A stretch of DNA of 64,000 bases, from NCBI GenBank assembly GCA_009993605.1, contig JAACTB010000007.1, positions 682,001 to 746,000 of the forward strand, read 5' to 3'. The position numbers were made by a program, and so were the translations under genes. This document shows positions 1 through 64,000 of the stretch, one piece after another. The notes under the pieces were generated by a model that worked only from the letters and a program-made list of their open reading frames with translations, did no database searches and had not been told where the DNA came from. Positions within the stretch are counted from its first letter, which is position 1. The number at the start of each line of letters is the position of its first letter. Origin of the DNA: Erythrobacter sp. GTDB lineage: Bacteria > Pseudomonadota > Alphaproteobacteria > Sphingomonadales > Sphingomonadaceae.

Positions 1-1986
1 GACGTAGGGGCCGAACCGGCCGCTCTTGCGCTCGATCGGCAGGCCGGTGTCCGGGTCCTCGCCCATCACGCCGTCATCGGCAGGATCCTCGCCATCCGCG
101 CCCGGCTGGGCGAAGCGGCGCGTGTATTTGCATTCGGGGTAATTCGCACAGGCCACGAACGCGCCATAGCGACCGCCACGCAACGCCAGCCGTCCGCCAT
201 CGCGGCCCTCCTGCTCACATAGCGGGCAAAAGCGCGGGTCCTTGCCATCGGCGCGTTCGGGGAAGAGGAAATCGGAGAGATACTCGTCCAGCACCTCGGT
301 GACCTCGGACGGCTTCTTCTCCATCACCTCTTCGGTCTTGGGCTTGAAATCCTTCCAGAACGCTTCGAGCAATTTCTTCCACGCCTCGTTCCCGGCGCTC
401 ACCTCGTCGAGCTCGTCCTCCATCCCGGCGGTGAAGTCGTAAGCGACATAAGTCGGAAAAAAGCGTTCGAGAAATGCCGTCAGCAATCGCCCGGATTCCT
501 CTGCGAAGAAACGGTTTTTCTCCATTCTGACATAGGCGCGATCGCGCAGCGTCTGGATGGTGCTGGCATAAGTCGAAGGGCGTCCGATACCGAGTTCCTC
601 CAGCCGCTTGACCAGCGAGGCTTCGGAAAAGCGCGGGGGCGGCTGGGTGAAGTGCTGGTTGGCTTCGACCGCGGTCTTGCTCGGCGCGTCGCCTTTACGA
701 AGGATCGGGAGCAAACCTTCATCCTCGTCTTCGCTATCGTCCCTACCTTCTTGATAAACCGCGAAATAACCGGGGAACTTCACCACCTGGCCGGTGGCGC
801 GAAGCTCGTGCTGGCCGGTCGCATCGCGCAGGGTGACGGTCGTGCGTTCGAGCTGGGCGGTCGCCATCTGGCTCGCCATGGCGCGCTTGAAGATCAGGTC
901 GTAGAGCTTGGTCTCGTCGCCCGATCCGGCGCGATCCTTGCGGAAATCGGTCGGTCGGATCGCTTCGTGCGCTTCCTGAGCATTCTTCGCCTTGGTGCTG
1001 TAAAATCGCGGTTTTTCCGGGCGGTAATCGTCGCTGAAGCGCTCCACGATGGCATCGCGCGCAGCCATGATGGCACTCATGTCCATCTGCACGCCGTCGG
1101 TCCGCATATAGGTGATCGCGCCCGCCTCGTAGAGCGACTGCGCCAGCCGCATCGTGTGGCTGGCCGAGAAGCCGAGCTTGCGCGCCGCTTCCTGCTGCAG
1201 GGTGGAGGTGGTGAAGGGCGGCGCGGGGTTGCGCTTCAGCGGTTTGGTCTCGACCTCCTCGACCGTGAAGCGTCCGTCCTCGACCGCCTTCTTCGCCGCC
1301 ATGGCGCTGCCCTCGTCGCCGAGCGTCAGCTTTTCGAGTTTCTTACCGTCGAATTTGACCAGCCGCGCATCGAAGGCGGTGCCGTCATGCTGCAATTTGG
1401 CAAGCACGCTCCAATATTCGTCGGGCCGAAAGGCCTCGATCTCGCGCTCGCGCTCGCACACCAGGCGCAAGGCGACCGACTGGACGCGGCCCGCGCTTTT
1501 CGCGCCCGGCAGCCGCCGCCACAGGACGGGCGAGAGCGTGAAGCCATAGAGATAATCAAGCGCCCGGCGCGCCAGATAAGCGTCGATCAAGGGCTGGTCG
1601 AGCTCGCGCGGGGATTTCATCGCCTCGGTCACGGCAGGCTTGGTGATCGCGTTGAAAGTCACCCGATCGACCTTGGCGGGCAGCGCCTTGCGGTTTTTGA
1701 GCAGCTCGCGGACATGCCAGCTGATCGCCTCCCCCTCGCGATCGGGGTCGGTGGCGAGGACCAGGCGATCCGCCTTCTTGGCGGCGTCCGCGATCTCCTT
1801 GAAGCGGCTCTGCTTGTCGCGATAGAGCTCCCAGTCCATCGCGAAATCCTCGTCCGGCCGCACGCTGCCATCTTTGGGCGGCAGATCGCGGACATGGCCG
1901 TAACTGGCGAGGACCTTGAAGTCCTTACCGAGATATTTCTCGATGGTTTTGGCTTTCGCCGGTGATTCAACGATGACGAGTTGCAT
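1..1986 (-). CDS. topA: DNA topoisomerase I (type IA), 3' end outside the window
   Basis: Relaxes negatively supercoiled DNA by cutting and passing a single strand. The first 662 residues are visible. An N-terminal TOPRIM domain opens with VIVESPAKAKT (residues 4-14) and carries the acidic TDPDREGE motif at 79-86. The catalytic tyrosine is Y293 in ITYMRTD. From about residue 587 a four-cysteine zinc ribbon (CPLC, later CANYPEC) starts the C-terminal tail, which runs off the window edge in frame. The ATG at 1986 begins exactly at the conserved family start. dprA lies upstream on the same strand, 113 bp away. Identity is certain; only the C-terminal end is missing. Confidence 0.97.
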   Translation of the reverse strand, partial: MQLVIVESPAKAKTIEKYLGKDFKVLASYGHVRDLPPKDGSVRPDEDFAMDWELYRDKQSRFKEIADAAKKADRLVLATDPDREGEAISWHVRELLKNRKALPAKVDRVTFNAITKPAVTEAMKSPRELDQPLIDAYLARRALDYLYGFTLSPVLWRRLPGAKSAGRVQSVALRLVCEREREIEAFRPDEYWSVLAKLQHDGTAFDARLVKFDGKKLEKLTLGDEGSAMAAKKAVEDGRFTVEEVETKPLKRNPAPPFTTSTLQQEAARKLGFSASHTMRLAQSLYEAGAITYMRTDGVQMDMSAIMAARDAIVERFSDDYRPEKPRFYSTKAKNAQEAHEAIRPTDFRKDRAGSGDETKLYDLIFKRAMASQMATAQLERTTVTLRDATGQHELRATGQVVKFPGYFAVYQEGRDDSEDEDEGLLPILRKGDAPSKTAVEANQHFTQPPPRFSEASLVKRLEELGIGRPSTYASTIQTLRDRAYVRMEKNRFFAEESGRLLTAFLERFFPTYVAYDFTAGMEDELDEVSAGNEAWKKLLEAFWKDFKPKTEEVMEKKPSEVTEVLDEYLSDFLFPERADGKDPRFCPLCEQEGRDGGRLALRGGRYGAFVACANYPECKYTRRFAQPGADGEDPADDGVMGEDPDTGLPIERKSGRFGPYV

Positions 1987-2099
1987 GGATGAAAGAGCCG
2001 TCCCTTACGTGCGTATGTGCGTATACGCGCGAAAATGGGGATCGGGTGAGAGCGGCGTCAAGCGGGATCGTCATCGAGCGATGAATGCCGGCGCCCCGC

Positions 2100-3188
2100 T
2101 CACCTGAGCGACACCCGCCCCGCGGCGTGCCGCTCCAGCCGTCCGGCTATTTCCAGCTCCAGCAGCGCCAGTTGCACCGCCGCCGCGCCTGCGCCCGATT
2201 GGCGGATCAGCTCGTCCACCGAGACCGGCGCGGTGGTCAGCAGGGCGGCGATGTCCGCCGGTTCCGCTTGCGCCAGCTCTTCGGGCGCATGGTCGAACGT
2301 GCCGACCGGCTCGCGGAAGGTCGAGCGCGGGCTGCCGTCGAAACCGGTCAGCAATTCCACCACATCCTCGGCCGAATTGACCAGGACGGCGCCTTCGCGG
2401 ATCAGGTGGTTGCAGCCGTGGCTGCGCGGTTCGAGCGGCGAACCGGGGATCGCCATGACCTCGCGCCCCGCTTCGCCCGCCAGCCTGGCGGTGATGAGGC
2501 TGCCGGATTTGACCGCCGCTTCGACGACGAGGGTACCCGAGGTCAATCCGGCGATAATGCGGTTGCGGCTGGGAAAATGGCTGCCGCGCGGCTCGGTGCC
2601 GGGGGGCTGTTCGGCGATCAGCAGGCCTTCGCTCGCGATGCGGTCCTGCAAGTCGCGGTGCTGCGGCGGATAGGCGATGTCGATCCCGCTCGCGATCACG
2701 CCGATGGTCTTCGGAAAGGCGCCCTCATGCGCTGCACCGTCGATCCCGCGCGCGAGGCCCGAGACGACGGTGAAGCCTGCCTCGCCCAGCGCGCCTGAGA
2801 AATCGCGCGCCAGCTTGACCGCCGCCGCGCTGGCATTGCGCGCGCCGACCACGGCCACGCACGGAGCCGATGCCAGAGTGAGATCGCCGCGAAAGGTCAG
2901 GATCGGCGGCGCCCCGTCGATCTCCCGCAACAGGGCCGGATAGTCCGGCTGATCGTGAAAGAGGTATTTCGCCCCTGCCCGTCGCACCGCTTCGACTTCG
3001 CGCTCAACACGTTCGCGCGGCGCCGCCTGATAGCTCTGTCCGCCACGTTTGCCGATGTCGGGCAGTGCCTCCAGCGCCGCCGCCGCATCGCCATAGCGCG
3101 CCAGCAGCTGGGCATAGCTCACCGGGCCGATGCGCGGGCTTCGCAGCAGCCGGATGCGTGCGAAGGCCTCGGCCTGGGTCAGCGTCAC
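2100..3188 (-). CDS. dprA: DNA processing protein DprA
   Basis: Binds incoming single-stranded DNA and loads RecA during natural transformation; widely kept even where competence is unproven. The 362-residue protein has an N-terminal helix-hairpin-helix/SAM-like region (about 1-65), then the DprA Rossmann-like domain with VVGARNAS (113-120) and SGLARGID (143-150), and a C-terminal winged-helix segment. The GTG start at 3188 was chosen because it overlaps the plsY stop by 4 bp (GTGA), which indicates translational coupling, and because the reading frame upstream is shadow sequence of plsY. It probably forms one transcript with plsY. Confidence 0.95.
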   Translation of the reverse strand: MTLTQAEAFARIRLLRSPRIGPVSYAQLLARYGDAAAALEALPDIGKRGGQSYQAAPRERVEREVEAVRRAGAKYLFHDQPDYPALLREIDGAPPILTFRGDLTLASAPCVAVVGARNASAAAVKLARDFSGALGEAGFTVVSGLARGIDGAAHEGAFPKTIGVIASGIDIAYPPQHRDLQDRIASEGLLIAEQPPGTEPRGSHFPSRNRIIAGLTSGTLVVEAAVKSGSLITARLAGEAGREVMAIPGSPLEPRSHGCNHLIREGAVLVNSAEDVVELLTGFDGSPRSTFREPVGTFDHAPEELAQAEPADIAALLTTAPVSVDELIRQSGAGAAAVQLALLELEIAGRLERHAAGRVSLR

Positions 3189-3781
3189 TTCCTGCCGCCC
3201 ACCTTCGGCTCCTGACCCTTCATCAGCCGGGCGATATTGGCGCGGTGGAGATAGATCACCAGCACCGCGATCGCGGCCAGGACGGGGAAGAATTGCGGAT
3301 AACCGAAGAGGGGCGCGGCGGCAGCGGCGGCCACGACCGCGCACATCCCGGCAAGCGAGGAGATGCGGAAACCCGCAAGGACGCCCAGCCAGACCGCGGC
3401 GTAAACCAGCCCGATCGGCCAGGCGAGGCCGAAGCAGACCCCCGCATTGGTCGCCACGCCCTTGCCCCCCTTGAAGCCGAGCCAGACCGGGTAGCAATGG
3501 CCGATCACGGCGGCACCGGCGGCGAAGGCCATCGCCACTTCGCCCCACAGCGCGCCCGCCAGCAGCACCGGCACCAAGCCCTTGACGAGATCGAGCAGCA
3601 AAGTCGCCGCCGCCAGCTTCTTGTTCCCCGTGCGCAGCACGTTGGTGGCGCCGATATTGCCGCTGCCCTGCTTGCGCACATCGCCCAGCCCCGCCGCCTT
3701 CGTCAGCAGGAGGCCGAAGGGGATCGAACCGATCAGATAGCCGAGCAGCGCGGCGAGGATGGTGTCCACCGGGATCTCCAT
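3185..3781 (-). CDS. plsY: glycerol-3-phosphate acyltransferase PlsY
   Basis: Inner-membrane enzyme that transfers the acyl group from acyl-phosphate (made by PlsX) to glycerol-3-phosphate, the first committed step of phospholipid synthesis. The 198-residue protein is the usual length and almost entirely hydrophobic helices. The family motif GSGNIGATN lies near residue 40, and a GFKGGKGVAT segment carries the phosphate-binding glycines. The ATG at 3781 gives the standard N-terminus (MEIPVDTILAALLGYLIGS). Its stop overlaps the dprA start. Its partner plsX is at 50981-52030 in this window. Confidence 0.96.
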   Translation of the reverse strand: MEIPVDTILAALLGYLIGSIPFGLLLTKAAGLGDVRKQGSGNIGATNVLRTGNKKLAAATLLLDLVKGLVPVLLAGALWGEVAMAFAAGAAVIGHCYPVWLGFKGGKGVATNAGVCFGLAWPIGLVYAAVWLGVLAGFRISSLAGMCAVVAAAAAAPLFGYPQFFPVLAAIAVLVIYLHRANIARLMKGQEPKVGGRK

Positions 3782-3788
3782 TCGGGCC

Positions 3789-3859
3789 GAGCTTGTCGAA
3801 CCCCTGTTCTTTCTTCTAGCGCAGGGCTGTAAAGTGAAGGACGGTCCTTCGACAAGCTC
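3789..3859. repeat. REP-like interrupted palindrome between plsY and murI
   Basis: A 12-bp arm, GAGCTTGTCGAA (3789-3800), is repeated in perfect inverted form at 3848-3859 with a 47-bp loop. The arm with the flanking AGGACGAACGG matches, from memory, a palindromic repeat dispersed in sphingomonad genomes. It fills the divergent plsY/murI intergenic region and runs into the murI open frame. Copy number elsewhere in the genome cannot be checked here. Confidence 0.75.
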
Positions 3860-3872
3860 AGGACGAACGGTT

Positions 3873-4706
3873 TTGTCAGAAAGCCCAATATCCGCCCGAT
3901 CCGCATCCACTTCATCGGCATCCGCTCCTATCGTGCTGTTCGATTCCGGCGTGGGCGGGCTGACCGTGCTTGCCGAGCTGCGAGCGCTCTTGCCGCAAGC
4001 GCCGGTGATTTACGCCGCCGATATCGCCGGGCTGCCCTACGGCTCGAAGACCGAGGCGGAGGTCGCCGCGCGCGTCTCGGGCCTTTTGGGGCGCATGGCC
4101 GAACGCTATCAACCGCGCCTGATCTGCATCGCCTGCAACACCGCCAGCACGATCGCTCTGGGCATGGTGCGCGAGGTGCTGGAGACGCCGATCGTCGGCA
4201 CCGTGCCCGCGATCAAGCCCGCCGCCGCGATGACCGAAACTGGCACGATCGGCCTGCTCGGCACCGAAGCGACGGTGCGCCAGCGCTATGTCGACGATCT
4301 TGAGAACGCCTTTGCGAAGGGCAAGACGCTGCTGCGCTACGGTGCCAACGATCTGGTGGCGCTGGGCGAGGCGAAGCTGCGCGGCGATCCGGTGAGCGTG
4401 GACGCGGTGGCGAACGCCGCCAAGGGGCTGGTCCTGCAACCCGGCGGCGAGAATCTCGACACGGTTGTCTTGGCCTGCACTCATTTTCCACTGCTCGAAC
4501 CCGAATTGCGCGAAGCCTTCGGACCGAAGGTGCGCTTCGTGCACGGCGCTGCGGGTATCGCGCGCCGGATCGCCAGCCTTCTGGACGGGCAGGACTTCAC
4601 ACGAACCGCTCCGGATTTCGCGGTCACCACCGGCGCAGCGAAGGATTTCGACCGGCTCGGTCCCGCCTTCGCCCGGCACGGAATCGAGAGGCTGGTCCGG
4701 TTCTGA
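3873..4706 (+). CDS. murI: glutamate racemase
   Basis: Interconverts L- and D-glutamate to supply D-Glu for peptidoglycan. The open frame carries the racemase landmarks: FDSGVGGLTVLAEL at the N-terminus, the first catalytic cysteine in CIACNTAS and the second in VLACTHFP. With the TTG at 3873 the product is 277 residues, the normal size. That start has AGGA nine bases upstream, inside the REP-like element. The alternative GTG at 3933 lies within the conserved IVLFDSG core and has no visible ribosome site. The frame stays open farther upstream to an ATG at 3759, but that part only translates the repeat and the end of plsY. Confidence 0.92.
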   Translation: MSESPISARSASTSSASAPIVLFDSGVGGLTVLAELRALLPQAPVIYAADIAGLPYGSKTEAEVAARVSGLLGRMAERYQPRLICIACNTASTIALGMVREVLETPIVGTVPAIKPAAAMTETGTIGLLGTEATVRQRYVDDLENAFAKGKTLLRYGANDLVALGEAKLRGDPVSVDAVANAAKGLVLQPGGENLDTVVLACTHFPLLEPELREAFGPKVRFVHGAAGIARRIASLLDGQDFTRTAPDFAVTTGAAKDFDRLGPAFARHGIERLVRF

Positions 4707-4823
4707 ACCCCACGGATTTCTGCGAATCGTTCGCAAAGATCGCGGTGGCGAAACCCTCCGCAAAAGCCTAGATGGCGTTTCCATGACGGCCGCCCATGTG
4801 CGGCGTGGACGAGCGAAATCCGC

Positions 4824-6044
4824 GTGAACTACGGACACATATTCGACCAGGCGATCGACCGGCTCCATTCGGAGGGCCGCTACCGCGTCTTCATCGACAT
4901 CATGCGCAACAAGGGTGCCTTCCCCAATGCGCGCTGCTTCCACGGCCATAACGGGCCCAAGCCGATCACCGTCTGGTGCTCCAACGATTACCTCGCCATG
5001 GGCCAGCATCCCAAGGTCATCGCCGCGATGGAAGACGCGTTGCACGATGTCGGCGCTGGCTCCGGCGGCACGCGCAATATCGGCGGCAACACCCATTTGC
5101 ATGTCGAGCTGGAGCGCGAACTGGCCGACCTCCACGGCAAGGAAGGCGCGCTGCTGTTCACCAGCGGCTACGTCTCGAACGATGCGACCTTGTCGACGCT
5201 GGCCAAGCTGCTGCCGGGCTGTGTGATCTTTTCCGACGAATTGAACCATGCGAGCATGATTGCGGGCATCCGCAATTCGGGCTGCGAGAAGCGGGTCTTC
5301 CGCCACAACGATCTCGAGCATCTCGAACAATTGCTCGCCGCCGAAGATGCTGACGTGCCCAAGCTGATCGCGTTCGAAAGCGTCTATTCGATGGATGGCG
5401 ACGTCGCGCCGATCCATGCGATCTGCGACCTTGCCGAGAGATACAACGCGCTGACCTATATCGACGAGGTCCATGCGGTGGGGATGTACGGCGCGCGCGG
5501 CGGCGGCATTTCCGAACGCGACGAGGCGGCACATCGGATCGACATCATCGAAGGGACGTTGGGCAAGGCGTTCGGCGTGATGGGCGGCTACATCGCCGCC
5601 GATACCCGCGTGATCGACTGCATCCGGAGCTATGCGCCGGGTTTCATCTTCACGACCTCGCTTTCGCCCGTCCTGGTCGCGGGCGTGCTGGCTTCAGTGA
5701 AGCATCTCAAGAATTCCAGCGAGGAGCGCGAGGCGCAGCAGGCCAATGCCGCCATGCTCAAGGCGATCCTGCGCGAACGCGGTCTGCCGGTGATGGATTC
5801 GACCACCCATATCGTCCCGCTGATGGTCGGCGACCCGGTGCGCGCCAAGAAGATCAGCGACATCCTGCTCGCCGAATACGGCGTCTACGTCCAGCCGATC
5901 AATTTCCCCACCGTGCCGCGCGGAACCGAGCGTCTGCGCTTCACCCCCGGCCCCGCCCATTCGGTCGAAATGATGCACGAGTTGGGCGATGCGCTGGTCG
6001 AGATCTGGGACCGGATGGAACTGGAACTGCGGCAGGCGGCCTGA
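4824..6044 (+). CDS. hemA: 5-aminolevulinate synthase (ALAS)
   Basis: Condenses glycine and succinyl-CoA to 5-aminolevulinate, the first step of the C4 (Shemin) haem pathway typical of alphaproteobacteria. The 406-residue PLP enzyme of the alpha-oxoamine synthase family shows the N-terminal [12 protein letters not shown] segment, [10 protein letters not shown], the PLP-contacting DEVHAVG, and the Schiff-base lysine in EGTLGKAFG at about residue 248. The start is GTG at 4824. The gene stands alone downstream of murI with no shared operon evident. The length is that of bacterial ALAS without a mitochondrial presequence. Confidence 0.98.
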
Positions 6045-6078
6045 CGGCCCGCTCGCGCAATTCGGGCGCCGGGACGTG

Positions 6079-7323
6079 ATGACCGGGCCGATCGCACCCG
6101 ATATGCCCTCCGAGGGCCGCTGGCGCGAGAATGCGCCGCTTTACGCCATCGCAGGCATGCTGATTATTGCCTTCGCGGCGCTCGCGCTCTTCGGTGGAAA
6201 TGGCGCGCAGAGGGTCGATCAGTACGGGGTGGCAAGCAAGCAATTGGCGCCCGTGTCCGCCGGGTCCACCACCCCGCCCCCGCTCGATGCCCTGCCAGCG
6301 AATGCCGAGGATACGAGCGTGGTCTGGTCGCGGCTCGGACCCGAGGCCGCGCGTGAACGGAACGCGGCCGTGCCCCTGGCTGCCATCGGCGTCGGAAAGG
6401 CCGCGCCTTTCGCGTTCGCAGGCAATGGCGTCGATCGCGAACGCGCCACCGCATGCCTCGCTCTGGCGGCGCTCGCCGAAGCGGGCCAGGGCGATGCGGA
6501 CCAGCGCGCGGTCATGCAGGTCGTCCTTAACCGCGTCCGCCATCCTGCCTTCGCCAAAACAGTGTGCGGCGTCGTCTTCGAAGGATCGCAGCGCGCGACC
6601 GGGTGCCAGTTCAGCTTCACTTGCGACGGGTCACTCGCCCGCACCTATGCTCCCGCCGCGATGGACGCCGCCCGCCGCCGCGCTGCCGAGGCGCTGGGAG
6701 GTTACGTCCACGCGCCGGTCGGCAACGCCACCCATTATCACGCCGATTACGTCTGGCCGTGGTGGAGCCCGCAATTGGACAAGGTCGCAGTCGAAGGCCC
6801 GCATATCTTCTATCGCTGGCGCGGTTTCTGGGGCACGGCCCGAGCGCTCGCCGCGCGCTATCGCGGCGGCGAACCCGATCCGCTGGGCCTCGAAAGAACG
6901 GCCGAAGCGATCGAGCGGCCCGAACTGCCCCGGCCCTCCTTCACCGAAGACGGCACAGCAACGCGCACGATCACGGCGGGCGATGGAGACCGTCCTCGCG
7001 TGGTCGAGCGGGCGGACGCTCCGACTGCGCCTTCTTCCGGCGACCCGCGCGTCCATTTCGTGCTCGTCATGCGAGAGGACGCCCCCGATGCGCTGGTCGA
7101 GCGCGCCCGCACCCTGTGCCAGGGCGAAGGCTTCTGCCAGGTCTATGGATGGAGCGAGAGCGCGGCGATTCCGTCCGCCCTGCCCTTGTCCACACCTGCG
7201 CGACAGGCGCTGCGCTTCAGCTTCCTTCCCGCCCGCTCCGGCAGCGGCGAAGCGATCTTTTTCGATTGCCAGCTTTTCCCCACCCCATCGCAGGGTCGTT
7301 GCATGCCGCGTGCAAGGCCATAA
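6079..7323 (+). CDS. membrane-anchored cell wall hydrolase, SleB (Hydrolase_2) family
   Basis: Predicted peptidoglycan hydrolase. The 414-residue product has one N-terminal transmembrane helix (about residues 22-40), a variable linker, then a SleB/Hydrolase_2 domain at roughly 120-255. In that domain ACLALAALAEA..QRAVMQVVLNR and the aromatic NATHYHADYVWPWW block are the family hallmarks. The C-terminal 150 residues match nothing I recognise. The ATG at 6079 was chosen because it directly precedes the anchor; the frame upstream lies inside hemA. It follows hemA by 34 bp. Its physiological substrate cannot be read from the sequence. Confidence 0.87.
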   Translation: MTGPIAPDMPSEGRWRENAPLYAIAGMLIIAFAALALFGGNGAQRVDQYGVASKQLAPVSAGSTTPPPLDALPANAEDTSVVWSRLGPEAARERNAAVPLAAIGVGKAAPFAFAGNGVDRERATACLALAALAEAGQGDADQRAVMQVVLNRVRHPAFAKTVCGVVFEGSQRATGCQFSFTCDGSLARTYAPAAMDAARRRAAEALGGYVHAPVGNATHYHADYVWPWWSPQLDKVAVEGPHIFYRWRGFWGTARALAARYRGGEPDPLGLERTAEAIERPELPRPSFTEDGTATRTITAGDGDRPRVVERADAPTAPSSGDPRVHFVLVMREDAPDALVERARTLCQGEGFCQVYGWSESAAIPSALPLSTPARQALRFSFLPARSGSGEAIFFDCQLFPTPSQGRCMPRARP

Positions 7324-7382
7324 TGGCGCGCGGGTGCCGTAAGGGATTTGGCGGCGCGGCCCACGGCGGCTAGAGCGGTCGC

Positions 7383-8081
7383 ATGAGCGGAAACCCGAAC
7401 CAGACCTACGCCGATATCGTCACCTCGCGCCGATCAATCCGCGGTTATCTCGACAAGCCCGTGCCGCGCGCTCTGATCGAGGAAATCCTGGCGCTGGCCA
7501 TGCGCTCGCCCACCTCGATGAACACGCAGCCCTGGCATTTCCACGTCATCACGGGCGAACCGCTCGACCGGATCCGCAAGGGCAACACCGAGCGCATTCT
7601 GGCAGGCGAGCCCGACAGCCGCGAATTCCGCCGCGGAGAGCCGTTCGCAGGCATCCATCGCGAGCGCCAGATCGGTGTGGCCAAGCAATTGTTCGGCGCG
7701 ATGGGGATCGAGCGCGATGACAAGGATGCGCGCCAGGACTGGGTGTTGCGCGGATTCCGCCAGTTCGACGCGCCTGTCTGCGTGATCGTGACCTACGACC
7801 GCGAGCTCGGCAGCAGCGACGACACCGCCTTCGATTGCGGCGCCGTCACCACCGCGCTCGTCAACGCAGCCTGGTCGCGCGGGCTCGGCTGTGTGATCAA
7901 TTCGCAAGGCATCATGCAAAGCCCGGTGGTGCGCGAACACGCAGGCATTCCCGACGATCAGGTCATCATGAAGGCGGTCGCCATGGGCTGGCCGGACGAA
8001 GATTTCCCCGCCAACGCCGTCGTCAGCGAGCGCAAACCCGTGGACGAGGCGGCGCGCTTCGTCGGCTTCGAAAAGGAATAG
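7383..8081 (+). CDS. nitroreductase family flavoprotein
   Basis: FMN-dependent oxidoreductase of the nitroreductase superfamily, 232 residues. The N-terminal SRRSIRGYLDKPVPRALIEEIL and MRSPTSMNTQPWHF segments form the FMN phosphate-binding signature. The C-terminal LGCVINSQGI...GIPDDQVIMKAVAMGWPDEDFPAN region is typical of members acting on small aromatic or unsaturated substrates. It is followed after 6 bp by the metallo-beta-lactamase-like gene, so the two are probably cotranscribed. The true substrate is unknown. Confidence 0.9.
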   Translation: MSGNPNQTYADIVTSRRSIRGYLDKPVPRALIEEILALAMRSPTSMNTQPWHFHVITGEPLDRIRKGNTERILAGEPDSREFRRGEPFAGIHRERQIGVAKQLFGAMGIERDDKDARQDWVLRGFRQFDAPVCVIVTYDRELGSSDDTAFDCGAVTTALVNAAWSRGLGCVINSQGIMQSPVVREHAGIPDDQVIMKAVAMGWPDEDFPANAVVSERKPVDEAARFVGFEKE

Positions 8082-8087
8082 ACGATC

Positions 8088-8858
8088 ATGGCCGAAGCGA
8101 TCCAGCAACTGGCGGACGGGTTCTGGCGCATCGCCGGCGAATTCAAGGTGGGCGGGCTCGTCGATCTGGGAACGCAGGCGTCGCTGGTGCGGCTCGGGAA
8201 CGGCAATTTCGTCTTTCTCGACAGCTATACGCTGCCAGCCGACGTACACCGCGAAGTCATGCGGATCATCGGCGATGCGAGTGTCGAGGCGATCCTCAAT
8301 CTTCACCCCTTCCACACCCTTCACTGCGAGTGGATGCACGCGGCCTTCCCGGCAGCGAAACTCTACGGCACGGCGCGCCATTCCAAACATTTGCCCCAGC
8401 TTCCCTGGCAAGAGACCCTTTGCGAGGATGAGGCGCTGGCAGAACGTTACGACGCCGATTTCGCCTTCTCGACGCCCGAGGGCGTGCCGATGGTCTGTTC
8501 GGACGAGAGCGTCCATTTCTCGTCCGTTCTGGCGCTCCACAGGGCGAGCGGAACGCTGCATGTCGACGATACGCTGGTCTATCTCGCCAAGGGCCCGCCC
8601 CTGTCGCTGCTGCCGATGACCGGGCGCCTGAGCTTCCATCCGACCCTGAAGAAAGCGCTCGACCCCGAAGCGGGCGCGGCCGATCAATTCCGCGATTGGG
8701 CGATCGCTCTCGGCGTCGAATGGGCCGAGACGCGCCGCATCGCCGCCGCGCATAATGCGGTGCTGGAACTCGACGAGGGCGAATTTCCCGAGCTGATCGG
8801 TGCCGCGCTGGGCCGGGTAAAGCCGGTGCTCGACGCGCATCGAGACAAATACGGGTGA
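8088..8858 (+). CDS. degenerate metallo-beta-lactamase-fold protein, function unknown
   Basis: 256 residues with the pattern of an MBL fold: beta-rich N-terminus (ASLVRLGNGNFVFLDSYTLP), then where the HxHxDH motif is expected there is LHPFHTLHCEWM. Zinc ligands are therefore only partly kept and hydrolase activity is doubtful. A later HVDDTLVYLAKGP segment resembles the strand that normally carries the fourth ligand. It lies 6 bp after a nitroreductase gene, probably in the same transcript. I recall similar proteins annotated only as hypothetical or MBL-fold; no specific substrate can be proposed. Confidence 0.75.
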   Translation: MAEAIQQLADGFWRIAGEFKVGGLVDLGTQASLVRLGNGNFVFLDSYTLPADVHREVMRIIGDASVEAILNLHPFHTLHCEWMHAAFPAAKLYGTARHSKHLPQLPWQETLCEDEALAERYDADFAFSTPEGVPMVCSDESVHFSSVLALHRASGTLHVDDTLVYLAKGPPLSLLPMTGRLSFHPTLKKALDPEAGAADQFRDWAIALGVEWAETRRIAAAHNAVLELDEGEFPELIGAALGRVKPVLDAHRDKYG

Positions 8859-8865
8859 GTTCGCG

Positions 8866-9471
8866 CTAAACCCGTTTTGCCCACGGGTCTTCGGTCCGCT
8901 CGATTTCCAGCGCTCCGGTCCACGGCACGCAAAGCGCGCGCGCCGCTTCGGTCGAACCGTCGGTCCAGCCTGCCCAATCGTTCTTGTCCAGCAGGACCGG
9001 CATCCGGTCGTGGCATTCGGCCGCGACGCCTGCGCTGTCGGTCATTACCATGGAATAGACGTCGCCCCACTCGTCGCTGGAGCGCCAGATTCCCGCGACG
9101 GCGATCAACTCGGCATCCGGGCGTGACAGCCAGGTCCGCGTCTTGCGCCCTTTCGCGCCCTCGGCCTCCGCCCAAGCCGTGACCGGGATCAGGCAGCGGC
9201 GCTCTTCGAAGCTGTAGCGCCAGAAGAAGCTGTCGAGTTTGTCGGTGCGCGTGTTGTTGACCGGGCGGGGTTTCAGCGGCTGACCGCCCTTGCCCTTCAT
9301 CTGCAAGGGGAAGCCCCAATTCATGCGCCGCACCGCCCCTTCGGCGATGACGACACCGGGATAGCCGGGATAGACCTCGCCAGCGAAATTCGCGCCCTGC
9401 GCTGCCTCGACAGCGTCGAACCAGAGCGCGACCTCGTCAGCGTTCTTCGTCATGCGGTAGAGATTGCACAT
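8866..9471 (-). CDS. SRAP-domain protein (YedK/HMCES family, abasic-site sensor)
   Basis: Members cross-link covalently through Cys2 to abasic sites in single-stranded DNA, protecting replication forks. The 201-residue protein starts MCNLYRM, so after Met removal Cys2 is the N-terminal nucleophile. Other conserved parts are RPVNNTRTDKL (DNA-binding Asn and Arg), RCLIPVTAWAEAE with the catalytic Glu, and CHDRMPVLL with the catalytic His. The gene is monocistronic, convergent with the gene at 8088 and next to the 34-bp tandem repeats at 9498-9585. Confidence 0.93.
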   Translation of the reverse strand: MCNLYRMTKNADEVALWFDAVEAAQGANFAGEVYPGYPGVVIAEGAVRRMNWGFPLQMKGKGGQPLKPRPVNNTRTDKLDSFFWRYSFEERRCLIPVTAWAEAEGAKGRKTRTWLSRPDAELIAVAGIWRSSDEWGDVYSMVMTDSAGVAAECHDRMPVLLDKNDWAGWTDGSTEAARALCVPWTGALEIERTEDPWAKRV

Positions 9472-9497
9472 GGCGCGACTTTGCAGCGCCGCACGCT

Positions 9498-9585
9498 CTA
9501 CCGCAAGCTCACCACGTCTTTTGCGCGTGGTCTACCGCAAGCTCACCACGTCTTTTGCGCGTGGTCTACCGCAAGCTCACCACGT
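9498..9585. repeat. 34-bp tandem repeat, two full copies and one 20-bp partial copy
   Basis: Copies span 9498-9531 and 9532-9565; a third begins at 9566 and breaks off at 9585. The third copy is the end of the decarboxylase gene: read on minus, each unit contains codons for VVSLR and a TAG. The sequence therefore looks like tandem duplication of that gene's 3' end. Each full unit also carries an ACCACG/CGTGGT stem of 6 bp that could fold in RNA. Confidence 0.9.
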
Positions 9586-10813
9586 TATCGCTCGCCACGC
9601 GGGCGCGGCTGCCGTCGTAGAGGCTGGCCATCGGCTCGTCCTCGACCACCACGTGCCGGGTCGCTCCGAAGCCGTTGAAGTCGGTCTTCATCGCCGCGCC
9701 GTAGGCGCCGAGCATCCCGATCTCGATATAGTCGCCCGCCTGGATGTCCGACGGCAGGACGAAGGGTCCCTGCATGTAGTCCGCATCGTCGCAGGTCGGC
9801 CCGTAGAAGGCGAAATCCATGTCCGGCTTGATAAGGTCGTCTTCCAGCGCGCGGACGGGGAATTTCCACGCCACATGCGCGGCATCGAACAGCGCGCCAT
9901 AGGCGCCGTCATTGATGTAGAGTTCCTCGCCCCGGCGCTTTTCGACGCGCACGATCAGGCTCGAATATTCCGCACACAACGCCCGGCCCGGCTCGCACCA
10001 CAATTCGGCGTTGTAGGCGATGGGTAGCGCGTAGAAATGCTGGTGGATCAGCGCGAAATAGTCTTCGAGCGGCGGCGGTTCGAGGCCGGGATAGACGCTC
10101 GGAAAGCCGCCGCCGACATCGACCATGTCGATCACGACCGACGCTTCGGCGATCGCCGCGCGGGTGCGGTCCAGCGCCTGGACGAAGGCGAACGGCGTCA
10201 TCGCCTGGCTGCCGACATGGAAGCACACGCCCAGCCAATCGGCATATTGACGCGCCTCGCGCAGCAGCAGCGGCGCTTCGGTCAAATCGCAGCCGAATTT
10301 CGATGCGAGCGAAAGTTCGGAATATTCGCTCGAGACGCGCAGGCGGATGCACAGGCGCAGATCGCGCGCGGCCGTGCCGTCATCGCCGCGGGTCGCTTCG
10401 ACGATCTTCGCCAGCTCTTCCGACGAATCGAGGCTGAACGTGCGCACGCCGTGTTCGAAATAGGCCTCACGGATCGCGCCGGGGGCCTTGATCGGGTGCA
10501 TGAAGCACAGCGTGGCGTCGGGCAGCAGGCCGCGCACCAGCCGTACTTCGGTAATCGACGCGACGTCGTAATGCGTCACGCCGCTGTCCCACAGCACGCT
10601 GATCAGGTCGGGCGAGGGATTCGCCTTCACCGCATAAAGCGACTTGCCAGGAAATTTCTCGACGAAGAACCGCGCCGCGCGCGCCGCAGCGTGGGGGCGG
10701 TTCAGAATGACGGGTTCGTCCGGCGAAAGGGCGCGGATTACCGCCTTGGCGTCAGGGAAATGCTGCAATTCAAGGGACCCCCTAAACAGCCCTTTCGGGC
10801 CATGAAACGACAA
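9566..10813 (-). CDS. ornithine/lysine decarboxylase, group IV alanine-racemase fold
   Basis: PLP-dependent decarboxylase making putrescine (or cadaverine), the entry point of polyamine synthesis. The 415-residue protein has the PLP lysine in YAVKANP (K63), VGSQ and GGGFPSVYPG phosphate-binding glycines, CEPGRALC, and the cross-subunit catalytic cysteine in YGPTCDDADY. The eukaryotic-type ODC fold and neighbouring CASDC and CASDH genes support a spermidine role. No ATG precedes the conserved start: TTG at 10813 gives the longest product, and a TTG near 10770 in LELQHFPDAK is an alternative with upstream AGGGGG. The last codons lie in the tandem repeat. Confidence 0.93.
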   Translation of the reverse strand: MSFHGPKGLFRGSLELQHFPDAKAVIRALSPDEPVILNRPHAAARAARFFVEKFPGKSLYAVKANPSPDLISVLWDSGVTHYDVASITEVRLVRGLLPDATLCFMHPIKAPGAIREAYFEHGVRTFSLDSSEELAKIVEATRGDDGTAARDLRLCIRLRVSSEYSELSLASKFGCDLTEAPLLLREARQYADWLGVCFHVGSQAMTPFAFVQALDRTRAAIAEASVVIDMVDVGGGFPSVYPGLEPPPLEDYFALIHQHFYALPIAYNAELWCEPGRALCAEYSSLIVRVEKRRGEELYINDGAYGALFDAAHVAWKFPVRALEDDLIKPDMDFAFYGPTCDDADYMQGPFVLPSDIQAGDYIEIGMLGAYGAAMKTDFNGFGATRHVVVEDEPMASLYDGSRARVASDNVVSLR

Positions 10814-10983
10814 GCTGCCTTGCGGTTAGGAAGGGTCCTTGGGGCAGCGGGAGCGGCGCGTATATAGGCTGCATCATGAAACGCAAGTGAATACCCCAAC
10901 GGTTCGGCGCAAGGTTTGGACGGATGCGGCGATGCTTGGATGCGGTGGGCCGTTCGGACAGCGATCGCCGCCCGGGCCAGGCG

Positions 10984-12156
10984 TCAGGATAGCCGGTTGC
11001 GAAATTCCTCGTAACCGAATTCGCGCACGCATTCGAGCTGGTCGCTCTCGCTGTCCCACAGCCAGATCGAAGGCAGCGGCACGCCGTTGAAGGTGTTCGT
11101 CTTGACCATGGAATAATGCGCCTGGTCGAGAAAGGCGACACGCTGTCCCGACTCGTTCGGAACGGGCAGCGAATAATCGCCGATCACGTCGCCCGCGAGA
11201 CAGGATGGCCCGCCAAGCCTGACGGGGGCCTCGCCCGGCTGTTCGCCCAGCATCGCAGGACGGTACGGCGCCTCGATCACGTCTGGCATATGGCAGGTGG
11301 CCGATACGTCGAGAATCGCGAAGGGCACTTCGTTGGTTCCGGTGTCGAGGATGGTGCCGACGAGGATGCCCGCATCGAGCGCTACCGCCTCACCCGGTTC
11401 GAGATAGATCTCGGCGCCCGAATCCTCCTTCGCATCCTTCAGAAATTCCACCAATTCGTCGCGCTGATAGTCGGCGCGGGTGATATGGTGACCGCCGCCC
11501 ATATTGATCCATGTCAACTGGCCGAACCACGGTTCGATCGCATCGAACACCTTGTCCCAGGTCCGGTGGAGCGGCTCGAAATCCTGCTCGCACAGATTGT
11601 GGAAATGGATGCCGTCGATCCCCTCCATCATTTCGGGCGTCAGCTGATCGATGGGAAATCCAAGACGGCTGCCGGGGCTCGACGGATCGTAACGCGGCAC
11701 CTCGCCGGTCGGGACCTGCGGGTTGAGGCGCAGGCCGACATCGAAACTCTGCCCCGAAGCGCGTGCGTTTTCGAGGATCAAAGCGGCCCGCTCGATCTGC
11801 TGCGGCGAATTGAAGATGACGTGGTCGGACAGGCGGATGACCTCGTCCAGATCTTCCGGCTTGTAGGCGGCACAATAGGTGCTGATCTCGCCATCGTAAA
11901 ACTCGCTCGCGAGACGGGCTTCGTAGAGGCCGGAGGTGCAGACCCCGTCGAGATACTCCCCGATGATCGGCGCGGCGGAGAACATGCTGAAAGCCTTCAG
12001 CGCGGACAGCATCTTGATATCCGCCGCGTCGCGAATGTCGGCCAGCACCTGACAATTCGCGCGAAGCTTTGCGGCGTCAACGACGAAAGCGGGGCTGTCG
12101 ACGCGTGACAGGTCGAATTGGGCAAAAGCGCCCGGATCGCCGGCTCTGGTTTCCAT
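10984..12156 (-). CDS. nspC: carboxy(nor)spermidine decarboxylase (CASDC)
   Basis: Decarboxylates carboxyspermidine or carboxynorspermidine to spermidine or norspermidine, the last step of the SAM-independent polyamine route. The product is about 390 residues, alanine-racemase-fold PLP enzyme, with the PLP lysine in MLSALKAFSMF, VCTSGLYEARLA, INMGGGHHIT and a CHMPDVIEAPYRP segment containing the catalytic cysteine. The ATG at 12156 is preferred; a GTG at 12183 in frame lies inside the left arm of the inverted-repeat element, so that element abuts this gene's 5' end by 22 bp. Its natural partner, CASDH, lies beyond the element. Confidence 0.93.
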   Translation of the reverse strand: METRAGDPGAFAQFDLSRVDSPAFVVDAAKLRANCQVLADIRDAADIKMLSALKAFSMFSAAPIIGEYLDGVCTSGLYEARLASEFYDGEISTYCAAYKPEDLDEVIRLSDHVIFNSPQQIERAALILENARASGQSFDVGLRLNPQVPTGEVPRYDPSSPGSRLGFPIDQLTPEMMEGIDGIHFHNLCEQDFEPLHRTWDKVFDAIEPWFGQLTWINMGGGHHITRADYQRDELVEFLKDAKEDSGAEIYLEPGEAVALDAGILVGTILDTGTNEVPFAILDVSATCHMPDVIEAPYRPAMLGEQPGEAPVRLGGPSCLAGDVIGDYSLPVPNESGQRVAFLDQAHYSMVKTNTFNGVPLPSIWLWDSESDQLECVREFGYEEFRNRLS

Positions 12157-12178
12157 CGGTGGTACGCCTTTATCTGGT

Positions 12179-12202
12179 TTCACACGAAGACACGAAGATG
12201 TC
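12179..12202 (+). repeat. left inverted repeat of the GxxExxY unit
   Basis: 24-bp arm containing two offset copies of ACACGAAG. It is the exact reverse complement of 12606-12629. It holds the stop of the restored GxxExxY frame (12201-12203 partly) and the in-frame GTG at 12183 upstream of nspC. Confidence 0.9.
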
Positions 12203-12610
12203 AGCGCGTCGGGATCGTTCCGTAATAATCATTGGCGATGCGCCGCAGGCCGTCCTTGAAAGTGGCTTGCCCAAAATTCATGAGCAGGCCGAGCGGCAAA
12301 TTCGCTAAGCGCAGATAGGTCAAAACCTTTTTCCATGCACCGGCCCCAATCGCTCGATCGACTTCAGTTCGACAATCAACCGATTCTCTATCAAAAGATC
12401 GATCTTGAACGCATTGTCGATGACAATGCCATCATGCCGCAACGGCATGGAGACTTGGCGAGCAACCTTGATTCCTCGTCGCTCCAGCACCACCGCAATC
12501 AACGCTTCGTAAGCGCTTTCGAGAAGCCCCGGTCCAAGCTCGCAATGCAATCGAAAACCGCAATCGATTACGATACGAGCAAGCTCCTCCAGATCGGCAT
12601 CGCCGGACAT
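12201..12610 (-). pseudogene. GxxExxY family protein, split by a -1 frameshift
   Basis: Small protein family with a predicted PD-(D/E)XK nuclease-like core. The first frame (12610 down to 12320) encodes 96 residues with the eponymous GLLESAY (28-34) and a D71...E81-L-K83 pattern, then stops right after VHGKRF. A run of five A (minus strand, 12332-12328) marks the break. Slipping back one base after GGA AAA restores 42 more codons (KVLTYLRL...LMNFGQATFKDGLRRI) to a stop at 12203-12201, giving the family-typical 136 residues. So this is either a one-base deletion or -1 slippage at the A run. It is oriented like the flanking polyamine genes. Confidence 0.8.
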
Positions 12611-12629
12611 CTTCGTGTCTTCGTGTGAA
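12606..12629 (-). repeat. right inverted repeat of the GxxExxY unit
   Basis: 24-bp arm, exact reverse complement of 12179-12202. The ATG of the GxxExxY gene (12610-12608) lies in its inner end. The outer end is 10 bp from the stop of the CASDH gene. Confidence 0.9.
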
Positions 12630-12638
12630 CCGAAACGA

Positions 12639-13850
12639 CTAGAAATCCACCGGCCCGTCGAGTTCCTTGACCTGCCAGGGCAGGCCGTGGTCGTTGAGCA
12701 TATCCATGAAGGGGTCGGGGTCCATCTGCTCCATGTTGAAGACGCCGTCGCCTTCCCATGTGCCCTGCACCATCATGGCCGATCCGATCATGGCAGGCAC
12801 ACCGGTGGTGTAGCTGACCGCCTGATTGCCGGTCTCTTCGTAGGCCGCTTCGTGCGAACAGATATTGTTGATGTAAAAGGTCTTCTCTCCCGACCCGTCC
12901 AGCGCCTCGCCGGTCGCGATGACGCCGATATTGGTGTTGCCCTTGGTCGTCTCGCCCAGCGTTTCGGGCTTGGGCAAGACCGCGGCGAGGAACTGGAGCG
13001 GGATGATTTCCTTGCCCTGATACTTGACCGGATCGATCCGGGTCATGCCGACATTCTGCAACACGGTCAGGTGCTTGATGTATTCATCCCCGAACGTCAT
13101 CCAGAACCGCGCGCGTTCCAGTTCCGGGTTGAACTTGGCGAGGCTCTCCAGCTCCTCGTGATACATCATGTACATGTTCTTCTTGCCGACGGCTTCGAAG
13201 TCGAACTCGACCTTCTTGGCCATTGCCGGGGTCTCGACGAATTCGCCGTTTTCCCAGTGGCGGGCGGGCGCGGTCACTTCGCGGATGTTGATCTCGGGAT
13301 TGAAATTGGTGGCGAAGGCCTGCCCGTGATCGCCGCCATTGCAGTCGAGAATGTCGAGCTGGCGGATGGTCTTCAGCTTGTGCTTCTTGAGCCACATGGT
13401 GAAGACGCTGGTGACACCCGGATCGAAGCCGGAGCCGAGCAGAGCCATCAGCCCCGCTTCCTTGAAGCGGTCGTGATAGGCCCATTGCCAATGATATTCG
13501 AACTTGGCCTCGTCCTTGGGTTCGTAATTCGCCGTATCGAGATAATCGACGCCCGCTTCGAGGCAGGCGTCCATGATCGGCAGATCCTGATAGGGAAGCG
13601 CGAGATTGACGACGAGGCTGGGCTCGACCTTGCGGATCAGATTGACCATCGCCGGAACTTCCTCGGCATCGATCTCGTAGGTCGCGACATCGACGCCGGT
13701 GCGCTCCTTCACGCTCTTCGCGATGGCATCGCATTTCGATTTGGTGCGGCTGGCAAGATGGATCTCGGGGAAGATATCCTTGTTCATCGCCATCTTGTGG
13801 ACGCACACGCTGCTGACGCCGCCCGCGCCGATTACCAGAACTGTCGACAT
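12639..13850 (-). CDS. carboxy(nor)spermidine dehydrogenase/synthase (CASDH), saccharopine dehydrogenase family
   Basis: Condenses aspartate semialdehyde with putrescine (or diaminopropane) and reduces the imine with NADPH to carboxyspermidine, the substrate of the CASDC encoded downstream. The 403-residue protein opens with the Rossmann loop VLVIGAGGVSSVCVHKMA, followed by LASRTKSK (NADP discrimination) and LLGSGFDPGVTSVF. Length and these motifs fit CASDH better than lysine-forming saccharopine dehydrogenase, and the neighbouring CASDC settles it. The gene is first of the minus-strand polyamine block. The GxxExxY unit separates it from nspC. Confidence 0.9.
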   Translation of the reverse strand: MSTVLVIGAGGVSSVCVHKMAMNKDIFPEIHLASRTKSKCDAIAKSVKERTGVDVATYEIDAEEVPAMVNLIRKVEPSLVVNLALPYQDLPIMDACLEAGVDYLDTANYEPKDEAKFEYHWQWAYHDRFKEAGLMALLGSGFDPGVTSVFTMWLKKHKLKTIRQLDILDCNGGDHGQAFATNFNPEINIREVTAPARHWENGEFVETPAMAKKVEFDFEAVGKKNMYMMYHEELESLAKFNPELERARFWMTFGDEYIKHLTVLQNVGMTRIDPVKYQGKEIIPLQFLAAVLPKPETLGETTKGNTNIGVIATGEALDGSGEKTFYINNICSHEAAYEETGNQAVSYTTGVPAMIGSAMMVQGTWEGDGVFNMEQMDPDPFMDMLNDHGLPWQVKELDGPVDF

Positions 13851-13884
13851 AATCTGCTTCTCCGAATTCGAATCTTGCCGGTTC

Positions 13885-13903
13885 CCTAGCGAAATGCGCT
13901 AGG
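13885..13903 (+). promoter_or_regulatory. hairpin covering the ribosome-binding site of the gene at 13912
   Basis: CCTAGCG (13885-13891) pairs perfectly with CGCTAGG (13897-13903) across a 5-base loop. The AGG at 13901-13903 is the only Shine-Dalgarno-like sequence for the ATG at 13912, so folding would hide it. The site lies in the 61-bp divergent gap to the CASDH gene and could equally be a palindromic DNA site. Confidence 0.4.
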
Positions 13904-13911
13904 TCCGCCAA

Positions 13912-14892
13912 ATGATCCAAGGCGAACCGACCCCCACCCCTCTTTCCGACCCTATGCCGACCCGCGTCGGCGTGCTCGCCGCAGCGCGATCGATCGCGGA
14001 TATTCTCCGGCCGACGCCGCTGCTCCCCGTCGAGATTTCGGGCACGCGCTGCCATATCAAGGCCGAGAGCCTCCAGCCGATCGGCGCCTTCAAGATCAGG
14101 GGCGGCTGGTGGCGGCTCGTCAATCTCACCGCGGAAGAAAGAGCGCGCGGCGTCGTCGCGGTGTCGAGCGGCAATCATGCGCAGGGCGTCGCTTGGGCGG
14201 CGCGCAGGCTCGGGATCGGGGCGACCATCGTGATGCCGCGCAACGCCCCGCAGGTGAAGCTCGAGGCGACGCGCGCGCTGGGCGCCGAGATCGTACTCTA
14301 CGATCGTCCGGGCGAGGACCGGGACGAGGTTGCCGCCGCGCTGATCGCGGAAACCGGCGCCACGCTGGTCCATGCGTTCGGAGACAGCTGGGTCATCGAA
14401 GGACAGGGCAGCGCGGGCACTGAGATTACGGCGCAACTCGGCCGGGCGCCGGAACGGATCGTGGTCTGCTGCGGCGGCGGAGGGCTGGCGGCGGGACTTT
14501 CGCTCGCCTGCCCGGACAGTGCAATCCATGTGGTCGAACCGCATGGCTGGGACATGGTCGGGCAAGCACTCGAAACAGGGAAGATCGTGCGCGTCGGCGA
14601 TAATCCGCCGACGACGATCTGCGATGCGCTCCAGCCCGATGCGACCAAAGCGATCAATCTGGCGGTCCTGAAGGATCGCGCCGAACCGGGCGTGACGGTG
14701 ACCGATGCCGAAATCCGCACAGCGCAGCGCTTCGCTTTCTCCCATTGCAATCTCGTCGTCGAACCGGGCGGCGCGGCGGCGCTGGCGGCGGCGCTGGCGG
14801 GGAAGGTTCCTTTGAGCGAGAACACGGTGATCATGGTGACGGGCGGCAATTGCGACCCCGCGCGGTTCGCCGAGACGCTGATCGGTCGGTAA
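13912..14892 (+). CDS. threonine/serine dehydratase-like PLP enzyme
   Basis: Fold-type II PLP enzyme, 326 residues. The Schiff-base lysine lies in GAFKIRGGWW, VSSGNHAQGVAWAA is the substrate-binding loop, and CCGGGGLAAGLSLA binds the cofactor phosphate. There is no C-terminal ACT domain, so it is like catabolic threonine deaminases or serine racemases rather than the feedback-regulated IlvA. ATG at 13912 is used; ATG at 13954 is possible. It is transcribed away from the polyamine block and ends just before a REP-like palindrome. Confidence 0.9.
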   Translation: MIQGEPTPTPLSDPMPTRVGVLAAARSIADILRPTPLLPVEISGTRCHIKAESLQPIGAFKIRGGWWRLVNLTAEERARGVVAVSSGNHAQGVAWAARRLGIGATIVMPRNAPQVKLEATRALGAEIVLYDRPGEDRDEVAAALIAETGATLVHAFGDSWVIEGQGSAGTEITAQLGRAPERIVVCCGGGGLAAGLSLACPDSAIHVVEPHGWDMVGQALETGKIVRVGDNPPTTICDALQPDATKAINLAVLKDRAEPGVTVTDAEIRTAQRFAFSHCNLVVEPGGAAALAAALAGKVPLSENTVIMVTGGNCDPARFAETLIGR

Positions 14893-14900
14893 GGACGCTC

Positions 14901-14986
14901 CTGGATTGCCGCGCGCCTGCGCCGCTCGCAATGACGAAGATTGGGACTGCCTGTCTCGTCATTGCGAGCGCAGCGAAGCAATCCAG
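14901..14986. repeat. REP-like long interrupted palindrome
   Basis: Nested inverted arms: CTGGATTGC (14901-14909) with GCAATCCAG (14978-14986), and GCTCGCAATGACGA (14923-14936) with its exact complement at 14956-14969. The right half, CATTGCGAGCGCAGCGAAGC, matches, from memory, a dispersed repeat of many alphaproteobacteria. It sits between the dehydratase-like gene and the promoter of the MAPEG gene and may act as a transcript end or as a nucleoid or repair site. Confidence 0.8.
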
Positions 14987-15038
14987 TGCGAATAGGCGCT
15001 AATTCCCGAGGAGGGCACTGCGCTCGCGTCGTTAGGAT

Positions 15039-15066
15039 TTGACAGGGTTTCGCGCGGCCCTAGGTT
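15039..15066 (+). promoter_or_regulatory. sigma70-type promoter of the MAPEG gene
   Basis: A perfect TTGACA at 15039-15044 is followed 16 bp later by TAGGTT at 15061-15066. The ATG at 15091 has GGGAGAG as ribosome site. Spacing and sequence fit a housekeeping promoter; the transcript start is not proven. Confidence 0.55.
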
Positions 15067-15090
15067 CGCGCGCAACAGGGAGAGAATATA

Positions 15091-15534
15091 ATGCAGGCCC
15101 AAATGCTCGCACCCGCCGCCGTGCTGGTCGCCTGGTCGATCGTCATGCTGTTCTGGATGGCGTTCACCCGCCTGCCCGCCATGGCGAAAGGCGGCGGTCT
15201 GAAGGGCGCGAAGCCGGGCGGGCGCGGACAGGATCTCGAAGGGGTGATCCCCGACCGGATCAATTGGAAGGCGCATAATTACGCGCATCTGATGGAACAG
15301 CCGACGCTTTTCTACGCCGCAGTGGTCATCATCGCGATCATGGGCCCCGGCGCGCTCGATCCGGTGTTCGCCTGGATCTATGTCGCGATCAGGATCGTCC
15401 ATTCGATCTGGCAGGCGACCGTCAATATCGTGTCGGTGCGGTTCCTGCTGTTCCTGCTCTCGACGCTGGCGCTGATCTGCCTCGCCTGGCGCGCGGTGGC
15501 GCTGACGCTATTCGCGGACCCCACGCTACTCTAG
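15091..15534 (+). CDS. MAPEG family integral membrane protein
   Basis: 147-residue four-helix membrane protein of the MAPEG superfamily (membrane-associated proteins in eicosanoid and glutathione metabolism). Helix 1 is at about 8-28. A polar stretch ending in DRINWKAHNYAHLMEQPTLFYA carries the family's conserved Asn-His-Glu-Gln-Pro pattern, and three more helices follow. Bacterial members are often glutathione-dependent detoxification enzymes, but activity is unproven. It is convergent with trxB, with only 2 bp between stops. A second, shorter MAPEG protein is encoded at 52431-52829. Confidence 0.88.
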   Translation: MQAQMLAPAAVLVAWSIVMLFWMAFTRLPAMAKGGGLKGAKPGGRGQDLEGVIPDRINWKAHNYAHLMEQPTLFYAAVVIIAIMGPGALDPVFAWIYVAIRIVHSIWQATVNIVSVRFLLFLLSTLALICLAWRAVALTLFADPTLL

Positions 15535-15536
15535 CG

Positions 15537-16523
15537 CTACTCCGCCGCTTCGACCGCTTCCACATGGCCGTCGAGCTCGATTTCGAGCCCGGCGAGGAAG
15601 CGTTCGGCGTCGAGCGCCGCCATGCAGCCCGTGCCCGCCGCTGTGACGGCCTGGCGATAGGTGTGGTCCATCACGTCACCGCAGGCGAAGACGCCGGGGA
15701 TTTCGGTGCGCGGGGTGCCCGGTTCGACGACGACATAGCCGCCATCGTCGAGCGGAAGCTTGCCCTTCACCAGTTCGGTCGCAGGCGCATGGCCGATCGC
15801 GACGAAGGCGCCGTCCACCTTCAGGTCGCTGCTCGAGCCATCGACCGTATCGCGCAGCGCAAGGTGGGTGAGCCCGCCCGCCAGCGGATCGCCTTCGAAG
15901 CTCTCGACCGCCTTGTTCCAAAGCACGGTGATCTTGGGATGCTTCAGCAGCCGATCCTGCAGGATCTTCTCCGCCCGCAATTCGTCGCGGCGGTGGATCA
16001 GCGTCACGTCGTCGGAATGGTTGGTGAGGTAGAGCGCTTCCTCGACAGCGGTGTTGCCCCCGCCGATTACGGCCACCTTCTTGCCGCGATAGAAGAACCC
16101 GTCGCAGGTCGCGCAGGCCGACACGCCCTTGCCGCCCAGTTCCTGTTCGCCCGGAACGCCCAGCCATTTCGCCTGCGCGCCCGTAGCGATCACCAGCGCA
16201 TCGCCGATATATTCGTCCCCGCTGTCGCCGATGGCGCGAAAAGGGCTGCCGTTTTCGAGGTCGATCTCGACGATCGTGTCCCACAGCATCCGGGTGCCGA
16301 CATGTTCTGCCTGCGCCTTCATCTCCTCCATCAGCCACGGGCCCTGCACCACGTCGCGAAAGCCGGGATAATTCTCGACATCGGTGGTGATCGTCAGCTG
16401 CCCACCGGGCTGGAGGCCCTGGACCACGATCGGCTCCATCATCGCGCGCGCGCCATAGATCGCGGCGGAATAGCCTGCCGGGCCGGAACCGATGATGAGG
16501 AGCTTGGTGCGATGAGTGGCCAT
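15537..16523 (-). CDS. trxB: thioredoxin-disulfide reductase
   Basis: Transfers electrons from NADPH through FAD and a redox disulfide to thioredoxin. The 328-residue protein has the FAD-binding GSGPAGYSAA near the start, the redox-active CATCDG at about 145, the NADPH-binding GGGNTAVEEALYL with HRRDELRAEK, and the C-terminal GDVMDHTYRQAVTAAGTGC FAD segment. The ATG at 16523 gives the standard start (MATHRTKLLIIGSGPAGYSA); the frame is open upstream but meaningless. The C-terminal extension of about 12 acidic residues is unremarkable. Confidence 0.97.
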   Translation of the reverse strand: MATHRTKLLIIGSGPAGYSAAIYGARAMMEPIVVQGLQPGGQLTITTDVENYPGFRDVVQGPWLMEEMKAQAEHVGTRMLWDTIVEIDLENGSPFRAIGDSGDEYIGDALVIATGAQAKWLGVPGEQELGGKGVSACATCDGFFYRGKKVAVIGGGNTAVEEALYLTNHSDDVTLIHRRDELRAEKILQDRLLKHPKITVLWNKAVESFEGDPLAGGLTHLALRDTVDGSSSDLKVDGAFVAIGHAPATELVKGKLPLDDGGYVVVEPGTPRTEIPGVFACGDVMDHTYRQAVTAAGTGCMAALDAERFLAGLEIELDGHVEAVEAAE

Positions 16524-16587
16524 GAAAAATCTCTTGCGAAGGTCTTGGGTTGGATCGGCGGCTATATGGGAAGCGAGGCCGCTTTTG

Positions 16588-17370
16588 TCACGCCAGGTAA
16601 CGGTCGCGCAGGCGCGCGCGCAAGCTATCGTCCACACCTATCTCGGCTTCGAGCCAGGCGTCGAGCGATCCGTACTTGTCGCGCACGACCTCGTGGAACC
16701 GGTCGAGATAGTCGCCATGCACTTCCAGAAGCGCACGAATGCCCTCCTCGTCCAGCGTACGCCCAAGGCGCGCCTCAATCCCCGGCACGGATTGGCGGCG
16801 CAGCACATCGATGGTCGGCGCATCATTGGTGCGCAGGAATTCGGCGCGCTGGTCCGCCTCGCTCACGCCGAGGATATGCAGCACCAGCGTCGCCGCGATC
16901 CCGGTGCGGTCCTTGCCAGCGAAACAGTGGACGAGGCTCGCTCCCTCGCGCTCCACCAGCGCGCGTAGATAGCGCGCGAACATCGTCTGCATCGCGGGAT
17001 TGACGGGCATTCTCGTATAGACCGCCAGCATCCTTTCGCGCGCGAAGGCGGCGGTGGTGGTGTCGGGCGTGATGTCCATATGCGGCGGGCTTGAGCTGGT
17101 CTCGCCTTCATAGAACAGGACTTCGCCATTCCAGCCGTCGACCCGGCGACAGGGATTGCGCGCGCGCTCGCCCTCCCCGCGCAGATCGATCACCGTGCGA
17201 ATGTCGAGCGCGGCGATCGCGGCAAGGTCCTCGTCGCTCGCCTCGACATGCTGGCCGGAGCGGAACAGCAGGCCGGTGCGCACGGTCTTGCCGTTTGCAC
17301 CGGGCCAGCCGCCGAAATCGCGGAAGTTGTGAATGCCTTGGGTGGTGAGAAAGGGATCGGGATTCTGCAT
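16588..17370 (-). CDS. tyrosine-protein phosphatase (DSP-like, bacterial)
   Basis: 260 residues with the N-terminal GIHNFRDFGG signature of bacterial tyrosine/dual-specificity phosphatases (Y_phosphatase3) and the HCFAGKDRTG catalytic loop (HC-X5-R). The IDLRGEGERARNPC segment carries the expected Asp-Leu-Arg. Known relatives dephosphorylate phosphotyrosine or phosphoinositides; the physiological substrate is unknown. It lies between trxB and the aspartic protease gene on the same strand, with 64 and 46 bp gaps, so cotranscription is possible. Confidence 0.9.
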   Translation of the reverse strand: MQNPDPFLTTQGIHNFRDFGGWPGANGKTVRTGLLFRSGQHVEASDEDLAAIAALDIRTVIDLRGEGERARNPCRRVDGWNGEVLFYEGETSSSPPHMDITPDTTTAAFARERMLAVYTRMPVNPAMQTMFARYLRALVEREGASLVHCFAGKDRTGIAATLVLHILGVSEADQRAEFLRTNDAPTIDVLRRQSVPGIEARLGRTLDEEGIRALLEVHGDYLDRFHEVVRDKYGSLDAWLEAEIGVDDSLRARLRDRYLA

Positions 17371-17416
17371 CCGCAGCGCGTGGCAGGTCGAAGCCGCGCG
17401 GACAAGCGCTGCGCGA

Positions 17417-18097
17417 CTATTCGGCCCCGCCGCGATCCTCCTCGTCCGGGACGAGGATCAGCGTGTTGTCCTCGACCCGCCAGCTCGACAGACGCGAGAG
17501 GACATTCATCCCCAGCACATTGGTGCGGCCCAGATTGGGCGCGATTACCACATCGATGCCCCGCGCCTCGACATTGCCGAAACTCAAGGATTCGGCGCTG
17601 GAGATAGAGGCGTTGATCGGGCCGTTCGCCGTGGTGATCCTGACCGGGATGCCGCCCCGGCGCGGCTCGAGCCCGGCGGCCTCGGCGACGCCTTGCGACA
17701 CCGCCGTCACCGTCGCGCCCGTATCGACGAGGAAATTGGCAGGCACGCCGTTGACCTCCGCCTCCAGCCAGAAATGCCCGTCAGGCGAGAGCGGCACGCG
17801 CGTCTCGCCGCCAGCCACGACCTGTTCGGGCAGGCCGATTTCCGGCACCGCGATATCGAGGCGCGGATCCATGCGCGACAATTGCAGCACCACCGTCACC
17901 AATACGCCGACCAGCGCCACGGTCGAAGCGGTGCGTATCAGCCGTCCGCCGGGCACGCGCGCGTGCACCAGCATCGCGCCGATCCAGCCGCCGACCATCG
18001 CGGCGAGCGCGATCATCAGCAATTCGAAACGCGGGACGGCGCGCACGATCTGGGCAAGCGCATCGAAAGCGTCAGCGAGAACGGCGGAGAAATCCAT
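17417..18097 (-). CDS. membrane-anchored retropepsin-like aspartic protease (TIGR02281 type)
   Basis: 226 residues: two N-terminal transmembrane helices (about 26-46 and 56-76), then a single-lobe aspartic protease domain with the catalytic FLVDTGATVTAVS at about 128 and the second hydrophobic flap sequence VLGMNVLSRL near 205. Family members are clan AA proteases that work as dimers; the domain should face the periplasm. Neighbours give no clear pathway. The start is ATG at 18097. Confidence 0.88.
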   Translation of the reverse strand: MDFSAVLADAFDALAQIVRAVPRFELLMIALAAMVGGWIGAMLVHARVPGGRLIRTASTVALVGVLVTVVLQLSRMDPRLDIAVPEIGLPEQVVAGGETRVPLSPDGHFWLEAEVNGVPANFLVDTGATVTAVSQGVAEAAGLEPRRGGIPVRITTANGPINASISSAESLSFGNVEARGIDVVIAPNLGRTNVLGMNVLSRLSSWRVEDNTLILVPDEEDRGGAE

Positions 18098-18150
18098 GGC
18101 TTGTCGCTACCCCGAAAGGCCTGCCGAAATGCTGAACGAACAGCGAGCGA

Positions 18151-19149
18151 TCAGGGGGCGTTGCGCGGCTCGCTCGCTTCGGCGAGGATCAGCGAGAATT
18201 GCTTCTTGCTGTCGCGCCAACGCTTGCGCGGGGACCAGCCTGCCGCCTGCAACAACAGGTTCGCGCTGCGGCGGGTGAATTTATGGCTGTTCTCCGTATG
18301 GATGGTCTCGCCCACGTCCATCGTGAAGCTTTCCCCCAAAACTTCGAAGCGGATGTCGCGGGTCGCGACCAGATGCATCTCCACCCGCGCCATCCGGTCG
18401 TTCCAGCGCGCTTCGTGGCGCAGCGCATCGACGGGAATAGTGCCCGACAGCTCGCGATTGATGCGCCGCGCGAGGTTGTAGTTGAACTCCGCCGTCACGC
18501 CGCCTGCATCGTCATAGGCCGCTTCGAGGACCTCCGGGTCCTTCACCAGATCCATTCCGATCAGCAGCATCGGTTGAACTCCATGATCGGCCCGCAAGGT
18601 CGCGCGCATTGACCGCAGCAGGTCGACCGCCGTGCGCGGAACCATGTTGCCGATGGTGGAACCGGGGAAGAAGCCGAGCTTGGGCAGGCTCTCCACCGCG
18701 TCGGGCAGATCGACCTGGCGCATGAAATCCGCCTCGATCGGATAGACTGGGAGGCCGGGGAATTTCGCCGACAGTTCGTCCGCCGCCTGGCGCAGGAAAT
18801 CGCCCGCGATATCGAGCGGAACGTAGGCTGCCGGATCGATCGCGTTGAGCAGCAGCGGCGTCTTGACCGAACTGCCCGATCCGAACTCGACCACCGCGCG
18901 GCCCTCCCCGATCGCTGCGGCGAATTCGGCGCCACGCGCGGTCAGGATCTCTGTTTCGGCGCGAGTCGGGTAATATTCGGGGATCTGAGTGATATCCTCG
19001 AACAATTGCGATCCCGCATCGTCATAAAGCCAGCGTGCGGGAATCGCCTTTTGCCGATCCTGCAAACCTTCGAGAACGTCCGCACGAAATGCGCGGTCGA
19101 CACCCTGCTCGTCCAGATCGACGAGCACCATGCCCCCTTCGCTTGCCAT
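18151..19149 (-). CDS. egtD: L-histidine N-alpha-methyltransferase
   Basis: SAM-dependent trimethylation of histidine to hercynine, the first step of ergothioneine synthesis. The 332-residue protein has the EgtD features: YYPTRAETEIL near 52-62, the SAM-binding VVEFGSGSSVKTPLLL, PGSTIGNM and the C-terminal FTRRSANLLLQAAGW. The ATG overlaps the egtB stop by one base (TGATG), so the pair is translationally coupled. The product probably acts in the cytosol to make a thiol antioxidant. Confidence 0.95.
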   Translation of the reverse strand: MASEGGMVLVDLDEQGVDRAFRADVLEGLQDRQKAIPARWLYDDAGSQLFEDITQIPEYYPTRAETEILTARGAEFAAAIGEGRAVVEFGSGSSVKTPLLLNAIDPAAYVPLDIAGDFLRQAADELSAKFPGLPVYPIEADFMRQVDLPDAVESLPKLGFFPGSTIGNMVPRTAVDLLRSMRATLRADHGVQPMLLIGMDLVKDPEVLEAAYDDAGGVTAEFNYNLARRINRELSGTIPVDALRHEARWNDRMARVEMHLVATRDIRFEVLGESFTMDVGETIHTENSHKFTRRSANLLLQAAGWSPRKRWRDSKKQFSLILAEASEPRNAP

Positions 19150-20420
19150 CAGATATCCTTTGCGAGCCTTAAGCCGGTGAATTGCCAGCGCTGATGCGGG
19201 TAGAAGAAATTGCGATAGGAAGCGCGCGAATGGCCGCGCGCCGTCGCACAGCTTGCGCCTTTCAACACGAACTGCCCGCTCATGAACTTGCCGTTATATT
19301 CGCCAACCGCACCCGCGGCGGGCTGGAAGCGCGGATAGGGCAGATAGCCCGAGCGGTTGAACTGCCAGCAATCGCCGAACAGGTCGGTGCCACCGGTCGG
19401 AAGAGGCGGCGCGGCGCGGTCCAGCTGATTGCCGCCTGCCGGATCGTGAGCGGGCGCTTCCCCCTCCTGCCCGCGCGCGACGGCTTCCCATTCAAACTCG
19501 GTCGGCAGGCGATGGCCCGCCCAGCTCGCATAGGCATCGGCCTCGTAGTAGCTGATATGCGTGACCGGCGCATTCGGATCACGCTCTTGCCAGCCCGAAT
19601 GGGTGAAGTGGCGGTCTTCCTCCCAATAGGAAGGTGCGCGGACCGCATTCTGATTCACCCAGGCCCATCCGTCCGACAGCCACAGCGCCGCCGTCTCGTA
19701 TCCGCCATCAGCGATGAAATCGGCCCATTCGCCATTGGTGACGAGGCGATCGGCCAGCGCGAACGGTTCGAGCAGGACGCGGTGGACCGGCCCTTCATTG
19801 TCGAAGGCGAACCCATCGGCCTGATGACCGATCTTCGCGATGCCGCCGGGATGGGTATGCCAGCCCAGATCGGACGCGCGCGTTTCCCGCACCGCGCTTT
19901 CGCTCTGCCACATCGCCGGGCCGAGCGGGTTTTGAAACAAAGCGTGCTTGATGTCGGTCAGCAGCAATTCCTGATGCTGCTGCTCGTGCGCGATGCCGAG
20001 CCTGATCAGCGCCTCGTGCTCGGGCATGGCGATCAGGGCGCCCATCGCTTCGGTCACATGGGCGCGGTAGGCGAGAATGTCGTCCAGCGTCGGGCGCGAG
20101 AGCATTCCGCGCGAAAAGCGGGCGATCCGCTCCCCTTCCGCCTCGTAATAGCTGTTGTGGATGAAGGGCCAGCGTTCGTCGAACAGCGTGTAGCCCGGCG
20201 CGTGTTCGCGCAGCAAAAAGGTTTCCCAAAACCACGTCGTATGCGCCAGATGCCATTTGGCGGGCGAGGCGTCTTCCATCGACTGAATCGTGGCGTCCGC
20301 ATCGCTGAGCGGTTCGACCAGAGCTTCGCTCAGCGCCCGCGTGCTGGCGAAAGCGTGTCCCAGATCAGGCGCATGGGCGCCCCGGATATCCGGTTCGGAA
20401 CGGGTCTGGATATGGGCCAT
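19149..20420 (-). CDS. egtB: ergothioneine biosynthesis protein EgtB (iron-dependent sulfoxide synthase)
   Basis: Joins hercynine to a thiol donor (gamma-Glu-Cys or Cys) with oxygen. The protein is about 423 residues: an N-terminal DinB-like domain with WHLAHTTWFWETFLL and the iron-binding HEQQHQELLL, then an FGE-sulfatase (formylglycine-generating-like) domain with DNEGPVHRVLLEPF, RLPTEFEWE and GHSRASYRNFFYPH. The ATG at 20420 has AAGGGGG seven bases upstream and is preferred over upstream starts. It is followed directly by egtD; no egtC or egtE is in the window. Confidence 0.94.
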   Translation of the reverse strand: MAHIQTRSEPDIRGAHAPDLGHAFASTRALSEALVEPLSDADATIQSMEDASPAKWHLAHTTWFWETFLLREHAPGYTLFDERWPFIHNSYYEAEGERIARFSRGMLSRPTLDDILAYRAHVTEAMGALIAMPEHEALIRLGIAHEQQHQELLLTDIKHALFQNPLGPAMWQSESAVRETRASDLGWHTHPGGIAKIGHQADGFAFDNEGPVHRVLLEPFALADRLVTNGEWADFIADGGYETAALWLSDGWAWVNQNAVRAPSYWEEDRHFTHSGWQERDPNAPVTHISYYEADAYASWAGHRLPTEFEWEAVARGQEGEAPAHDPAGGNQLDRAAPPLPTGGTDLFGDCWQFNRSGYLPYPRFQPAAGAVGEYNGKFMSGQFVLKGASCATARGHSRASYRNFFYPHQRWQFTGLRLAKDI

Positions 20421-20540
20421 GCTCGTGCCCCCTTCGCATATCAGCGCCCGCGAGATTCGCACGGGCCGCCGCCTACATGGCGAACGAAACCCGAACGCGA
20501 AAGGGAGAGCACGGAATTTCTTCGCAAAGCTTAACTTAGG

Positions 20541-21926
20541 TTAAGCCGCCGCCCGTCGCTCCGCCGCTTCCTCGTTCAGCATTTCCGCCAGCAGGAAGGC
20601 GAGTTCGAGCGATTGCGCCGCGTTGAGGCGCGGATCGCAATGGGTGTGATAGCGATCGCCAAGCGCGTCGTCGGTGATGGCGACTGCGCCGCCGACGCAT
20701 TCGGTCACATCCTGCCCCGTCATCTCGACATGGATGCCGCCGGGGTGGGTTCCTTCCGCACGGTGCACAGCGAAGAAATCGCGCGCCTCGCGCAGGATAC
20801 GGTCGAAGGGCCGCGTCTTGTAGCCGCTGTCCGACTTGACGACGTTGCCGTGCATCGGATCGCAGCTCCACACCACCGGATGCCCCTCGCGCTGAACCGC
20901 GCGCACCAGCGGCGGCAGGCCCGCCTCGACCTTGTCGTGGCCGAACCGTGCGATCAGCGTGATCCTTCCCGCCTCGCGATCCGGGTTCAGCGTATCGAGC
21001 AGGCGCAGCATCGCGTCAGGCTCAAGGCTCGGTCCGCATTTCATTCCGAGCGGATTGCCGATGCCGCGCGCGAATTCGATATGCGCGCTTCCTTCGAAGC
21101 GAGTGCGATCGCCGATCCACAGCATATGCGCGCTGGTATCGTACCAATCGCCGGTCAGGCTGTCCTGCCGGGTCAGCGCCTGTTCGTAGGGAAGCAGCAA
21201 GGCCTCGTGGCTGGTGTAGAAGCTGGTGCGTTGCAGTTGCGGCACCGTTTCGGGGTCGACGCCGCACGCTTCCATGAAGTCCAGCGCCTCGCCGATCCGG
21301 TCGGCGACGTCGCTGAACCGGTCCGCCCACGGGCTGCGGCCCATGAAGTCGAGCGTCCAGCGATGCACCTGCCGCAGATTGGCATAGCCCCCACCGGCAA
21401 AGGCGCGCAGCAGGTTCAGCGTTGCGGCGGCTTGCGAGCAGGCGCGCACCATGCGCTGGGGATCGGGCACGCGGCTGGCGGAATCGAACCCGATCCCGTT
21501 GATATTGTCCCCGAAATAGCTTGCGAGCGTCACCCCGTCCTGCGTCTCGGTCGGCGCGCTGCGCGGCTTGGCGAACTGGCCGGCCATGCGCCCCACCTTC
21601 ACCACCGGACGCTTGCTGGCGAAGGTCAGGACGACTGCCATCTGCAACAGGACGCGGAAGGTGTCGCGGATATTGTTGGGATGAAATTCGGCGAAGCTTT
21701 CCGCGCAATCGCCGCCCTGCAACAGGAAAGCGCGCCCCGCCGCCACCTCGGCCAGATCGTCCTTGAGCGCGCGCGCTTCGCCAGCGAAGACCAGCGGGGG
21801 GTGCGAGGCGAGCGCCTCTTCCGCCGCAGCCAGAGCCTCCTGATCCTCGTAAGCCGGCAAATGCCGCGCCTCGGCCTGCTTCCAGCTATCGGGGCTCCAC
21901 GCCTCTGTCATATTCTTTTCCACCAT
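20541..21926 (-). CDS. class II 3-deoxy-7-phosphoheptulonate (DAHP) synthase
   Basis: First enzyme of the shikimate pathway: condenses phosphoenolpyruvate with erythrose 4-phosphate. The 461-residue protein is of the plant/class II type: [12 protein letters not shown] (metal-binding Cys), [44 protein letters not shown] and WSCDPMHGN are all family hallmarks. An ATG five codons in gives 456 residues and is equally possible. It is monocistronic. The usual E. coli-type AroG/F/H is unrelated in sequence. Confidence 0.96.
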
Positions 21927-22055
21927 CTCGGATACGGTCCGTCACGCAAGACCAGCGCGGTGCCTTGCGCAAACAGGTTTTGCTTGGCCAGCCCAAAAGG
22001 CCGATTGCCCTGATCGAGCGAGACGGCGGTTCCGCCTCGACTTCTCAGGCCGCCA

Positions 22056-25040
22056 TCACCGACCGCTGCGTTGCGCCGCCTGACCCGCTTTTGCGGTGGC
22101 GAGGGTCTGACCCTGCGGGATGACGGCCAGCCGCCATCCTTCGCGCCCGCCGAAATATTCCTGCGCCAGCGCTTGCATGGCCTGGGGGGTGGTGCGCGAA
22201 TAATCATTCAAGAGCGAGCGCAACAGCCCGATCCGGCGTGGGTCCTGCGTCGAGCCTTCGAGCTGGAACAGCCAGAACAGGTTCCCGGTCGATGCGCGCG
22301 AGATGTACTGGCGCAGCGGCTCGGTCACACGCTCCAGCTCGTCCGCCGTGGGCGGCGTCGCGGCGAGATCGCGGGCGATCCGGTCCGCTTCCTCGAAGAA
22401 TATCGGGACGTCCTTGGGCTGCAACTGGGCCAGCGCGCTGATCCGCCCGCCGCCCGCAATGTCGCTCGGCCATTCGCTGCGCACATTGGGCGCATAGCTC
22501 GCCCCGGCACGTTCGCGCATCGCATCGAGCAGGCGGTTGTTGAACACCTGGACGAGGATTTCGAGCTGACGCGATTCGCGCAGATCGGCGACTCCGCCCC
22601 CGCTCGGCCAGGCGATCACCGCTGCGGCCTGATTGGCATCGCCGCGATGATACAGAACCTGCGTCTCGCCCGCTTCGGGGAAGCCGGGCACGCGCGCGGC
22701 GACGTCCTGCGTAAGGCCTTCGCGCGGGTTCAAGGCGCCGAAGCTTTTCGCCAGCGCCTCGACCGCGGCCTCGCGCTGGAAATCGCCGAACACCAGCACC
22801 TCGACCGGGCCCTGGTTCAGGATCGGTTCCCAGAAAGCGCGGAAGCCTTCAGGCGTCGCAGCCTCGATCGCGACCAGATCGGGCGTCGCATAACGCGGAT
22901 CGCCGTCGCGGATCGCGCTGTCGAGATCACGGCCGAGGACGCCCGCCGGGCTGGTGGAATAGCTTTCATAGGCCAGCCGCGCCGCCGCCTTGGCGCGCAA
23001 CACCGGATTGGGGTCCCAACGCGGCATCGCCAGCTTTGCGGCGAAGAGATAGAGCTGATCCGCCAAATCCTCCGCCCGGGTCTGTGCGAAGAACGTGAAG
23101 CCCCCTTCGTCGATCGCGAAGTCGAATCCCATCTTCCGTCCGGTCGAAATCCGATCGAGTTCGTCCTGCCCGAGTTCGCCGACGCCCGAGCCGACCAGCG
23201 CCATCTGACCCAGTCGCGCATAGACCGCATCTTCCGGCCCGACGGATCGATAGCCGCCGCCGAAGCGAACCTTCACTGCCACGCGGCCCGGTTCCGCATC
23301 GTTCGACCACAGGATCGCCTTGACCCCGTTGGCGAAATCGACCCGCTCGATATCGAGCACGCCGAGCGGTTGGGCTTCGACGATCTTACCCGGCTCGCCG
23401 ATAAGGGGCTGGTCGGCGAAGGAAATCTCGCTCGCCGTGACGCGGGCGCTTGCATCCGGCTCGACCCGCGCGGTCAGCGCGGCGCGCAAGGCGGCCGCGT
23501 CCGCTTCTCCTGAGGCAGGAGTCGTATAGGCGGCGCGAATGACCGGCCCGTTGAACAGAGCCCGCGTGTGATCGAGGATCTGTTCGGGCGTGATCGTGTC
23601 CTTCATGCCGCGGAACACCGTCAGCACGGTTTCGGGAGCGGCGACCGCCTCGCGAATGTCGACCGCCTGGACGATGTCGTCGGCAAGCCTGCCGCCAGCG
23701 AGAACGGCCCGCTCCTCGACGGAGCTCACGAAAACTTGTTCGAATTCGGCAATCTCGCGCGCCAGTTCCTCTTCGCTCGGCGGCGTGGCGAGTGCATCGG
23801 CGATCACGGCCCGCACATCGGTCAGCGCACCGCGCCAATCCTCGCCGATCGGCGCGAAGCTGACGAAGGTCGCATCCGTGGAGCAGCTGACATCGTCCTG
23901 CTGGACCTGGGCGTAGAGATAGCTGCCGCCACCGCGCGCCCGCGCCTCCAACCGGCGATTGATCAATTGCTGCGCGAGCGAATCGCGCAGCAGGCCCTGA
24001 TTATAGGCGATGGTGTCCTGCACCGGGCGCCAGGGCCGCAGGACGGCATAGGTGAAGGAGCGCGGCAGATCGGGTTCGACCGTGACCGCCGTCTCGCCCA
24101 CCGGATTGGCGGGATCGGCCCCGGCGGGCGCGACCGGATCGCCGAAATCGGGAGCCGCGACAGCTTTGCCGCTCCCCTTCCAGTCGCCGAAATACTTCTC
24201 GATCTCGGCGGCGAGAACCTCCGGGTCCATATCGCCCACCGCGACGATCACGGTGTTTTCCGGTCGATACCAGCGCTTGTAAAAGGCCGAAACGCTGCGT
24301 CCGCGCGCCGCGCCGAGCGTTTCGGGCGTACCGATCGGGCTGCGGCTCGCGAGACGCTGGCCGGCGAACAGAGTCTTGCGCGTGGCATCGCCGCTGCGCT
24401 GCGCCGCCCCGCCCCGCTCGCGCATTTCGGCGAGCACGATCGGCACCTCGGCGCGCACATTGGCATCGCTGAGGACCGGTGCGCGGACCATGCCGGACAA
24501 CAGCTTCATGCTCTCATCGAGCTTGGCCGGGTCGATATTGGGCAGGTCCAGTTTGTAGACCGTATGCGTCGGCGTAGTTTCGGCGTTGGTGTCGCTGCCG
24601 AAGGTCGCGCCGAGGCGCTGCCAGGTCGGGATGGCCTGGGCCGGGCCGAGATATTTGCTCTCGCGGAACAGCATGTGTTCGAGAAGGTGGGCATAGCCAA
24701 GCTCGCTGTCGCGTTCGTGAAGCGAACCGGCGTCGATCCTGACCCGGATGGAAACCTGATCCGGCGGCACGCCATTGCGGCGCACGGCATAACGCAGCCC
24801 GTTCTTCATCTCCCCGAACAGCCATTCGGGATCGCGCGGCACGTCGCTGCCTTCGTAGATCCACGGCGTCTCGTCCCCGCGCTGGAGCCCGGTCGGAGTA
24901 GGAAGCGCTATGGCCGGACCGGTCGCTGCCGAAGTCGCCGTCGCCTCCACGGACGATTGCGCCGCCGCGTGGGGCACGGCGAGAGCGGACAGGGGAGCAA
25001 GGAAGGCGAGGCGCCGGACGGCACGCGCGAGAAATGTCAT
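22056..25040 (-). CDS. secreted M16 family zinc metallopeptidase (pitrilysin-like)
   Basis: 994 residues with a signal peptide (about 1-27, ending AHAAAQ-like as PHAAAQ) and two M16 repeats. The N-terminal repeat is active: the inverted zinc motif H118-L-L-E121-H122 lies in GYAHLLEHMLFRE, with the distal Glu expected in the following 80 residues. The C-terminal repeat lacks the motif, as in PqqL/YhjJ-type enzymes. The protein is presumably periplasmic and degrades peptides. It is divergent from nfu. The 129 bp to the DAHP synthase gene hold nothing recognisable. Confidence 0.93.
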   Translation of the reverse strand: MTFLARAVRRLAFLAPLSALAVPHAAAQSSVEATATSAATGPAIALPTPTGLQRGDETPWIYEGSDVPRDPEWLFGEMKNGLRYAVRRNGVPPDQVSIRVRIDAGSLHERDSELGYAHLLEHMLFRESKYLGPAQAIPTWQRLGATFGSDTNAETTPTHTVYKLDLPNIDPAKLDESMKLLSGMVRAPVLSDANVRAEVPIVLAEMRERGGAAQRSGDATRKTLFAGQRLASRSPIGTPETLGAARGRSVSAFYKRWYRPENTVIVAVGDMDPEVLAAEIEKYFGDWKGSGKAVAAPDFGDPVAPAGADPANPVGETAVTVEPDLPRSFTYAVLRPWRPVQDTIAYNQGLLRDSLAQQLINRRLEARARGGGSYLYAQVQQDDVSCSTDATFVSFAPIGEDWRGALTDVRAVIADALATPPSEEELAREIAEFEQVFVSSVEERAVLAGGRLADDIVQAVDIREAVAAPETVLTVFRGMKDTITPEQILDHTRALFNGPVIRAAYTTPASGEADAAALRAALTARVEPDASARVTASEISFADQPLIGEPGKIVEAQPLGVLDIERVDFANGVKAILWSNDAEPGRVAVKVRFGGGYRSVGPEDAVYARLGQMALVGSGVGELGQDELDRISTGRKMGFDFAIDEGGFTFFAQTRAEDLADQLYLFAAKLAMPRWDPNPVLRAKAAARLAYESYSTSPAGVLGRDLDSAIRDGDPRYATPDLVAIEAATPEGFRAFWEPILNQGPVEVLVFGDFQREAAVEALAKSFGALNPREGLTQDVAARVPGFPEAGETQVLYHRGDANQAAAVIAWPSGGGVADLRESRQLEILVQVFNNRLLDAMRERAGASYAPNVRSEWPSDIAGGGRISALAQLQPKDVPIFFEEADRIARDLAATPPTADELERVTEPLRQYISRASTGNLFWLFQLEGSTQDPRRIGLLRSLLNDYSRTTPQAMQALAQEYFGGREGWRLAVIPQGQTLATAKAGQAAQRSGR

Positions 25041-25170
25041 GGAGCCTCTATAGGGATCGCGGCGCTGAAGCGCGAGTGAATGCCCGATATTTCCGACGAG
25101 ATGTTCGGGATGCGTCGATCGGTCCCCCTCCCGCCTTGTAGCTTCGGGGGCCCCTGCCTATGTGCCCCCC

Positions 25171-25758
25171 ATGTTCATCGAGACCGAAACCACGCCCAAT
25201 CCCGCCAGCCTCAAATTCCTGCCGGGTCGCCCCGTCATGGACAATGGTACACGCGAATTCGCGGACCCCGAAGCCGCCGAGGCGAGCCCGCTGGCGCAGG
25301 CGATCTTCGATACCGGCGATGTCGTGAACGTGTTCTTCGGCAGCGATTTCATCACCGTCACCGCCGCCTCCGGGGTCGACTGGACCGATTTGAAGCCGAT
25401 GGTTCTCTCGATCCTGCTCGACCACTTCGTCAGCGAAGCACCGTTATTCGTCGCGGCGCCCGGCACGGCCGGCGGATTTTCCGTTCCTCCCGAAGACGAG
25501 ACGATGTTCGTCGAGGACGATCCGGCCAATGCCGATATCGTCGCGCAGATCAACGAATTGCTCGAAACGCGCGTGCGCCCGGCGGTGGCGGGGGATGGCG
25601 GCGATATCCGCTATCGCGGGTTCAAGGACGGGATCGTCTATTTGACCATGCAAGGCGCCTGCGCGGGTTGCCCGTCTTCGACTGCAACGCTCAAGCACGG
25701 GATCGAAGGGCTGTTGAAGCATTATGTCCCCGAGGTCGAAGAAGTCCGCGCCGCCTGA
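25171..25758 (+). CDS. NfuA-like Fe-S scaffold/carrier (Nfu_N + NifU C-terminal domain)
   Basis: Carries assembled Fe-S clusters to client proteins. The 195-residue protein has an N-terminal Nfu domain (ETETTPNPASLKFLPG) and a C-terminal NifU-like domain whose ACAGCPSS places the cluster-binding C164 and C167. The ATG at 25171 gives MFIETETTPNP, the conserved family start; an ATG three codons upstream is less likely. In sphingomonads nfu usually precedes tsaB; here a RutE-like reductase is inserted between them. Confidence 0.94.
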   Translation: MFIETETTPNPASLKFLPGRPVMDNGTREFADPEAAEASPLAQAIFDTGDVVNVFFGSDFITVTAASGVDWTDLKPMVLSILLDHFVSEAPLFVAAPGTAGGFSVPPEDETMFVEDDPANADIVAQINELLETRVRPAVAGDGGDIRYRGFKDGIVYLTMQGACAGCPSSTATLKHGIEGLLKHYVPEVEEVRAA

Positions 25759-25786
25759 GCGCGTTTAGCCAAAACGAGGTTCCATC

Positions 25787-26395
25787 ATGCCGAAGCAGTT
25801 CCACGACACCCATCTTTCCGACGATGCGCTCGACCAGATCTTTCGCGAGGCGCGCAGCTATAATGGCTGGCTCGACAAGGATGTGTCGGACGAACAGCTC
25901 CACGCGATTTATGAATTGATGAAGATGGGGCCGACCTCGGCCAATATGCAGCCCGCGCGCATCGTCTGGGTCAAGTCGGACGAGGCCAAGGCCACGCTCG
26001 TCGAATGCGTTTCCGACGGAAACAAGGACAAGGTGAAGGCCGCACCCGTCACCGCGCTCGTCGGATACGATATCGACTTTCACGAGGAACTGCCCTGGCT
26101 GTTCCCCCATACCGACGCAAAGAGCTGGTTCGAAGGGGACGAGGACGGCCGCAAGGAAGGCGCGTTCCGCAATTCCGCCCTTCAGGGCGCCTATCTCATC
26201 ATCGCGGCGCGCGCGCTTGGCCTCGATACCGGTCCGATGTCCGGCTTCGATGCCGAAGCAGTGGAAAAGGCCTTCTTCGGCGACGATCCCAAGCACAAGG
26301 TCAATTTCATCTGCTCGATCGGCTATGGCGATGCGGAAAGCATTTTCGAGCGCAACCCGCGTCCCGATTTCGACAAGTTCTCCCGCATCGCCTGA
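25787..26395 (+). CDS. RutE/HadB-like nitroreductase family protein (putative malonic semialdehyde reductase)
   Basis: 202-residue flavoprotein-like oxidoreductase. The landmarks of the RutE subgroup are present: the N-terminal LDQIFREARSYNGW, MKMGPTSANMQPARIVWV, ALQGAYLIIAARALGLDTGPMSG and SIGYGD. E. coli RutE reduces malonic semialdehyde to 3-hydroxypropionate in pyrimidine breakdown, but no rut operon is present here, so the substrate is open. It sits 28 bp after nfu and 59 bp before tsaB, all on plus. Confidence 0.9.
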   Translation: MPKQFHDTHLSDDALDQIFREARSYNGWLDKDVSDEQLHAIYELMKMGPTSANMQPARIVWVKSDEAKATLVECVSDGNKDKVKAAPVTALVGYDIDFHEELPWLFPHTDAKSWFEGDEDGRKEGAFRNSALQGAYLIIAARALGLDTGPMSGFDAEAVEKAFFGDDPKHKVNFICSIGYGDAESIFERNPRPDFDKFSRIA

Positions 26396-26454
26396 ACCGG
26401 CGGGTCGGACCTGGCCTCTTGAAGCATTTTCACAGCTGAGGCAGCGCTGACCCG

Positions 26455-27117
26455 ATGCGGAGCGATCAACGAATTCTGGCGATCGAATGCGCCACCGAAG
26501 CCTGCTCGGTCGCGCTGTTCGGCGGTGACGTGGACGGGGAAAACCTGCTCGATCATCGTCACGAAACGATCGGTCGCGGTCATGCCGAACGGTTGGTGCC
26601 CCTGATCGCCGAATTGCCCGGACGTGGGCGCGCGGGCCGCATCCTCGTCTCGCTCGGGCCGGGGAGCTTTACCGGCACGCGGATCGGGCTCGCCGCGGCC
26701 CGCTCGCTCGCCATCGCATGGGGGGCCGACGTGCGTGGGTACCCCACTCTGGCGCTCGTTGCTGCTATGGCGAAACTAAAAGTGGGGTCGGAGCGTGAAG
26801 GCCAAGACGTCCTCGTCGCCATGACCGGGGGTCACGGAGAAATCTTTGTCCAGCCCTTCGCCGCCGATGGGCTTCCCAGCGAACCGCATCGATCGCTTCC
26901 GATCGACAATGCGGGGGAATTGTTCCGAACCGAACTTGTCGCGGGCAACAGAGCGGCGGAACTTGTCGACAAGAGGGGCTCGGGCGTGGCGCTCGATCTC
27001 CTGCCCGATGCCCGCTTCACGTGCGCGCTGCCTAAAGCGCTCCTCACCGACAGGCTGGCGCCCATCTATGGCCGAGCGCCGGATGCCAAGCCTCGCATAT
27101 CGGCACCGGTATCATGA
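26455..27117 (+). CDS. tsaB: tRNA threonylcarbamoyladenosine modification protein TsaB
   Basis: Scaffold partner of TsaD/TsaE in making t6A37 of ANN-decoding tRNAs. The 220-residue ASKHA-fold protein begins ILAIECATEACSVALF, and SLGPGSFTGTRIGLAAA is the TsaB signature. Its stop overlaps the rimI start by 4 bp (ATGA at 27114-27117), the conserved tsaB-rimI coupling of alphaproteobacteria. Confidence 0.95.
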   Translation: MRSDQRILAIECATEACSVALFGGDVDGENLLDHRHETIGRGHAERLVPLIAELPGRGRAGRILVSLGPGSFTGTRIGLAAARSLAIAWGADVRGYPTLALVAAMAKLKVGSEREGQDVLVAMTGGHGEIFVQPFAADGLPSEPHRSLPIDNAGELFRTELVAGNRAAELVDKRGSGVALDLLPDARFTCALPKALLTDRLAPIYGRAPDAKPRISAPVS

Positions 27118-27572
27118 CGGTTCTCGATACCATCATGCTCGTCATGGACGATGCGTTCGATCCTCATTGGGGCGAGGCCTGGACCCGCTCGCAGGTCGCC
27201 AATTCGCTGGCGATGCCGCACACCTATGCGCTGATCGTCGATAGCGAAGGTCAGATAAATCGACCCGACGAAGCGCGCGAACCGGCAGGATTCGCCCTGA
27301 TCCGAAGCGCGCCGGGTGAAGAAGAGCTTCTGCTGATCGGCGTGCGCCCCCGCTTTCGCAAGCGCGGTTTGGGACGCATTCTTCTGGAAGCGTTTTTCGC
27401 ACAGGCCCGCAAGAAAAACGCCGACCGCGTCTTTCTCGAAATGCGCGCGAACAACCCGGCGCGTAGCCTCTATACCTCGCTGGGTTTCGAACAGATCGGG
27501 CAGCGGCGCGATTATTATCGGCTGAGCGACGGTTCGCGCATCGACGCGATAACTTTCGGCAAAACCATTTGA
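27114..27572 (+). CDS. rimI: ribosomal-protein-alanine N-acetyltransferase-type GNAT protein
   Basis: 152-residue GNAT acetyltransferase with the acetyl-CoA loop VRPRFRKRGLGRILLEAFF (R-x-x-G-x-G/A form RKRGLG) and ARSLYTSLGFEQIG, where the catalytic Tyr and Asn region of RimI lies. RimI acetylates the N-terminal alanine of ribosomal protein S18. The assignment rests on family plus the coupled tsaB neighbour. The 119-bp gap to mucR is AT-rich and should hold the mucR promoter. Confidence 0.9.
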   Translation: MTVLDTIMLVMDDAFDPHWGEAWTRSQVANSLAMPHTYALIVDSEGQINRPDEAREPAGFALIRSAPGEEELLLIGVRPRFRKRGLGRILLEAFFAQARKKNADRVFLEMRANNPARSLYTSLGFEQIGQRRDYYRLSDGSRIDAITFGKTI

Positions 27573-27691
27573 AATGCGATTGTGACAAGAAAATGCGTAA
27601 TTATTCACGATCGCCTTTTGTGTCGAATTTTGCGGTTTGACTGGACATCCAATTGTCAGGAGGTCTAGAGGCGCAAAAAAGGAGACAATCC

Positions 27692-28132
27692 ATGGAAGAA
27701 TTCCAGACCGACATGTCGGAAACGCTCATCACTCTCACTTCCGATATCGTTGCAGCGCATGTCGCCAACAACAACGTCGAAGTGTCGGACGTCCCGACTT
27801 TGATCCAAACTGTTTATTCCGCACTCGCGGGGCTTGGGGGCGAAGAACAGCCGAAAGAAGAACGGCCAGAACCGGCTGTCTCTGTTCGCGCATCGGTCAA
27901 GCCTGACTACATCGTTTGCTTGGAAGACGGCAAGAAACTGAAGATGCTCAAGCGCTATCTTCGGACCAACTACGATATGTCGCCCGAAGAGTATCGCCAG
28001 CGTTGGGATTTGCCCTCCGATTATCCGATGGTGGCGCCGAACTACGCGGAAAAGCGTCGCGAACTCGCCAAGCAGATCGGCCTCGGTCGGAAGCCGGGTC
28101 AAAAGCGCGGTCGCAAGAAGAAAACCGACTGA
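27692..28132 (+). CDS. mucR: MucR/Ros family transcriptional regulator lacking most zinc ligands
   Basis: Nucleoid-associated-type regulator of alphaproteobacteria controlling surface polysaccharide, motility and cell-cycle genes. The 146-residue protein starts at an ATG with a strong AAAGGAGA ribosome site. The N-terminal oligomerisation part is followed by IVCLEDGKKLKMLKRYL. In Ros the zinc ligands are C-x2-C and two His; here only C76 is kept, with D79, Y89 and N93 at the other positions. The rest of the fold (SPEEYRQRWDLPSDYPMVAPNYAEKR) is intact. The tail is lysine/arginine-rich. It is followed by a rho-independent terminator. Confidence 0.95.
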   Translation: MEEFQTDMSETLITLTSDIVAAHVANNNVEVSDVPTLIQTVYSALAGLGGEEQPKEERPEPAVSVRASVKPDYIVCLEDGKKLKMLKRYLRTNYDMSPEEYRQRWDLPSDYPMVAPNYAEKRRELAKQIGLGRKPGQKRGRKKKTD

Positions 28133-28158
28133 TTCGTCAGGTCTCCGACTTGAGCCAG

Positions 28159-28195
28159 ACGCCCCGGCCCCCTATGGGTTCGGGGCGTTTTGTTT
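28159..28195 (+). terminator. rho-independent terminator after mucR
   Basis: Stem ACGCCCCG (28159-28166) with CGGGGCGT (28181-28188), 14-base loop, then a T-rich tail TTTTGTTT. It ends the mucR transcript before fur. Confidence 0.85.
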
Positions 28196-28209
28196 AGCCG
28201 GAGCCTGTC

Positions 28210-28635
28210 TTGCCGCATCGGATCGACCTCGAACAGCTTTGCGCCGACAAGGGTCTGCGCATCACCGAACAGCGCCGCGTGATTGCGCGCGTCCTGTCCG
28301 ATGCGGACGACCATCCCGATGTCGAGATGGTGCACGAACGCGCCAACAAGATCGATCCGGGCATCTCGATCGCCACCGTCTATCGCACCGTGCGCCTGTT
28401 CGAAGAGGCCGGCATTCTCGATCGCCACGATTTCGGGGACGGTCGCTCGCGCTACGAAGCCGCGCCCGAAGCCCATCACGATCACCTGATCGATGTGGAA
28501 ACGGGCAAGGTCGTGGAATTTGTCGATCCCGAGCTGGAAGCCTTGCAAAAGCAGATCGCGGAAAAGCTCGGCTATCGCCTGGTCGATCACCGCATGGAAT
28601 TGTACGGCGTTCGGCTGGAACGCGACGAAAAGTGA
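28210..28635 (+). CDS. fur: Fur family transcriptional regulator
   Basis: Metal-responsive repressor, 141 residues: winged helix with DLEQLCADKGLRITEQRR and ISIATVYRTVRLF, then a dimerisation/metal domain with AHHDHLIDVETGKVVEF. The structural CxxC zinc pairs of E. coli Fur are absent, as usual in alphaproteobacterial Fur/Mur. It starts with TTG at 28210, just after the mucR terminator. Its stop overlaps the next gene by 4 bp (GTGA), coupling it to plsC. Whether it senses iron or manganese cannot be told. Confidence 0.92.
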   Translation: MPHRIDLEQLCADKGLRITEQRRVIARVLSDADDHPDVEMVHERANKIDPGISIATVYRTVRLFEEAGILDRHDFGDGRSRYEAAPEAHHDHLIDVETGKVVEFVDPELEALQKQIAEKLGYRLVDHRMELYGVRLERDEK

Positions 28636-29552
28636 ACGAAGCGCCCTCGGGGCAGTCCGTTCGGAGCGAACGGGCCCGCCGCCGGGCGGAGAAATACGGG
28701 CGCAAGCGCATGGCCGCCATGCGGGGCGAAACGGTCCCGCTGACTGTGGCGGGCTGGATCCGCTTCATTCTGCGCGCGATCGGTATTCTTGCCCTTCTGA
28801 TCGTCTTCGTTCCGCTCCATTATCTGTACCGCATCTTCGCTTACGGGTCTCCGTTCCCGATGCTGTTCCTGCGCTACACCGCGCGCGTGGTCGGCGCGAA
28901 GGTGACGCGCGTCGGCACGCCCTTGCGGCGCGATGTCTTCTTCATTTCCAACCACCTCTCTTGGATCGACATCCTCGCCCTCGCCGGCGCGAGCGGCACG
29001 GCTTTCGTCGCCAAACAGGAATTATCCGAGGTGCCGGGGATCGGCTGGCTGTGCAGCCTCAACCGCACCGTCTTCGTGAAGCGCGAGAACCGAATGGGCG
29101 TCGCCGAACAGATCAACGCCCTGAAGGAGGCGTTGCAGGACAATTGGTCGGTCACCGTATTCCCCGAAGGCACGGTGACCGACGGACAGTCGCTTCTACC
29201 CTTCAAATCGAGCATGTTGAGCGTGCTGGAGCCGCCCCCGCCCGGCGTGCTCGTCCAGCCGGTGGTGATGGATTACGGCGCCGTAGCCGAGGAGATCAGC
29301 TGGATTGGCGACGAGAGCGGATTGCACAACGCGATGCGCGTCGTGGCGCGGCGCGGGACGTTTCGGCTCAAGATCCATTTCCTCGATCCGTTCAGTCCGG
29401 GAATCCATCGCGGGAGAAAGGCCATCGCCGCACAGGCACGCACGCAGATCGTCGAGCGGCTGGAAGAGGTGCTGGGCAGGCCCTTACGCGATTATCAGCA
29501 CACGGTCGACGCGATCCGATATCGCCCTCCCAGCGCCGCGGATCAGCCCTAG
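28632..29552 (+). CDS. plsC: 1-acyl-sn-glycerol-3-phosphate acyltransferase
   Basis: Second acylation of phospholipid synthesis, giving phosphatidic acid. The 306-residue membrane-bound enzyme has a basic N-terminus (about 1-30), a transmembrane helix at about 44-66, the catalytic NHLSWID (H108-x4-D113) and the glycerol-phosphate-binding FPEGT near 175. The GTG at 28632 overlaps the fur stop (GTGA). An internal ATG before AAMRGETVPL would drop the basic tail. Its stop overlaps the stop of the convergent LysR gene by two bases. Confidence 0.93.
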   Translation: MNEAPSGQSVRSERARRRAEKYGRKRMAAMRGETVPLTVAGWIRFILRAIGILALLIVFVPLHYLYRIFAYGSPFPMLFLRYTARVVGAKVTRVGTPLRRDVFFISNHLSWIDILALAGASGTAFVAKQELSEVPGIGWLCSLNRTVFVKRENRMGVAEQINALKEALQDNWSVTVFPEGTVTDGQSLLPFKSSMLSVLEPPPPGVLVQPVVMDYGAVAEEISWIGDESGLHNAMRVVARRGTFRLKIHFLDPFSPGIHRGRKAIAAQARTQIVERLEEVLGRPLRDYQHTVDAIRYRPPSAADQP

Positions 29553-30433
29553 AGTTCGGCTCTCACCAGCCAGTCGTGGAAGATGCGCACAGGTCGCTCC
29601 TCGAGTGCGGTGGGCTTGCACACGAACCAGTAGCTGTAGGGGCTTTCGACATTGATGCCGAAGAGATTGGTCAACCGATCATCGGCCGCGCGGCGCATAT
29701 GATCGTCATGCATGATCGCGATGCCTAGGCCCTGCTTGGCCGCCTCGAGCATCAATTGGCCGGAATCGTAATGATCGATCGCCGCCGGTTCGAGATCGTG
29801 CATCGAAAGGGCCGCCTTCCACGCTTCGAAGCTGGCGGGCAGTTCGTTGTGAATGAGGAAGGTCTGGGCTTCCAGCCGAGCGCGGTCCGGCGTATCTCCG
29901 ACCGCCTCGGCGATGTCGCGGCTGGCAATCGCGTGAACCCGGTTATGGTCGAGGCGCACGGCGTGAAGACCGCTGGCAGGCCCGCGCGACAGGATGATCC
30001 CGGCATCGAGCGTGTCGCCCACCCGGTCCTCGATATGCGCGCCGGTGTCGATATCGATATGGAGAAGCGGATGCGACCGCCGCAACTCGGCGAGGCGCGG
30101 GAACAGGCGCTGGCTGCCGAACAGCGGCAATACGCCCAGATGCAGGCGCAGGAGCGAGAGATTTTCCGACTGGCTCTCCACCGCGCGAGCGAGCGCTTCG
30201 AGATGCGGATTGACCGCCTCGTAGAACGCCTGCCCTTCGTCGGTCAGTTGCATCGACTGGCGTGCGCGCGTGAACAGCTTCTTGCCGACGAAGCTTTCGA
30301 GATTGCCGATCCGGCGCGACAGGGCCGACGGGCTCAGCCCCAATTCGTCCGCCGCCGCGCGCGCCGAACCCATCCGCACTGTCCGCACGAAGGCTTCGAG
30401 CGCACGCAGGGGTGGAAGACGACGAATGGCCAT
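29549..30433 (-). CDS. LysR family transcriptional regulator (GcvA-like)
   Basis: 294 residues. The N-terminal winged helix-turn-helix (PPLRALEAFVRTVRMGSARAAADELGLSPSALSRRIGNLE split around 8-50) is the GcvA subgroup type; the C-terminal half is a periplasmic-binding-like effector domain (about 90-290). The target and inducer are unknown. It is convergent with plsC and follows corC on the same strand at a distance of 59 bp. It occupies the place where lnt is often found in this block. Confidence 0.92.
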   Translation of the reverse strand: MAIRRLPPLRALEAFVRTVRMGSARAAADELGLSPSALSRRIGNLESFVGKKLFTRARQSMQLTDEGQAFYEAVNPHLEALARAVESQSENLSLLRLHLGVLPLFGSQRLFPRLAELRRSHPLLHIDIDTGAHIEDRVGDTLDAGIILSRGPASGLHAVRLDHNRVHAIASRDIAEAVGDTPDRARLEAQTFLIHNELPASFEAWKAALSMHDLEPAAIDHYDSGQLMLEAAKQGLGIAIMHDDHMRRAADDRLTNLFGINVESPYSYWFVCKPTALEERPVRIFHDWLVRAEL

Positions 30434-30492
30434 GGCTTACTCGTATTGCCGACCCATAACCCTGTCGAGCGCGAATTGCATTTTTCGCAACG

Positions 30493-31422
30493 CTACTCTT
30501 CGCTTCGCGTCTCTTCAGGCGCATGGAGCCGCAACCGCGTGACATGGGTCTCATCGCCCTCGGTCACTTCGATGCGCCAGCCGCTGGGATGGTCGACGAT
30601 CGTACCAACCGGCGGCACCTGTTCCGCCAGAACGAAAGCGAGCCCGCCCAGGGTATCGACCGATTCCTCAACCTCGGCGAGGCGGGCGTCGATCAGTTCG
30701 GCGACATCGTCCAACTCGGCACGCGCATCGCATTCCCAGATCCCGTCACCCATCGGACGGATCATTTCGAGCGGCGCATCGTCGTGCTCGTCCTCTATCT
30801 CCCCGACGATCTCCTCGACCAGATCCTCGATCGTGATGATCCCGTCGGTGCCGGAAAATTCGTCGAGCACGATGGCGAGATGCATCCGTTGGGCGCGCAT
30901 GTCTGCCAGGACGTCGAGCGCGTTCCTGGTCTGCGGCACGTAAAGCGGCTGACGCATCAGCGCGGTCCAGTCGCTCGGCGGCGGATCGGCTTTGGCGAGA
31001 TAGGGGAAGACGTCCTTGATGTGGATCATCCCGATGACGTCATCCAACTGGTCGCGATAGACGGGCATCCGCGAATGGCCGTTCTCCGCGAAAGTCGCGA
31101 TCATCTCGTCCCAGCTGGCATCGGCGCGGATCGCCACGATCTCGCCCCGCGGTACGGCGACATCGTCCGCGTCGTGTTCGCTGAAATGCAAAAGATTGCG
31201 CAGCATCTGGCGCTCGACCGGGCTGAGATCGCCCTTGGCCTTCTCTTCCGGCGTTTCCTCGCCGCCGCCATTGTCATGGCCGTGCTCGTGCTCGTCGATC
31301 GCCTCTTCGAGCTGGGCGCGCAACGAACGCCCGCCCTCCGTGCCTGCGAAGATACGTTTAAAGGCGGACACCAGTCCGCCGCTACTTTCCGCGTCTCCCG
31401 CGGCGGTGTCGGAATCGGGCAT
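30493..31422 (-). CDS. hemolysin-like CBS-domain protein, CorC/HlyC family
   Basis: 309 residues: an acidic, low-complexity N-terminus, a tandem CBS pair (about 75-200, with VAVPRGEIVAIRAD and HIKDVFPYLAK), and the C-terminal CorC_HlyC transporter-associated domain (about 215-300, GGLAFVLAEQVPP). It is thought to modulate Mg/Co efflux. It follows ybeY by 22 bp and is the last gene of the phoH-ybeY-corC run. No transmembrane part is present, unlike the longer CorB/YfjD forms. Confidence 0.92.
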   Translation of the reverse strand: MPDSDTAAGDAESSGGLVSAFKRIFAGTEGGRSLRAQLEEAIDEHEHGHDNGGGEETPEEKAKGDLSPVERQMLRNLLHFSEHDADDVAVPRGEIVAIRADASWDEMIATFAENGHSRMPVYRDQLDDVIGMIHIKDVFPYLAKADPPPSDWTALMRQPLYVPQTRNALDVLADMRAQRMHLAIVLDEFSGTDGIITIEDLVEEIVGEIEDEHDDAPLEMIRPMGDGIWECDARAELDDVAELIDARLAEVEESVDTLGGLAFVLAEQVPPVGTIVDHPSGWRIEVTEGDETHVTRLRLHAPEETRSEE

Positions 31423-31444
31423 GGCCCTGCAATCTGCTCCTTAG

Positions 31445-31936
31445 CTAGTCGCGATCCCCATATGGGTTGGCGATATCCAGTTTGGCAAGCGCTGCGATCT
31501 CCAATCGTTCCATGGCAACGGCCTGATCCTCGCTTTCGACATGGTCGTGGCCCGCGAGATGAAGCATTCCATGGATCAGTAGATGCGCGGCATGCTGGGC
31601 GAGCGTGACCCCCTTCTCGCGGGCCTCACGCCGGCATGTTTCATACGCAAGGGCGATATCGCCCAACATTTCCGGGCCGCCCTCCGGAGCCAGAGCAAGC
31701 AGCGCATCGCGCGACAGCATCGGAAAGGAAAGGACATTGGTCGGCCTGTCCTTGGCCCGCCATTCCTTGTTCAGCGCCTGGACCTCGTCGTCGACGGTGA
31801 ACAGCACGCTGGCGGTGAGGCGCGGATTGGCGAGCGCAGGCTCGACGGTTTCGGCAGCGGCGTGCGCGCGCTCGGCCAAATCCGCCCAGTCGGTTTCCGC
31901 CGATGGCCAGCCGTCGACTTCGATATCGAGATCCAT
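31445..31936 (-). CDS. ybeY: endoribonuclease YbeY, rRNA maturation factor
   Basis: Zinc-dependent single-strand RNase for 16S rRNA 3'-end maturation and ribosome quality control. The 163-residue protein shows TNVLSFPM, GDIALAYE and the zinc motif HGMLHLAGHDH. The ATG at 31936 overlaps the phoH stop by one base (TGATG), showing coupling; the open frame continues upstream only as phoH shadow. Confidence 0.96.
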   Translation of the reverse strand: MDLDIEVDGWPSAETDWADLAERAHAAAETVEPALANPRLTASVLFTVDDEVQALNKEWRAKDRPTNVLSFPMLSRDALLALAPEGGPEMLGDIALAYETCRREAREKGVTLAQHAAHLLIHGMLHLAGHDHVESEDQAVAMERLEIAALAKLDIANPYGDRD

Positions 31937-32991
31937 CAGACGGTCGGGCCTTCGTAAGCCTCGACGATCCGGCCCACGATGGGATGGCGCACCACGTCGG
32001 CGGCGGTGAAGCGGATCGTGCCGAATCCGTCGACCCCCTCCAGCTTCTCGACCGCATCGGCCAGTCCGCTCATCCGGTCGCCGCCGGGGATATCGACCTG
32101 GCGCGGATCGCCGCACACGACCATCCGGCTGTTCTGGCCGAAGCGGGTGAGAAACATTTTCATCTGTTCGCGTGTCGTGTTCTGAGCTTCGTCCAAGATG
32201 ACGAAGGCATCGGCCAAAGTGCGCCCGCGCATGAAAGCGATGGGCGCGATCTCGATCTCGCCGCTCGCCAGCCGCCGCTCGACCTGTTCGGGCGGCATGC
32301 AATCGTAGAGCGCGTCATAGAGCGGGCGCAGATAGGGATCGACCTTGTCCTTCATGTCCCCCGGCAGGAAGCCGAGCTTCTCCCCCGCTTCCACCGCCGG
32401 ACGCGACAGGATCAGGCGCTGCACGCTGCCGGTGATGAGCTGCGCCACGGCCTGCGCGACCGCCAGATAGGTCTTCCCCGTACCCGCCGGACCCAGCGCA
32501 AAGATGATGTCGTCGCGCACCAGGCTGCGCATATAGGTCGCCTGCGTGGCGGAGCGCGGCACGATGGTCTTGCGACGAGTGCGGATCATGATCGGCGGCA
32601 TGCCCGCCCGCTCGCCCGGCCCCGCTTCGACGATCCCGTCCAGCGTCGGCTCGTCCGACATGGCGATGATCGACTCGATCAGACCCGCATCAAGGTCCTG
32701 GCCGACCGCCAGCTTGTCGTACATCGCTCGCAGAACGTCACGCGCCCGGGCCACGCTATCTTCCGGCCCTTCGAGATGAAGCTCGTTCCCCCGCGCCGAG
32801 ATGAACACGCCGAGGCGGTTTTCCACCTGCACCAGATTGGCGTCGAATTGTCCGAACAGGGCACCCAGAAGGCTCTGGTTGTCGAAGCTCAGATCGAGCT
32901 GAGCCCGTCGCACCTCGCGCTGAGGGACGGGAGACTTGCTGAAGCCGATGCGCTGATCACGCTCCGGCCTGTTTGCGGGTTTTCGAGCCAT
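31936..32991 (-). CDS. phoH: PhoH family ATPase
   Basis: 351-residue P-loop ATPase/RNA helicase-like protein, conserved with ybeY. The N-terminal part is a KH-like fold; the ATPase has Walker A GPAGTGKTYLA at about 150 and Walker B FVILDEAQN near 250, followed by GDPRQVDIP. The ATG at 32991 has AAGGAG eight bases upstream and was chosen over an in-frame start 42 bp further up. It is coupled to ybeY. Confidence 0.95.
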   Translation of the reverse strand: MARKPANRPERDQRIGFSKSPVPQREVRRAQLDLSFDNQSLLGALFGQFDANLVQVENRLGVFISARGNELHLEGPEDSVARARDVLRAMYDKLAVGQDLDAGLIESIIAMSDEPTLDGIVEAGPGERAGMPPIMIRTRRKTIVPRSATQATYMRSLVRDDIIFALGPAGTGKTYLAVAQAVAQLITGSVQRLILSRPAVEAGEKLGFLPGDMKDKVDPYLRPLYDALYDCMPPEQVERRLASGEIEIAPIAFMRGRTLADAFVILDEAQNTTREQMKMFLTRFGQNSRMVVCGDPRQVDIPGGDRMSGLADAVEKLEGVDGFGTIRFTAADVVRHPIVGRIVEAYEGPTV

Positions 32992-33070
32992 GCGCTCCTT
33001 TCGTGTTCCGATAGGGAATTTAGGAGCCTTCACGCCGAGAGCAAGCGCTCTGCGTTTCTATTTCAGTTGA

Positions 33071-33871
33071 TTACCGCGCCAGGCGCAGCGCGGCGAAAAC
33101 ATGGAAATCGCCGTTCCCGTCGCTATCGCCCAGTACTGCCTGGCCGGCTGCGGCCAAGGTCAGTCCTGGGGCGAAATCCCACGCCAGACCTGGTCCGAAC
33201 AGATATAGTTTCTGTCCGCCAAGACCTTCGCCCTGCGCGTAGAATTCTCCACCAAGCGACAGACTCGGTATTACGCGCTTGCTGATGACGGCGCCGATAA
33301 AGGGCAGATCACCCCCATCTTCGTCGCTCGAGAAGGAGTAGCCGCCCCCACCATAAAGCGACCAGTCGCCGATATCCGTGCCGATCCAGATCGGAAGGTC
33401 GAAGCCCGTCTTGGTCCTCCCCTCACTCGCCATCCCCACGGCCAAGGTCGGCGCGACGGCTAGCGACACTTGGCCGGGTTCTCCCGCGATCAGCCCGATC
33501 TTGGCCTGTACCGTCGTATCGCCGATGGCGAAGCGATCGGTTTCCAGCTGCGGCCCAAAGTTCGCCACCGGCACGGTGACGCCGAGTTGGAAATTGTCCG
33601 CGATCCCTACGCTCAGATCGATCCCGGCTTCGCCTTCGAAATCCATGCTGGTGAAGGTGCCGTCCGAATAAGCGAGGACCTCGTATTCGCCAGGCGCCAG
33701 CGTCCCGGGATCGTCGGTGGTATAGGGAATATCCGCCAGCGCAGGCGCGGCCACCGCCGCCAGCGCCACCGGCGAAACTCTGACGAGAAGCTGCCCTAGC
33801 CGAGCCGATCGCAACAGATCGATCCGACCGCGCGCGCCGAGGCCGATCGAGTGTGTTCCATTCAAAACCAT
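33071..33871 (-). CDS. predicted exported beta-rich outer-membrane protein, function unknown
   Basis: About 266 residues: a positively charged stretch, a hydrophobic signal segment ending SPVALAAVAAPALA, then alternating strands rich in Gly and aromatics (VYGGGGYSF-like, SLGGEFYAQG, LYLFGPGLAWDF) and a C-terminal FHVFAALRLAR, the pattern of a small beta-barrel. The ATG at 33871 is one choice; GTG at 33892 is seven codons longer. It sits between miaB and phoH, normally neighbours. No family is named with confidence. Confidence 0.7.
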   Translation of the reverse strand: MVLNGTHSIGLGARGRIDLLRSARLGQLLVRVSPVALAAVAAPALADIPYTTDDPGTLAPGEYEVLAYSDGTFTSMDFEGEAGIDLSVGIADNFQLGVTVPVANFGPQLETDRFAIGDTTVQAKIGLIAGEPGQVSLAVAPTLAVGMASEGRTKTGFDLPIWIGTDIGDWSLYGGGGYSFSSDEDGGDLPFIGAVISKRVIPSLSLGGEFYAQGEGLGGQKLYLFGPGLAWDFAPGLTLAAAGQAVLGDSDGNGDFHVFAALRLAR

Positions 33872-34036
33872 AAACGTCGCGGCCCCGAACACGCGGCCTG
33901 GATACCGCGTTGCTTATGCTCGGTCGGTCGTGCGCCCTTCGCGAGAAGAGCGTGCGATTCGACGGATGTCGAGCCGATCCCGGCTACGATGAAATGGTGA
34001 AAATCCGCTTGCCACGATGGCTACGGTAGTTGGAAT

Positions 34037-35377
34037 TCAAGCGGCAGTTGGCTTCGGCTTGCCCGCCATCGAATTGGGTCCGGCCTCGCCCAGTTCCACA
34101 TCGACGAGATCGCCGATCGCGCAGTTTTCTTCGAACCAGACGCTTTGCAACCAAGGCGATTTGCCGAGCCATTGGCCGGGGAGCTTGCCCTTGCGTTCGA
34201 CCAAGACCTGGCAAGTCCTGCCTTCGGTGGCGCGATTGAAGGCGAACTGATCGCGGTTGAGCGCGGTCTGGAGGCGTTGGAGGCGGTCGTCCATGATCTC
34301 TGGTGCGATCTGGCCGTCCATCGTGGCGGCAGGGGTGCCGGGGCGCGGCGAATATTTGAAGCTGAAGGCCTGCGCGTAACCGACCGCGTCGACCAGTTTC
34401 AGCGTCTCTTCGAACTCGGCCTCGGTCTCGCCGGGGAAGCCGACGATAAAATCGCCGCTCAGCGCGATGTCCGGGCGCGCGGCGCGGAAGCGGTCGAGCA
34501 GTTTCAGATAGCTTTCGGCGGTGTGCGAACGGTTCATCGCCTTCAGCACCCGGTCGCTGCCCGCCTGCACCGGCAGGTGGAGGAACGGCATCAGCTTGTC
34601 GACCTCGCCATGCGCCGCGATTAGGGCGTCGTCCATGTCGGCAGGGTGGCTGGTGGTGTAGCGGATGCGCGCAAGGCCGTCGATCTTCGCGATATCGCGA
34701 ATCAGGCCCGCGAGGCCGACCGCATGACCGCGCTCGTCCTCCCCGCTCCACGCCGAGACGTTCTGGCCGAGCAGCGTGATTTCCTTCGCGCCTGCATCCA
34801 CGAGCTTGCGCGCTTCGGTCACGAGGTCGTGATAAGGTCGGCTGATCTCCGCGCCGCGCGTATAGGGCACGACGCAATAGGTGCAGAACTTGTCGCAGCC
34901 TTCCTGCACGGTAAGAAAGGCGTTCGGCGTCACGCGCCTGCGCTCGGGCAGGGCCGCGAATTTCGCGATCGCGGGCATGTCCGTATCGGTCGCCCGCTCG
35001 CCCTTCACCGCCCGGTCGAGCATGTCGGGCAAACGATGATAGGCCTGCGGGCCGACGACTATCGAGACCGCCGGTGCGCGGGCCATGATCTCCTCGCCCT
35101 CGGCCTGCGCGACGCAACCCGCGACCGCGATCAGTGGCTCCTTGCCCGCCTCCCGGCCTGCCTTGGTCAGGCGACCAATGTCGGAATAGACTTTCTCCGC
35201 CGCCTTTTCGCGAATGTGGCAGGTGTTGAGGACGACGAGATCGGCCTCCTCCCCTTCCGGCGCAGGCGCAATACCGCGCTCGGCCAGCATCTCGGCCATA
35301 CGCCCGCCGTCATAGACGTTCATCTGGCAGCCGAAGGACTTGACCCGGTAGGTCTTGGGAGAATTTATCTGTTTCAT
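34037..35377 (-). CDS. miaB: tRNA-2-methylthio-N6-isopentenyladenosine synthase
   Basis: Radical-SAM methylthiotransferase modifying A37 of UNN-decoding tRNAs. The 446-residue protein has the N-terminal UPF0004 domain with KSFGCQMN and CHIREKA, the radical-SAM cysteines in [15 protein letters not shown], and a C-terminal TRAM domain ending in basic residues. ATG at 35377 gives the standard [20 protein letters not shown] start. The 165 bp to the next gene downstream hold no clear terminator. Confidence 0.97.
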
Positions 35378-35416
35378 GAGTGGCGCGCCAATACCCGAGG
35401 GGGCCGCTCCTTTCAA

Positions 35417-35443
35417 CGAAAAGGGCGGCACTAGGCCGCCCTT
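35417..35443 (-). terminator. rho-independent terminator of ppiB
   Basis: On minus, AAGGGCGGC and GCCGCCCTT pair perfectly (35443-35435 with 35429-35421) around CTAGT, followed by TTCGTT. It separates ppiB from miaB. Confidence 0.85.
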
Positions 35444-35465
35444 CCCTCGTCGCCATTCGTGAGGC

Positions 35466-35927
35466 TTACGAAACGGTCGCCTTCACGATCTTGCCCGGCT
35501 CCTTGGGCGGCTCGCCCTTGGGCAGGGCGTCGACATGTTCCATGCCGCTCTCGACCTGGCCCCAGACGGTGTACTGGCCGTCGAGGAAATGCGCGTCGTC
35601 GAAGCAGATGAAGAACTGCGAATTCGCGCTGTCGGGCACCTGGGTGCGAGCCATCGAGCAGGTGCCGCGCACATGCGGTTCGGCGTTGAATTCGGCCTTC
35701 AGGTCGGGCTTGTCGCTGCCGCCCATGCCGGTGCCGGTCGGATCGCCGCCCTGCGCCATGAAGCCGGGGATCACGCGGTGGAACACCACCCCGTCATAGA
35801 AGCCTTCGCCGACCAGTTCGGTGATCCGCTCGACATGGCCGGGCGCGAGATCGGGGCGCAGCTTGATGACCACGTCCTTGTTTTCGCCATCTCCAGTGTC
35901 GAGCGTGAATGTGAGAGTGTCGGCCAT
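35466..35927 (-). CDS. cytosolic cyclophilin-type peptidyl-prolyl cis-trans isomerase
   Basis: 153-residue cyclophilin without signal peptide. [17 protein letters not shown], the catalytic Arg in FHRV and [23 protein letters not shown] motifs (SQFFI) are all present. It catalyses proline isomerisation in protein folding. The start is ATG at 35927, and the gene is transcribed away from mgtE. It has its own terminator at 35417-35443. Confidence 0.95.
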
Positions 35928-36041
35928 CGTGTCTGTCTCCTGTGAAAGCCCGGTGAAGGGGTTGGGCGCCTACATAGGCGCTCGGGCCCTGATGTCACCC
36001 TCTCGCTTGCCATCCGCGTGCGACTGCCTAGAGCGGGCCGC

Positions 36042-37487
36042 ATGGCAGACGATGCTCTCCTCGACGACGACCGGCTGACGGACGACCTGCCCGAGGATGG
36101 CGGCCGCCCGGACGACCGCATCGACGACGAGCGGATGGACGAGGAGAACACGCTCAAGCCCGAATTCGTCCGCCGCGTGGAAGACGCGCTGGGCGAAGGC
36201 GACGAGGGCGCGGTCTACGATCTCGTCGAACCGCTCCACCCTGCCGACGTCGCCGACCTGCTCGAACTGTTCGACCGCGAGGATCGACGAAAGCTCGCCT
36301 CCGCCATCACCGATCTGATGACCGGCGACGTGGTCGCCGAACTGAACGATTACGTCCGCGACGACATGATGGAGGATTTGCCCGCGGCCAGCGTGGCGCA
36401 GATCGCCGAACAGCTCGAAACAGACGACGCCGTCCAGCTGATCGAGGATCTCGACGAGGAGGACCAGCAGGCCATCCTCGCCGAGCTGGGCGACGAAGAT
36501 CGCATCGCGATCGAAAGCGCGCTTGCCTACCCCGAAGAGACCGCCGGGCGGCTGATGAGCCGCGAGCTGGTCGCGGTGCCCGAGCATATGAACGTGGGCG
36601 ATCTCATCGATTTCCTGCGCGACGGGCGCGACCTGCCGCAGGATTTCTTCGAGATTTTCGTGGTGGACGAACGGCACCACCCGGTCGGCACCTGTCAATT
36701 GTCGTGGATCCTGCGCACGCCCCGCAGCGTCGCCCTCGCCGACGTGATGAAGCGCGACCAGACGCTGATCCCCGCCATGCTCGACCAGGAAGAGGTCGGC
36801 AACATGTTCCAGAAATACGCCCTCATCAGCGCCGCCGTGGTGGACGAGAGCGGGCGGCTGGTCGGCCAGATGACGGTGGACGACGTGGTCCACATCATCG
36901 CCGAGGAAGCGGGCGAGGACGCTCTTTTGATGTCCGGCGCGGGCGATGGCGACATCAACGAACCGATCCGCGACGCCTATTCCGCCCGCGTGCGCTGGCT
37001 GGTCGCCAATCTGGGCACTGCCCTGCTCGCCAGCTTCATCATCGCGCTGTTCGGCGCGGCTATCGAACAATTGGTTGCGCTCGCCGTCCTCATGCCGATC
37101 GTCGCCAGTATCGGCGGCAATGCAGGCACGCAGACCATGGCGGTGACGGTCCGCGCGATCGCGATGAACCAGCTGACGCGATCGAACACGCGGCGGATCC
37201 TGTGGCGCGAACTGCGCGTGGCGATGCTGAACGGTGCGACCATCGCGGTGCTGATCGGTCTGGCGACGGGCGTATTCTTCACGCCGCTGCTGGGCGGAGT
37301 GATAGCGGTTGCGATGGTGGTGAACGTGCTGGTCGCGGGACTGGCCGGCGTCCTCGTCCCGGTCATCTTCGACCGGCTGGATCAGGACCCTGCCGTGGCG
37401 TCGAGCGTCTTCGTGACGATGATCACCGATTCCATGGGCTTCTTCGCGTTTCTCGGCCTCGCGGTCGCAAGCGGCGTGGTGGGATGA
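36042..37487 (+). CDS. mgtE: magnesium transporter MgtE
   Basis: 481-residue Mg2+ channel: an acidic start, MgtE_N superhelical domain (about 45-150, LHPADVADLLELF), two CBS domains (about 165-290) that sense cytosolic Mg, then five transmembrane helices (about 320-480) with the pore signature ASIGGNAGTQTMAV. The ATG at 36042 is preferred over an upstream ATG at 36018. It is monocistronic or followed by the DUF1489 gene after 31 bp. Confidence 0.96.
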   Translation: MADDALLDDDRLTDDLPEDGGRPDDRIDDERMDEENTLKPEFVRRVEDALGEGDEGAVYDLVEPLHPADVADLLELFDREDRRKLASAITDLMTGDVVAELNDYVRDDMMEDLPAASVAQIAEQLETDDAVQLIEDLDEEDQQAILAELGDEDRIAIESALAYPEETAGRLMSRELVAVPEHMNVGDLIDFLRDGRDLPQDFFEIFVVDERHHPVGTCQLSWILRTPRSVALADVMKRDQTLIPAMLDQEEVGNMFQKYALISAAVVDESGRLVGQMTVDDVVHIIAEEAGEDALLMSGAGDGDINEPIRDAYSARVRWLVANLGTALLASFIIALFGAAIEQLVALAVLMPIVASIGGNAGTQTMAVTVRAIAMNQLTRSNTRRILWRELRVAMLNGATIAVLIGLATGVFFTPLLGGVIAVAMVVNVLVAGLAGVLVPVIFDRLDQDPAVASSVFVTMITDSMGFFAFLGLAVASGVVG

Positions 37488-37518
37488 CAATCGGGCGCCA
37501 ATTCCCATATCGGGCCCG

Positions 37519-37908
37519 ATGCCGCTCAATCTGACCAAGATCGCCTTTGGCGCGAAAAGCTACGCCGATATCGAAAGCTGGTTCGCCAATCGCCCGCGGA
37601 TGAGCGTGAACACCCGCTATCGCCCGACGCGGTGGGAGGAATGCATCGGCGGATCGCTGTTCTGGATCCACGAGCACAATCTGGTCGCGCGCAGCCCGAT
37701 CGTCGGGTTTACCGAACAGGATAACGGCCGCTGGTTCATCGACCTCGAACCCCGGCTGATCCCGGTGCTGCCCAAACCCAAGCGCGCGCATCAGGGCTGG
37801 CGGTATCTGAAGGGTGAACCGCCCCGCGATCTGGCCGACGGCGAAGAGGTCGGCGATGTCATCCCGGGCAAGATCGCGACGAAACTGCAAAGGCTCGGTT
37901 TGATTTAA
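37519..37908 (+). CDS. DUF1489 family protein
   Basis: 129 residues of the alphaproteobacterial DUF1489 family, recognised by SYADIESWFANRP, NTRYRPTRWEE and FIDLEPRLIPVLPKPKRAHQGWRYL. No function is known. It lies 31 bp after mgtE on the same strand. Confidence 0.88.
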   Translation: MPLNLTKIAFGAKSYADIESWFANRPRMSVNTRYRPTRWEECIGGSLFWIHEHNLVARSPIVGFTEQDNGRWFIDLEPRLIPVLPKPKRAHQGWRYLKGEPPRDLADGEEVGDVIPGKIATKLQRLGLI

Positions 37909-37958
37909 GTCGGAACGGGACCGCTCCCTTACCCGTTGAAGGGAAAAGGAGAATTCGA

Positions 37959-38204
37959 ATGCCCGAACGCCAGTCCCTGCATCCCGACAATGAATTGATC
38001 GAAGAGATCACCGAAGGCGCAACGCCGTCGCAATCCAGCTCGTCCGGCGGCGAGGTGAATCGCCGGGTTGGCAAGCGCGCCGAACTGAATGGCGCGACTG
38101 ACCCAGCCAATCGCGAGCCGGAAGTGGGATCGGATAATCCCGCTCAAGATGCGCAGAAGGGCCCCAAGACCCGCGCCGCCATCCAGGAAAACCGCAACAG
38201 CTGA
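37959..38204 (+). CDS. small disordered hypothetical protein
   Basis: 81 residues, strongly hydrophilic (rich in Glu, Asn, Gln, Ser, Arg), without hydrophobic core, signal or recognised motif; likely intrinsically disordered. The ATG has an excellent AAAGGAG ribosome site nine bases upstream and a terminator follows the stop, so it is probably a real monocistronic gene with good expression. I recall similar proteins only as hypothetical in related genera. Confidence 0.75.
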   Translation: MPERQSLHPDNELIEEITEGATPSQSSSSGGEVNRRVGKRAELNGATDPANREPEVGSDNPAQDAQKGPKTRAAIQENRNS

Positions 38205-38227
38205 TTGTCGATAGTATCGACGATCTA

Positions 38228-38258
38228 ACGCCCCGCCCTAACCCGGCGGGGCGTTTCG
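38228..38258 (+). terminator. rho-independent terminator after the 81-residue gene
   Basis: Perfect 10-bp stem ACGCCCCGCC (38228-38237) with GGCGGGGCGT (38245-38254), 7-base loop, followed by TTCGTG. It may also serve the converging gene at 38263. Confidence 0.85.
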
Positions 38259-38262
38259 TGTG

Positions 38263-38946
38263 TCAGGTGGGAATTTTCTCCGCCACTCGCCTCAGCGCGT
38301 CGCGATAGACGTCGGGCGATTGCGCGCCGGGGATCATGAAGGCGTTTTCCACGACCATCGCAGGCACGCCGGTAACATTCAGATCGTAGGCCGCGCGTTC
38401 CTCGGCGCGGACCTTATGCGCCCACTCCGCGCTGTCGAGCGCCGCTCCGGCCTCGGCCCGCTCGAAGCCGGTCTCTTCGGCGATGTCGAGCAGGACAGCG
38501 CGGTCCCCGATCGGGCGTCGGACGTTGAAATGCGCGTGGAACAGGGCGAGCTTGAGATCGGTCTGGCGCGCATAGCCATGCGTGTCGCCAGCCCAGACCA
38601 GCAATTTGTGCGCGTCGAAGGTATTCCACATCATCGCCTCGGGCGCAGGTTCCGGCCCTTCGTAATCGAGCGACACCGCGGCCCGCTCCGCCGCCTCGCG
38701 CATCTGGCCTTGCACGGCGCGCGACTGTTCCAGCGTGCGCCCGTATTTGCGCGCGATATGGGCGGTTCGCTCCTCGCCCTCCGGCGCCATGTCGGGATTG
38801 AGCTCGAAAGCGTGCCAGCGCAGATCCGCCGCGATCTCGCCCTCGAGTTCATCGAGCGCCTGTCTGAGATTGCCCCAGCCGACGAGGCACCATGGGCACA
38901 TCACGTCGGACCAGATGTCGATGGTCAGTCTGCGGGGGTCGGTCAT
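38263..38946 (-). CDS. DsbA-family FrnE-like oxidoreductase
   Basis: 227-residue cytosolic thioredoxin-fold protein of the FrnE/2-hydroxychromene isomerase group: DIWSDVMCPWC places the redox pair C17-C20, with an inserted helical domain and a C-terminal VTGVPAMVVENAFMIPGAQ holding the cis-proline. No signal peptide is present. The ATG at 38946 overlaps the nudC stop by 4 bp (ATGA). FrnE in Deinococcus is a cytosolic disulfide isomerase in stress tolerance; here that is inference. Confidence 0.92.
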   Translation of the reverse strand: MTDPRRLTIDIWSDVMCPWCLVGWGNLRQALDELEGEIAADLRWHAFELNPDMAPEGEERTAHIARKYGRTLEQSRAVQGQMREAAERAAVSLDYEGPEPAPEAMMWNTFDAHKLLVWAGDTHGYARQTDLKLALFHAHFNVRRPIGDRAVLLDIAEETGFERAEAGAALDSAEWAHKVRAEERAAYDLNVTGVPAMVVENAFMIPGAQSPDVYRDALRRVAEKIPT

Positions 38947-39815
38947 GTCTCGCTCCACCAGGTCAGAAGATGCGTCGCGATCGCTTCGCGCGGGGGCTTG
39001 GCGAAGGGCGCGTCGGGCCCGCCCTCGAGCGCGGACCTGATCTCGTCGCGCGTGAACCAGCGCAGTTCGGCCAGTTCGGTCTCGTCCATCGTGGTCGCGT
39101 CGTCGTCGGCAAAGGCGTGGCAACCGATCATCAGCTGGCTCGGGAACGGCCAGGGCTGGCTGGCGACGTAAGTGACATCGCGCACCACGACGCCGCTTTC
39201 CTCCAGCACCTCGCGCGCGACCGCCTCCTCGATGCTCTCGCCCGGCTCGACGAAACCGGCGAGCGCGGAGAAGCGCCCCTCGCCCCAGCCGAGCCCGCGT
39301 CCCAGCATCAGGCGGCCTTCGTGCTCCACCAGCATGATCGTGACCGGATCGGTGCGCGGGAAATGCTGCGCGCCGCATTGCGTACAATTGCGTTGCCATC
39401 CGCCCTTGGCGATTTCTGTCGCGCTGCCGCATTGGGCGCAGAAGCGGTGCCGCGCGTGCCAGTCGACCAGGCTGCGCGCCCCGCCATAGACGGCCAGATC
39501 GCCCGGCGAGAGCGCTGCCATCGCTGCCCACAAAGCCGGATTGGCCATGCGCGGCGCGCTGTCGCCCTGCGGCGGTACGCAGGCGAAGCACGGACGGTCC
39601 CCGTCCAACCCGAGAAAAACCAGCTCCGCATCCTGCGGCGCATCCGCCAGGCTGCTCCAGGCGAGCGCGCCCGTGTCGTCCATGCCCGGCATCAGGCCGT
39701 CGAGTGCAAGCAATCGCGCGCGCCAACCCATCATGCCCGCCAACCGCTCGGGATCGGCGCGAACATGGTCGGCGCGGTCGATCCGCGATCCGGTGAAGGC
39801 GAGAGGCGCTTTCAT
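38943..39815 (-). CDS. nudC: NAD+ diphosphatase / NudC-type Nudix hydrolase
   Basis: Cleaves NAD(H) or removes NAD caps from RNA. The 290-residue protein has an N-terminal domain, a zinc ribbon with CAQC and CTQC (near 120-140), and a Nudix box GFVEPGESIEEAVAREVLEE..SG. The SQPWPFPSQLMIG motif downstream of the box is the NADH-pyrophosphatase signature. ATG at 39815 overlaps the serine hydrolase stop by 4 bp, and its own stop overlaps the FrnE-like gene, so the three form a coupled operon. Confidence 0.95.
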   Translation of the reverse strand: MKAPLAFTGSRIDRADHVRADPERLAGMMGWRARLLALDGLMPGMDDTGALAWSSLADAPQDAELVFLGLDGDRPCFACVPPQGDSAPRMANPALWAAMAALSPGDLAVYGGARSLVDWHARHRFCAQCGSATEIAKGGWQRNCTQCGAQHFPRTDPVTIMLVEHEGRLMLGRGLGWGEGRFSALAGFVEPGESIEEAVAREVLEESGVVVRDVTYVASQPWPFPSQLMIGCHAFADDDATTMDETELAELRWFTRDEIRSALEGGPDAPFAKPPREAIATHLLTWWSET

Positions 39816-41113
39816 CGATTCTGCATCGCCGCCAGATCCTTCGCCACGGCAGCGGGGAAGCCTTCGTGGATCGGATAGGCTTCGGACGGCATGTATTGGG
39901 TAAACAGGGCGGCCCGCAGTCCGGCATCGTAATTGACGAAGGCGACCGTGCCCGCCGCGCCGCCCCACCCGTAGGACCCGCCGGTCACGCGCCCGCCAGC
40001 GCCATAACCCTGCCCCGCGACCCAGGTCCCCTCGGTCGTCGCGGTTTCGGGCAGGATGTTGGACGTGCCGACACGGACCGCCAACTCGCCCATCACGCGC
40101 TTTCCGTCGATCACGCCATAGCCGAGCAGCATCCGCAGGAAACGGTCGTAATCGCGCGGGCTCGACACCAGCCCCGCGCCGCCGAAGGGGAAGGACGGCT
40201 CGTCGAGATAGATGGACGCGCGCGCGGGATCGATCGGAATGGGGACGCCGTTGACGATGCCGTAATTGGTGGTGAAGCGTCCTATCTCGCTTTGCGGCAC
40301 GCGGAACCAAGTGCTGGTCATGCCCGTGGGCTTGAAGATGCGCTCGTCAAGAAAGCGGTCGAACGGCATCCCGCTCGCCACCTCGATCACCCGACCCATC
40401 AGGTCGAGCCCGACCGAATAGCTCCATTTCGATCCGGGCTGGAGGACCAGCGGCAAGTCCGCCAGCCGGTCGGCGAAATTGGCGAGGCCCCTGACCGCCG
40501 GCGCGCGTCCGAGGCCCGGGATCGGCAGGCGGCTGACCTGGCCCGGCACCACGCCACGCTCGGCATAGGCCTGCGCGATCGGGCCCTTCTGGACGATGTT
40601 GTAACCCAGCCCAGCCGTATGAGTGAGCAATTGGCGGATGGTGATCGGGCGTTCGGCCGGCACGGTGTCGGTGAGCGATCCGTCATAAGTCCGCTGCACG
40701 CGCATATCTGCGAATTTGGGCAGGATTTCCGCGAGCGGCTGGTCGAGACCAAGCTTGCCTTCATCGATCAGCATCATGGCCGCCATGCCGGTGATCGGCT
40801 TGGTCATCGAATAGATGCGATAAAGCGAATCGATATCCGCGCGCTGGGGCTGTCCGATGGCGAGCGTGCCTTTCGCGATGGTGGTCGGCGCCTGCTGGCC
40901 CCAGCCCAAAGTCGCGACGATATTGGCGACCTTGCGCTCGTCGACATATTTGTCCGCCATCGCGGCGACCGAGGGCCACGCGACCCGCGCCGCATTCGGC
41001 GCCTGCGCGAACAGCGCCGTCGGACCGGAAAGGGCGGCACCGGCCCCCAGGAAGGCCCCTCCGCGCAAGAGGGCGCGGCGGGAAAAACCGGTGTCGAATT
41101 CGCGATAGGCCAA
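39812..41113 (-). CDS. Tat-exported serine hydrolase, class C beta-lactamase family
   Basis: 433 residues. The N-terminus FSRRALLRGGAFLGAG is a twin-arginine (Tat) signal, with cleavage after FAQA. The catalytic S-x-x-K is SMTK in YRIYSMTKPITG and the Tyr motif is YSV in KWSYSVGLDLMG; this is the esterase/penicillin-binding beta-lactamase fold. The TTG start at 41113 was chosen because GAGG lies 8 bases upstream and gives the Tat signal right at the N-terminus. Substrate unknown: esterase, D-aminopeptidase or beta-lactamase-like. Confidence 0.9.
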   Translation of the reverse strand: MAYREFDTGFSRRALLRGGAFLGAGAALSGPTALFAQAPNAARVAWPSVAAMADKYVDERKVANIVATLGWGQQAPTTIAKGTLAIGQPQRADIDSLYRIYSMTKPITGMAAMMLIDEGKLGLDQPLAEILPKFADMRVQRTYDGSLTDTVPAERPITIRQLLTHTAGLGYNIVQKGPIAQAYAERGVVPGQVSRLPIPGLGRAPAVRGLANFADRLADLPLVLQPGSKWSYSVGLDLMGRVIEVASGMPFDRFLDERIFKPTGMTSTWFRVPQSEIGRFTTNYGIVNGVPIPIDPARASIYLDEPSFPFGGAGLVSSPRDYDRFLRMLLGYGVIDGKRVMGELAVRVGTSNILPETATTEGTWVAGQGYGAGGRVTGGSYGWGGAAGTVAFVNYDAGLRAALFTQYMPSEAYPIHEGFPAAVAKDLAAMQNR

Positions 41114-41252
41114 GGGGATATCCTCTCTGAAATCATTGCGGGCCGATCGCCCTTGTCGCGCGCAATGTGAACGATGGATTGCGGATTGCAACCCGTTCGA
41201 AGCGGGGCTCTTCCGGTCTTGCATGGCGCGCCGTGTTGCTTATCTGGGACAC

Positions 41253-41474
41253 ATGCTGAACATCGTCTCCTTCCTCCTCGGTCTGCTCTCGCTGGTGATC
41301 GTGATCCCGTCGACCATTCCCCTGCTCGGCTGGGGCAATTGGTTCGCTTTGCCGCTGATCGTGGCCGGCATCGTCGCGGGACAATTGTCCTCCAAGCGCT
41401 CGGGCCGGAATTTCTGCCTGATCGTCCTGCTCGTCGCGGTGATCCGCCTGTCGCTGGGCGGTGGAATCATCTGA
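41253..41474 (+). CDS. small two-to-three-helix membrane protein
   Basis: 73 residues from ATG 41253 (83 from ATG 41223): hydrophobic segments at about 3-20, 28-44 and 53-68 with a positively charged loop SSKRSGRN between the last two. No family recognised. It is divergent from the serine hydrolase and convergent with mutY, 7 bp apart. Confidence 0.65.
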   Translation: MLNIVSFLLGLLSLVIVIPSTIPLLGWGNWFALPLIVAGIVAGQLSSKRSGRNFCLIVLLVAVIRLSLGGGII

Positions 41475-41481
41475 CGCGAGT

Positions 41482-42504
41482 TCAGTCGAGGGCGAGCCGC
41501 GCGGCCTTGGCATAGAGGGTCGGCAGGCCGGCCTCGTCCAATCGGTCGATCCGCCACCATTCGCCTTCGCCCAGCGGCGCCGCGCCGCGCACGACAGACA
41601 ATTCCAAGTCGAAATGGGTGAACCCATGGCGCACCAAGCCGAGCGGTTCGCCGGGCTCGCCACCGATCCCGTCGCCGCGCGCGGACCACCCATCATCGGG
41701 CAGAGCGCGCATCCCGCCGAGCATCCCCTTGCCCGGCCTGCGCACCAGCCACACCATTGCGCCCTCCGGCGTTTCGCGCTCGATCCACCACGCCATCCCC
41801 TTTCGCAGCGGCTTGACCTTTTTCGGCGGCTTGATGGGAAAGCGCGCGGGATCACCCGCGATCCTTGCGGCGCAATCGCCCGCAAGGGGGCAGAGCAGGC
41901 ATTTGGGATCGCGACTGGTGCAGATCGTCGCGCCCAGATCCATCAATCCTTGCGCGAAATCGCCCGCGCGATCGTCGGGCGTGATCGCGGCCGTCTTCGT
42001 GCGAATGGCCTTGCGCGCAGCGGGAAGCGGCTCGGAAATCGCGAACAGGCGCGCGACCACGCGCTCCACATTCGCATCCACCACCACTGCGCGGCGCCCG
42101 AACGCGATCGCCGCGACCGCCGCCGCGGTGTAAGCGCCCAGCCCCGGCAGTTCGCGCAAGCCGGTCTCGGTATCGGGAAAACCGCCCCGCTCCGCCACGG
42201 CCCGCGCCGCCTTCACCAGATTGCGCGCCCGCGAATAATAGCCCAGCCCCGCCCAGGCGGCCATAACCTCCTCTTCCGGCGCGGCGGCAAGTGCTTCGAC
42301 GCTCGGCCAGCGTTCGGTAAAGGCGCGGAAATAGGGCTTCACCGCCGCGACGGTCGTCTGCTGGAGCATCACTTCCGACAGCCACACGCGATAGGGATCG
42401 GTCGGCGGTTCGCCGGGCGGCGCGCGCCAGGGAAGGTCGCGCGCGTGGCGATCGTACCAGGCCAGAAGATGGGCGGCGAAAACGGTGGTCGCGCTGGAGG
42501 TCAC
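41482..42504 (-). CDS. mutY: A/G-specific adenine DNA glycosylase
   Basis: Removes adenine mispaired with 8-oxoguanine. The 340-residue protein has SEVMLQQTTVAAVKPYF with the catalytic Glu, the helix-hairpin-helix LPGLGAYTAAAVAA, the catalytic Asp in VVDANVERV, and the 4Fe-4S loop C-x6-C-x2-C-x5-C in CTSRDPKCLLCPLAGDC. A C-terminal Nudix-like 8-oxoG recognition domain follows. The GTG at 42504 gives the normal start. Divergent from the DUF721 gene, 29 bp apart. Confidence 0.96.
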   Translation of the reverse strand: MTSSATTVFAAHLLAWYDRHARDLPWRAPPGEPPTDPYRVWLSEVMLQQTTVAAVKPYFRAFTERWPSVEALAAAPEEEVMAAWAGLGYYSRARNLVKAARAVAERGGFPDTETGLRELPGLGAYTAAAVAAIAFGRRAVVVDANVERVVARLFAISEPLPAARKAIRTKTAAITPDDRAGDFAQGLMDLGATICTSRDPKCLLCPLAGDCAARIAGDPARFPIKPPKKVKPLRKGMAWWIERETPEGAMVWLVRRPGKGMLGGMRALPDDGWSARGDGIGGEPGEPLGLVRHGFTHFDLELSVVRGAAPLGEGEWWRIDRLDEAGLPTLYAKAARLALD

Positions 42505-42533
42505 GGCGTTCCTATGGCATAGGCCCCGCGACG

Positions 42534-43088
42534 ATGAAAAGCGACGACACCCCAGCCGGCGGCAAGTCCGCAGCGAAACCGCGCAAGAAGGCCATGGTGC
42601 GCGAATATCACCGCCCGCGCGGCGGACCGGCCCGCGCCGTCTCCGACCTGATGCCGCAAATCGGGCGCACCGCATTCCGCCGCTTCGGCTTCGTCCAGTC
42701 CTCCGTCGTGACGCGCTGGCCCGAAATCGTGGGCGAGACCCATGCGCGCGTGTGCGCTCCCGAATCGATCCGTTTCCCGCCGGGCGAGAAATCGGAAGGC
42801 ATCCTCCAGCTCGTCGTCACGCCCGCCCATGCGCCGTTGATCCAGCACGTGATCCCCGAAATCATGGAGCGGGTGAATAAGTTTTTCGGGTATCGCGCGG
42901 TGGCGCGGGTCAAGATGCGGCAAGGAACGGTTAAGCCGCCCGAGGACATGGCCAATCCATCGACCAGGCCGAAGGCGCCGCCCTCGCTCAAGCCAATTCC
43001 GATGGAATTGGGCGACAGTCTGCGCGATATCGGTGACCCGGAATTGCGCACGGTGCTCGAATCGCTGGCGCGCAGCTTCGGCGACTAG
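42534..43088 (+). CDS. DUF721/DciA-like protein
   Basis: 184 residues of the DUF721 family. VSDLMPQIGRTAFRRFGF and VTRWPEIVGETHARVCAPESIRF contain the conserved Trp; the middle part is the KH-like DciA fold, and the C-terminal third is proline-rich and variable. DciA loads the replicative helicase DnaB in bacteria without DnaC, which would suit a sphingomonad. It is usually adjacent to mutY and thiol oxidoreductase genes in this order. The next ATG is only 5 to 17 bp downstream, indicating one transcript. Confidence 0.85.
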   Translation: MKSDDTPAGGKSAAKPRKKAMVREYHRPRGGPARAVSDLMPQIGRTAFRRFGFVQSSVVTRWPEIVGETHARVCAPESIRFPPGEKSEGILQLVVTPAHAPLIQHVIPEIMERVNKFFGYRAVARVKMRQGTVKPPEDMANPSTRPKAPPSLKPIPMELGDSLRDIGDPELRTVLESLARSFGD

Positions 43089-43105
43089 ACAGGATGATAC
43101 GAGAC

Positions 43106-43810
43106 ATGACGATGCAGGTTCGCGGCTCGAAACTGGCAGCCCGGCTTACGGCTTCGATGGCCGCATTGGCGCTTTTGGGCACGGGCGCGGTCGCGCTGGC
43201 GCAGAATTGGTCCACCACCGTCGTCGCGAGCGATAACGGGCACAAGGTCGGCAATCCCAAGGCCAAGACCAAGTTGGTCGAATTCATGAGCTATACCTGC
43301 TCGCACTGCGCCGATTTCGCGCGCGAGGGCGATGCCGCGATCAAGCTCGCTTACCTTCCCAAAGGCGACGTCAGCTACGAGATCCGCCATTTGCTGCGTG
43401 ATCCCTTCGATCTTACCGCCGCCCTGCTGACGCAATGCGGCGATCCGAAGAAATTCATGGGCAATCACAACGCCATCATGCTCAGCCAGGACGATTGGTT
43501 CGAAAAGGGTCGCAAGACCACGCGGGCACAGCAGGCGCGCTGGCAATTCGGATCGAACGGCGCGCGGCGCCAGGCGATTGCGAGCGATCTTGGCTTCTAC
43601 GAGCTGATGGAAAATCGCGGCTATACCCGTACCCAGCTCGACAGATGCCTGACCGACGAGGCGAAGGCGAATGCGCTGGCCGAAGCGAGCCAGGCCGATG
43701 TCGAAAAATACGGCCTCACCGGCACGCCCAGCTTCGTGATGAACGGCGCGCTCTTGGACGGGGTGCACAATTGGGCCGCGCTGCGCCCGATCCTCGACAA
43801 GCAACGCTGA
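43106..43810 (+). CDS. periplasmic DsbA-like thiol oxidoreductase (CSHC)
   Basis: About 234 residues: signal peptide (to about VALAQ), then a thioredoxin-fold domain starting KTKLVEFMSYTCSHCADFA with the redox motif CSHC, a helical insertion, and the cis-proline in TGTPSFVMNG. Of the three close starts (43094, 43106, 43112) the middle one has AGGA about 10 bases upstream. The protein is presumably an oxidase of secreted proteins. A second member follows after 90 bp. Confidence 0.92.
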   Translation: MTMQVRGSKLAARLTASMAALALLGTGAVALAQNWSTTVVASDNGHKVGNPKAKTKLVEFMSYTCSHCADFAREGDAAIKLAYLPKGDVSYEIRHLLRDPFDLTAALLTQCGDPKKFMGNHNAIMLSQDDWFEKGRKTTRAQQARWQFGSNGARRQAIASDLGFYELMENRGYTRTQLDRCLTDEAKANALAEASQADVEKYGLTGTPSFVMNGALLDGVHNWAALRPILDKQR

Positions 43811-43900
43811 AGGCGCGCCCCTTTCCCTCCCGGCGATAGCGGGTTAAAGCGGCCCGCAAGCCGCGCATCTGCGCTAGCCACTCTCGATTACGGACCCGTC

Positions 43901-44662
43901 ATGACACGCATTCGCTCACTCTCGCTGGCTGCTCTTTCCGCCCCGCTCGCACTGGCGCTCGCCGCCTGCGGATCTTCCGACAGCGCGGGCGAAGAAGCGG
44001 TCTCGGGCGAACCGGTTGCCGCGGTCGAAGCGCCGGCGGGCACGAACTGGGTCGACACGGTGCAGGTGACGGAATCGGACGGGTATCTGCTCGGCAATCC
44101 CGATGCACCGATCAAGCTTCTCGAATATGCTTCGCTGACCTGCCCCGCCTGCGCCGCCTTCGCCGCGAACGGGGCCGATCAGCTGAAGGAAGACTACGTC
44201 GCCACCGGCAAGGTCAGCTACGAATTGCGCAATCAGATCCATGGGCCGCACGATCTTGTGCTTGCCCAGATGGTCCGCTGCGGTGCGCCGGAAACCTATC
44301 ATCCCCTGTCCGATCAGGTGTGGAAAAATCTCCAAGAGGTGCTGAGCCCGGTGTTCGAGCGCCAGGAACAGTTCGGTCAGGCGCTGTCGCTTCCCGAAGA
44401 TCAGCGCTTCGTCCAGGCGGCGCAGGTCGCGGACTTCTACGATTTCTTCGCCGCGCGTGGCCTCAGCGAAGATCAGGCGCGCACTTGCCTCGCCGATTTC
44501 CCCGCCATGGAAGCGATCGCCGAACGATCCGACACCCAATCGCGCGAGCTCGACGTGACCGGCACGCCGACCTTCTTTCTTAACGGTCGCAAGCTCGAAC
44601 TCGAACCGACCGCGCCCTGGCCCCAGATCGAACAGCGGCTTCAGCAGGCCGGCGCGCGCTAA
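43901..44662 (+). CDS. DsbA-like thioredoxin-fold lipoprotein (CPAC)
   Basis: 253 residues with a lipobox LALAAC (lipidated Cys at about 22), a low-complexity linker, then LLEYASLTCPACAAFA with the redox motif CPAC and TGTPTFFLNGRKLELEP with the cis-proline. It should be tethered to a membrane in the envelope, unlike its soluble paralogue just upstream. It ends 9 bp before smc, so it is likely in the same transcript. Exact partner unknown. Confidence 0.92.
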   Translation: MTRIRSLSLAALSAPLALALAACGSSDSAGEEAVSGEPVAAVEAPAGTNWVDTVQVTESDGYLLGNPDAPIKLLEYASLTCPACAAFAANGADQLKEDYVATGKVSYELRNQIHGPHDLVLAQMVRCGAPETYHPLSDQVWKNLQEVLSPVFERQEQFGQALSLPEDQRFVQAAQVADFYDFFAARGLSEDQARTCLADFPAMEAIAERSDTQSRELDVTGTPTFFLNGRKLELEPTAPWPQIEQRLQQAGAR

Positions 44663-44671
44663 GCGGGATCG

Positions 44672-47600
44672 ATGCAGCTCGGCAAGCTCAGGCTCAGCGG
44701 CTTCAAGAGCTTCGTCGAGCCTGCCACGCTGAGCATCGAGCCCGGGCTGACCGGCGTGGTCGGCCCCAATGGCTGCGGCAAGTCCAATCTCCTCGAAGCG
44801 ATCCGCTGGGTCATGGGCGAAAACTCGCCCAAGAGCATGCGGTCGGGCGGGATGGAGGACGTCATCTTCGCAGGCACCGCCACGCGCCCGCCGCGCGACT
44901 TCGCCGAAGTCGTGTTGTCGGGCACGCGCTCCGATGGTGACGAATTGGAGGTCATGCGCCGGATCGAGCGCGGGGCGGGCTCCGCCTATCGCCTGAACGG
45001 GCGGGACGTGCGCGCAAAGGATGTCGCGCTGATCTTCGCCGATGCCGCCACCGGCGCGCACAGCCCCGCCCTTGTCAGCCAGGGCAAGATCGCGCAAGTC
45101 ATCGCCGCCAAGCCGACCGAACGCCGCCAGATGCTGGAAGAGGCGGCGGGGATCGCGGGGCTCCACGTCCGGCGCCGCGACGCGGAAGCCAAACTCCGTC
45201 AGACCGAGGCCAATCTCGCTCGGCTCGAAGATCTGATGGCGGGGCTCGACAGCCAAATCGCCTCGCTCAAACGGCAGGCCCGCCAGGCCGAACGCTATGG
45301 CGAATTGTCCGAACAGATCCGCACTGCCGAAGCGCGCCTCGTCTTCGTGCGCTGGCGCGATGCGGCCCGTGCGGCGGCCGAAGCGAAGCGCGCGGCGAAG
45401 AGCGCCGATGCGACAGTGGTGGATGCGCAGGCGGAGGCCGACGCGGCGCGGAAGGCGCAGCGTGCGGCGGCAGAGGCGCTTTCTGCGGCGCGCGAGGAAC
45501 TGGCCGACCGGCGCGACGACGCGAGCGCCCATGGCCACCGGATGGCCGCGCTCACCAGCCAACTCGAAACCGCCGAACAGCGGCTCGCCGACCTCGACCG
45601 GCAGAGGGCCCGTCTGGAAGAGGATCGGGGCGAGGCCGACCGCCTGACGCGCGACGCCGCCGAAGCGCTGGCGCGGCTCGAGAAGGAATTGGCTCAAAAC
45701 GAAAGGGCGCTGGCCGAGGACGAAAAGGAGCGCCCTGCCCTGGTCAAACGCGCGGAGGATGCGGAACGCGCCAGCCGCGCTGCCGAATTGGCGCTCGCCA
45801 ATGCGACGGCGGAGCTGGCGGGAGTGGAAGCGGAATGGCGCGTGGTCGAAGCGGAGATCGCGCAGGCCCGCGCGCGGCTCGACCGGATCGAGGCCGAGAT
45901 TCGCCGCATGGCCGAACAACGCGCCGCACTTTCTGGCCGCGATGGAGCGAGCGAGGTCGAAGACGCGCGCAACGCCGCCGAAGCCGCTGCAACGCGGTTG
46001 CAATCGGCGCGCACTGCCCTCGAAACGATGCGGGAAAAGAAGTCCGCGCTCCAGTCAGCGCGAGACGAGGCCGCAAGCGCCCTGTCTCAGGCACGCGCCG
46101 AATTGACCGGGGTCGAGCGCGAATGGCAGGCGCTGACTCGCGACCGCGAGGCGCGACAGCGTGCGGCGGCGAAGCGGTCCGGTCGCGGTCCGGCGATCGA
46201 TGCGGTCCGCGCCGAGCCCGGTTACGAACGAGCGCTCGCCGCCGCACTGGGACGAGACGCCAAGGCCCTGCTCGGACCGCCCGATGGGGAGGAAGGACGC
46301 TACTGGACCGGGGGCGAGCCCCCTCGCCGCCTCGAAAATTCGCTGCTCGACCATGTCGCCGATTGCCCGACCGAACTCGCCGCGCGGCTGGCGCTGGTGC
46401 ATGTCGTGAAGAGCGACGATGGCCGAGGGCTCGAACCGGGCGAATGGCTGGTCACGATAGCGGGCCATTTGCGGCGCTGGGACGGGCTGGTCGCGCGCGG
46501 CGAAGGCGCGGCGGATGCCGCCCGGCTCGAAGCGGAGAACCGGTTTCGCGAGCTCGATGCCGCGCTCCCGCCGCTGCGAGAGGCTGTCGACCAGGCCGAA
46601 CACGACGAGGCGGCGACCCGCGAGGAGCTGGCGCAGCTCCAACGGGATCTGGTCGCAGCCGAGCGCACTTTGGCCGAAGCGGCAGACGAGGAACGCGGTG
46701 CCCTGCGCGCGCTCGATCAGGCGGAGGCAGCGCGCGAGCGGATCGCGGCGCGGTTGGCCGAACTCGCCACCGCCGAAGCCGAACAGGCCGAACGCCTCGC
46801 CATCGCGCGCGCCGATCTCGCCGAAGCCGAAGCGAAACGCAGCGCCCTGGCCGATCCGGCGGCGGGCCGGACCCGGCGCGACACCGCGCGCGATTCCAAC
46901 GAAGCGGCGCGCACCGCGATGCAGGCCAGTGCCGCGCAATTGGCCGCACACGATCAGGCGCTGGCCGTGGCGCGCGAGCGGACGGCGGGCCAGCGATCCG
47001 ACATGGCGGGCTGGCAGGCGCGCTCGGGCGATGCGGCACGGCGCCTCTCCGACATGGCACGGCGACTGGAGGAGATCGGCGAGGAGCGTGCGGTCATCGC
47101 TGCCAAGCCCGAGGGTTTGCTGCGCGAGATCGAACAGGGCGATGCGGTGCGCGCGCGGCTTTCCGAAGAGCTTGCCAAGGCGGAAGCTGCGCTGTCGCAT
47201 GCGCAAGCGGCCAGCGAACAGGCCGACCGCGCCTTTTCTGCCACAAACGAAGCGCTCGCCGCCGCGCGCGAGACCCGCGCCGGGCTTTCCGCGCGCGCTG
47301 AGAATCAGGAATTGCGCCGCGTGGAGATGGGCCGCGTTTCGGGCGAACGCTTCCAATGCCCGCCCCCGCTTCTGCCCGAACGGTTTGCCTTCGCCGAAGA
47401 CTCCCTGCGCTCCGCCGAACTCGAGAGCAAGGAGATGGACCGCCTCACCGCCAGCCGCGAGCGGATCGGGCCGGTCAATCTCGTCGCCGCCGACGAACTC
47501 GCCCGGATCGAGAGCCAGCACGGCGCCAATGCCGAGGAACAGGCCGAACTCGCCGAAGCCGTCGCACGTCTGCGCGGCTCGATCGGCAGCCTCAACCGCG

Positions 47601-48115
47601 AAGGGCGCGAACGGTTGAGAGCCGCGTTCGAGGAAGTGAACGGCCATTTTCAGCGCCTGTTCGCGCGCCTGTTCGATGCCGGCGAGGCGCCGGGTGCCGC
47701 AGGAGGCCAGGCCCATCTCGCCCTGATCGACAGCGACGACGTGCTGGAGGCGGGCCTCGAAATCTTTGCCCAGCCGCCGGGCAAGCGTCTCCAGTCGCTC
47801 ACCTTGCTGTCGGGGGGCGAACAGGCGCTGACGGCTGTGGCGCTGATCTTCGCCCTGTTCCTCACCAATCCGGCGCCGATCTGCGTGCTGGACGAGGTGG
47901 ATGCGCCGTTGGACGATGCGAATATCGATCGCTTCTGCGACCTCCTCGACGCGATGGTGCGCGAAACCGACACGCGCTATCTGATCGTCACGCACAACGC
48001 CGTGACGATGAGCCGGATGCACAGACTGTTCGGCGTGACCATGATCGAAAAGGGTGTCAGCCGCCTCGTCAGCGTCGATCTGGGGGGCGCGGAAGACCTG
48101 CTGGCGGCAGAATAA
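44672..48115 (+). CDS. smc: chromosome segregation ATPase SMC
   Basis: 1147-residue SMC: Walker A GPNGCGKSN at about 31-39, a long coiled coil rich in Ala, Glu, Arg and Gln (about 165-480), a hinge near 490-620 (low coil propensity), a second coil to about 940, then the ABC signature LLSGGEQALT at about 1046 and Walker B CVLDEVDAPLDDAN near 1070. It condenses and organises the chromosome with ScpA/ScpB, not encoded here. The gene follows the DsbA-like lipoprotein by 9 bp. Confidence 0.97.
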   Translation: MQLGKLRLSGFKSFVEPATLSIEPGLTGVVGPNGCGKSNLLEAIRWVMGENSPKSMRSGGMEDVIFAGTATRPPRDFAEVVLSGTRSDGDELEVMRRIERGAGSAYRLNGRDVRAKDVALIFADAATGAHSPALVSQGKIAQVIAAKPTERRQMLEEAAGIAGLHVRRRDAEAKLRQTEANLARLEDLMAGLDSQIASLKRQARQAERYGELSEQIRTAEARLVFVRWRDAARAAAEAKRAAKSADATVVDAQAEADAARKAQRAAAEALSAAREELADRRDDASAHGHRMAALTSQLETAEQRLADLDRQRARLEEDRGEADRLTRDAAEALARLEKELAQNERALAEDEKERPALVKRAEDAERASRAAELALANATAELAGVEAEWRVVEAEIAQARARLDRIEAEIRRMAEQRAALSGRDGASEVEDARNAAEAAATRLQSARTALETMREKKSALQSARDEAASALSQARAELTGVEREWQALTRDREARQRAAAKRSGRGPAIDAVRAEPGYERALAAALGRDAKALLGPPDGEEGRYWTGGEPPRRLENSLLDHVADCPTELAARLALVHVVKSDDGRGLEPGEWLVTIAGHLRRWDGLVARGEGAADAARLEAENRFRELDAALPPLREAVDQAEHDEAATREELAQLQRDLVAAERTLAEAADEERGALRALDQAEAARERIAARLAELATAEAEQAERLAIARADLAEAEAKRSALADPAAGRTRRDTARDSNEAARTAMQASAAQLAAHDQALAVARERTAGQRSDMAGWQARSGDAARRLSDMARRLEEIGEERAVIAAKPEGLLREIEQGDAVRARLSEELAKAEAALSHAQAASEQADRAFSATNEALAAARETRAGLSARAENQELRRVEMGRVSGERFQCPPPLLPERFAFAEDSLRSAELESKEMDRLTASRERIGPVNLVAADELARIESQHGANAEEQAELAEAVARLRGSIGSLNREGRERLRAAFEEVNGHFQRLFARLFDAGEAPGAAGGQAHLALIDSDDVLEAGLEIFAQPPGKRLQSLTLLSGGEQALTAVALIFALFLTNPAPICVLDEVDAPLDDANIDRFCDLLDAMVRETDTRYLIVTHNAVTMSRMHRLFGVTMIEKGVSRLVSVDLGGAEDLLAAE

Positions 48116-48255
48116 GCCGTATTCGGACTCTTCGACTAATCGCAGGACTCGCCCCACCCGCCCCCTTCTGCCCTATTTTCGACACGATCGTTCATCCCGG
48201 CGACAGGCCGCGATGGCACCCGGCCGCTCTCTTTTGGGCGCGGCCAATTGGCGCG

Positions 48256-48270
48256 CCTCGTATTTCGAGG
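48256..48270 (+). promoter_or_regulatory. short hairpin over the ribosome-binding site of the OmpA-family gene
   Basis: CCTCG (48256-48260) pairs with CGAGG (48266-48270) across a TATTT loop. The right arm overlaps the Shine-Dalgarno GAGGAG (48267-48272), six bases before the ATG at 48279. It might tune translation; the stem is only 5 bp, so chance is possible. Confidence 0.35.
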
Positions 48271-48278
48271 AGACGGAA

Positions 48279-49130
48279 ATGACGAAATTCACCACCGCGC
48301 CGCGTGCGCTCGCTTTCGCCGCCGCTATCGCCCTACCCCTTGGTGGCGGGCTGTCAGCGCAGGACCAGGCCGCAACCGTCGACGTCTATGGCGAGGCGCT
48401 GGTCGCCGGGCCGGATGTCGATGGCATCATCTCCGCGCGCCGCGACAACCGCATCCAGATCACCGCCGAAGACGGCACCAGCACCGTGGTGACGATCGAT
48501 CAGGATACGGAGGTCAAGGGCAAGGGCGGTTTCCTGGGGCTCGGCAACAAGACGCTCGCCGCCGACGCGCTGATCAACGGCCTGCCGGTGAGCGTGGAAA
48601 CGCTTCAGACCGCGAACGGCGATCTGGTCGCCAGCGCAATCGACTTCCGTAACAAGGATCTCGAATTCGCCTCGATGATCCGCCAGGGCACCGCCCAGGG
48701 CTTCGCCGAGCAGACTGCCGCCACCGATGCGCTGCGCAACCGGGTCGCCGATATCGACCAGTATAACGTCAAGGGCACGACGAACGTGTTCTTCGATACC
48801 GGGGAAGCCAAGCTGTCCGGTCAGGCGCAGGCCGATCTGTGCGCCGCCGCCGCGCAGGCCGACGGGACCGACAATGCGCTCCTGCTCGTCGTCGGATACA
48901 CCGATTCGACCGGCGACTATGATTTCAACCAGCAATTGAGCGAGAAGCGCGCTTCGCGGGTCGTGAATTACCTGCAGCAGCAATGCGGCTGGAAGCCCTA
49001 TCGCATGTTGACGCCGACCGGCATGGCCGAGGCCGATCCCTTGGCCGACAATTACACCGAACAGGGCAAGGCGCAGAACCGCCGCGTGGCGGTGAACGTC
49101 CTCGTCAGCAAGAGCGTCGACGGGCTGTAA
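48279..49130 (+). CDS. OmpA-family envelope protein with N-terminal OB-like (DUF5666-like) domain
   Basis: 283 residues: signal peptide ending LSAQ, then a beta-rich region (about 30-110) with GIISARRDNRIQIT and VVTIDQDTEVKGKG resembling DUF5666-type OB domains, then an OmpA C-terminal domain (about 165-280) with VVGYTDSTGDYDFNQQLSEKRAS and NRRVAVNVLV that should bind peptidoglycan. It begins with ATG after GAGGAG. It has its own terminator. The two-domain combination is uncommon in my recollection. Confidence 0.87.
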   Translation: MTKFTTAPRALAFAAAIALPLGGGLSAQDQAATVDVYGEALVAGPDVDGIISARRDNRIQITAEDGTSTVVTIDQDTEVKGKGGFLGLGNKTLAADALINGLPVSVETLQTANGDLVASAIDFRNKDLEFASMIRQGTAQGFAEQTAATDALRNRVADIDQYNVKGTTNVFFDTGEAKLSGQAQADLCAAAAQADGTDNALLLVVGYTDSTGDYDFNQQLSEKRASRVVNYLQQQCGWKPYRMLTPTGMAEADPLADNYTEQGKAQNRRVAVNVLVSKSVDGL

Positions 49131-49149
49131 TTGGTCGGAAACGAAGTGT

Positions 49150-49185
49150 CGGGGGTGGGAGCGATCCCGCCCCCGATTGCTTTTT
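49150..49185 (+). terminator. rho-independent terminator after the OmpA-family gene
   Basis: 11-bp stem with one G-T pair (49150-49160 with 49165-49175), GCGA tetraloop, then ATTGCTTTTT. A clear intrinsic terminator facing the converging merR gene. Confidence 0.88.
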
Positions 49186-49208
49186 CGGCCCGGTGTCCCG
49201 GTGCCTGA

Positions 49209-49598
49209 TCAGGCGGCCAGCGCGCGGCGCAGATCGTCGCGGATCGCCTTCAGGCGCGGCAGGATATCCGCCATCTCGGCACTTCGATCCTGTGTGACCG
49301 GACTGCCGGTGGGCATCGCCGCGCTCCGATCCTCGGGTTCCCGCAAAGCGGCCTCGGCGCCCTTCAGCGTATAGCCGTCGCGATTGACCAGCCGATCGAT
49401 CCGCTCGATCAGCGCGATGTCGGCGGGGCGGTAATAGCGGCGATTGCCGCTGCGCTTCAGCGGTTGCAGTTGGGGAAATTGCTGTTCCCAATAGCGCAGG
49501 ACGTGCTGCTTGATGCCAAGCGCGCGAGCGACTTCGCCGATGGTGCGCAGCGCCCCATCATCCTTGCCGTCATCGAATGTCGCGTCGAACTCGGCCAT
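49209..49598 (-). CDS. MerR family transcriptional regulator
   Basis: 129 residues: N-terminal MerR winged helix (TIGEVARALGIKQHVLRYWEQQF, about 19-41, and NRRYYRPADIALIERI), then a short helical tail without metal-binding cysteines. It belongs to the small MerR proteins that follow ihfA in alphaproteobacteria; no inducer known. It is 19 bp from ihfA and likely cotranscribed. Confidence 0.92.
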   Translation of the reverse strand: MAEFDATFDDGKDDGALRTIGEVARALGIKQHVLRYWEQQFPQLQPLKRSGNRRYYRPADIALIERIDRLVNRDGYTLKGAEAALREPEDRSAAMPTGSPVTQDRSAEMADILPRLKAIRDDLRRALAA

Positions 49599-49617
49599 CA
49601 GGCACTCCCCGTCGCAT

Positions 49618-49914
49618 TCACCCTTGGGCGATGCGGTCCTTCAAAAGCTGGCTCGCGCGGAAGGTCAGCACCCGGCGCGAGGTGATCGGCACTTCGACGC
49701 CCGTCTTGGGATTGCGGCCGACGCGTTCCTTCTTGTCGCGCAGCACGAAGCTGCCGAAGCCGGAGATCTTCACATTTTCCCCGTCGCTTAGCGCATCGCA
49801 CATCTTGGCCAGGATCGCTTCGACCATGTCCAGCGATTCCGCACGGCTCAGGCCCATCTTGCGATTGATGGTCTCTGCCAGATCGGCGCGTGTGAGCGTG
49901 CCCACAGAACGCAT
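49618..49914 (-). CDS. ihfA: integration host factor subunit alpha
   Basis: 98-residue DNA-bending HU/IHF protein. [21 protein letters not shown] is the N-terminal helix pair, [22 protein letters not shown] the beta arm with the intercalating Pro in the RNPKTG loop; [18 protein letters not shown] end as [13 protein letters not shown]. The alpha rather than beta form follows from the sequence and position after fabH. The 104-bp upstream gap is AT-rich with TTAAGTTAAGTT, a likely promoter. Confidence 0.95.
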
Positions 49915-50018
49915 GTCGCTTCCTTTCGTAACAAGTGCGACCCTGTGTAACTTAACTTAAGTCTATAGAGTGCGGGCGCGCATGCTGCAACCGATGGGTC
50001 AGACCCGTCCCGAAATGG

Positions 50019-50984
50019 TCACATACGTGCCAGCGCGGCGCCCCAGGTGAAGCCGCCGCCCATCGCTTCGAACAGGACCAGATCGCCCTTCTTCACGCGC
50101 CCGTCGCGCACCGCCACGTCGAGTGCGAGCGGGACCGAAGCGGCGGAGGTGTTGGCGTGGCGATCGACGGTGACGACCACCTTTTCTTCCGCAAGGCCCA
50201 GCTTGCGCGCCGTCGCATCGAGGATGCGGGCATTGGCCTGGTGGGGCACCACCCAATCTACCTGATCGACCGTGATGCCGGCCTCTTCGATCGTTTCCCT
50301 CAGCACCTCGGCGAGGTTGACGACGGCATGGCGGAAAACTTCGCGCCCGCGCATACGCAATTTTCCGACCGTGCCCGTGGTCGACGGTCCGCCATCGACA
50401 TAGAGCAGTTCCTTGTGCTCGCCATCGGCGTGGAGCTTGCTGGCGAGGATGCCGGGGCCGTTTTCCGCCACGTCCTGCGCTTCCAAAACGACCGCGCCCG
50501 CCCCGTCGCCGAACAGGACGCAGGTGGTGCGGTCTTCCCAGTCGAGAATGCGGCTGAAGGTTTCCGCGCCGATGACCAGCGCCTTCGTCGCCATCCCGGT
50601 GCGCAGAAGCGAATCGGCGGTGGCGAGCGCGTAGAGGAAGCCTGAACAGACCGCCGCGACATCGAACGCGACGCCGCCCTTGCAGCCGAGCGCGTGCTGG
50701 ACCTGAGTGGCGGTGGCGGGAAAGGTGTGGTCGGGCGTTGCGGTGGCGAGGACGATCAGGCCGATCTCGCTCGCATCGACTCCCGCCGCCTCCAGCGCGC
50801 GGCGTGCGGCTTCGGTGGCGAGGCTGCTGGTGGTCTCGCCCGGTTCGGCGAGATAGCGCTGGCGGATACCGGTCCGCTCGACGATCCATTCGTCGGACGT
50901 GTCGACACGCTCCGCCAGATCGGCATTGGTGACGAGCTGGCGCGGGAGGGCCGAGCCGGTACCGGTCAGGACCGCGCGAATCAC
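50019..50984 (-). CDS. fabH: beta-ketoacyl-ACP synthase III
   Basis: Starts fatty-acid elongation by condensing acetyl-CoA (or similar) with malonyl-ACP. The 321-residue protein has the catalytic Cys in [11 protein letters not shown], His in VPHQANARI and Asn in [11 protein letters not shown], plus the RTGIRQRY start. GTG at 50984 overlaps the plsX stop by 4 bp (GTGA), so the pair is coupled. Confidence 0.97.
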
Positions 50985-52030
50985 TTCGCGTTTCCGGTCG
51001 CCGCGAAGCCGGTGTCCGACACTTCGCCCAGATCGTGAGCGATGCGGTTGACGATATCGTCTTCGAGCAGGCGCGCGGCGACCTTGACCGCATTGGCCAC
51101 GCCCTTGGCGTTGGCGCTGCCATGGCTTTTCACGACCACGCCGTTGAGGCCAAGGAAAACCGCACCATTATGGTTGTTGGGGTCGAGATGGTGCTTGAGC
51201 AGCTCGGTCGCGGGCCGCGAGACGAGGAAGCCGACCTTGGAGCGGATCGAGGAGCTGAAGGCCTGCTTCAAAAGATCGGTGACGAAGCGGGCCGCGCCTT
51301 CGATCGCTTTGAGAGCGATATTGCCCGAAAACCCGTCGCACACCACCACGTCGCACTGACCGCGATTGATCTTGTCGGCCTCGACGAAGCCTTCGAAATC
51401 CATCGCCAGCCCGGTCGCCGCGCGCAGGCGGTTGGCGGCTTCCTGGATATCCTCGGTGCCCTTGGTTTCTTCGGTGCCGATATTGAGCAAGCGCACGCGC
51501 GGACGTTCGCGCCCGGTGACGATGCGCGAATAGGCCGCGCCCATGATCGCGAACTGGACGAGATTGCGCGCGTCGCATTCGCGATTGGCGCCGAGGTCGA
51601 GCATGATGACGTCGTCATCGCCCAGTGTCGGAAGAAGGGCGGCCAGCGCGGGCCGGTCGAGCCCGGGCATGGTGCGCAGGGCCAATTTGCTCATCGCCAT
51701 CAGAGCGCCGGTGTTGCCCGCGCTGACGGCGGCACCCGCCTCGCCCCGCTTCACCGCATCGACGGCGAGGCCCATGCTGGTCGTGCGAGCGCGGCGCAAT
51801 GCTCTCGACGGTTTCTCGTCGCCCCCGACCACATCCTCGCAATGGAGGATTTCGGACGCGCCGCGCATGTTCGGGTGGCTTTCCAGCGCGGCTTCGATCC
51901 GCGCCTGGTCACCCACCAGCAGGAATTTGAAAGTGTCGTGGTCGCGGCGCGCCAAAGCGGCGCCTTCGACCATGACGCGCACGCCATCATCGCCGCCCAT
52001 CGCGTCAACTGCGATACGCGGCAAGGTCAT
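50981..52030 (-). CDS. plsX: phosphate acyltransferase PlsX
   Basis: Makes acyl-phosphate from acyl-ACP for PlsY (3185-3781). The 349-residue protein opens [43 protein letters not shown] and [12 protein letters not shown] are the other family blocks. It is coupled to fabH downstream and follows rpmF by 22 bp; rpmF-plsX-fabH is the widely conserved order. Confidence 0.97.
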
Positions 52031-52052
52031 GGCATACTCCGGTCAGCTACGG

Positions 52053-52232
52053 TCAGAGACCGACGGCGATGACTTCGCGGCCGTTATAAAATCCGCAATG
52101 CGGGCACAGATTGTGCGGGCGCTTCAATTCGCCGCAGTTCGAGCATTCGTGATGTGCTTCGACCTTGAGCGAATCGTGCGAACGGCGATTGCCGCGGCGG
52201 TGGGGCGATACTTTTCTTTTGGGGACGGCCAT
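52053..52232 (-). CDS. rpmF: 50S ribosomal protein L32
   Basis: 59 residues, too short for most automatic length cut-offs: [20 protein letters not shown] at the start, then a zinc ribbon with C30-x2-C33 and C43-x2-C46, ending [10 protein letters not shown]. Structural protein of the large subunit. ATG at 52232; a TTGCAA / CTATAG pair about 120 to 145 bp upstream is a possible promoter for the rpmF-plsX-fabH transcript. Confidence 0.96.
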
Positions 52233-52348
52233 GGCGGCACCTGTTCCTCAATCAATTCGAATGGTTGATGGCCGCCCTAGGGGAAGGTCCGGGACCGCAC
52301 AAGTGTGCGGCAGACCGAAATTTCCGACCCGTGACGGTGAAGGCGGGC

Positions 52349-52376
52349 GCTATAGCGATATTTTGCCGCGTTGCAA
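52349..52376 (-). promoter_or_regulatory. possible promoter of the rpmF-plsX-fabH operon
   Basis: On minus, TTGCAA (52376-52371) and TATAGC (52354-52349) are 16 bp apart, about 117 bp before the rpmF start, in a 198-bp gap that otherwise holds no gene. Weak match to a sigma70 site; unproven. Confidence 0.35.
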
Positions 52377-52430
52377 GCGCGCCCGTCGCCCCCTAGCACG
52401 GCGGCGCATTCAAACCGGGAAATTCGTCTT

Positions 52431-52829
52431 ATGGAAATCGTCCTGCCGATCACGCTCACTTCCGCTGCGGCGGCGGCCCTGATCAATATCTGGCTCGCCC
52501 TGAGGGTCGGCCAGCTGCGCCTTGCGACCAAGACCGTTCATGGCGACGATGCGGGCGGTCCGCTGTCCCGGAGGATGCGCGCCCAGCTCAATTTCGTCGA
52601 GAACACCGCGTTCGTGCTGATCCTGATCGCGGCGATCGAACTGGCGGGCAATGGCGGCCTCTGGCTGTCGATCACGGCGGGCGTCTACATGCTGGCGCGC
52701 GTGGCGCACGGGATCGGGATGGACGGCGAAGGCCCCACCCTGCCGCGCAAGATCGGCGTGATCGTCACTTTGGTGACGCAATTGTTCCTGGCGGGTTACG
52801 CGGTGGGAATCACCTTGGCCGTGATCTGA
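52431..52829 (+). CDS. MAPEG family membrane protein (short form)
   Basis: 132 residues, four transmembrane helices: about 6-26, then RRMRAQLNFVENTAFVLILIAAIELAG with the MAPEG Asn-x2-Glu pattern, and two more. It resembles YecN-type MAPEG proteins. The function in bacteria is uncertain, possibly glutathione-dependent detoxification. It is divergent from rpmF and convergent with the MBL gene, 5 bp between stops. Confidence 0.87.
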   Translation: MEIVLPITLTSAAAAALINIWLALRVGQLRLATKTVHGDDAGGPLSRRMRAQLNFVENTAFVLILIAAIELAGNGGLWLSITAGVYMLARVAHGIGMDGEGPTLPRKIGVIVTLVTQLFLAGYAVGITLAVI

Positions 52830-52834
52830 TCTGG

Positions 52835-53515
52835 TCAGGTCAGCGCCGCATCGCTGACGAAGGCGTTGGTCTTGCGCTCCTGCCCGAACGTGCTGGTGGG
52901 CCCGTGTCCGGGGATGAACGTCACATCGTCGCCCAGCGGCCAGAGCTTGGTCACGATCGCATCGATCAGGTCCTGGTGGTTGCCCATCGGAAAATCGGTG
53001 CGTCCGATACTGCCCTGGAACAGCACGTCGCCGACGAGGGCGAACTTGCTTGGGCGGTGGTAGAAGATCACGTGGCCGGGCGTGTGGCCGGGGCAGTGGA
53101 AGACTTCCAGCTCGAGATCGCCGACTGTTACGGTCTCGCCCTCTTCCAGCCAGCGATCGGGCTCGAACGTCTGGCCGTGGACGCCGAAGCGCGCCCCGTC
53201 GTCGTCCAGGCGGGCGATCCAGAACCGGTCGGCCTCGTGCGGGCCTTCGATGGGGACACCCAGCTCCTTGGCGAGAATGCCGGCCTCTCCGCAATGATCG
53301 ATATGGCCGTGGGTAAGCAGGATCTTTTCCAGCTCCACTCCGGAATTCTTCAGCGCCGCCTTCACCTTGTCGAGATCCCCGCCGGGGTCGACCAGCGCGC
53401 CCTTATTGGTGGCGGTGCACCAGATCAGGGAGCAATTCTGTTGGAGCGGCGTGACGGGGATGATGCCCGCCTTCATCGGCGGACTCTGAGGCGGCGTAGT
53501 CTTCGGATCGGTCAT
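52835..53515 (-). CDS. MBL-fold hydrolase, glyoxalase II-like (YcbL type)
   Basis: 226 residues with a complete zinc centre: LTHGHIDHCGEAG (HxHxDH), HCPGHTPGHVIFY, FALVGDVLF with the bridging Asp, and FIPGHGPTST. The short, one-domain length is that of YcbL-like hydrolases acting on S-lactoylglutathione or similar thioesters. ATG at 53515; a second ATG 13 codons in (MKAGIIPVTP) is possible. It stands alone on minus. Confidence 0.93.
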   Translation of the reverse strand: MTDPKTTPPQSPPMKAGIIPVTPLQQNCSLIWCTATNKGALVDPGGDLDKVKAALKNSGVELEKILLTHGHIDHCGEAGILAKELGVPIEGPHEADRFWIARLDDDGARFGVHGQTFEPDRWLEEGETVTVGDLELEVFHCPGHTPGHVIFYHRPSKFALVGDVLFQGSIGRTDFPMGNHQDLIDAIVTKLWPLGDDVTFIPGHGPTSTFGQERKTNAFVSDAALT

Positions 53516-53581
53516 GCAAAGGAGATGGCGCAGCGCCCCCGGCATTGCAATGCCGCCGGTTTTATGCCGCCTGCGAGCAAC

Positions 53582-53866
53582 TCAACGCGACAGGCGACGC
53601 CGGTTCGATCGCACGGTCTTGCCGAAATGCGCCAGACTGCGCTGGGCCGCGACCGCCGGATCGAGGGTCGGCGTGGGGCTCACCATGGCCAGAGGCAGCA
53701 TCCACAAGGCGAAGATCTTCTCCGCGACCATCCGCTCGCTTTCTCGGTCCGCCACGGCGCCACCGCTTGCCAGCCGCAACGTGCGCAGGCCGATCACCGT
53801 CATCGCGTCGAAGGACAGGGACCAGGCGTCAAAAGCGATTCGCGGCCAGGAATTGCTGGAAGTCAT
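53582..53866 (-). CDS. conserved small hypothetical protein
   Basis: 94 residues, no signal or clear transmembrane helix. Pattern SWPRIAFDAWSLSFDAMTVIGLRTLRLASGG is amphipathic and helical, the C-terminus GKTVRSNRRRLSR strongly basic. I recall similar proteins across sphingomonads, unnamed; a phasin-like helical role is conceivable but unsupported. Confidence 0.65.
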   Translation of the reverse strand: MTSSNSWPRIAFDAWSLSFDAMTVIGLRTLRLASGGAVADRESERMVAEKIFALWMLPLAMVSPTPTLDPAVAAQRSLAHFGKTVRSNRRRLSR

Positions 53867-53978
53867 GTCGATCCCTTCAATGGTGAGCAGAATTAGGGGT
53901 GCCGTATCGGCACCACGCCACCGATCTATCGGGACGGACGAGGAGCGCCGCCAATCGGCAGCGCTCCCTTACAGGTAA

Positions 53979-54368
53979 TCAGCCGAGCCGGAAATCGACG
54001 ATCCTGCCGTCGCTGCGGAAGGTGCAGCCGAACTCGTCGCGGCGCGAGTCGCGCGAATCGGTCCGGCCGATCACGCGCACCGAATTGCGATCGATCTGCT
54101 CCACCCGGTCGATTGCGACCCGGCCATATTGCGAGGCCTGACGACCGCAGGCGTTGAAAGCCGCGCGTTCGAAATCGTTGCTATAATTCGTGCCGTAATT
54201 GTCCGGCCCGCGATACGGTTCGTAGCCGTAAGAGCCGCTGCGATAGGGATCGTCGCGATAGGTGTCGCCGCCCAGAATGCCGCCGAGACCGCCCAGCCCA
54301 CCATAGGCCGAACAGCCGCCCAGAAGCATGGTTGCGGCGGCGATGGCTGGGACGAGGGATGTTTTCAT
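53979..54368 (-). CDS. putative lipoprotein
   Basis: 129 residues: lipoprotein signal with lipobox LLGGC (lipidated Cys about 19), then a Gly/Tyr/Asp-rich low-complexity stretch (YGGLGGLGG, YRDDPYRSGSYGYEPYR) and a small folded end with two cysteines (FNACGRQASQYG and FGCTFRSDGRIVDFRL). No known family or function. Start ATG at 54368. Confidence 0.75.
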   Translation of the reverse strand: MKTSLVPAIAAATMLLGGCSAYGGLGGLGGILGGDTYRDDPYRSGSYGYEPYRGPDNYGTNYSNDFERAAFNACGRQASQYGRVAIDRVEQIDRNSVRVIGRTDSRDSRRDEFGCTFRSDGRIVDFRLG

Positions 54369-54469
54369 GGCGATACTCCTGCAAGATCAGAGAATTACGC
54401 GCCCACCACGCGGTCGATGCCTGTGTTACGAAAGGGGGCGCCGATGGTTCCTGCGGAGGCTCGCCAGCC

Positions 54470-55156
54470 TCACATGCGCCCGCCCTTCCACACCACGCGG
54501 CCGATCACCTCGACCTCCTCGCGCGCAAGGTCGATGGGGGCATAGGCCTCGTTGGCGCTGACAAGCGCGATTCGGCCGGGCGCACTGGCCTGGACCTGCT
54601 TGACGTGCAGCGCCTCGCCGATGCGGACGACGAAAATCCCCTCGCCCGTGCGGCGGGTGCGATCGACGAATATCTCGTCGCCCGATTTCAGGAGCGGATC
54701 CATGCTGTCGCCTTCCACGCGGATCGCGGACAAATCCGCCCCTTCCAGCCCCATTTCGCGCAGCCACCGTTTGGAAAATTGAAAGCTGTCATAGGAAATT
54801 TCCTCGGCGCCGTAGGAGCCGGGGCCTGCGGAGGCTTCCAACGGGAGGCGCGGGACACTGACAAACCCGTCGATCCGCGCTCCGGCCGCAGCGTTCCGGC
54901 TCGGTTGGGCTAGCGTTCGCGTTGCGATCGTATCGCGATCGACGCCGAGGAATTCCGCGATCCGGAGCAGGTCCGGCTCGTCGAGATGGCGCGGACTTCC
55001 GCGGTTCAGATATTGGTGGAGATAGGCGGGATTGCGCCCGATCAGTCGCGCCAGCGCGCTGAGCGTTTGGCCCTGATCCTTCACGATCCCCGCCAGGCGA
55101 GCGCGGGCATAGCGTTCCTCGGGTTCGAAACGGTCGAGCGGGTCCTGCATGTCCAT
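54470..55156 (-). CDS. CI/LexA-like repressor: HTH + S24 peptidase domain
   Basis: 228 residues: helix-turn-helix of XRE type at about 28-72, then a LexA-like S24 domain. The dyad is S151 (EGDSMDPLLKSGD) and K186 (LHVKQV); an Ala110-Gly111 bond (EASAGPGS) sits 40 residues before the Ser, the position of the self-cleavage site in LexA/CI. So RecA-stimulated autocleavage is possible but unproven. It is divergent from two small genes, with repeated TAGGA half-sites in the 125-bp gap between. Confidence 0.9.
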   Translation of the reverse strand: MDMQDPLDRFEPEERYARARLAGIVKDQGQTLSALARLIGRNPAYLHQYLNRGSPRHLDEPDLLRIAEFLGVDRDTIATRTLAQPSRNAAAGARIDGFVSVPRLPLEASAGPGSYGAEEISYDSFQFSKRWLREMGLEGADLSAIRVEGDSMDPLLKSGDEIFVDRTRRTGEGIFVVRIGEALHVKQVQASAPGRIALVSANEAYAPIDLAREEVEVIGRVVWKGGRM

Positions 55157-55181
55157 TACCGGTCCTTTCCGATGCCGCGTA

Positions 55182-55223
55182 GTATTTTTCCTATAGACGA
55201 AGAATTTTCCTAGACAAGTAGGA
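55182..55223. promoter_or_regulatory. candidate operator for the S24 repressor
   Basis: Two direct copies of TTTTCCTA (55186-55193 and 55205-55212, 19 bp apart) and one TAGGA (55219-55223) in inverted orientation to the second. Thus TCCTA-6-TAGGA forms a dyad and TAGGA occurs three times in about 35 bp. It lies in the divergent gap, and the A/T-rich composition stands out from the surroundings. Confidence 0.5.
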
Positions 55224-55281
55224 TTTCAGCTGGAACGTAACGAGAACACCAGACGACTCGCCACCAGCCACAGAGGGACCC

Positions 55282-55467
55282 ATGCTGCTTCGCAAAGTCG
55301 AGAAATTCCTTCGCCGCCACCGCATGGCGCCAACCACTTTCGGGCGTCTCGCCGCGCGCGATCCGCGCTTCGTGCTCGATCTGCGCTTGGGGCGCGAACC
55401 GCGCGGGCGGACCGAACAGCGCGTGACGCGCTGGATGAACGATTACGAGGAGCCGCTCTATGTCTGA
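55282..55467 (+). CDS. small HTH-like hypothetical protein
   Basis: 61 basic residues. VEKFLRRHRMAPTTFGRLAARDPRFVLDLRLGRE has the pattern of a short XRE-like helix-turn-helix (helix, T-T-F-G-R-L-A, then D-P-R-x-V-x-x-L-R-x-G-R). Similar small proteins occur in sphingomonads in my recollection. It overlaps the next gene by 8 bp and is divergent from the S24 repressor. Confidence 0.65.
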   Translation: MLLRKVEKFLRRHRMAPTTFGRLAARDPRFVLDLRLGREPRGRTEQRVTRWMNDYEEPLYV

Positions 55468-55828
55468 TGCGCTGGCACTTGGCCTCAGCCAGACCAAGCC
55501 GGCGAGGCGCGCGCGGCGAACAGCGGCGGATCGGCTGCGCGATGCGCTTCTAACTTTGTCGGATCATCACGCTCAAGTCGTCGCCCAATCCGAGCGCGCC
55601 TGGGCCAGCATCACCTTTGCCGGCGCTCGCCATGTCTTCACTCTGATCTTCGCAGGCGAAGCGGCGGTGGAGGCAGGCGAGCGCTTCGTAGCGAACCTGC
55701 CCGATCACGAATTCTCGGTATCCGGTCAATTGGTGGCCGATGCGACGGTGAGCGAAATCGAACACCGTATACTGCCCAGCCCGCGCTTGATCGTGACCTG
55801 CGAGGTGCTGATGCTGGAAGAAGGGTGA
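55460..55828 (+). CDS. hypothetical protein, partner of the 61-residue gene
   Basis: 122 residues without signal or transmembrane helix. Basic N-terminus (PARRARRTAADRL), then alternating strands (WASITFAGARHVFTLIF, LIVTCEVLML) suggesting a small alpha/beta domain. No family recognised. Its ATG lies 8 bp inside the preceding gene, so the two are coupled. A 12-bp hairpin follows the stop. Confidence 0.65.
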   Translation: MSDALALGLSQTKPARRARRTAADRLRDALLTLSDHHAQVVAQSERAWASITFAGARHVFTLIFAGEAAVEAGERFVANLPDHEFSVSGQLVADATVSEIEHRILPSPRLIVTCEVLMLEEG

Positions 55829-55833
55829 AATAC

Positions 55834-55862
55834 GGGCAGCAGAGGCGATTCCTCTGCTGCCC
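55834..55862. terminator. strong 12-bp hairpin between convergent genes
   Basis: GGGCAGCAGAGG (55834-55845) pairs perfectly with its complement at 55851-55862 across CGATT. It has no T-run on plus, but its position between two converging genes fits a bidirectional transcript end. Confidence 0.65.
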
Positions 55863-55870
55863 GCGATAGT

Positions 55871-56080
55871 TCAGATGTATTCGACGATGCCCGTTCGGAG
55901 GCATTCCTCATACATACGATCGACGGTGCGCTGATTGCAGGTGGAATCGCTGTTGCAGTATTCGGTGTTGAACACATACGCTTCGTAGCACGGACCATAA
56001 GCGTCCTGCGCCAGAAGGGGCGCGGACCCGCCTGCGAATGCGAGGCCGAGCCCCGAGACAAGAATGGCGCATTTCTTCAT
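55871..56080 (-). CDS. small secreted cysteine-containing protein
   Basis: 69 residues: signal peptide ending APLLAQ, mature part of about 44 residues with four cysteines (GPCYEAY, TEYCNSD, STCNQR, EECLRT), acidic and polar. Probably two disulfides in the periplasm. The ATG at 56080 has GGGAGA nine bases upstream. No family recognised. Confidence 0.7.
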   Translation of the reverse strand: MKKCAILVSGLGLAFAGGSAPLLAQDAYGPCYEAYVFNTEYCNSDSTCNQRTVDRMYEECLRTGIVEYI

Positions 56081-56198
56081 ATCCGTTCTCCCGGCCGTGG
56101 ATCGGCCGCGACGGATGGTGGCCACCCGACCAGCAAGGTCGAGCGATTATCCCACCGATATGGACCTTTAGGCGCGGTCGAAACCGCGTCGGCCTCGC

Positions 56199-57629
56199 TT
56201 ACCGCCGGATCACCATGTTCCTTATCTCGGTCATGTCCTCCATCGAAAAGCGGACGCCTTCCCTTCCCAGGCCGGAGTTCTTGACCCCGCCATAGGGCAT
56301 GTTGTCGACGCGGTAGCTGGGGATTTCGTTGACCATCAGCCCGCCGACATCGACCCGGTCCCAGGCGTCGAGCACCTTGAACAGATCGCGGGTGAAGATG
56401 CCCGCCTGAAGCCCGAATTCGCTGCGGTTCACTTCGGCCAGCGCATCGTCCCAGTCGCGGAATTTCATCAGCACGGCGACGGGACCGAATGCTTCCTCGT
56501 TGACGATCTTCGCAGAGCGATCGACATCTTCGAGCAGAGTCGCTTCGACCAGCCGCCCGTCGCGCCCGCCGCCGCACAGAACTTTCGCGCCGTTATCCAC
56601 CGCCTCGCCGATCCAGCTTTCCAGCCGCTCCGCCTCGTCGTCGTCGATCATCGGACCGATAAAGGTCTCGCGGTCCTTCGGATCGCCGACCTTCAGCTCC
56701 TTCGCCGCAGCGACCAGTTTCTCGCGGAACTCGTCATAGACGTCCTCGTGAATGACGATGCGCTGCACGCTGATGCAGCTCTGGCCGGACTGGTAGAAGG
56801 TGCCCTTGATCACCCGCTCGCAGGCATCGTCGAGATCGGCATCGTGATCGACGACTACGGCAGCATTGCCGCCCAGTTCGAGCACGACCTTCTTCTTCCC
56901 CGCCTTGGCCTTGAGCGCCCATCCCACCGTGTCCGATCCGGTGAAGCTCAAGAGCTTAAGGCGCTCGTCCTCGGTGAATAGATCCGCGCCGTCGCGGCTG
57001 GCGGGCAGGATGCTGAACGCGCCTTCGGGCAGATCGGTCTCGGCCAGCACCTCACCAATGATCAGCGCGCCCAAGGGCGTCTTGCTGGCCGGTTTCAGGA
57101 CGAAAGGACAGCCCACCGCGAGCGCGGGCGCGATCTTGTGCGCGGCGAGATTGAGCGGGAAATTGAATGGCGAGATGAAGCTGCACGGGCCCACCGGCAC
57201 CCGCTTCCAGATCGCCTGATAGCCCTCCGCACGCTCCGATATGTCGAGCGGCATGACCTCCCCGCCCATGCGCACGCTTTCCTCCGCCGCGATCTCGAAC
57301 GTATCGATCAGGCGCGTGACCTCGCCCTCGCTGTCCCCGATCGGCTTTCCCGCCTCGACGCAGAGCGAATAGGCGAGCTCGTCGAACCGTTCGCGGAACC
57401 GCTCTACGCAATGCATCAGCACCGCCTTGCGCCGATAGCTGGCGAGGCGCGCCATTGGCTCGGCGGCGCGGACGGTCCCGGCGATCGCCTTGTCGATGAT
57501 CTCGGGCGTCGCGAGCGCGGTCTTGAACGCGAGCTCGCCGGTGAACTTGTCGGTGACTTCGAGATCGGTGTTCGGCTGCTCCGCCTTGTTGCAGAGGTAG
57601 AGCGGATAGGTGTCTTTCAAGGTGGGCAT
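56199..57629 (-). CDS. NAD(P)-dependent aldehyde dehydrogenase
   Basis: 476-residue ALDH superfamily enzyme: SPFNFPLNLAAHKIAPALA, FTGSDTVGW, LELGGNAAVVV with the general-base Glu, and the catalytic Cys in QSGQSCISVQR. EEAFGPVAVLMKF and PYGGVKNSGLGREG close the fold. Closest in pattern to succinate-semialdehyde/lactaldehyde-type dehydrogenases; substrate cannot be fixed. It is followed by the 2-hydroxyacid dehydrogenase gene upstream on the same strand. Confidence 0.93.
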   Translation of the reverse strand: MPTLKDTYPLYLCNKAEQPNTDLEVTDKFTGELAFKTALATPEIIDKAIAGTVRAAEPMARLASYRRKAVLMHCVERFRERFDELAYSLCVEAGKPIGDSEGEVTRLIDTFEIAAEESVRMGGEVMPLDISERAEGYQAIWKRVPVGPCSFISPFNFPLNLAAHKIAPALAVGCPFVLKPASKTPLGALIIGEVLAETDLPEGAFSILPASRDGADLFTEDERLKLLSFTGSDTVGWALKAKAGKKKVVLELGGNAAVVVDHDADLDDACERVIKGTFYQSGQSCISVQRIVIHEDVYDEFREKLVAAAKELKVGDPKDRETFIGPMIDDDEAERLESWIGEAVDNGAKVLCGGGRDGRLVEATLLEDVDRSAKIVNEEAFGPVAVLMKFRDWDDALAEVNRSEFGLQAGIFTRDLFKVLDAWDRVDVGGLMVNEIPSYRVDNMPYGGVKNSGLGREGVRFSMEDMTEIRNMVIRR

Positions 57630-57692
57630 GGGAGTCTCCGTTTCGAGACGTTAACGGCGGCCCACCTTGTGACGTTCCGGGTTACGGTCCGC

Positions 57693-58631
57693 TCAATACC
57701 CGAGCGTCAGATCCATCTGCGGCGCGACTTGCTCGCCATCGTGCCAGCGCTGGAGATTCTCGATGAAGCGATCGGCGGACCGCATGAACATCTTGGTCTG
57801 AGCGCGGCCCGACAGGTGCATGGTGATCTGGGCGTTATCGAGCGTCCAGAGTGGGTGATCCTCGGGCAAAGGCTCCGGATCGGTCACGTCGAGCAGCGCG
57901 GCCTCGATGCGCTTGTCCTCGAGCGCGGCAACGAGCGCCGCCTGATCCACCACGTCGCCGCGCGCGATATTGACGAGGACGGCGGTGCTTTTCATCGCCG
58001 CCAGCTCGTCCGCCCCGATCATGCCGACCGTTTCGGGCGTGGAGGGCACGGCGAGCACCACCCAGTCGAACTCACCGAGCTTGCCGCGCCATTCGTCGGG
58101 GCCGAGCGAATTTTCTTGGCGCGAGCGGCGCACCGGCACGACGTCCATGTCGAACGCTTCCAGCCGCGTCTTCACCAGCGAACCGATCGCGCCGAGGCCC
58201 AACAGCAGCACCCGCTCGCCCGCCAGCTCGCGCTTGCCGGGGCTGTCCATCAGCCATTCGTGCCGGTCCTGCGCGCGCACTACGTCGCGGTAGCCCTTGG
58301 CGTGCGTCAGCATCAGCATGACGGTGTATTCGGCGATCGTGATCGCGTTGATGCCGACCCCGTTGGTGACCGTGACGCCGCGCTCATCGAGCAGGTCGAG
58401 GGGCAGGAAATCGAGCCCAGCGTAGATCGAATTGAGCCATTTCAGCGATGTCGCGGCCTTCACCACCTCCACCATCGGTTCGGGCTGGGTGAAATCGAAC
58501 CAGCCGATCTCGGCCTGCGGCGCAAGCTCCAGCGCCTCGTCCTTGCTCGCGAACCAGAGCGGCTCGACCCAATCGGGCAGGCGCGGTTCGACCAGCGGGC
58601 GGATCATGGCGGAGAGGACGGCTTTGGTCAT
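57693..58631 (-). CDS. D-isomer specific 2-hydroxyacid dehydrogenase family protein
   Basis: 312 residues: NAD-binding loop LLLGLGAIGSLVKTRLEAF, then ARGDVVDQAALVAAL with the substrate Arg, PEPLPEDHPLW with the Glu, and ITMHLSGR with the catalytic His. The fold is complete, so it is likely active on a 2-keto acid. ATG at 58631 overlaps the cysS stop by 4 bp (ATGA), coupling the two genes. Substrate unknown. Confidence 0.92.
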   Translation of the reverse strand: MTKAVLSAMIRPLVEPRLPDWVEPLWFASKDEALELAPQAEIGWFDFTQPEPMVEVVKAATSLKWLNSIYAGLDFLPLDLLDERGVTVTNGVGINAITIAEYTVMLMLTHAKGYRDVVRAQDRHEWLMDSPGKRELAGERVLLLGLGAIGSLVKTRLEAFDMDVVPVRRSRQENSLGPDEWRGKLGEFDWVVLAVPSTPETVGMIGADELAAMKSTAVLVNIARGDVVDQAALVAALEDKRIEAALLDVTDPEPLPEDHPLWTLDNAQITMHLSGRAQTKMFMRSADRFIENLQRWHDGEQVAPQMDLTLGY

Positions 58632-60079
58632 ACGAGCTTCCATTCCCAGCCGAGCGGATCGCCGTCCATCACTTCCACGCCACTGGCGGCAAGGCTGGCA
58701 CGGATCGCATCCGACGTGGCGAAATCCTTGGCAAGGCGCGCTTCCTTGCGGCGCAGCAGATCGGCTTCGATCTCGGCTTCGGTGATCTGGGCGTCCTTGG
58801 GCCGAATGCGAAGATCGGCGCGCGTGAGATCGAAGATGTCGAGGCCGAGCACCCGGTCCATCTCTTCGACGACGGCGCGCTTCATTCCCGCATCGACCTT
58901 CTTGATCGCAAGCGCCTCTTCCAGCGCGGTCAGAGCGATCGGCGTGTTCAGATCATCCGCGATCGCGCCATCGAATTTCGAAAGAACGGACGCGAATTTC
59001 GGATGTTCGGCGACGGCCTGCGAAGCTTCGTCCCTCAGCGCCTCCACAGCGATAACCAACCGCTTCAACCGCGTCAGCGCAGCGCCCATTCCTTCCCAAC
59101 TGAACTCCAGTTCGCTGCGGTAATGCGCCTGAAGGCACATCATCCTGTAGGCGAGCGGATGATAACCCTTGTCGATCAGCAGCTGGAGCCGCAGGAACTC
59201 GCCCGACGATTTGCTCATCTTGCCCGAACGCTCGACGAGGAAATTGTTGTGCATCCAGATCTTCGCACCCGAATGCGTCGCTTCGTCCAAGCCGCCACAG
59301 CCACAGAAGGCTTGGTTCTGCGCGATCTCGTTGGGGTGGTGGATTTCGCGGTGATCGATCCCGCCGGTGTGGATATCGAAAGGGAAGCCCAGCAGTTTCT
59401 CCCCCATCACCGAACATTCGAGATGCCAGCCCGGCGCGCCCTTGCCCCAAGGGCTGTCCCATTCCATCTGCCGCTTCTCGCCCGGCGGCGTCTTGCGCCA
59501 GATCGCGAAATCGGCGGCGTTGCGCTTGCCTTCGACCGTATCGATCCGGCCCTCACCCTCTTCGGTGACGGCCCTCGCCAATCGGCCGTAATCCTCGATT
59601 GTCGAAACGTCGAAATAGAGCCCGCTGTCGAGTTCGTAGCAGTGCCTGTCCGCGATGCTTTTCGCGAAGTCGATCATCGGCTCGATGTAATCGGTGGCGA
59701 CCGACCATTTGGCCGGCTGGCGGATGTTTAGGGCGGCGATATCCGCCTTGAAGGCCTCGGTGTAATGCGCTGCGATATCCCAGATCGACTTCTCGGATTT
59801 CGCAGCAGCCTTTTCCAGCTTGTCCTCGCCCGCATCGGCGTCGTCGGTAAGATGGCCGACATCGGTGATGTTGATGATGTGGGTGAGATCGTAGCCCTTC
59901 CAGCTCAGCGTCCGGCCCAAGACGTCCGCAAAGACATAGGCGCGCATATTGCCGATATGGGGGTAGTTGTAGACGGTCGGCCCGCAGCTATAGACGCGCG
60001 CCTCGCCCTCATGGACGGGCTGGAATTCCTCCAGTGATCGGGTCAGCGAGTTGAAAAGCTTGAGCGGGGTATCAGCCAT
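58628..60079 (-). CDS. cysS: cysteinyl-tRNA synthetase
   Basis: 483-residue class I synthetase: YSCGPTVYNYPHIGNMRAY combines the zinc-binding Cys and the HIGH-like motif; GKMSKSSGE is KMSKS; ECSVMGEKLLG and HTGGIDHREIHHPNE supply the other zinc ligands. It charges tRNA-Cys in the cytosol. Coupled to the 2-hydroxyacid dehydrogenase gene downstream; upstream it is 25 bp from the nitroreductase gene. Confidence 0.97.
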   Translation of the reverse strand: MADTPLKLFNSLTRSLEEFQPVHEGEARVYSCGPTVYNYPHIGNMRAYVFADVLGRTLSWKGYDLTHIINITDVGHLTDDADAGEDKLEKAAAKSEKSIWDIAAHYTEAFKADIAALNIRQPAKWSVATDYIEPMIDFAKSIADRHCYELDSGLYFDVSTIEDYGRLARAVTEEGEGRIDTVEGKRNAADFAIWRKTPPGEKRQMEWDSPWGKGAPGWHLECSVMGEKLLGFPFDIHTGGIDHREIHHPNEIAQNQAFCGCGGLDEATHSGAKIWMHNNFLVERSGKMSKSSGEFLRLQLLIDKGYHPLAYRMMCLQAHYRSELEFSWEGMGAALTRLKRLVIAVEALRDEASQAVAEHPKFASVLSKFDGAIADDLNTPIALTALEEALAIKKVDAGMKRAVVEEMDRVLGLDIFDLTRADLRIRPKDAQITEAEIEADLLRRKEARLAKDFATSDAIRASLAASGVEVMDGDPLGWEWKLV

Positions 60080-60104
60080 GGAGCGCGCTTAAGCCGCAGG
60101 GCTG

Positions 60105-60779
60105 CTACTGCCAACCCTCCCAGCGCACGCTTTCGTCGAGACCGGCGCGCTTCACGTCGAAGCGGTTCACCGCCGCACCCTCGTCGCGATAGCCGATCGC
60201 CACGCCGCAGAAGAAGATGTGATCCTCGGGAATGTCGACCACCTCGCGGATCTGCGGGGAATAGACCGCCCATGCTTCCTGGAAGCAGCTGTCCAGCCCC
60301 TCCTCGCGCAGCAGCAGCGCAACGGTCTGCAACCACATGCCGATATCCGACCATTGCGGCGGGCCCATATATTTAGGCGTATGGACCAGCATCAAAACTG
60401 GCGCGCCGAAGGCCCGAAAATTGCGCGCGAACCATTCGAGCCGCTTGCCCTTGTCCTCGCGCGTGATGTCGAGCGCGCCATACATGTCCTCGCCGACACC
60501 GAAGCGGCGCTGCTCGTAAGCCCCGTCGAGATCGGGCGGATAGATGTCGTATTCGGGTTTATGTGCCGCGCGGCCCTTGGGAAATTCCTCGGCAATGCGG
60601 TCGAACAGTTTCTGCATCGGCTCGCCCGTAAGGACGATGCCATGCCAGGGCTGCGTATTGCCGCCGGACGGCGAGCGCTGGGCCTTTTCGAGGATGCGGG
60701 TGAGGATTTCGCGCTCGACCGGCTGGTCGGCAAAGGCGCGGACGGAGCGGCGGGTGGCGACGGCGTCGGAGACCTTCAC
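60105..60779 (-). CDS. nitroreductase family flavoprotein
   Basis: 224 residues: [38 protein letters not shown] and [25 protein letters not shown] are the nitroreductase motifs; the ILTRILEKA form resembles NfnB/PnrB types and not BluB. GTG at 60779 overlaps the cobT stop by 4 bp (GTGA). Third nitroreductase-like gene of the window (with 7383 and 25787). Substrate unknown. Confidence 0.92.
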
Positions 60780-62605
60780 CCGTTTTCCCCCTCGAACAAA
60801 GCCGCAAGCTGTTCGATGATCGTCCCGCCCAATTGCTCGACATCCATGATCGTGACCGAGCGTTTGTAGTAGCGCGTCACGTCGTGCCCGATGCCGATCG
60901 CGGCGAGCTGGACGGGCGACTGCTTCTCGATCCAGCCGATCACCTTGCGCAGATGTCCTTCGAGATAGCCCGCCTGATTGACGCTCAGCGTGCTGTCGTC
61001 GACCGGCGCGCCGTCGCTGATGACCATCAGGATGCGGCGATCCTCGGGCCGGGCGAGCAGGCGGGTGTGCGCCCATAACAGCGCCTCGCCGTCGATGTTT
61101 TCCTTGAGCAGCCCCTCGCGCATCATCAGGCCGAGATTGCGGCGCGCGCGGCGCCAGGGCTCGTCCGCCTTCTTGTAAATGATGTGCCGAAGATCGTTGA
61201 GGCGGCCCGGATCGGCTGGGCGACCGTCCGCCAGCCACGCCTCGCGGCTCTGCCCGCCTTTCCAGGCGCGGGTGGTGAAGCCCAGAATCTCGGTCTTCAC
61301 CCCGCAGCGTTCCAGCGTTCGCGCGAGGATATCGGCGCTGATCGCCGCGATCGAAATCGGACGCCCGCGCATCGAGCCCGAATTGTCGATCAGCAGCGTG
61401 ACGACCGTGTCCTTGAACTCGGTATCGCGCTCGATCTTGTAGCTGAGCGCATGGCCAGGGCTTATGACCACGCGGGTAAGGCGCGCGGCATCCAACAGCC
61501 CTTCTTCCTGGTCGAAATCCCAGCTGCGGTTCTGCTGCGCCATGAGACGGCGCTGCAACCGGTTGGCGAGGCGGGTGACGATGCCCTGCAATCCGGCCAG
61601 CTGGCTATCGAGATAGGTTCTGAGCCGATCGAGCTCCTCGTGGTCGCACAGTTCGGGGGCTTCGACCACCTCGTCGAACTTCTCGGTGAAGGCGCGATAG
61701 TCGAACTGTTCGGGCAGGTCGGTCCAGGGGCGGTTCGGGCGGACGGGCTGCATCCCCTCCTCGCCATCATCGGCGGGATCGCCCTCGCCCATTTCCTGAT
61801 CACCGCCATCCTCGCCATCGGTGTCGGCATCGCTCTCGCCCTGGGCGGGTTCGCCCGCGATCTCGGAGGATTGCGGTTCGGAATCGCCCTCGTCCTGCTC
61901 GTCTTCGCCGGTCTCGTCCTCCTCCGGCGCCTCGCCCTCGTCATCGCCGGTATCGTCGCCGGTATCGTCCGCATCTTCGGGCAGGGTGAGGTCGAGATGA
62001 CGCAGCATGTCGAGCGTCAATTGCTGGAAGGCGCGCTGGTCTTCGAGATTGTCGACCATGGAGGCGATGTCCGCCCCCGCCTTGGCTTCGATTTCCTCGC
62101 GCACCATGTCGACGCCCGCGCGGGCGCGCTCGGGGATCGGCTCGCCCGTCAACGCTTCGCGCAGCATCAGGGAAAGCGCGGTGGGGAGCGGTACCTGCGA
62201 AGCCTCGTTCGCGCGGGCGATCGGGTCGGACGCGGTGCGCATCTCCACCGCCGAGGTAAGGTTGCCGCGAATCCCCGCATAGCGCGTGGCGCCCAGCGAT
62301 TCGTAGCGCGTCTGCTCGATCGCGTCGTAACAGGCGCGCGCGATCGGCTCGCGCGGCGCTCCGGTCGAATGGACCCCCTCGTCGTGGTGGCGCAGGCGTA
62401 GCGCGAAACTGTCGGCAAAGCCGCGCGCCTGCCGCGCCTGGTCGGGCGGCAGAGTGCGGCCCGGCAGGGGAACGCGGAAATTCTTGCCCGCCTGAGCCGG
62501 GCTGTCCGCGCTCCAGGCGACTTCGACCTCTTCCTCGCGGGCGAGCGCGCGGGCCGTGCCGGTCAGTGCCTGCTTGAAACGATCGAGCGGTGTCTGTTCG
62601 GTCAT
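60776..62605 (-). CDS. cobT: aerobic cobaltochelatase subunit CobT
   Basis: 609 residues: an N-terminal helical domain ([17 protein letters not shown]), a long acidic low-complexity linker (about 205-295), and a C-terminal von Willebrand A domain with the [19 protein letters not shown] near 400 and [14 protein letters not shown]. CobT with CobS (AAA+ ATPase) and CobN inserts cobalt in the late-insertion, aerobic cobalamin pathway. Neither cobS nor cobN is in this window. It follows fsa by 10 bp. Confidence 0.95.
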
Positions 62606-62615
62606 ACCGTCAAAA

Positions 62616-63269
62616 TCACAGGATCGACTGGCCCGTTCCCGCCCAGTCCTTCAGGAACCCTTCGATCCCCTTGTCGGTGAGGACGTGGTTGAAGAGCGCC
62701 GTGATCACCTTGGGCGGCATGGTCGCAACATCCGCGCCGATGCGCGCGCTTTCCAGCACGTGGGTCGCATGGCGGATGCTGGCGGCGAGGATTTCGGTCT
62801 CGTAACCGTAATTGTCGTAGATCAGGCGGATATCGCGGATGAGGTCCATCCCGTCGAAGCCGTTATCGTCATGCCGTCCGATGAAGGGCGAGATGAAGGT
62901 CGCCCCGGCCTTCGCCGCCAGCAGCGCCTGATTGGCGGAAAAGCACAGCGTGACGTTCACCATCGTGCCGTCTTCGGCCAGCGCCTTGCAGGTTTTGAGG
63001 CCATCGATCGTCAGCGGCACCTTGATGCAGACATTGTCCGCTATGGCGCGCAGCTTGTCCGCTTCCTTCATCATCGTCGGATGGTCGAGCGCCACGACCT
63101 CCGCGCTCACCGGCCCGTCGACCAGCGCGCAAATTTCCTTCGTCACCTCCATGAAATCGCGCCCAGACTTGGCGATCAACGAAGGATTGGTGGTGACGCC
63201 ATCGAGGAGACCGATATCGATCAGCTCTTCGATCTCGGAAATTTCGGCGGTGTCGGCAAAGAATTTCAT
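62616..63269 (-). CDS. fsa: fructose-6-phosphate aldolase / transaldolase-like
   Basis: 217 residues, the short decameric type: [29 protein letters not shown], the Schiff-base lysine in [11 protein letters not shown] (about 83) and [14 protein letters not shown]. Proteins of this size are fructose-6-phosphate aldolases or small transaldolases; sequence alone leaves both. It is divergent from the DUF2490 gene and followed by cobT. Confidence 0.93.
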
Positions 63270-63372
63270 GTGGCGAGCGCTCCTGTCACGAACCGGTCAT
63301 AAAAATCCGGCTGGGGAAGATTTCACTTTCGTGTCGCTTATGCGACAGATTTCCAACCGGAGTTACCGTCCC

Positions 63373-64000
63373 GTGTCGAACAGATTTCCGGCCCTTGCGA
63401 TCGGCTTTGCCGCCCTGGGCGCCTTTATGCAACCGACTGCCGCCAAAGCCGCCACCAGCGACGACGAGCTGTGGATCGAGACGGGGATCAAGGGCGATAT
63501 CGCACCGGGTACGGACTTCAAGCTCGAGCTGGAAACGCGCCGTCGCGAGGGGCCGAACGAATATATTCTCGGCGCCGAAGTGAACACCGACGTGTCGAGC
63601 GCATTGGCGCTTGGCGGTGGGATCGAGATTCACGACGAGGACGGCTTCACCGAAGTCCGCCCCTATCAGCAGTTGACCTTCGGGCTCGGCAAATTCGATT
63701 TCCGCAGCCGGATCGAGGAACGCTTCTACGACGGCGCCGACCGCATGGCCCTGCGCCTGCGCCAGCGCGCCCGCTTCCGTACGCCGATCGCGGAGAAGAT
63801 CACCGGCTTCGCCTCGGGCGAACTGCTCTACCAATTGCGCGACCGCAACGAGGGCGGCCCCGAGCGGATCGACCAATGGCGCCTCAACGCCGGCGCAACC
63901 GCCCGGATCGCGCCGGAACTGGAACTGACGGGGGGCTATCTCTTCCAGATCCGCCCGCGCGACAACGGCAATACACGGCACACCCATGTGAGTCAGGTGT
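63373..64000 (+). CDS. DUF2490 family exported protein, 3' end outside the window
   Basis: The first 209 residues are visible. A GTG start with GGAG 10 bases upstream opens a signal peptide (about 1-27, ending AAKAA), then beta strands: LWIETGIKGDIAPG, FKLELETRRREGPNEYILG, RPYQQLTFGLGKFDFRSRIEERFYDG, typical of DUF2490, a predicted 8-10 stranded outer-membrane barrel. The ATG at 63427 is an inferior alternative as it would remove the signal. The frame runs off the end. Confidence 0.88.
   Translation, partial: MSNRFPALAIGFAALGAFMQPTAAKAATSDDELWIETGIKGDIAPGTDFKLELETRRREGPNEYILGAEVNTDVSSALALGGGIEIHDEDGFTEVRPYQQLTFGLGKFDFRSRIEERFYDGADRMALRLRQRARFRTPIAEKITGFASGELLYQLRDRNEGGPERIDQWRLNAGATARIAPELELTGGYLFQIRPRDNGNTRHTHVSQV

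Follow-up and report, generated by a model that had tools for sequence, protein, structure and literature searches.

A frameshifted GxxExxY gene between perfect inverted arms in Erythrobacter, and the RAYT/REPIN-like two-part system of which it may be a copy

The window, a stretch of 64,000 nucleotides from Erythrobacter sp., contains a small unit made up of one gene between two inverted repeat arms, which lies between two genes resembling those of carboxynorspermidine synthesis. The features of the locus, in the direction in which the genes are read, were as follows:

12639..13850, minus strand: carboxynorspermidine synthase-like (CASDH) gene, with 9 bp from its stop codon to the unit
12606..12629, minus strand: arm upstream of the GxxExxY gene, minus-strand reading TTC-ACACGAAG-ACACGAAG-ATGTC, containing the start codon
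12626-12619 and 12618-12611, minus strand: octamer units of the upstream arm
12320..12610, minus strand: first part of the GxxExxY (PDDEXK_3) gene, from the ATG to a premature stop, 96 aa, with the D...E-x-K core
12201..12333, minus strand: second part of the GxxExxY gene, in a different frame, with the C-terminal motifs and a TGA that overlaps the arm
12179..12202, plus strand: arm downstream of the GxxExxY gene, plus-strand reading TTC-ACACGAAG-ACACGAAG-ATGTC
12182-12189 and 12190-12197, plus strand: octamer units of the downstream arm
10984..12156, minus strand: carboxynorspermidine decarboxylase-like (nspC/CASDC) gene, with its ATG at 12156, 22 bp beyond the unit

A reading made from the sequence alone had described a perfect 24-bp inverted repeat around this gene, and the repeat is real and exact. 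The arms at 12179-12202 and 12606-12629 measure 24 nt each, are 100% complementary with 403 nt between them, and each consist of two tandem ACACGAAG octamers. A seed scan for perfect inverted repeats only returned 15 perfect 14-mer seeds no more than 700 bp apart in the 64-kb window, 11 of which constituted the 24-bp pair, while the remaining four formed two 15-bp pairs; no other such repeat exceeded 15 bp.

The gene belongs to the GxxExxY family (TIGR04256, 82.2 bits against a cut-off of 35; PDDEXK_3, PF13366, 82 bits against a cut-off of 22), scoring above both curated cut-offs even though it is frameshifted in the window. The sequence-only reading had overlooked this decay and taken the gene as intact, with its start and stop codons inside the arms. 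The ATG (12610-12608, minus strand) does lie in the upstream arm, but the frame that it opens comprises 96 codons and stops at 12320, with the C-terminal motifs in another frame. Similarly, the TGA at 12203-12201 overlaps the downstream arm, but it closes the frame of the second part of a frameshifted gene. A programmed frameshift was considered in view of an A-run at the break. Decay is likelier, because 4 of the 21 GxxExxY loci of the genus, the window copy included, are broken in different ways. The other three broken genes (G028:C11:164315-164662, G045:C6:619514-619857 and G046:C94:283309-283515) show a stop, a frame break and a truncation. Since the window gene is frameshifted, its unit is probably no longer self-sufficient. 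The naming of the flanking genes stood as far as their best-matching families are concerned, although both scored below the curated NCBIfam cut-offs (carboxynorspermidine synthase, 388.8 bits against 800; decarboxylase, 380.1 bits against 409.05).

Only one GxxExxY gene was found in the genome of the window (2,988,900 bases in 29 contigs); no further copy with the same arm was found there, and the sole copy is broken. The arm itself, which the earlier reading had proposed to search for, did recur beyond the window. At up to three mismatches it gave nine matches in its own genome, one of them overlapping another. Together these make up four inverted pairs, of which one is the window unit and the other three span 69 to 127 bp and enclose no gene.

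Among 60 genomes of the genus, GxxExxY was present in 15, at 21 loci (23 rows, two loci being split in two pieces each). An arm pair was found at 20 of 22 locus rows, the two rows without one being the halves of one broken gene in G045, and the arms were built of tandem RCRCRRAG-like units. In a sample of the phylum, 40 of 396 genomes matched GxxExxY; 22 of the 30 phylum-wide loci listed had a pair score of at least 14 and 18 of at least 16, compared with 8 of 120 cross pairs that reached 14. Three of these eight had very high scores (39, 39 and 100), as expected from near-identical loci. A further set comprised 80 named loci, the best of 576 candidates that a single peptide pattern had yielded and that were confirmed; their arm pairs scored at least 14 at 66 of 80 loci and at least 16 at 58 of 80. 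The corresponding cross-locus controls were 41 of 400 and 21 of 400, raised because the arms of different loci share the unit, and off-site controls gave 1 of 68 and 0 of 68. Within these best 80 of 576, loci scoring 16 or more included members of Pseudomonadota, Verrucomicrobiota, Planctomycetota, Thermodesulfobacteriota, Lentisphaerota, Bacteroidota, Cyanobacteriota and Acidobacteriota. As with a RAYT, the gene was flanked by inverted copies of a repeat (20/22, 22/30 and 58/80 loci), and the proposal of a nuclease-fold gene paired with its own flanking repeats in RAYT style is well supported by the recurrence of the arms and by most loci tested elsewhere. Locus L292 carries a Sphingomonas-type GxxExxY gene in a record titled Arthrobacter sp. 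TPD3018, whose flanks are about 70-80% identical to Sphingomonas records; this record may be mislabelled or contaminated.

The expectation that every GxxExxY copy would have the same arm was not borne out: each copy has its own arm sequence, so that arms vary between copies and agree within a copy. The similarity of the arms also followed that of the proteins, with a Mantel rho of 0.492 (94 of 129 pooled loci, with pair score at least 16 and protein of at least 90 aa, the pool omitting four rows of broken or partial genes) and a maximum of 0.156 in 300 permutations. At 107 loci with a pair score of at least 14, the unit period was 8 in 75 loci, 9 in 13, 10 in 14, 11 in 4 and 12 in 1. All six GEY-type loci had period 10, as did eight other loci; unit length follows subfamily. 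The window unit is one instance of a widespread arrangement of gene and arms in which both parts co-vary.

In Sphingomonadales, an all-against-all comparison gave three recurrent chromosomal addresses among the matches listed, with sites assigned by hand: behind CASDH (10 loci), between fabD and fabG (19 loci, the genes named at L280), and in the interval from a 2-oxoacid oxidoreductase beta-like gene to a YdjM-like gene (10 loci, the genes named at L243). At these addresses, in the same order, the identity between the left and right arms of a copy was 0.945, 0.950 and 0.935, whereas left arms compared between species were 0.641, 0.758 and 0.732 identical, with about equal values on the right side; 2000 random re-pairings of arms reached at most 0.881, 0.891 and 0.907. 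Choosing the arms as the best inverted repeat favours their own left-right identity, but leaves the lower between-species value unexplained. Both arms thus change together between species at fixed addresses.

At the CASDH address, the comparison covered 58 loci from the 60 genus genomes, G006 giving no match and G052 only a piece at a contig end. A GxxExxY gene lay behind CASDH at 9 of the 58 loci, co-directional in all nine; the unit began no more than 12 bp from the CASDH stop codon at eight loci, and about 350 bp further at the ninth (G005). No clean empty site was found between CASDH and CASDC among the 58 loci, as both the spacer and the gene after it differ from locus to locus. With 9 of 58 loci occupied and no such site, the recent mobility suggested for the window copy was not borne out. 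In the protein tree, the eight CASDH-address copies fell into separate clades, and well-supported branches forced at least four label changes among the 19 labelled genus rows, in a tree whose other 80 rows were unlabelled and whose bootstrap had not fully settled. Judging from these clades, the spot behind CASDH was therefore probably filled more than once.

Pairs without a gene were dispersed in gene-bearing genomes, as REPINs are. At up to two mismatches, the arm pattern gave 0 to 63 matches per genome and was present in 39 of the 60 genus genomes; in genomes rich in matches these were mostly inverted pairs (by eye, among the matches listed). A set of 43 such loci, one of which (L191) contains a truncated gene, showed size classes near 70 and 117 bp. 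The number of units differed between arms, and some pairs were nested in pairs of another arm family, at 9 of the 43 loci by a fixed rule and by eye also at L154, L155, L325 and L326. In G021, a CTCACAGAGG-type pair was nested within a TTCACGCGGAG-type pair at L179, L180 and L181 alike, sites that include hisA-hisF and the surroundings of dnaE2. In G039, loci L152-L171 held many gene-less pairs of about 117 bp with interior GCGGCGAAGCCGC- or GCCTGCGGCGC-like palindromes.

The presence of these pairs was also compared with that of the gene. By eye, in genomes G000-G038, gene-less pairs were found in 5 of 7 gene-bearing genomes and in 1 of 32 that lack the gene (Fisher p = 2e-4), the exception, G038, being a 93%-complete draft. 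Family-blind raw counts of a 15-mer in the 60 genus genomes also differed (medians 5 with and 2 without the gene, p = 2.8e-5), but after subtracting four matches per gene-bearing genome the difference had p = 0.31; a few genomes carry this abundance signal. In other taxa, all of 34 genomes, hand-chosen from the best 80 of 576 and all gene-bearing, exceeded the reversed-pattern control (medians 30.5 and 2.5), some of them barely.

The clearest case of movement was found in dnaE2 of G021 (L181:428-632), a gene whose best family is error-prone DNA polymerase. Here a nested arm pair of 201 bp had been inserted in frame, adding 67 codons without a stop. The dnaE2 of G000, 91% identical across the junction, is without the insert, which lies between TTGG and GTGA. 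The target-site duplication of DDE insertion sequences and MITEs was absent at this one base-clean site. Compared with G000, eight of ten G021 pairs (L179-L183 and L322-L326) were absent and two sites were occupied in both genomes (L182 with L009, L183 with L011). The dnaE2 site was the only one of them resolved to the base, the seven other absences having less clean borders: at L179, whose flanking genes are presumably hisA and hisF, G000 has some 160 bp of different sequence, and the remaining intergenic G021 pair regions are too changed relative to G000 for base-level borders. In the other direction, no pair like L010 of G000 was found at the matching place in G021 and G034, where the flanks have diverged.

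At the shared site L009 (G000) and L182 (G021), the two genomes have different arms and opposite orientations of the interior: its alignment scored 62 in inverted and 29.5 in direct orientation, with a maximum of 47.5 in 500 shuffles. The G021 arms at L182 carry the CCGCGAAG unit common to this genome's own GxxExxY arms. Over 48 gene-less pairs from six genomes, the preference for the arms of the own genome was weak (a fraction of 0.0385 of 2000 label permutations); the G000 and G028 pairs fit the arms of another genome slightly better than their own, and eight G021 pairs fit those of G051 best. Regarding the choice of target, insertion into the loops of GC-rich hairpins found no support, the pairing of an element's own flanks not being above that of cross pairs (seven short elements, own mean 6.14 and cross 8.29; 32 longer elements, 5.44 and 5.33). 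Since TTTGG-like flanks lie directly outside the arms of the 32 longer elements and TTTGG also occurs at the empty dnaE2 site, TTTGG may be a target preference.

The AlphaFold2 model of the protein, based on 62 sequences, had a mean pLDDT of 95.6 and consisted of two helices, three strands, a helix and two strands. Across 62 sequences D71, E81, K83 and Q95 were invariant and Y99 nearly so, and the modelled protein has the alpha/beta core with D and E-x-K of PD-(D/E)XK nucleases. The motif Q-x3-Y marks the RecB/Cas4 group. A Foldseek comparison with the PDB returned Cas4 (4r5q) as the best match at E 0.005, with no match below E 0.001, followed by a splicing endonuclease, SSO0001 (4ic1), Bax1 and lambda-type exonucleases; 4ic1, which we take to be a Cas4, had the highest query TM among the top rows, up to 0.56. 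These matches weakly suggest that the predicted fold is nearest to Cas4-type nucleases. The gene is chromosomal and, like RAYT genes, rarely found on plasmids: with one query protein, GxxExxY occurred on 8 of 72,556 plasmid records and on none of 50,697 phage records. No PADLOC defence family matched the three proteins submitted. Passages of earlier papers mention a gene, adjacent to a reverse transcriptase, that one tool called GxxExxY and another cas4, and list GxxExxY in a viral gene table.

We give a little better than an even chance to the reading that the GxxExxY element consists of a chromosomal Cas4/RecB-like PD-(D/E)XK nuclease gene together with the inverted arms that its product recognises, with the gene-less pairs as its non-autonomous copies. 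In such an element, the two or three tandem 8-10-bp units of each arm would be the recognition sequence of the nuclease, and gene-less pairs of about 70, 117 and 130-200 bp would relate to it as REPINs do to a RAYT. At replication the arms would be exposed as single strands or extruded as a cruciform, GxxExxY would bind the units and cut at the arm edge, and host repair would copy the arm-bounded segment to a new place or overwrite resident copies with it. Overwriting by host repair would keep both arms of a copy alike and let the interior flip. What we infer from these patterns is that the nuclease binds its arms, cuts them and is the driver of their copying.

Inverted arms around a gene could also act in the transcript, where as a cis-regulatory RNA they would pair to hide the start codon from read-through translation or to end the transcript; selection for pairing alone would then keep the arms matched, and gene-less pairs would be terminators or relics. 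In the RNA fold predicted for the unit, the arms do pair and the start codon is part of the stem (native sequence only), and the gene is co-directional with the upstream CASDH in all nine cases. However, pairing selection alone does not spread the same octamer tandem to gene-less pairs throughout a genome, nor does it account for the 201-bp dnaE2 insert or the nested pairs (9/43). A known RNA family found no support either, ten sources giving no Rfam match at gathering score, and we regard the regulatory explanation as unlikely. Template switching can preserve the match between arms and invert an interior with no enzyme involved, so that tandem-octamer inverted repeats might simply change by template switching, slippage and gene conversion, the gene merely lying inside them; the variable number of units between arms fits this as well. 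Such changes explain neither why GxxExxY loci are bracketed but off-site stretches are not, nor insertion at new sites, and we consider it very improbable that no dedicated enzyme is involved.

The arm pairs might instead be moved in trans by another enzyme, a RAYT/TIRYT or an unseen transposase, with GxxExxY as a passenger or bystander. RAYT-type genes can have long terminal repeats that also occur dispersed, according to passages of PMC3733652, and Y1 genes do occur in G039 and G028, two genomes with many pairs. Against this, Y1_Tnp genes were found in 5 of 60 genus genomes and were absent from G000 and G021, which carry pairs; of ten Y1 loci, the nine examined had no arm pair, one of them showing a single near-match on one strand; and a pure passenger is not expected to covary with the arms. 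A RAYT as the mover thus found no support in the Y1_Tnp distribution over 60 genomes or in the nine Y1 loci, and a mover in trans seems to us improbable. Two weaker Y1_Tnp matches in G039, RAYT-like by inspection, have repeats of their own without relation to those of GxxExxY, namely tandem terminal repeats of GGGGACAG / GGTTCCGGGGACAG type at L355 (C13) and a short palindromic GGGACAGTCCC repeat at L354 (C3).

GxxExxY and its arms are best read as a two-part system that resembles RAYT/REPIN but is based on an unrelated PD-(D/E)XK nuclease. More tentatively, and at somewhat less than even odds, they may represent a pan-bacterial class of genome-resident elements in which a lone Cas4/RecB-like nuclease, without a transposase, maintains, converts and copies the DNA within its own tandem-unit arms. 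In that case many short tandem inverted repeats that now lack an explanation would owe their existence to GxxExxY, a multicopy family without known function. If the RAYT/REPIN-like reading is right, a dispersed-repeat system in REPIN style would exist on a nuclease unrelated to RAYT, and the short inverted repeats of Alphaproteobacteria, Verrucomicrobiota, Planctomycetota, Bacteroidota and other groups would gain a candidate owner. The arms supply a predicted substrate readable from the sequence, and binding and cleavage are therefore directly testable. The in-frame dnaE2 insert demonstrates that a gene can gain protein sequence from an element of this kind. No description of the association between GxxExxY and the arms was found in the open-access literature, most subscription journals lying outside the search, and six arm strings of 15-16 letters, TIGR04256 and PDDEXK_3 had no mention in the open-access literature searched, where PF13366 came up once.

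Several known systems share parts of this design. The multicopy sequences of Geobacter metallireducens, for example four tandem heptanucleotides GGACCGG, also consist of tandem short units and lie between and inside genes, but their unit is different and the relevant passages of PMC2700814 link them to no nuclease gene. Rickettsia palindromic elements of about 150 bp insert in frame in genes, as the dnaE2 insert does, whereas they have a CGTC tag at one end in place of the TTCAC-type end of the GxxExxY arms; the passages on them name no cognate gene (PMC10969869, PMC3733652). TIRtrons or TIRYTs likewise have a small gene enclosed by long inverted terminal repeats, and some of these repeats are dispersed as well, but in the passages describing them that gene is a Y1 transposase and some repeats share GGGGWSAS (PMC3733652). 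The GxxExxY unit has no Y1 gene between its repeats, and the repeat of TIRtron kind seen around one Y1 gene of G039 (L355) is distinct from the arms of GxxExxY.

Cas4 has an iron-sulphur cluster. GxxExxY keeps the order D, E-x-K, Q-x3-Y of Cas4/RecB nucleases and has Cas4 4r5q as its best Foldseek match, but it is much shorter, has no cysteine among its invariant or nearly invariant columns, and its matches are weak, none reaching E < 0.001. The closest likeness is to RAYT (TnpA-REP) genes and their REPINs, described in passages of PMC8049555 and PMC8266576 as chromosomal genes, usually in one or few copies, rarely plasmid-borne and long resident at one place, which are flanked by their own repeat in inverted orientation, with similar gene-less inverted pairs elsewhere. 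RAYT is a Y1 HUH transposase, whereas GxxExxY is a predicted PD-(D/E)XK nuclease (PF13366), and G000 gave no Y1_Tnp match. REPINs are GTAG-tagged hairpins, whereas the GxxExxY repeat consists of tandem 8-10-bp units, the outer ends reading by inspection TTC-(octamer)n without a GTAG-tagged palindrome. Because enzyme and repeat both differ, the GxxExxY system is not a member of the RAYT/REPIN family, yet it is the RAYT/REPIN systems that it would work most like.
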